A DNA stretch of 20,288 nucleotides from a virus, in IMG/VR virus record IMGVR_UViG_3300024261_000190, positions 1 through 20,288 of that record; one strand, given 5' to 3'. Below the pieces are notes generated by a model that did no database searches, was not told where the DNA came from, and was given only the letters and a program-made list of their open reading frames with translations. Each line of letters begins with the position of its first letter. Position 1 is the stretch's first letter. This document shows positions 1 to 20,288 of the stretch, one piece after another. The position numbers and the translations under genes are program-made.

Positions 1-26
1 TTCCTATTTAATATGAAAAATGATAG

Positions 27-50
27 ACCACTCACCATATGGTGAGTGGT
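27..50 (-). terminator. Factor-independent terminator at end of fibre block
   Basis: A perfect inverted repeat with 12-base arms (ACCACTCACCAT and its complement) sits 14 bases after the stop codon of the 218-residue gene. Read on the minus strand, the GC-rich stem ends in GGTGAGTGGT. After about six bases (CTATCA) it is followed by a run of five T. A hairpin plus T tract directly after the last gene of a co-directional block is the standard layout of an intrinsic terminator. The palindrome has no unpaired centre in DNA; as RNA it would close with a four-base ATAT loop. The gap between stem and T run is longer than ideal, so its efficiency is uncertain. Confidence 0.75.
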
Positions 51-64
51 GCATGGTCATTTAT

Positions 65-721
65 TTACGCCCAAGATGGATTTGCGCCTGCACCACCAGA
101 GGTTAGTACTTGTCCAGCAGTTCCTGTAGGTAGAAGAACCCATGCAGAACCATTGTAATACATAATGTCGCCCTGTGCTTGTCCGCTGATAGAAATCTTT
201 TCAGCACTTACAGTACCATTGCCAGGAACACCGATATTAGCAGTGTGGCCCAAATGATAAACAAGAATAGAAACGCCATTTGCTGGAGCAGTAGAGAATG
301 TTAATGTTGTTCCAGAAACAGAATAATCTGCATCAGGTACTTGAGTTACACCATTCAGCATAACCATGATGCTCTGAGCACTTGGAGCAGAAACCGACAT
401 AGTTAAAGGTGTAACACTTGAACCATCACCTGTACCAGTTTGAAAACTAATAGCATCACGCATTGCAACATTAGTTAATTCTTTACCCATGAAAACTACA
501 TAGATATTATCAGTTGCCAATGGAGCAGCAGTAAATGTCAATGTTGTACCGTCTGCTGTATAAGCAGTATCAGGTTCTTGAATAACACCACCAACTGAAA
601 CAATCAGACTAGCAGATGTTGCAACTGCATTGTCCAAAGTAAATACAGTCGTTGAGCTATCACCTGTAAGGTCTTGCTTTTCCAATGCACCGTATTGTAC
701 ATCTCGTCCTAGATAAGCCAT
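65..721 (-). CDS. Putative tail-fibre or virion protein with two 'LNG-TQ-PD-DY' repeats
   Basis: A 218-residue protein with no signal peptide or membrane segment. Two beta-rich repeats are visible, at about residues 18-80 and 97-158. Each starts with a GD(G)SS-type turn, then a hydrophobic strand, then VGGVIQEPDTAY or LNGVTQVPDADY, then GTTLTFxxAP, ending in a strand such as IYVVFMG or ILVYHLG. The C-terminus (about 184-218) has a common phage fibre ending, GDIMYYNGSAW followed by TAGQVLTSGGAGANPSW. The same repeat occurs three times in the gp7-like protein of this window. It is the last gene of the block, just before a terminator. Its start has only a weak ribosome site (AAGGAT). A fibre or fibre-tip role is inferred; no enzymatic motif is visible. 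Confidence 0.75.
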   Translation of the reverse strand: MAYLGRDVQYGALEKQDLTGDSSTTVFTLDNAVATSASLIVSVGGVIQEPDTAYTADGTTLTFTAAPLATDNIYVVFMGKELTNVAMRDAISFQTGTGDGSSVTPLTMSVSAPSAQSIMVMLNGVTQVPDADYSVSGTTLTFSTAPANGVSILVYHLGHTANIGVPGNGTVSAEKISISGQAQGDIMYYNGSAWVLLPTGTAGQVLTSGGAGANPSWA

Positions 722-775
722 TTAAGTATCCTTTTTTTTAATTTTATATTTTTAAATTATTATCTATATTATAGA

Positions 776-1102
776 TTATGAATTAACATCTTCTAAGATT
801 GAACAGATAACGTCACAGGCACCAGAAGCAGATACACAAATATAATCACCAGCCTCAAGGATAATCTTTTGTCCAGAAATAATCTGCAATGTACCGCCTG
901 ATGGAACTGGAGCATCTTTGACGATATGAGCAAATGCTGTATCAGTCAAGTCATAAATCTTAACAGTAGTGGTAACTGCTGCAGCAGATACATTAGCAAC
1001 ATCCAATTCAAGAATAATACTATCCTTTAAAGCTGGTGCTGTGTATACAGTTTCCTGTGTCGTTACATTCGTATTTTGTGCGTTTTTAAAATCATTAGCC
1101 AT
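776..1102 (-). CDS. Small virion structural protein, marine-phage family
   Basis: A 108-residue protein starting MANDFKNA. It has a beta-strand pattern: YTAPALKDSIILELDVANVS, then a TTVKIYDL strand, then HIVKDAPVPSGGTLQII and the acidic stretch KIILEAGDYICV, ending in a short strand and SILED. I recall this pattern (xYTAP, HIVKDAPIP-type, LEAGD) from small virion proteins of marine tailed phages that lie beside tail-fibre genes. That is recognition from memory and was not searched. The ribosome site AAAGGAAT lies about 8 bases before ATG, and two exact late-promoter octamers lie in the 144-base gap upstream. It is probably a beta-sandwich decoration or fibre-associated subunit; its exact place in the virion is unknown. 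Confidence 0.7.
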   Translation of the reverse strand: MANDFKNAQNTNVTTQETVYTAPALKDSIILELDVANVSAAAVTTTVKIYDLTDTAFAHIVKDAPVPSGGTLQIISGQKIILEAGDYICVSASGACDVICSILEDVNS

Positions 1103-1164
1103 TTTTGTATTCCTTTATAAATTATTTTTTAACTGATGGTTACTATTACATTACTCTTTAAATC

Positions 1165-1172
1165 TATTTATA
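1165..1172 (-). promoter_or_regulatory. T4-type late promoter (TATAAATA) before the 108-residue gene
   Basis: An exact match to the T4 late-promoter octamer, read on the minus strand. With T4 spacing, transcription would start near 1159 and give a leader of about 57 bases that includes the AAAGGAAT ribosome site of the gene starting at 1102. It is intergenic, which supports function. Confidence 0.65.
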
Positions 1173-1219
1173 ATGTCCCTTATTCCATTAAATATCAATA
1201 TTAGATGTTGCAACACTTG

Positions 1220-1227
1220 TATTTATA
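1220..1227 (-). promoter_or_regulatory. Second T4-type late promoter octamer in the same gap
   Basis: A second exact TATAAATA, 55 bases upstream of the first and in the same flank context (ATTATAAATA in both). It could be a tandem late promoter. It also lies inside the possible 21-residue gene remnant, so the match could be partly a coding coincidence. Confidence 0.45.
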
Positions 1228-1246
1228 ATATCAAAGTTCTTTAAAA

Positions 1247-1735
1247 TCACCATTTCCACGGTATGTCTATAAAAAATGGTTCTGGAGATATAGTAGGATC
1301 ATAATACCTATGTTCAGGATTAAGATATGATAATTCGTTCTGCCATAAATCTCTCCATCTATATTCATCAGAATAATCATCATCCCATACAAATCTTCTT
1401 AAACCGCCAGGAAATCCTTCTGGATATGGAATTGGAGGCTCCCATCTAAATGTTTCTGTATTTAAAACAAAATTAGGATATGGTTTTGGGGGAATAAATG
1501 CATCATTATCTCTATCATATGTAAATCCTATCCCTGCAAAATTATATCTTAGTGGTACTCCATCATCTTTTAATCCAGTTTCAGGATTATAATATTCCCC
1601 ACCATATGTATTATATGATGTTTGTATCCATTCACAATCCTCTTTTGTTCTTTTAATGTATTCATTCAAAACACTTTGTTCGATAACTATAACATTAACT
1701 ACTTTATTATCTACAATTTTTGCAAAATGTGCCAT
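1247..1735 (-). CDS. Conserved marine-phage protein of unknown function (MAHFAKI family)
   Basis: A 162-residue protein starting MAHFAKIVDNKVVNVIVI. At residues 36-72 it has the chain WIQTSYNTYGG, then YYNPETG, then DDGVPLRYNFAGIGFTYD. This is followed by DAFIPPKPYPNFVLN and WEPPIPYP. I recall this signature as very common in marine tailed phages, next to tail-fibre genes, with no established function. The protein is rich in Tyr, Trp and Pro, and aromatic residues dominate the last 45 residues (WRDLWQNELSYL to PWKW). That tail seems longer than in the versions I remember. The ribosome site AGAGGGAA sits between the upstream TAG and this ATG, 15 bases apart. A fibre-tip or assembly role is only inferred from position. 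Confidence 0.75.
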   Translation of the reverse strand: MAHFAKIVDNKVVNVIVIEQSVLNEYIKRTKEDCEWIQTSYNTYGGEYYNPETGLKDDGVPLRYNFAGIGFTYDRDNDAFIPPKPYPNFVLNTETFRWEPPIPYPEGFPGGLRRFVWDDDYSDEYRWRDLWQNELSYLNPEHRYYDPTISPEPFFIDIPWKW

Positions 1736-1750
1736 AAAATTATTCCCTCT

Positions 1751-2680
1751 CTATATACCATCTCTTGCTGGAAATGGTGCTCTAATAACAACAATACCAC
1801 TACCTCCAAAACCATTGCCAGGAAAACGTGGAATTCCCTGTCGTGCTCCACCACCACCTTTATTCTGAACACCATTTGTATTTCCTACTGCACTACCTCC
1901 GCCACCGAAGCCAGGAATAGAACTACCGTCTGGTGCTTGTGGTCTTAAATTCACTCCACCACCAGCCCCACCACCAGCATAACCTTCATTAGTACCAGTT
2001 CTATAATCATTTTCTCTTCCATGCCCGCCACTACCTCCAGGGCCTCCACCCTTACAACCACCACATGGAGCACAACCACCAATGGCCCCAGCATTCGTAC
2101 CGGCACTTCCTGCACCACCGCCACCGCCTGTTGCACCCGAACAACCTCCAGAACCACCGCCAGGACTACCGCCATTATGTCCTTGTCCAGAAACACCCTG
2201 TCCACCAGAACCCGATCCAGAACCACCAGAACCAGCACCATTTGGCCCTATTATACTACCAGAACCACCGCCGAAAGCATCTGGCACACCAACATTAGTA
2301 TTACTATCACCTTGTATTCTAAAAACAGTATCACCACCCCTAACTGCTGCTCCAACTCCAGATGAACCCCCCGCACCAATTATTACATCATATACTGCTG
2401 GTTCTAAAGTAATTTGTGTAGCTTCAACCATTCCTCCGGCACCGCCACCGCCACCACCTGCTGAACCACCTCCACCAACAGACATAATATCCATTCTTAT
2501 AGGTCTAGAACCAGTAACTTCAAATACACCTGTTGTAGTATAAGTATGAATTTTAAAATTACCGTCAGGTGTAATAGTTACTGAACCAACAGGATCTACC
2601 TCATTACCTACTATAGTTAGTGTTTCAGGATCTTGTAATCCAACCGTACCAACGTGTCTACCTTGATTTATAAATGCCAT
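1751..2680 (-). CDS. Glycine-rich putative tail-fibre adhesin
   Basis: A 309-residue protein. Residues 1-65 form a beta-rich lead-in ending in FEVTG and MDIMSV. From about 67 to 298 it is dominated by glycine: GGGGSAGGGGGGAGG near 69-83, then PAVYDVIIGAGG, then many GGG blocks, and a closing GFGGSGIVVIR strand. This layout matches the glycine-rich phage adhesin type, in which polyglycine helices pack in layers and the loops between them touch the host receptor, as in T4-family gp38 adhesins. Four cysteines lie in the glycine region, at 180, 203, 206 and 209; three form CAPCGGC, unusual for a phage fibre. The ribosome site AAGGAATGAG precedes ATG. It follows the three fibre paralogues, so a role in host recognition is inferred. 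Confidence 0.75.
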   Translation of the reverse strand: MAFINQGRHVGTVGLQDPETLTIVGNEVDPVGSVTITPDGNFKIHTYTTTGVFEVTGSRPIRMDIMSVGGGGSAGGGGGGAGGMVEATQITLEPAVYDVIIGAGGSSGVGAAVRGGDTVFRIQGDSNTNVGVPDAFGGGSGSIIGPNGAGSGGSGSGSGGQGVSGQGHNGGSPGGGSGGCSGATGGGGGAGSAGTNAGAIGGCAPCGGCKGGGPGGSGGHGRENDYRTGTNEGYAGGGAGGGVNLRPQAPDGSSIPGFGGGGSAVGNTNGVQNKGGGGARQGIPRFPGNGFGGSGIVVIRAPFPARDGI

Positions 2681-2709
2681 ATCTCATTCCTTGTTATATT
2701 ATAAAAATT

Positions 2710-4404
2710 TTAGAATTCTAAAAATACAATTACGCCAGGTTGCCCATAACCTCCGGGCCTTGCATCGGACTGTGTACCACCACCAGAAGAACAATGATAA
2801 GTGTACGCCACACCAACACTACCACTCATTCCATAACCTGGCCAAAAAGAACCATCGGCACGGCCGGGTAAGATTAGACTCCCACCATCAGCATCATCTC
2901 CATGTAGAGCAGATGCTATATCACCACGAGCTGTGGGATCGTTCGTTGTACCATCGCCTTCTCCCCCAATTCGATTTCCAATATATGTACTGAAACCTCT
3001 TGCGTATGTTGTAAGGTTCATTAATGAACCAGATGCCTGTCCCCCTGTACCAACTCTACAATTTATACTAGTGATATTAGATACATCGATAAAACCCATT
3101 ACTGTTGTACCAGAACCTCGCCCACCAAATCCTGTCGAGTTAGAATTTAATCCTGTATCACCAGCAGCTGTTATAAAATATAGAATTTTTTGAACCCCAC
3201 CTGGCACGGTATATGTTTGTTCAATATTATCCGCAGCGGAGTAAGGGCCAGTTGTTGTATTAAGAGAATGCATTACAGTGATTCCTTGAAAACCACCAGA
3301 ACCTACACCAGAAGCAGCAGCCATAAATGCGAGAACACCATTACCGTTAGTAGATAATACATCTCCGGGCTGAGCATTTGCATCAGAAACATTTAACTCA
3401 GAAATCCCAACAGCATTGTTAGTAATCGCAGAACTGTCAACTGCATCATTAGCTATTTTAGAAGCAGTAATTGCATTATTAGCAATCTTATCACCATTAA
3501 CTGAATTATTAGATATCTTAGAACTGTCAACTGCATTGTCAGCAATCTTGAGATTATCAATTGCACTAGTAGCAATTTTATTACTATCAACTGCACCGTC
3601 AGCAATCTTAGAATTTGTTACTGAATCTGCTGCTAACTTACCTTCAGTAACATTTAAATCTTTAATATGATTTGTTCCAACTGCTCTATTTGCGTCATTT
3701 GTAGCATCGTCTGATAACTTTGTATCTGTTACTGCATTTTCAATAATGATAGCAGAAGAAACAGGCCCTGACAAATCACCACCAATTGTTACACTAGATG
3801 TTACATTAATAAATTCTAAATTACCATTAGCATTTCTTGAAAGTACTTGTCCAGTTGTTCCATCACTAACATCAAGTTCAATAATACCAACTGCATTTTG
3901 AGTAATAATAGCAGAAGAAGCAGTACCAGATAAATCACCACCCAATACTGGGTTAGCATCCATCGGCCCAAAAGAAATACCACCTATTCCATCTGTAATA
4001 AGTACTTCTCCTGGCTGTCCTTCAACCGTATTAAGCTCATTAACTGTAATAGTATTAGGTTTTATTTTTGCATCACTAATAGTACCAGATAAATCACCAC
4101 CAATACTAGTTGATGAAACATCTGCATTATTATTAGAAAAAAGTATATTACCATTCCCATCAACAGTTAAAATTTGTCCAGAAGTTGGGGAATTTATATT
4201 TGAAAGTTTTAACTGTGTTAGTCCAACTTGTCCAACTACATTTGACATATCTTCTCTAGCGAGAGGATGCCCACCCTGAGTAGATTCATCATGCACAACA
4301 ACTGTATCCTTTTCCAAATCAACAGTTATCTCACCCTGTTTTCCGGTGAATACGCTATGGTCGGATGTTGTTCCTCTTCTTATCTGTACTAATTTAGCTG
4401 GCAT
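2710..4404 (-). CDS. Tail-fibre paralogue 3: Mtd-like N-terminus, decapeptide shaft, glycine-rich tip
   Basis: A 564-residue fibre-like protein. Residues 1-55 resemble the N-terminal domain of the phage major tropism determinant (VQIRRGTTSDHSVF, GEITVD, VVVHD, HPLAREDMSNV) and match the next two paralogues. Three copies of a GGDLSG module follow, at about 101, 154 and 207, the first two running into GQVL-type and NGNG-type turns. Residues 249-335 are decapeptide repeats of the type AVDSSKIADN, likely a trimeric shaft. The C-terminus (about 397-564) differs from the other two: YTVPGGVQKILYF, glycine-rich loops, and a closing GQPGVIVFLEF strand, like a glycine-rich receptor-binding domain. An exact late-promoter octamer overlaps the stop codon of the upstream gene and gives a leader of about 20 bases with AAGG. 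Receptor binding is inferred. Confidence 0.8.
   Translation of the reverse strand: MPAKLVQIRRGTTSDHSVFTGKQGEITVDLEKDTVVVHDESTQGGHPLAREDMSNVVGQVGLTQLKLSNINSPTSGQILTVDGNGNILFSNNNADVSSTSIGGDLSGTISDAKIKPNTITVNELNTVEGQPGEVLITDGIGGISFGPMDANPVLGGDLSGTASSAIITQNAVGIIELDVSDGTTGQVLSRNANGNLEFINVTSSVTIGGDLSGPVSSAIIIENAVTDTKLSDDATNDANRAVGTNHIKDLNVTEGKLAADSVTNSKIADGAVDSNKIATSAIDNLKIADNAVDSSKISNNSVNGDKIANNAITASKIANDAVDSSAITNNAVGISELNVSDANAQPGDVLSTNGNGVLAFMAAASGVGSGGFQGITVMHSLNTTTGPYSAADNIEQTYTVPGGVQKILYFITAAGDTGLNSNSTGFGGRGSGTTVMGFIDVSNITSINCRVGTGGQASGSLMNLTTYARGFSTYIGNRIGGEGDGTTNDPTARGDIASALHGDDADGGSLILPGRADGSFWPGYGMSGSVGVAYTYHCSSGGGTQSDARPGGYGQPGVIVFLEF
3391..3660 (-). repeat. Decapeptide (30-base) shaft repeats in the 564-residue fibre
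   Basis: About eight to nine tandem decapeptides at residues 249-338. Each has the form xAVxxSKIAxN, for example AVDSNKIATS, AIDNLKIADN, AVDSSKISNN and AITASKIAND. The period is exactly 10 residues (30 bases), with Lys-Ile at fixed places. The DNA copies have diverged but keep recurrent words such as 'agcaatctta' and 'aactgcat'. Such regular repeats usually form an elongated trimeric fibre shaft. Confidence 0.8.
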
Positions 4405-4429
4405 AATATTTAACCTTATGTTTTTTTAT

Positions 4430-4437
4430 TATTTATA
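4430..4437 (-). promoter_or_regulatory. T4-type late promoter overlapping a stop codon
   Basis: An exact TATAAATA read on the minus strand. Its TAA is the stop codon of the 349-residue fibre gene (GTA TAA ATA). With T4 spacing, transcription starts near 4424 and leaves a leader of about 20 bases containing the ribosome site AAGGTT before the ATG at 4404. Confidence 0.7.
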
Positions 4438-5482
4438 CTCTACATCTTAACGTAAATCTTAACCCTTGTCCGAATGTACCCTCTCCAATTCCTATTTGTG
4501 TAACTCTAAATGTTAACCTATCACCAGACACAAATGTATTATCATTTTTCAATACACCAGAAGTCATGTTTTGTGATCCTGTACCGCTAACAAATGATGG
4601 CTGGGTTGTATATATTGATACTTCATTTTTTTGTACGTCCATCATAATTGGTTGTCCAGCACCAGTAGTAGCAATATAACCTACCTCTCCATCAAATTTC
4701 CCACTTCTTGCCATAATCATTTCACCGTATACTTGTTCTAGTAAATCGGAGGGAATTGTTTCACTATCAAATCCAGCAAGAAAAGATATATCATAAGGAA
4801 GTTCTGTAATTTCAGGGCCTTTTAATGCAGGTAATGTACCGCCTGCGATTAATTTATCAGCAGTAAGTCCTATAATCTTTTCATCTGTTATAGTAAGATC
4901 AGCAATTTTATCATTATTGATACTGTTATTAATAATATTATTTTGTCCAATACTATTTACTTGCATTTTAGCATTACTGATTACATCATCAGATATTATT
5001 ACATCTCCGATTGTGCCGTTGACTTCCCCACTTATAGCTATTTGTGTTTGTGGATTTGTAAAAAATAATACACCATTACCATTAGTAGTAAGTATATCAC
5101 CAGCTAATGAATCAGAAACATTTAATTCAGAAAGTCCAACAGTATTAGGATTTATTTGTGCATCACCAATAGTACCAGATAAATCACCACCAATAGAAAA
5201 TACAGCACTATCGGGTAAATTTACAAAACTCAAAGTCTCACCATTATCTTTTTGCAATACTTGTCCTGGCGTACCAGCATTAGAAATATCTAATTGAGAT
5301 AGACCAATATTATTAGAAACATTGCTCATATCTTGTCTTGCTAGAGGAAATCCACCAGCAGTGCTACCATCATGCACTACTATTGTATCTTTATCTCCAT
5401 CAATAGTTATCTCACCGTTAGCACCTATAAACGCACCATGCTCTACAGTAGTACCTCTTCGTATTTGAACTTGTTTAGCCAT
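4433..5482 (-). CDS. Tail-fibre paralogue 2: Mtd-like N-terminus with PYDISFLAG C-terminal domain
   Basis: A 349-residue fibre-like protein, second of three tandem paralogues. Residues 1-55 carry the Mtd-like domain (QVQIRRGTTVEHGAF, GEITIDGDKDTIVVHD, FPLARQDMSNV). A GGDLSG module lies at about 98-141, with a degenerate copy from about 150. A short shaft of decapeptide-like repeats (NSINNDKIAD, LTITDEKIIG) spans about 174-215. The C-terminal domain (228-349) starts LPYDISFLAGFDSE, passes YGEMIMARSG, and ends LTFRVTQIG then GLRFTLRCRV. It is clearly the same domain as in the 383-residue neighbour. The ribosome site AGGAAG is 5-6 bases before ATG. The Mtd-like label rests on pattern memory. Role inferred: fibre or baseplate-attached receptor-binding protein. 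Confidence 0.8.
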   Translation of the reverse strand: MAKQVQIRRGTTVEHGAFIGANGEITIDGDKDTIVVHDGSTAGGFPLARQDMSNVSNNIGLSQLDISNAGTPGQVLQKDNGETLSFVNLPDSAVFSIGGDLSGTIGDAQINPNTVGLSELNVSDSLAGDILTTNGNGVLFFTNPQTQIAISGEVNGTIGDVIISDDVISNAKMQVNSIGQNNIINNSINNDKIADLTITDEKIIGLTADKLIAGGTLPALKGPEITELPYDISFLAGFDSETIPSDLLEQVYGEMIMARSGKFDGEVGYIATTGAGQPIMMDVQKNEVSIYTTQPSFVSGTGSQNMTSGVLKNDNTFVSGDRLTFRVTQIGIGEGTFGQGLRFTLRCRV

Positions 5483-5494
5483 ATTGTCTTCCTA

Positions 5495-5502
5495 TTTTTA
5501 TA
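5495..5502 (-). promoter_or_regulatory. Degenerate late-promoter octamer overlapping a stop codon
   Basis: TATAAAAA on the minus strand, one mismatch from TATAAATA. Its TAA is the stop of the 383-residue fibre gene, mirroring the exact promoter one gene further downstream. With T4 spacing the start would leave only about 7 bases before the ATG and would exclude the AGGAAG ribosome site. It may therefore be a decayed copy that no longer drives this gene. Confidence 0.3.
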
Positions 5503-6649
5503 CTCTACACTTCAACATAAATCTCACCCCAAATCCAAAAGTTGGATCTGAGCCGATTTGTGTAACTCTAAAAGTTAATTTATCACCAGAATTAAATCCA
5601 TTTTGTCCAGTAGTATTTAAAATTCCGTCATTGAATACTCCAGTACCACCACTAAATGTTGGTTTAGTAGAATAAATACTATTGGAACTTGATTGTCCTG
5701 CAAGTATTAATTGTACGTCAAGTTGGACTGATGAACCCTCAGACGGGGTTTCTATTGATCCAATTCCACCCTCAAATGCTCCTGTTCTCCCCATGATCAT
5801 TTCTGCATATGATTGTACCAATAATTCTACCGGCAGGGTTTCTGAATCCCATCCAGCAAGAAAAGATATATCATAAGGTAAATTCTTTATATTAACACCA
5901 TCAACATTCTGAAAAGTACCCGTAATTTTACTAGCATCTAAAGTATCAATTTTATCAGAAGTAATAGCAGCATCAACAATGTTTTCAGTTTGTACAGAAT
6001 CATCAGCTAGTTTACTATTGTCGATTATGTCTGCTTCTAATTTTGCTCTTGTTACAGTCAAGTTAACAATGTTTTCAGTTTGTACAGCATTATCAGCTAG
6101 TTTACTATTGTCAACAGCATCAGGTTCTAATTTATCTCTTGTTACATTTAAGTTAGCAATTTTAGAAGTAATTATATGTGAATTAACAATGTTTTCAGTT
6201 TGTACAGCATTATCAGCTAGTTTACTATTGTCAACAGCATCAGGTTCTAATTTTATTCTTGTTACATTAAAATCAGTAAGTTCGGTTGTACCAACAACTT
6301 GTGGAATTATTTGTGCATTACCAATAGTACCTGATAAATCACCACTAATAATAGAACCAGAAACATCAGGTGAACTTGAAAATGCTATAGTACCTATTCC
6401 GTCTGTTGCTATTACCTGTCCTGGCGTTCCATCAGATAGTTTTAATTGGATAATACCAACAACATTAGCAACATTGGTCATATCACTTCTTGCAAGAGGA
6501 TAACCTGCTGGGTCGGTTTCTAAAAATACTGTTCCATCGTGTACCCTAATTGTATTTTCAGTAAGATCAACAGTTATCTCACCTTGCTGTCCATCGAATC
6601 CTTTATGTTGCTCGGTAGTGCCTCTTCTAGTTTGTACGATTTTAGCCAT
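5498..6649 (-). CDS. Tail-fibre paralogue 1: Mtd-like N-terminus, long decapeptide shaft, PYDISFLAG C-terminal domain
   Basis: A 383-residue fibre-like protein, first of the three paralogues to be transcribed. Residues 1-60 are the Mtd-like domain (IVQTRRGTTEQHKGF, GEITVD, IRVHDG, YPLARSDMTNV), with a small insertion after VHDG compared with the others. One GDLSG module (about 101-125) leads into an extended shaft at 128-245 made of three-decapeptide units such as NVTRDKLEPD, AVDNSKLADN, AVQTENIVNL. The C-terminal domain (256-383) starts LPYDISFLAGWDSE and ends LTFRVTQIG and RFMLKCRV, shared with the 349-residue paralogue. The start overlaps the end of the 68-residue gene by 8 bases (AATGGCTAA). 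The ribosome site AGGAAAA lies inside that gene, which suggests coupled translation; an exact late promoter also lies inside it. Confidence 0.8.
   Translation of the reverse strand: MAKIVQTRRGTTEQHKGFDGQQGEITVDLTENTIRVHDGTVFLETDPAGYPLARSDMTNVANVVGIIQLKLSDGTPGQVIATDGIGTIAFSSSPDVSGSIISGDLSGTIGNAQIIPQVVGTTELTDFNVTRIKLEPDAVDNSKLADNAVQTENIVNSHIITSKIANLNVTRDKLEPDAVDNSKLADNAVQTENIVNLTVTRAKLEADIIDNSKLADDSVQTENIVDAAITSDKIDTLDASKITGTFQNVDGVNIKNLPYDISFLAGWDSETLPVELLVQSYAEMIMGRTGAFEGGIGSIETPSEGSSVQLDVQLILAGQSSSNSIYSTKPTFSGGTGVFNDGILNTTGQNGFNSGDKLTFRVTQIGSDPTFGFGVRFMLKCRV
5915..6268 (-). repeat. Long direct repeats in the fibre shaft (90- and 120-base spacing)
   Basis: Three copies of a unit that begins near 5975, 6065 and 6185. 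The last two are identical over 71 bases (6063-6133 and 6183-6253) at a spacing of exactly 120 bases. The first is more diverged and lies 90 bases away. All spacings are multiples of 30 bases, that is, whole decapeptides: one unit has an extra decapeptide (HIITSKIANL). Near-perfect repeats of this length allow shaft lengthening or shortening by recombination without a frameshift. Confidence 0.85.
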
Positions 6650-6848
6650 TTTGTTTTCCTAATAAAGTCTTTATCATTTCTTTAAGTTCTGATATGTCTC
6701 TTTTCATATTATTTATATCATCAATTTCTTCCTGTTTTTTCTTTACGGAAAGCTTATAATTTTCTAATGCTTTTCTATCTGTATTAAGTACTGCTTTAGA
6801 ATCTATATCCCTAACATATCCTGTATCATTTATTTTTATACTTTTCAT
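6642..6848 (-). CDS. Small coiled-coil protein between virion protein and fibre genes
   Basis: A 68-residue protein: MKSIKIND, then GYVRDIDSKAVLNTDRKALE, then a Lys/Glu-rich helix (residues about 24-64, SVKKKQEEIDDI to LKEMIKTLLG) with spaced hydrophobic residues typical of a coiled coil. I recall similar small proteins (YVRD..S.AVLNTD..AL) beside structural genes in marine T4-like phages; their function is unknown to me. It begins 4 bases after the TAA of the 1877-residue gene with no clear ribosome site, so translation probably continues from that gene. Its last 8 bases overlap the start of the first fibre gene. It may act in fibre assembly or attachment, inferred from position and the coiled coil only. 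Confidence 0.75.
   Translation of the reverse strand: MKSIKINDTGYVRDIDSKAVLNTDRKALENYKLSVKKKQEEIDDINNMKRDISELKEMIKTLLGKQNG
6710..6717 (-). promoter_or_regulatory. T4-type late promoter inside the coiled-coil gene
   Basis: An exact TATAAATA on the minus strand, inside the 68-residue gene (over its Asp-Ile-Asn codons). With T4 spacing, transcription would start near 6704, giving a leader of about 55 bases for the fibre gene that starts at 6649. It could raise fibre expression independently of the very long upstream gene. Confidence 0.6.
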
Positions 6849-6852
6849 AATA

Positions 6853-9800
6853 TTATGCTAATGCTATAGCTCTTAGATCTTTTATTAATGGAACTTTTGT
6901 CGTCTTTGGTGAAATCATAACAATCTTAATAGCAAAAGTTTTAAAACTATCATATGTCACATTATTTGAATCAACATAATTTGTATTCATTCCAACAGGG
7001 GAATATTCAAGTTCCAAATATTCTTGTTCATCAACAGATGAAGAAACACTTTTAATATTTGATATTTCCTTCATCAACGTCCAAGGCCTATCATCGAATA
7101 GAGCAGTATCAAACTGTGACAATACTTTATAATAAACAAAAATACTAGCATTTGAAGGGCGGTTAGCAGTAATAAATACCTCCAAATCCGTAGCATCAAA
7201 TCCGTCTTTTAGTGTTACTCTTCTTGTAAGATATCTTGCTGTAGCATCACCACCAGATGTAATCTGATCTGCATCATGTGTATTGTTGATAATATTTTCA
7301 ACAGTAATAACACTATTTCTAGCAGTATCAATAATAGGACTTATAAATTTACTAGATGATGATAATTTAGCTCTTGATTGGAAATCTACTCTATTTTGAG
7401 TAGACGTAATATGTTTTTGATCATTCAATAAAAAATTAGTATTCTGAATAATAGGATTATAATCAATATCAAACGTATCTGAACCAGCATCTCTTAACTT
7501 AACACCCCATGCAATATTAGTTTTATTAATTCTAACTTCTTGTGGGACAATTTGAATAATATCAGCTTTAATGGTAGATGAAGTATTATTATTATTAAAA
7601 ACAGCATTAGCAGGATTACCTGTAGCAAACTGTGCAATATTAATATTAAATGTTAAATCTTGATTTTGTTCTGGTGTCCATGTTGAAGCATTCTGTGATT
7701 TAAAGAATACACCAGCATATGGTTGTTCAGAAATTTTCCTATCCGTACCAACTTGATTCTCACCCATCTCAGCAATAAATGCTTCATACTTTAAACTATT
7801 ACTCAAGACAACAATTGCATACTCGCCAGGTTGTAAATAAACCAAAGATGGAAATGTAAACTTAGTTGCAACTGAAGCATCGTTGCTAACATCAATGTCA
7901 GCAGGGAACATAGTAACATCAGAAAATGGAACAATCGTCTGAGCAGGATAACCATTCAAAGTATCCCGAATCTGTAATGTTACTGGAAGTCCGTCTTCAT
8001 CTTTTGTCTTGAAGAACAATTCAACATCTGTTAAGAATACTCCATCTGGATACAATGCAGCGTCAACCAAAAATGTTTCAGCCAATGGATCAACCCAACC
8101 AACGACATTAACACGATTGAAAGTATTTGTAGTAGTTCTAAATTCTGTAGCACTACCTTGTGCAAAAGTTTGTATTCTTGGAACTCTAGTGGATACAACA
8201 ACATTCTCTCTTGTCTGCAATAATCCCTGTGCTTGATAAACAACTTCTGCATAAGTTGAAGCTGTAATTAGATCACCAGACTCGTTATCTGCTAATAAAA
8301 ATTGTCTCTCTCCAGTTCTAAATCTAAGAGTATCAGAATTTGGAATATTAAATGTCAAGTTACTAATAGAACCAGCATCATCGGTATTAATAGCAGTGCC
8401 CGGAACAGTTTCCCCATCAGGAATACAAAATTCAGAAACTTTTTCTCCATCAAAGAAAGCATAAACCCGTGTGTTAGGTTTCATACCTGTTACAGAAACT
8501 ACTAAAGGCCTTGGACGAATAAAAGGAATAACAGATACATCTACAACCCTATCACCAATGCTATTTCTTACAGCATCAGAACCCGTAATCTCATTCCGAA
8601 TACCCGTTCTGGATTGCAATGTAGTTCGTTCAACTGTCTGTGATACCGTAATAGCCCTACCAGATCTACCACCCCTTGATGTTAAAACTCTCTCCCGTCC
8701 TGTACCAAATGTTTGCCAATCATTAAACTGTGTACCAAATGACAATCCTACTAAACTCTGCCATGCATCATTCTCACCTTGGAGGTTTACAATAACCTCT
8801 GGATTATTATTAGTATCAACCCAATTATCATTTGGTGGTGTTAGGTTAACTGTACCAATCCATGCCAATACAGCAAATGGATTTACATTAATTGCTTTAC
8901 TTGCAATTTGTTGTGCTACAAAAATAGTAGAATCATATGGTAAAGTAATACAATCACCTGTCTTCTCAACACCAGTAGATGCTGTTCCATCATAAGATAG
9001 ATCTGTAATATTAGAAGAAAATCTAGGACGTAATATCTTTTCATCAAAATCAATTGAACATTTATAATCATCACTTAAAACATTACCTACACTATGACCA
9101 TTAAAACCATCTACTAAAAATCCATTTTTAAATCTATCTAATCCAGACGAATCTTTAATGACAAGTGCTTCTGCATCTTTTTCTAACAATGATAATGATG
9201 TGAAATATTCAACATTAGCTATTCTTTTTTCCAACTTACCAATATCTCTCATAGTATATCTTCTATTTTCAATATACTCAGCTCTTACATCTTTAGCATT
9301 AAATGTATAAGCAGGAATTTGAAGTGTATAAAGATTCATTGTACCATCCAACCTAGTTGGTGTTACTGGTATGAGAGATGAAACACCCTTATTACTACCA
9401 AACTTTCTTTCTTTACTTAAATATACTGTATCAGTTCTTGGAATATAATAACTAAAATCAGCTTCCCAATCTGTATTAGGAATTGGTAACTCAATATTTT
9501 CTATTAAATTAGAATCACTATCCGAGCGACGTGGCCTAAAATCAATACAATCTCTTAATTCAACTTCAGAACCCGTTACTGGACTTGTATATTTTGGAAT
9601 ATCACCAAATCCTATAGAACCAGTATAAGAATCAACAGAAAGATATCCTGTTCCTGTATGTGTGAAAAAATCAAACACAACAGTTATTTTTCCAGAAGGA
9701 GCAGTTCCACCCGTTTTTAGTTTAATGCTTCCGTAATCATATAAATTATCTCGTTGGCCTGAATCAATATCATATTGTGATAAAATATTCTTACTCGGAA

Positions 9801-12486
9801 AATTATTATCTATATTAGATACACCACTAGATACTTTAGTAAAATTTGATGTTGCACCAGTAACATTCTCTGCAACAAAAGTTCCAGATACAGGAACATA
9901 AGTAACAGAAGTAGTTCCACCAGCACCAAGAACAACAGTCCCTTTAGCACCAGAGGTTTGTCCTGTAATAGTTTCACCTGGCGTTAAAGTATCTGATGTA
10001 TTAGCAACTGTAAGAGTAGGAAGTACTGGATCTGTATTAGTATCACCAGAATCATATATTGCTTTTACTTTCCAGACATCAGATTTTTCTAAAGAATGAG
10101 ATACAGTAGATAAATTGCTTGGTGTTTGAAATGTTAATGTACTATTATTTGTTAGATTTTTTACCTTCTCTTGTTTACCACTAATATTTACATTAGAAAT
10201 AATATCACCTGTAAAACTTCCAGAAACATTAGCATTAAGAGTTGCAGTAGTATGTTGTGGGCCATTAACTGTTATGGAAGCTCCTGCACCATCAAACCTA
10301 ACAATACTACCAATAGGTAATCCAGAAGTACCAGAATTATTAACAACTACTAAATAATTTTCTCTAGCAACTGAAGGTTCTAAAGATCCAGATCCAACAA
10401 AAGTTTCTGAAGCACCAGCAGTAGCAATGTTTGCAATACCATTATTAAATGGCTGTGATTCAGTAACTTTCTTAACCCTATAATTTGTATCTATAACATT
10501 ATTAAGGCCACGAATTGTTTGAATAGTATCTTGTGGTAATTTAAATACAAGACTATTACCTGTTGTTTCAAGAAGTAAAGAGTCACCACTAGCAGAAGCA
10601 CCAACTCTACCAGTATCATCAATATCTGCTTTTGCTCTAATGGTAACAGTAGCAGCACTGTCATCCTCTGTATAAGCAATAGAATTAACTTTTCCAAATG
10701 TCTCACTTGACATTTTTATATCATAAAGATATAAGTTAAATATCCTATCTGCGCCAGCAGTTGAAGAAGAAAAATCAATACTCCTTACCCTAGCTTCTCC
10801 AATTTTTGTATTTGCATAATTATTTGGTTGAATAGTAGTATTGTTATGTAAATCAATTACCTGATGTTTTGAAATATCAAACATCCCGTTCAAGTCTTTC
10901 ACAACGACATAGTTGCCGTATTGCATAAGTCTATCAAAACCACTTACATTTACAATTTCCCTCGCCTTATCTAATTTAATATCTTGTGATACTAATGTTT
11001 CAAATTCATAACCACCAATAAATGCTTTGCCAGGATCTAATCGTACAATAAATTTTGTAGCATCATCGGGATCATCCTTGAGTTGAACATTAAATGACCT
11101 TACTGTATAACTTCCCGATTCATCAAATGTTCTTCGGGCAAGAGTATTCTCTAAAACAGAATATACAGGAACTTGAATATTCTGTTCCTTTATTCCTTTA
11201 TTAACTCTTAACATCTCATAAAAATCTGCATCGTCTGTCGAATCTAAATTTTTCTTTGTAAGTGTTAAAGAAATTTGTAATCTGTCTGCGCCCGGAGCTG
11301 CAAAGTTTGAAGAACCCTGTGAGTTATCAAGTAGGGTAGCATTATCACCAGAATTTAATATTTTTTCTAAAGCAGAAAGTCCAACTTTATATGATGGATT
11401 ATTAAAGTATTTTTCTAGTATTAATGTTTGCTCTGATACTTTAATAAAATTACCATTAATATAAAACACACCTTCAGATATTGAAACAGAACTCCCCTTA
11501 CCTACGGCAGTAGAAAAAACACTATCTGCTGTAGCATTTACACCACCAGCTGGTGCATCTGCAATAGATATTGCTGGAACAGCAGTATATCCTGAACCCT
11601 GATTAATAATATTAATTGATGTTACAATACCACCACTTATAGTAGAACTTGCTGTTGCATTTGTTCCACCTATGGGTGCATTAGCAATAGTAACTATTGG
11701 TGATTCTGTATATCCCGAACCACCTTTAGTAATTGTTACACTTTGAATACTAGTTGGAGTAGAATCAACTAGTTCAGCAGAAATAGATAAATCAGATGAA
11801 TAAATTCTTTCACCTGCTAAAAATTGTGATTTAGTTTCTCTAGTAGCAGTAGCAACTGCACCTGCTCCATTACCACCGATAAATGATACAGATGGATTAC
11901 CAGTATACCCTGTTCCTCTATTAGTAACATTAACTGCAATAACCTTTCCACTACTAATAATTGCTCGAGCCTCAGCACCATTACCATTACCACCAGTTAT
12001 AGCAACAGTAGGAGCAACAGTAAAACCATTACCTTGATTTTGTGGATCTACAGTAATACCCTGAACACTATTGGTAACAGAACCACCCGTAATATACTTA
12101 ACATATACGGTATCTGGATCACCAGTATTAGAATCCGGTTTTGAATAACCTAGAATAATAGCTCTTGTTCCCGTCTGAGAACCAATTATAGTTTTTCCAG
12201 CAAAACCAGATACATCAATATTTACTCCATTATATTGTGGTTTTAACTTAACATATTCATAATCCAAATTTAAAACAAACTCACCACCCGATACCTTACT
12301 ACCATTCTTAAAAATATGATCACCAAATTTCTTTATTTGATTTTTAAGAATACTTTGTTGCGTAGTTAATTCTCTCGCTTGAACGGGAAATGATGGCTTA
12401 TATAAAACTTGATGAAAGTTATTATTATCATCAAAGTCGTCAAAATAAGGATTCTGATTTGTATTTATCGTAATGTTATTAGACAT
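6853..12486 (-). CDS. Giant virion structural protein with DUF4815-type N-terminus
   Basis: An 1877-residue protein, the largest in the window. Residues about 12-70 (NPYFDDFDDNNNFHQVLYKP, PVQARELTTQQSILKNQI, FGDHIF) match the DUF4815 pattern of marine-phage structural proteins. The pattern resumes near 336 (EGVFYINGNFIKV, YKVGLSALE, DRLQISLTLTKK, LARRTFDESGSY, LDPGKAFIGGYEFET). Between them, at about 135-330, are four 'GSGYT..P.V.I' repeats. Further blocks known to me from such proteins lie near 1332 (PFIRPRPLVVSVTG, KPNTRVYAFFDG) and from about 1465 (DPLAETFLV, GVFLTDVELFFKTKD, LPVTLQIRDTLNGYP, GVFFKSQNASTWT). It lies right after gp8, where T4 has gp9 to gp12, so it may be a baseplate-periphery or fibre-attachment protein; that is inference. 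The ribosome site AAAGGTAATT precedes ATG, with a near-match late promoter just upstream. Confidence 0.85.
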   Translation of the reverse strand: MSNNITINTNQNPYFDDFDDNNNFHQVLYKPSFPVQARELTTQQSILKNQIKKFGDHIFKNGSKVSGGEFVLNLDYEYVKLKPQYNGVNIDVSGFAGKTIIGSQTGTRAIILGYSKPDSNTGDPDTVYVKYITGGSVTNSVQGITVDPQNQGNGFTVAPTVAITGGNGNGAEARAIISSGKVIAVNVTNRGTGYTGNPSVSFIGGNGAGAVATATRETKSQFLAGERIYSSDLSISAELVDSTPTSIQSVTITKGGSGYTESPIVTIANAPIGGTNATASSTISGGIVTSINIINQGSGYTAVPAISIADAPAGGVNATADSVFSTAVGKGSSVSISEGVFYINGNFIKVSEQTLILEKYFNNPSYKVGLSALEKILNSGDNATLLDNSQGSSNFAAPGADRLQISLTLTKKNLDSTDDADFYEMLRVNKGIKEQNIQVPVYSVLENTLARRTFDESGSYTVRSFNVQLKDDPDDATKFIVRLDPGKAFIGGYEFETLVSQDIKLDKAREIVNVSGFDRLMQYGNYVVVKDLNGMFDISKHQVIDLHNNTTIQPNNYANTKIGEARVRSIDFSSSTAGADRIFNLYLYDIKMSSETFGKVNSIAYTEDDSAATVTIRAKADIDDTGRVGASASGDSLLLETTGNSLVFKLPQDTIQTIRGLNNVIDTNYRVKKVTESQPFNNGIANIATAGASETFVGSGSLEPSVARENYLVVVNNSGTSGLPIGSIVRFDGAGASITVNGPQHTTATLNANVSGSFTGDIISNVNISGKQEKVKNLTNNSTLTFQTPSNLSTVSHSLEKSDVWKVKAIYDSGDTNTDPVLPTLTVANTSDTLTPGETITGQTSGAKGTVVLGAGGTTSVTYVPVSGTFVAENVTGATSNFTKVSSGVSNIDNNFPSKNILSQYDIDSGQRDNLYDYGSIKLKTGGTAPSGKITVVFDFFTHTGTGYLSVDSYTGSIGFGDIPKYTSPVTGSEVELRDCIDFRPRRSDSDSNLIENIELPIPNTDWEADFSYYIPRTDTVYLSKERKFGSNKGVSSLIPVTPTRLDGTMNLYTLQIPAYTFNAKDVRAEYIENRRYTMRDIGKLEKRIANVEYFTSLSLLEKDAEALVIKDSSGLDRFKNGFLVDGFNGHSVGNVLSDDYKCSIDFDEKILRPRFSSNITDLSYDGTASTGVEKTGDCITLPYDSTIFVAQQIASKAINVNPFAVLAWIGTVNLTPPNDNWVDTNNNPEVIVNLQGENDAWQSLVGLSFGTQFNDWQTFGTGRERVLTSRGGRSGRAITVSQTVERTTLQSRTGIRNEITGSDAVRNSIGDRVVDVSVIPFIRPRPLVVSVTGMKPNTRVYAFFDGEKVSEFCIPDGETVPGTAINTDDAGSISNLTFNIPNSDTLRFRTGERQFLLADNESGDLITASTYAEVVYQAQGLLQTRENVVVSTRVPRIQTFAQGSATEFRTTTNTFNRVNVVGWVDPLAETFLVDAALYPDGVFLTDVELFFKTKDEDGLPVTLQIRDTLNGYPAQTIVPFSDVTMFPADIDVSNDASVATKFTFPSLVYLQPGEYAIVVLSNSLKYEAFIAEMGENQVGTDRKISEQPYAGVFFKSQNASTWTPEQNQDLTFNINIAQFATGNPANAVFNNNNTSSTIKADIIQIVPQEVRINKTNIAWGVKLRDAGSDTFDIDYNPIIQNTNFLLNDQKHITSTQNRVDFQSRAKLSSSSKFISPIIDTARNSVITVENIINNTHDADQITSGGDATARYLTRRVTLKDGFDATDLEVFITANRPSNASIFVYYKVLSQFDTALFDDRPWTLMKEISNIKSVSSSVDEQEYLELEYSPVGMNTNYVDSNNVTYDSFKTFAIKIVMISPKTTKVPLIKDLRAIALA
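11497..12084 (-). repeat. GSGY-type protein repeats inserted in the DUF4815 region
   Basis: Four copies of a module of about 40-60 residues: GNGFTVAPTVAI, GTGYTGNPSVSF, GSGYTESPIVTI and GSGYTAVPAISI, each followed by a Gly/Asn/Ala-rich loop (for example GGTNATA) and a V.SINI-type strand. They lie between two recognisable halves of the DUF4815-type domain and so appear inserted. The same module is found in the gp7-like and, in weaker form, the gp8-like protein of this window. Confidence 0.75.
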
Positions 12487-12508
12487 AATTACCTTTTATT
12501 TTTTTAAT

Positions 12509-12516
12509 TATTTATG
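12509..12516 (-). promoter_or_regulatory. Probable late promoter (CATAAATA) before the giant virion gene
   Basis: CATAAATA on the minus strand, one mismatch from the T4 late octamer. It lies in the 32-base gap between gp8 and the 1877-residue gene. With T4 spacing the leader would be about 17 bases and keep the AAAGGTAATT ribosome site. Position supports it; the first-base mismatch weakens it. Confidence 0.45.
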
Positions 12517-12518
12517 TG

Positions 12519-14015
12519 CTAGAATTCAACTACTAATTTAATATCTTCTGTCGAATCTGTTGATCTATGAATTGGTGGACGAAATTCTGTATATAAAATT
12601 GTTCCTGTATCTTTCTGCAATTCAGCTGCACTATACGTTGGGCCTGTTGCTATACCCATAGTACCACCCGAAATTTTAGGATTTACCAATACATGAACTT
12701 TTCTAAAATCAGCATCTACCCCTGTTTCAAAATCACCATCACCATCCCTGCCTCGTAATCTAACATTCATCATTACAAAAGCACCACCCAATTCTGAAAC
12801 ACAATTATACCCATGTCCACCCTTCGGATTAATAATTACTTTCAACTCTGCACCAACACCATTACCACCATCAATAGAAGCAGTTGCTCTCCTATACTTT
12901 GTATTACTAGTAGGTGTTCTATTAACAATCATAACCTCTTGAATTGTACCATTAACATCAAGTTTAGATACTCTAGCAGTTATACCAGTACCGCCTGGAA
13001 TTTGAGTACCAGCAGTCCCATCAATAGAAACACTCGGTGCTACCATATAAACACTATCAGTAGTTGGTAAATTATTGGAATCCCAATCAGGTGTTACTGT
13101 AGCAGTTCTAGTTGCACCATCATAATCAGAAATAGTTCTGAATTGTCCAAATCCTGGCCCTGAAGTAATATATACAGATAAAGTATTATAAAAATCATCT
13201 GTAGGTTCAGCAACAAATGTCGTAGCACCAGCAGCTGCATTTTGTAATGGAAGTGTACTTACAGTACCACCACCAACAGGTTTTCCAGTAGTAAATCTAT
13301 AACCCGTACCACCTTGAATAACTTTAATAAAATCTAATGAACCATCCATGGCAGCACCCTCTACTGCCAGTTGTTCTGTCTGATTTGCTTTAGCAGGTGT
13401 GTTTGCAGGAATCCAATCTTTTGTTAAATATTTAAGAACATCTGCTTGTTCTACTTCAAACATAAATTTCCAGATATATCCATCAGCAACAGTTTTAGTT
13501 AAACCCGTCACCGCACCAGTAGGTTTCTCTATAGATGCAGCACCATTATTATTGGAGATACATTTATAAACTCTAAAATCTTCAGTAAATACATAAAAAG
13601 GAGAGTCAGTAACTATTGGTTGTCCTGTTTGAGCAGGATCGACATTATCCATGATATCATCTCTTTCATGTGAATATTCACGATATACAGTACCACTTGT
13701 CCAATCATATCTAGCAATTACATGAGAAACATCATTAATCTTTTTTATTGCAGCAATTTCATCCCAATGGATAAATGGTGCCTGTATTGTATCTACTGGT
13801 AGCGGAATATCAGTATCGGAAGCAACAGCATTAGGAGAACTGGTTACACGAAATTCAGATTTATTATCTGCTGTATTACCACTCCATACAGTATTTTTAC
13901 CAATTGCTAGATAAATATTGTTCTTTAATGCATCATTAGCATCTTTTTCTGTAAAGCCCTCTATGAAACTATCAGCCTGAAATTTCCTAAAACTATTATT
14001 GATTATTGCGCTCAT
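12519..14015 (-). CDS. gp8: Baseplate wedge subunit gp8
   Basis: A 498-residue homologue of T4 gp8, a structural wedge protein that contacts gp6, gp7 and gp10. The C-terminus TILYTEFRPPIHRSTDSTEDI followed by KLVVEF parallels the T4 ending (IYMENRPPI..., QTEEI, LFTF), and DGYIWKFMFEV near 178-188 parallels T4 DGYVWEYLFEI. The N-terminus (NSFRKFQADSF, NIYLAIGKNTVW) also fits. It is about 160 residues longer than T4 gp8. The extra part (about 225-410) holds a GGTGYRF element, a GPGFGQFRTISDYD segment and APSVSIDG / ASIDGGNGVGAELKV strands, related to the GSGY modules of its neighbours. The ribosome site AAAGGAATTAC precedes ATG, and an exact late promoter lies 38 bases upstream of the start. 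T4 comparison is from memory. Confidence 0.9.
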   Translation of the reverse strand: MSAIINNSFRKFQADSFIEGFTEKDANDALKNNIYLAIGKNTVWSGNTADNKSEFRVTSSPNAVASDTDIPLPVDTIQAPFIHWDEIAAIKKINDVSHVIARYDWTSGTVYREYSHERDDIMDNVDPAQTGQPIVTDSPFYVFTEDFRVYKCISNNNGAASIEKPTGAVTGLTKTVADGYIWKFMFEVEQADVLKYLTKDWIPANTPAKANQTEQLAVEGAAMDGSLDFIKVIQGGTGYRFTTGKPVGGGTVSTLPLQNAAAGATTFVAEPTDDFYNTLSVYITSGPGFGQFRTISDYDGATRTATVTPDWDSNNLPTTDSVYMVAPSVSIDGTAGTQIPGGTGITARVSKLDVNGTIQEVMIVNRTPTSNTKYRRATASIDGGNGVGAELKVIINPKGGHGYNCVSELGGAFVMMNVRLRGRDGDGDFETGVDADFRKVHVLVNPKISGGTMGIATGPTYSAAELQKDTGTILYTEFRPPIHRSTDSTEDIKLVVEF

Positions 14016-14052
14016 ATTGTAATTCCTTTAATATTAGTTATACTTCCTTTTT

Positions 14053-14060
14053 TATTTATA
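14053..14060 (-). promoter_or_regulatory. T4-type late promoter before gp8
   Basis: An exact TATAAATA on the minus strand in the 53-base gap between the gp7-like gene and gp8. With T4 spacing, transcription starts near 14047 and leaves a leader of about 32 bases including AAAGGAATTAC. This is the clearest intergenic promoter in the window. Confidence 0.75.
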
Positions 14061-14068
14061 ATACTTAT

Positions 14069-17000
14069 TTAAATATTTTCTAGTATCTCGTCATCTTTAA
14101 GTCTTTTAATACTTACGCCAGGTGGTGGTGCTTCATAGAAACTGTTAGCATTATCTGGATCTGAAATAAGTTTATATTGTGTTAATATCGGATCTACAAC
14201 TCTGTTGGTCTTCTTACCTCTAAATATCAAGAAATCTGAATTTCGTCTGTGGCCATCTGGCGTTTGAGTCAGTTTTCCTTTGTACTGATTTCCAATATTA
14301 TTATGATAAGGGCCTCGCAACATTACTACTGATGCTATAGGAATTTCTCCCCCTTCAGATTGAGCAACAGTTATTTCAGGTACTTCTTGATAACTATATC
14401 CACTACCTGGCTCTATAATTCTAATACCAGAAATTGGTGATGGGCTTGTTGGTTTCGCTCTACCATCCAAATAATAAACAAGAATATTTTCATCACTGCT
14501 CACTATTTCATCAAATTCTAAAACAGTCCCATCTATAGTATAATCTATTGCAGGAATCTGTCTAACTCCGTTCAAAGTAATTATAACATTTTCATATCTT
14601 TTTTCAGTTGAATTCAAATTACTAGAAAGTTCTTGTGAAAGAGTAATAGGGGTTATTGTATTATTTCCCTGCCCTAGTTGAAAATCCCTCTCCCCTTCAC
14701 CCAAATATTGTATAAAAATATAATCATCGGATGTAACTACCTCATCAAATGTAATAGTAGTATTATTAACAGTATAATCTGTATTTGGAATTTGTGTAAG
14801 CCCATTCAAACTAACAATAATATCTTGGGGATTACTAACTGATTGTGATAAAACAAGTGGTGTTGTTGTATTATCTCCCTGCACTCCTTGAAAATCGAAT
14901 TCTTCATTATAATTTAAATAATAAACAATAATAGAATCAGTACTCTCAACTATCTCACTAAATGTAATAGTAGTATCATTGACAGTATAATCTATATTTG
15001 GAACTTGTGTAAGCCCATTCAAACTAACGGTAATGTGTTCTATATTCATTACCGATTTAACAAGTTGAATCGGTGTTGTTGTTCCATCACCTTGTGCTAT
15101 TTGTGGTGTTGTTGGAAGTACGGCGTTACTAAAATATGCTTGAGCTAATGCTGTAGTTCCACCGTTAACAGGTGCTTCAATTGTAACTGTGGGTGCAATT
15201 TTATATCCATCACCACCATAAAAGACTACAGCTCTTTGAACAGTATCTATATTATCAGATGTTATATAACTGGACTGAAATTTAGTATTATCTCTTGTTC
15301 TAAGAATTGGCCCAAGTTTTAATTGTGAACTAAAAAATGTATTAAAATAACTAACAACTCCATAATCTTCTTTATCTGTTGCTGATTCCTGCACATTACC
15401 ATAATCCTCTATTGTATCTAAACGTCCAGTATAAGAACCAACAGGTGTAATGTATGTATATAGATAATCATCATAACCACCATGTTCTGTTAATTTTTGT
15501 ACACCTAAATCCTGCTCATAAGTTTGACACATCGTAGGTTCAAAATATAATGATGGTGTTTTAACTCTACCATAATCTTCTGGATCAAGATCCTGTTGTC
15601 CACTAGATGTATCATTATCTGTAATCAAACCAAAATCTGTAGGTGAACATATTCCAACGTCAAAGGGAAAATTACTATCGGCCGGGCAACCAACATCATG
15701 TGAACTGGTTGTAGCAGCAGGCTCCCATAATGTTCCATAATTTTCTTCATTAGAGAATGCAGTACTCAATGTTTCTGATGATGGTTGAAAATCTTCTTCT
15801 GAAGAAAAAGATGTAGCCAATGTATCAGGTAATGGTTGGTAATCTTCTATATCATCATCTAATGAAAACCCACCATAATTATCAGAATCTATAAATGTTC
15901 TTACGTCTTGTTGATCATCACAAGTTTCTAATCTCAAATCTAAAATAACAGGAGGTTTAATTGAACCATCATGGAAAACAATAGTATATCTATCAGATGT
16001 ATCTGGAACAATATTAGTAATACTTAACGGTAATGATAAAAGTGAAATAAACTGAACTTTACCGAACATTGCTAAACCAGCTGGATGAACAAGCCTCTTA
16101 ACAATATCTCTCCAAGATCTAATATTTTCAGTAGATGTTATTTCATAAGAAAATAATTGATAGAAAAAACTATCTTGTAAATAAGTATCAGCACTGAGAA
16201 AACCATCAGAATTAATAAACCTAGATTTAGGGGTAGTATCAAATCCACCTATAGATACTTCAGCAGTAGCAGTACCATCACCATTTCCAGAAAAATTTAA
16301 AATAGGTGGAATATTATATCCAAAACCACTGTTAATTATATCCAGAGATTTTATACCACCTATACCAGAACCGTATAAATCAAAAGAAATATTAGCACCT
16401 GTCCCAGAACCACCTGATACAGTAGGCATTGAGATATATCCACTACCTTTATTTTCTATCCATAGTGTTTTAATACCACCATCGGTTTCTACCTCACTAA
16501 CTATTAAGCTAGCACTTCTTCCATCTAACGATAATTTATTAGTATTATCAATATCTAGTTTATCACCAACCTTATACCCAGTACCACCTATGTTAATACT
16601 AACACTGGATAAAGAACCTGAAGTTACTTCACTAACCCTTATAAGTGCTCCAGAATTCTGATCGTTTCCGACAAGAGGAATAATATTATTAACCTCATAC
16701 CCCGTTCCAGCATGAATTACTTTGGTATCAATTATCATATTACCAATAATAAAACTTATATTGTCATAACTAACAACCTCGTTTGCTTCGAATATCCCAA
16801 GAATCTCTGAAAGAGACATAGTAGTAACACAAAAAGTACCTAATATTTCAACTACAACACTTTCAACTATAGCAACAGCACCAGAGGTCTGTCCCTTTAC
16901 TTTCTTACCTTCCAGTTTAGAATAGTCACTAGACACACCCATAGTTCTGATAACATAATCAGATCTATACTTACCATCAGAAGTTCTAAGAATATTTTGG

Positions 17001-17398
17001 CCAGGGGTACTAATTCTTATTTCTTCTTTATAGAGTAATCTAAAAAGAAACTCAAAGGATTTTTCACTACCTTTAGTCCTATAAAAATCCCTAAGATGTT
17101 TTATTACAAATGGTTTATTAGAATTTTGAAATATTACTTCGGGAATATCTTCGCCAAATTGTTTCTTAAAATACTGTAAAAAATTATCAATAGTCTTATC
17201 AACATTAGCATAACTAGTAAGATTTCCTATAATTTCATACGGCTTGCCAACCTGTTCCATATATTCATAATATGCTTCCATGAAAGAAACAAAAGTCTCA
17301 TGGTCTTCTTTGACAAACTGTGGTAGCTGTCCCTGTACCTTTACACTTATTTTTTCATGTAAATCAGGATGTATTGGATGATTTGGTTTTACTAACAT
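14069..17398 (-). CDS. gp7: Baseplate wedge protein with gp7 C-terminal core and repeat-rich extension
   Basis: A 1109-residue protein in the gp7 place of the order 25-6-7-8. Its N-terminal part holds the core found at the C-terminal end of T4 gp7: LPQFVKEDHETFVSFMEAYY (26-45), HLRDFYRTKGSEKSFEFLFR (101-120), LYKEEIRI (122-129), and WRDIVKRLVHPAGLAMFG near 429-446, like T4 'rfVHPvGf' (from memory). A GKKVKGQTSGA element lies near 164, four GSGY modules within 228-385, an acidic region with EDYG/ENYG motifs at 505-682, another GSGY module at 727, three 'SLNGLTQVPNIDY' repeats at about 769-978, and a final GSGY at 997. The large propeller-like N-terminal region of T4 gp7 is missing. It starts 4 bases after gp6 with no visible ribosome site, so translation is probably coupled. 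Confidence 0.8.
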   Translation of the reverse strand: MLVKPNHPIHPDLHEKISVKVQGQLPQFVKEDHETFVSFMEAYYEYMEQVGKPYEIIGNLTSYANVDKTIDNFLQYFKKQFGEDIPEVIFQNSNKPFVIKHLRDFYRTKGSEKSFEFLFRLLYKEEIRISTPGQNILRTSDGKYRSDYVIRTMGVSSDYSKLEGKKVKGQTSGAVAIVESVVVEILGTFCVTTMSLSEILGIFEANEVVSYDNISFIIGNMIIDTKVIHAGTGYEVNNIIPLVGNDQNSGALIRVSEVTSGSLSSVSINIGGTGYKVGDKLDIDNTNKLSLDGRSASLIVSEVETDGGIKTLWIENKGSGYISMPTVSGGSGTGANISFDLYGSGIGGIKSLDIINSGFGYNIPPILNFSGNGDGTATAEVSIGGFDTTPKSRFINSDGFLSADTYLQDSFFYQLFSYEITSTENIRSWRDIVKRLVHPAGLAMFGKVQFISLLSLPLSITNIVPDTSDRYTIVFHDGSIKPPVILDLRLETCDDQQDVRTFIDSDNYGGFSLDDDIEDYQPLPDTLATSFSSEEDFQPSSETLSTAFSNEENYGTLWEPAATTSSHDVGCPADSNFPFDVGICSPTDFGLITDNDTSSGQQDLDPEDYGRVKTPSLYFEPTMCQTYEQDLGVQKLTEHGGYDDYLYTYITPVGSYTGRLDTIEDYGNVQESATDKEDYGVVSYFNTFFSSQLKLGPILRTRDNTKFQSSYITSDNIDTVQRAVVFYGGDGYKIAPTVTIEAPVNGGTTALAQAYFSNAVLPTTPQIAQGDGTTTPIQLVKSVMNIEHITVSLNGLTQVPNIDYTVNDTTITFSEIVESTDSIIVYYLNYNEEFDFQGVQGDNTTTPLVLSQSVSNPQDIIVSLNGLTQIPNTDYTVNNTTITFDEVVTSDDYIFIQYLGEGERDFQLGQGNNTITPITLSQELSSNLNSTEKRYENVIITLNGVRQIPAIDYTIDGTVLEFDEIVSSDENILVYYLDGRAKPTSPSPISGIRIIEPGSGYSYQEVPEITVAQSEGGEIPIASVVMLRGPYHNNIGNQYKGKLTQTPDGHRRNSDFLIFRGKKTNRVVDPILTQYKLISDPDNANSFYEAPPPGVSIKRLKDDEILENI
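14464..15094 (-). repeat. Three tandem 'LNG-TQ-P-DYTV' repeats in the gp7-like protein
   Basis: Three copies of about 70 residues. Each has a GDGTTTP-type opening (GNNTITP in the last copy), a strand, then SLNGLTQVPNIDYTVND, SLNGLTQIPNTDYTVNN or TLNGVRQIPAIDYTIDG, then TITFSEIV-type and IIVYYL-type strands. The first two copies are close at DNA level: the stretch starting at 14748 and that starting at 14961 differ at only about five positions over roughly 68 bases, at a spacing of 213 bases (71 codons). This points to recent duplication. The 218-residue gene at the left end carries two more diverged copies. Confidence 0.85.
15353..15886 (-). repeat. Acidic EDYG-type motif repeats in the gp7-like protein
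   Basis: Residues 505-682 carry irregularly spaced short motifs: DNYGGF, IEDYQPL, EEDFQPS, EENYGTL, PTDFGLI, PEDYGRV, IEDYGNV and KEDYGVV, in an acidic, Ser/Thr-rich setting. The core is an acidic pair, Tyr or Phe, and often Gly followed by a hydrophobic residue. Two of them (EDFQPSSETLST and EDYQPLPDTLAT) extend into a longer shared unit. Such repeats look like a flexible linker or a set of docking motifs; the function is unknown. Confidence 0.6.
16244..16717 (-). repeat. Four GSGY modules in the gp7-like protein
   Basis: Residues 228-385 hold HAGTGYEV, IGGTGYKVGDKLDI, NKGSGYISMPTV and NSGFGYNIPPILNF, each preceded by a strand such as KTLWIE or SLDII and followed by a Gly-rich loop. This is the same module family as in the 1877-residue protein. 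They lie between the gp7 core helices and the conserved VHPAG segment. Confidence 0.75.
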
Positions 17399-17402
17399 AA
17401 GA

Positions 17403-19232
17403 TTAAATAATTGTTTCTGCTATCATATTGATAGTAATTGAAGAGGTGTCTAATATATCATAAGTTAATATCTGTTCTCGTTTAGGTGTTATATCACTAT
17501 TATTAATATCAGGCATAACATTAATTCTTACAGAATCACTACTGTCGGTAATTGCTAATATCTTTAAACTATTCAACGTTATCTTCCCAGTATCATAATC
17601 TATAGTTCCTTGATTTGTTGTTCCATCCGCCTGTGCTAAGAATGTATGTGGTGTATCAATTTTACCAGCGGTTGTTCTTACTGATTGAACATAACCTTTT
17701 GAATCATCTATTAAGGAATATGTATTACCATCTGAACCAGTAAAGGATGTAGAAGAAACAGTTCCCTTTTCTAGCTTATTATTGAAATTTAAAATGTATG
17801 TTTGTGGACTATTTAATATAGTAGTCCTAATCCTCTGTTGATATTTTATACTAGTTTTATTATTTCTAATTGAATTGCTGACATTATCAATATCTTGAAC
17901 TAACTGTGAATATCTGAACTTCTGATTAAACTTTTCTAAGTTTTCCTGTAAGTAATTTTTAATAGACTGTTCAATGTTTATTTTTAAAGTATCTTCATCA
18001 GTCAAAATACTAACAGGATCATAGTTAACTGTAGTTTCTATAATAAGATAATAAAAAACAGGATCAATAATTATAGGTTCAACCGTAACTACATTTACCT
18101 TTTTCAAGACAGATTCTTTAATAGATAATTTTGCTGATGTACTAAGCAAATTAGTTCCTGCTATTTTAATAGCAATGAAAACCCTACCATATTGAACTGG
18201 GTCAGCATCTTCACCACCATAAACTGTTATTGATTCAACATCTGGTCTTTGTTGTAGTATGATAGCTTTATAATCATATTTAGTAGTTGCTCTACCCTGT
18301 GCTTGATAAAGTTTAGGTGCTTGATATTGTAACGAATTTAAACTCTGAATGTCAGCACCACCTACTGCAAACTCAGATGTAGTTAATACATAGTCTGCTG
18401 AATTTGTTCCTGCTACTTGTCCAACAGCATTAAACGTTCTAGCAAAATTTCCTTCACTTCCACTAGTTATAATATACTCAATAAATATAACATTACCATC
18501 GGTTAACTGTTGTCCTATAGTCCCATCACCGAATGTTATTTCATATTTTCTATCTTCAACTTCTTGCAGAAAATATACTTTATCTGTTCCCTTTATTGTA
18601 GTAACATCTATAGCATTACCATCTGTATAAGTAAACACCTCTGAATCAGTTGCTGATTTCTGTACTAACACACTAAGCGTAGTTGTATCAACATCAGAAT
18701 TAGGAATAATAAATCTCTGTGTTTTATCAGAACCGTTTACTGTATAAGCTTTATTTAAAATAGAACCTTCAATAATTTCTAATCCATTAAAGATGTATGT
18801 ATCTTGAGGAGTTCTTACTGCTGTGACATTTTTATTAGTGATATAACTATAACTAGTTCCATTTATACTTGAACTAAATTTAGTATTTTTTTCAATAGTC
18901 ATTGAGACAGGTTTGTTGGTGGGATTTATTGTAATGTCTATTTTAGCACGAGCAGCCTTCTTTGAAAATGGATGAACGTTGAGATGTTTTGCATGGGATA
19001 CAACCGACTCTCTCAATGAAGACGAATCTAAAAACATTTCGTTACCAAGCATATTTGCATAGTAACCCATATAGTGAGTATTGTAAGCTAGAAGGTCTAA
19101 AATTACAGACATACCACTTCCTTCAAAGTCATAGTCCAGAAATTCATCCTGTCCCTTCAAATATTCTATTAAATTTGATTTTATTGAATCAAACTCTAAA
19201 TCAGTAATTTTTAATTTATCTGATGATGGCAT
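17403..19232 (-). CDS. gp6: Baseplate wedge subunit gp6 (Baseplate_J-like)
   Basis: A 609-residue homologue of T4 gp6 (about 660 residues), the inner-baseplate wedge protein that dimerises into the ring around the hub. The N-terminal region has the family pattern: DLEFDSIKSNLIEYLKGQ, DYDFEGSGMSVILDLLAYNT, YMGYYANMLGNEMFLDSS and LRESVVSHAKHLN (residues 11-85). This is followed by a beta-rich part with ITFGDGTIGQQL near 232-243 and EGNFAR near 260, then YQAQGRATTKYDYKAIILQQ near 309-328, typical of Baseplate_J proteins. The start codon shares its A with the gp25 stop (TAATG), and GAGAGG lies about 9 bases upstream, so gp25 and gp6 are probably translationally coupled. The C-terminal 100 residues are beta-rich and less clearly conserved. 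Confidence 0.92.
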   Translation of the reverse strand: MPSSDKLKITDLEFDSIKSNLIEYLKGQDEFLDYDFEGSGMSVILDLLAYNTHYMGYYANMLGNEMFLDSSSLRESVVSHAKHLNVHPFSKKAARAKIDITINPTNKPVSMTIEKNTKFSSSINGTSYSYITNKNVTAVRTPQDTYIFNGLEIIEGSILNKAYTVNGSDKTQRFIIPNSDVDTTTLSVLVQKSATDSEVFTYTDGNAIDVTTIKGTDKVYFLQEVEDRKYEITFGDGTIGQQLTDGNVIFIEYIITSGSEGNFARTFNAVGQVAGTNSADYVLTTSEFAVGGADIQSLNSLQYQAPKLYQAQGRATTKYDYKAIILQQRPDVESITVYGGEDADPVQYGRVFIAIKIAGTNLLSTSAKLSIKESVLKKVNVVTVEPIIIDPVFYYLIIETTVNYDPVSILTDEDTLKINIEQSIKNYLQENLEKFNQKFRYSQLVQDIDNVSNSIRNNKTSIKYQQRIRTTILNSPQTYILNFNNKLEKGTVSSTSFTGSDGNTYSLIDDSKGYVQSVRTTAGKIDTPHTFLAQADGTTNQGTIDYDTGKITLNSLKILAITDSSDSVRINVMPDINNSDITPKREQILTYDILDTSSITINMIAETII

Positions 19233-19648
19233 TATCTAAGCCTCTCTAAAAAGATTTCTACTGTTACGGGGTCAGGCGTATTGACTGCTGTAAAAACTAT
19301 AGAAACATTAAATCCATTTTTATCTATATTGCTTTCTATATCAATACTAATAACCTCTACTCTTGGTTCAAAATTAGAAATAGTATTCCTAATAACACTT
19401 TGTAAATTTGATATTAATATGGGTGTAGCTAATTCAAACAAACGTCCAACAACCCCACCGTCTATCTCTGGCTGAAATGGACGATCATACCTATTGGTGA
19501 GGATAAGATTTCTTACTGACCTCTTAATAGCTTCCACATCGGTTTTAGTAACAATGTCTTTGGTAACTGGGTGTGCTTTAAAATCTAAATCCAAGTCACG
19601 CCAAGTCCTGCTATTAGTGCTTAATCCTTTTGTGAAAATAGTTGGCAT
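19232..19648 (-). CDS. gp25: Baseplate wedge subunit gp25
   Basis: A 138-residue homologue of T4 gp25 (132 residues), the small wedge protein that fixes the first tail-sheath ring to the baseplate; its relative in type VI secretion is TssE. Key signs are the family segment NRYDRPFQPEIDGGVVGRLF (80s region of T4: RPFDPEFG), then VIRNTISNFEPRVEV with the conserved EPR near residue 95, and the closing strand region FNVSIVFTAVN. The N-terminus (TWRDLDLDFKAHPVTKDIVT) also fits. The start at 19648 has AAGGAAGAAG upstream at a rather long spacing. It overlaps gp6 by one base. No late-promoter octamer was found in the 72-base gap before it. Confidence 0.92.
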   Translation of the reverse strand: MPTIFTKGLSTNSRTWRDLDLDFKAHPVTKDIVTKTDVEAIKRSVRNLILTNRYDRPFQPEIDGGVVGRLFELATPILISNLQSVIRNTISNFEPRVEVISIDIESNIDKNGFNVSIVFTAVNTPDPVTVEIFLERLR

Positions 19649-19720
19649 ATTTCTTAACTTCTTCCTTGTATTGCTGTTTTTATTGTGTTACTATTGATAT
19701 GTGGTTGGGTTCAATAAATC

Positions 19721-19855
19721 TTATTTACCTTGTCCTCTATATCGTTTCCAACTTCTTCTCTTATGCTTATTCTTTGGCATACTCCTCTTAGAACAGCCAA
19801 TTGAAGTAACCTTCTTTAATCTGTTTTGTGGTTTGCTATCTTTTAGTAAAGCCAT
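19721..19855 (-). CDS. Very basic 44-residue protein
   Basis: A 44-residue reading frame: MALLKDSKPQNRLKKVTSIG, then CSKRSMPKNKHKRRSW, then KRYRGQGK and TAA. Seventeen of 44 residues are Lys, Arg or His, mostly in the last 23. The ribosome site is the best in the window: TAAGGAG followed by six bases and ATG, with its TAA being the stop codon of the upstream gene. This arrangement and the 10-base spacing argue that it is real and co-translated with its neighbour. Charge suggests nucleic-acid binding or interaction with an acidic virion protein, but no known family was recognised. It lies between an unknown gene and gp25. Confidence 0.7.
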   Translation of the reverse strand: MALLKDSKPQNRLKKVTSIGCSKRSMPKNKHKRRSWKRYRGQGK

Positions 19856-19865
19856 TATAAACTCC

Positions 19866-20288
19866 TTATTTTAATATTGTGTAAAGTATTGATTTAGAAC
19901 TCATTTCTACGATATTTCTTCCGTAAACACTATATTTCTTTTTTCCACCTCTTTTAGCACTAGGACGCTGTCCCATTAATCTAAATTGTATTACTGGCAT
20001 ACCAGATGCCATGTCATCAATATTAACTTGTGCATATCCTTTATCTTTCATAAACGTTGCCTTTAAATCTAACTCCAACATTTTATCTCTAAATTCTTTT
20101 TTAAAATTTAATCTCTTAAAAGAACCTTTTCCTAATTTGACTAACTCAATAACATCTGCTTCTGTACCAGCTGCACCATTAGAAATAAATTCAATCATTG
20201 AATCTAAAAATAAATTATTTTTTCTTTTCTTATCTTTCTTAAATTCAATATTCATTAAGTCTGCAGCACCCTTATATACAGGGGAACA
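19866..20288 (-). CDS. Unrecognised basic protein, 5' end outside the window
   Basis: The frame ends in TAA at 19866 and stays open to the right edge of the window, so the gene is probably cut. An internal ATG at 20255 would give 129 residues. Upstream of it the frame continues with 11 codons (CSPVYKGAADL), which look coding, and no good ribosome site precedes that ATG. Visible parts: a Lys/Arg-rich stretch (KKDKKRKNN), a helix FLDSMIEFISNGAAGTEADV, LNFKKEFRDKMLELDLKATF, a segment MPVIQFRLMGQ, and a basic loop RPSAKRGGKKKYSVYGRN near the end. I do not recognise the family. Position next to gp25 suggests a structural or assembly protein of the tail or neck, but this is inference only. Confidence 0.7.
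   Translation of the reverse strand, partial: CSPVYKGAADLMNIEFKKDKKRKNNLFLDSMIEFISNGAAGTEADVIELVKLGKGSFKRLNFKKEFRDKMLELDLKATFMKDKGYAQVNIDDMASGMPVIQFRLMGQRPSAKRGGKKKYSVYGRNIVEMSSKSILYTILK

What the first reader, a model, noticed from the sequence alone, without database searches (positions are those of the whole stretch)
2710..6649. Three tandem fibre paralogues with an exchanged tip domain
Three consecutive genes share an Mtd-like N-terminus and GGDLSG modules. The first two share the same C-terminal domain, including 28 identical bases (4771-4798 and 5851-5878). The third has a different, glycine-rich C-terminus. A shared attachment end plus different tips suggests a set of alternative or co-assembled receptor-binding fibres, produced by duplication followed by domain exchange.
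Basis: partly seen in the sequence, partly recalled or inferred. Interest (0 to 1): 0.65.

Follow-up and report, generated by a model that had tools for sequence, protein, structure and literature searches.

The report
Phage tail-fibre trio, swappable tips
A marine T4-like virus of bacteria carries three side-by-side tail-fibre genes that start with the same attachment piece but do not all end in the same tip, and comparison with related viruses shows that these tips are exchanged over evolution; this is a clear example of a known way in which such viruses change what they can grip.

Summary
Three complete minus-strand genes, A (6649-5498), B (5482-4433) and C (4404-2710), each begin with the Pfam Mtd_N domain, above its cut-off. 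A and B end in one shared domain; C ends in another. The 28-base identity is exact but lies on a conserved peptide with biased codons.

Relatives from public viral contigs refine the reading. A, B and C are old, separately inherited lines rather than recent duplicates. All three are under purifying selection in the pairs tested. A and B nearly always keep the same tip, which folds like a jelly roll. C is the variable slot, with at least four tip types among relatives. Two exchanges are visible in DNA: A against L013 (similarity ends near residue 225; L013 has a collar-type tip) and C against L011 (ends near residue 375). The shared tip also occurs on unrelated stems and as a stand-alone gene.

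C has a conserved T4-type late-promoter motif at -33. I found no inversion system, so 'co-expressed set' fits better than 'alternative fibres'. The locus matches the published 'host recognition cluster' of pelagimyophages. It is a good new example of a known kind. Attachment site, stoichiometry and receptors are untested.

The parts
5498..6649 (-). Fibre gene A (383 aa): Mtd_N anchor, 30-residue stem repeats, jelly-roll tip
6530..6637 (-). Mtd_N domain of A (residues 5-40)
5915..6271 (-). Stem repeats of A, about 90-base units
5501..5878 (-). Tip domain of A (residues 258-383), homologous to the B tip; replaced by a collar-type tip in relative L013
4433..5482 (-). Fibre gene B (349 aa): Mtd_N anchor, stem, jelly-roll tip
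5360..5470 (-). Mtd_N domain of B (residues 5-41)
4436..4801 (-). Tip domain of B; AlphaFold2 model of window 4436-4813, mean pLDDT 83.7
4430..4437 (-). TATAAATA, T4-type late-promoter motif 33 bases before the C start; same place in L011, L017, L018, L020 and L021
2710..4404 (-). Fibre gene C (564 aa): Mtd_N anchor, three GGDLSG modules, 10-residue stem repeats, variable tip
4288..4389 (-). Mtd_N domain of C (residues 6-39)
3376..3618 (-). Stem repeats of C, 30-base (10-residue) units
2713..3309 (-). Tip of C (199 aa), related to the L017 C tip; weak Gly_rich_2 match below cut-off
6642..6848 (-). 68-aa gene overlapping the start of A by 8 bases; directly upstream of A in every relative that holds both (PHROG 473, virion structural protein)
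6853..12486 (-). 1877-aa gene in the slot annotated VrlC in HTVC008M, probable baseplate component upstream of the fibres

Best explanation
A, B and C are three co-expressed receptor-binding fibres of a T4-like marine myovirus. Each probably forms a homotrimer whose Mtd-type N-terminus docks on the baseplate periphery (inferred), with a repeat stem and a C-terminal binding head. A and B are a conserved pair whose jelly-roll heads have diverged to 56% identity. C is the variable slot, whose head is replaced by recombination between phages at the stem/tip boundary, and it probably has its own late promoter. Shown: shared anchor, old A/B/C lines, tip exchange in A and C, purifying selection, conserved promoter motif. 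Inferred: trimerisation, docking partner, receptor binding, simultaneous display on one virion.
For: Mtd_N in all three. Synteny after the VrlC-slot and 68-aa genes in relatives and in HTVC008M. N-terminal tree: A clade 100/98, B 93/90, C 83/84. DNA identity of WIN_A against L013_A is mostly 70-87% up to about residue 225, then near 40-45%; WIN_C against L011_C is mostly 60-80% at both ends of the shared stem, near 40-50% beyond residue 375. C tips differ between lineages. The A/B tip occurs on unrelated stems and alone. A set of 118 distinct Mtd_N proteins falls into 45 C-terminal clusters. Tip model pLDDT 83.7, best match the C-terminal part of the Agrobacterium phage 7-7-1 tail fibre, Z 10.1. 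dN/dS 0.09-0.56 wherever nonsynonymous changes occur. TATAAATA at -33/-30 before C in four lineages. Published host recognition cluster after VrlC (PMC7029224).
Against: No virion or structural data. Support for B and C as clades is moderate. The tip tree does not separate A tips from B tips firmly. The C tip could not be modelled (pLDDT 41.6). TATAAATA is not enriched over the whole window (5 seen, 4.7 expected), and its first five bases overlap B's last codons.
Confidence: 0.72

Rival explanations
1. A and B are not separate fibres but subunits of one mixed fibre or of adjacent co-assembled trimers, which would explain why both keep the same tip while C changes; C would be the only real host-range determinant.
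For: A and B are adjacent and conserved together in most relatives. Within-genome A-B tip similarity is slightly above cross-genome similarity (rank 3 of 120 permutations).
Against: The N-termini show nearly the same small effect (rank 6 of 120) and B-C N-termini too (rank 2), so it is not special to tips. L013 has exchanged the A tip, and L023 appears to have a single A/B-type copy. No direct evidence of mixing.
Confidence: 0.2
2. A recent within-genome duplication and gene conversion made the three genes, as the 28-base identity might suggest.
For: 28-base exact match between A and B; within-genome matches at the same motif in L011 and L018.
Against: A, B and C N-terminal lines are older than the split of the relatives; joining L020/L021 A and B as sisters is rejected on N-termini (p 0.0001). 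The run lies on a conserved peptide. Tip DNA identity A-B in the window is only 63%.
Confidence: 0.06
3. The genes are alternative fibres, one chosen per virion through inversion or another switch, or diversified by a retroelement as in Bordetella phage BPP-1 Mtd.
For: Same N-terminal domain as Mtd, the classic diversified protein.
Against: No long inverted repeats and no recombinase or reverse transcriptase seen among the window's genes. The B tip models as a jelly roll, not as a C-type lectin fold. The window is a fragment, so a remote element cannot be excluded.
Confidence: 0.04

Closest known systems
Host recognition cluster of pelagimyophages (HTVC008M and relatives; PMC7029224)
   Same: Same slot directly after VrlC, tail-fibre genes, high variability, 'major tropism determinant domains' reported there; HTVC008M has the same gene order and one Mtd_N protein
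   Different: That study did not, in the passages read, describe three Mtd_N paralogues, conserved A/B tips or a variable third slot; HTVC008M has one Mtd_N gene (1068 aa)
Mtd of Bordetella phage BPP-1
   Same: Homologous N-terminal 54 residues
   Different: Different stems and tips; no C-type lectin domain detected and no retroelement seen in the window
Agrobacterium phage 7-7-1 tail fibre (PDB 9rkv)
   Same: Its residues 473-581 are the best structural match to the B tip, Z 10.1, rmsd 2.4, 104 residues
   Different: 9% sequence identity; the jelly-roll fold is common, so relation is not shown
Alteromonas phages A5 and V22 shared host recognition modules (PMC10579305)
   Same: Horizontal exchange of fibre parts between phages
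   Different: Whole module with chaperone exchanged between families; here single tips are exchanged within one gene slot

Membership tests
Mtd_N-bearing phage fibre proteins | Pfam PF18454 at the N-terminus above cut-off | tested here: met
   All three genes
BPP-1 Mtd-type diversified receptor-binding protein | C-type lectin fold at the C-terminus | tested here: inconclusive
   The B tip models as a jelly roll and no such fold is listed, no Pfam match; the C tip could not be modelled
BPP-1 Mtd-type diversified receptor-binding protein | Retroelement (reverse transcriptase, template repeat) nearby | tested here: inconclusive
   None seen in the window, but the window is a 20-kb fragment
Pelagimyophage host recognition cluster | Tail-fibre genes directly downstream of VrlC | tested here: met
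   Order as in HTVC008M: VrlC slot, short virion structural gene, fibre genes
Pelagimyophage host recognition cluster | Cluster ends at neck gene gp14 | not testable with these tools
   Window ends within the cluster
T4-type late-transcribed gene | NATAAATA upstream at a conserved position | tested here: met
   C at -33/-30 in four lineages; gp8 at about -45; motif as in PMC2984593. Promoter activity not tested
Invertible alternative tail-fibre system | Inverted repeats around alternative tips plus an invertase | tested here: not met
   Only short imperfect inverted repeats; no recombinase in the window; a remote recombinase cannot be excluded
TNF/C1q-type jelly-roll head | Fold | tested here: inconclusive
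   Z up to 8.6 to TNF-family ligands and 7.2 to C1q domains, but many unrelated jelly rolls score alike

The most novel reading that the evidence does not exclude
The trio is a division of labour: A and B form a constant adhesin pair, while C is a separately promoted cassette through which this virus lineage swaps specificity without touching the constant fibres. This would be a defined 'constant plus variable' fibre layout in marine T4-like viruses.
Probability: 0.3. Interest if true: 0.5.

Novelty: new member of a known kind. Interest (0 to 1): 0.36.

Why it matters
Host range of marine T4-like viruses is probably set in this poorly annotated cluster, where most genes are called hypothetical. 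The comparison gives names to three slots, marks stem/tip boundaries, and shows which slot changes and which stays. That makes simple tests possible in cultured relatives, and it gives annotators a better label than 'hypothetical' or 'baseplate wedge initiator'.

Tried and rejected
DNA search of the fibre region in the phage collection found no match. A scan for close relatives of the C tip in viral contigs and in the phage collection found none. The C tip model was poor (pLDDT 41.6), so it was not used for a fold search. Homology of the C tip to the glycine-rich gene D was suggested by uncorrected BLAST (E 2.6e-8), but it vanished with composition correction and in profile comparison (probability 6%); I do not claim it. 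Gene conversion between A and B tips: hint only, not distinguishable from N-termini. The AU test does not reject B tips as one clade apart from A tips (p 0.41). Sigma-70-like promoters are no more frequent than in shuffles. Bacterial genome contigs gave only distant, mixed relatives, so the host stays unknown.

Full report
What is there. The window is a whole 20,288-base viral record from a T4-like marine myovirus: gp25, gp6, a 1109-aa baseplate gene, gp8, a 1877-aa gene in the VrlC slot and a 68-aa gene precede the fibres, all on the minus strand. The best-scoring gp6 match among phage records is Pelagibacter phage HTVC008M at 39% identity, and HTVC008M has the same gene order. The three genes of the finding follow at once: A (6649-5498), B (5482-4433) and C (4404-2710), with gaps of 15 and 28 bases. 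A glycine-rich gene D and further fibre-type genes come next.

Shared anchor. Mtd_N is found in A, B and C above Pfam's cut-off, and a profile of A/B relatives matches the crystal structures of Bordetella Mtd over residues 1-54. The A-B match is full length, while the C matches stop before the tip.

Relatives. Scans of viral contigs gave about a dozen distinct relatives of this region. A and B stand side by side in L011, L014/L015, L017, L018, L020, L021 and L026; C follows B in all of these except L014/L015, where it lies about 4.3 kb further on. L023-L025 have one A/B-type copy beside the 68-aa gene; L027 and L120 have a second one further away. The N-terminal tree separates A (100/98), B (93/90) and C (83/84), and forcing L020/L021 A and B together is rejected (p 0.0001). 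The three lines thus predate the split of these phages.

Tip exchange. Sliding comparison places the break: WIN_A and L013_A share mostly 70-87% of DNA up to about residue 225, then near 40-45%. L013 carries a collar-type tip (Pfam Collar below its cut-off) followed by a 2OG-Fe(II) oxygenase gene. WIN_C and L011_C share their anchor and much of the stem, then drop near residue 375. C tips are of at least four kinds among relatives. The window's C tip is related to that of L017 (36% over 81 residues, E 8e-8 for a single comparison). One tip type, ending in GKKYKINLTEIE or a close variant, sits on the C stem in L020/L021 and on a G-type stem in L014.

The A/B tip. Searching with the tip alignment finds it on other Mtd_N stems, on stems without Mtd_N, and as a stand-alone 138-140-aa gene, in L171 directly after an Mtd_N gene that lacks it. 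Among 118 distinct Mtd_N proteins in the fetched loci, single-linkage clustering of the last 110 residues gives 45 clusters; short tip-less proteins form some of these, so 45 is not a count of binding heads. AlphaFold2 gives a jelly roll for the B tip (pLDDT 83.7). The best structural match is residues 473-581 of the Agrobacterium phage 7-7-1 tail fibre (Z 10.1), with TNF-family and viral jelly rolls close behind. This supports a head-like fold but shows no function.

The 28-base identity. It is exact. It encodes PYDISFLAG, the conserved start of the tip, and the chance of nine agreeing codons is about 0.0016, before allowing for the choice of site. L011 and L018 have 23- and 27-base runs at the same motif. 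Within-genome A-B tip similarity ranks 3 of 120 permutations, but N-termini rank 6 and B-C N-termini 2, so I claim no tip-specific conversion.

Expression and integrity. TATAAATA lies 33 bases before C in the window and at -33/-30 in L011, L017, L018, L020 and L021, while A-B junctions lack it. The 28 bases between the B stop and the C start are identical in the window and L017. In L014, where C has moved, the B junction no longer has the motif (one case). NATAAATA is the documented late promoter of T4-like cyanophages (PMC2984593). The motif is not enriched over the whole window and partly overlaps B's stop, so this rests on positional conservation. A TATAAATA also lies 68 bases before A, inside the 68-aa gene, where coding constraint could explain it. 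No terminator-like site lies between the genes on their strand (those on this strand fall inside C's coding sequence or after G). In three phage pairs dN/dS is 0.09-0.56 wherever nonsynonymous changes occur, which speaks against decay.

Mechanism. The best account is three fibres displayed together, with A and B constant and C variable. Trimerisation, docking and binding are inferred from the Mtd family and fold type, not shown. No switch was found, so 'alternative' use is unlikely.

Place in the known. A published study of pelagimyophages named the region after VrlC the host recognition cluster and listed major tropism determinant domains among its proteins (PMC7029224). Modular fibre exchange is well known (for example PMC10579305). 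The value here is in the detail: three conserved slots, one of them hypervariable at the tip. I rate it a new member of a known kind.

Noticed in passing
L171:1417-2925 and 2947-3363 (also L170, L174, L199): The A/B-type tip occurs as a short separate gene; in L171 it directly follows an Mtd_N gene lacking that tip, and in L199 a 190-aa tip gene follows a tip-less Mtd_N gene, which suggests split fibres assembled from two polypeptides.
   Followed up: partly
L013:11226-11798: A 2OG-Fe(II) oxygenase gene (PF13640, PF13661 above cut-off) directly follows the A gene that has a collar-type tip; HTVC008M has four genes annotated as 2OG-Fe(II) oxygenases after its fibre genes. Tip hydroxylation is a possible link.
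   Followed up: no
window 65-721 (minus strand): Fibre-type gene G ends right after a stem-like GTAGQVLTSGGAGANPSWA sequence, while its relatives in L014 run on into tips; a terminator-like hairpin follows at 50-27.
   Followed up: no
window 6642-6848 (minus strand): The 68-aa gene overlaps the start of A by 8 bases and sits directly before A in all relatives holding both; a candidate adaptor for the fibre anchors.
   Followed up: partly
L032:4440-4500: Where C has moved downstream in L014/L032, it is preceded by a near-perfect palindrome followed by a T run, terminator-like, and keeps the AAGGTTAAAT ribosome-site sequence.
   Followed up: no
window 1751-2680 (minus strand): Gene D is 32% glycine with a weak Gly_rich_2 match just below cut-off and is kept beside the fibre genes in many relatives.
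   Followed up: partly
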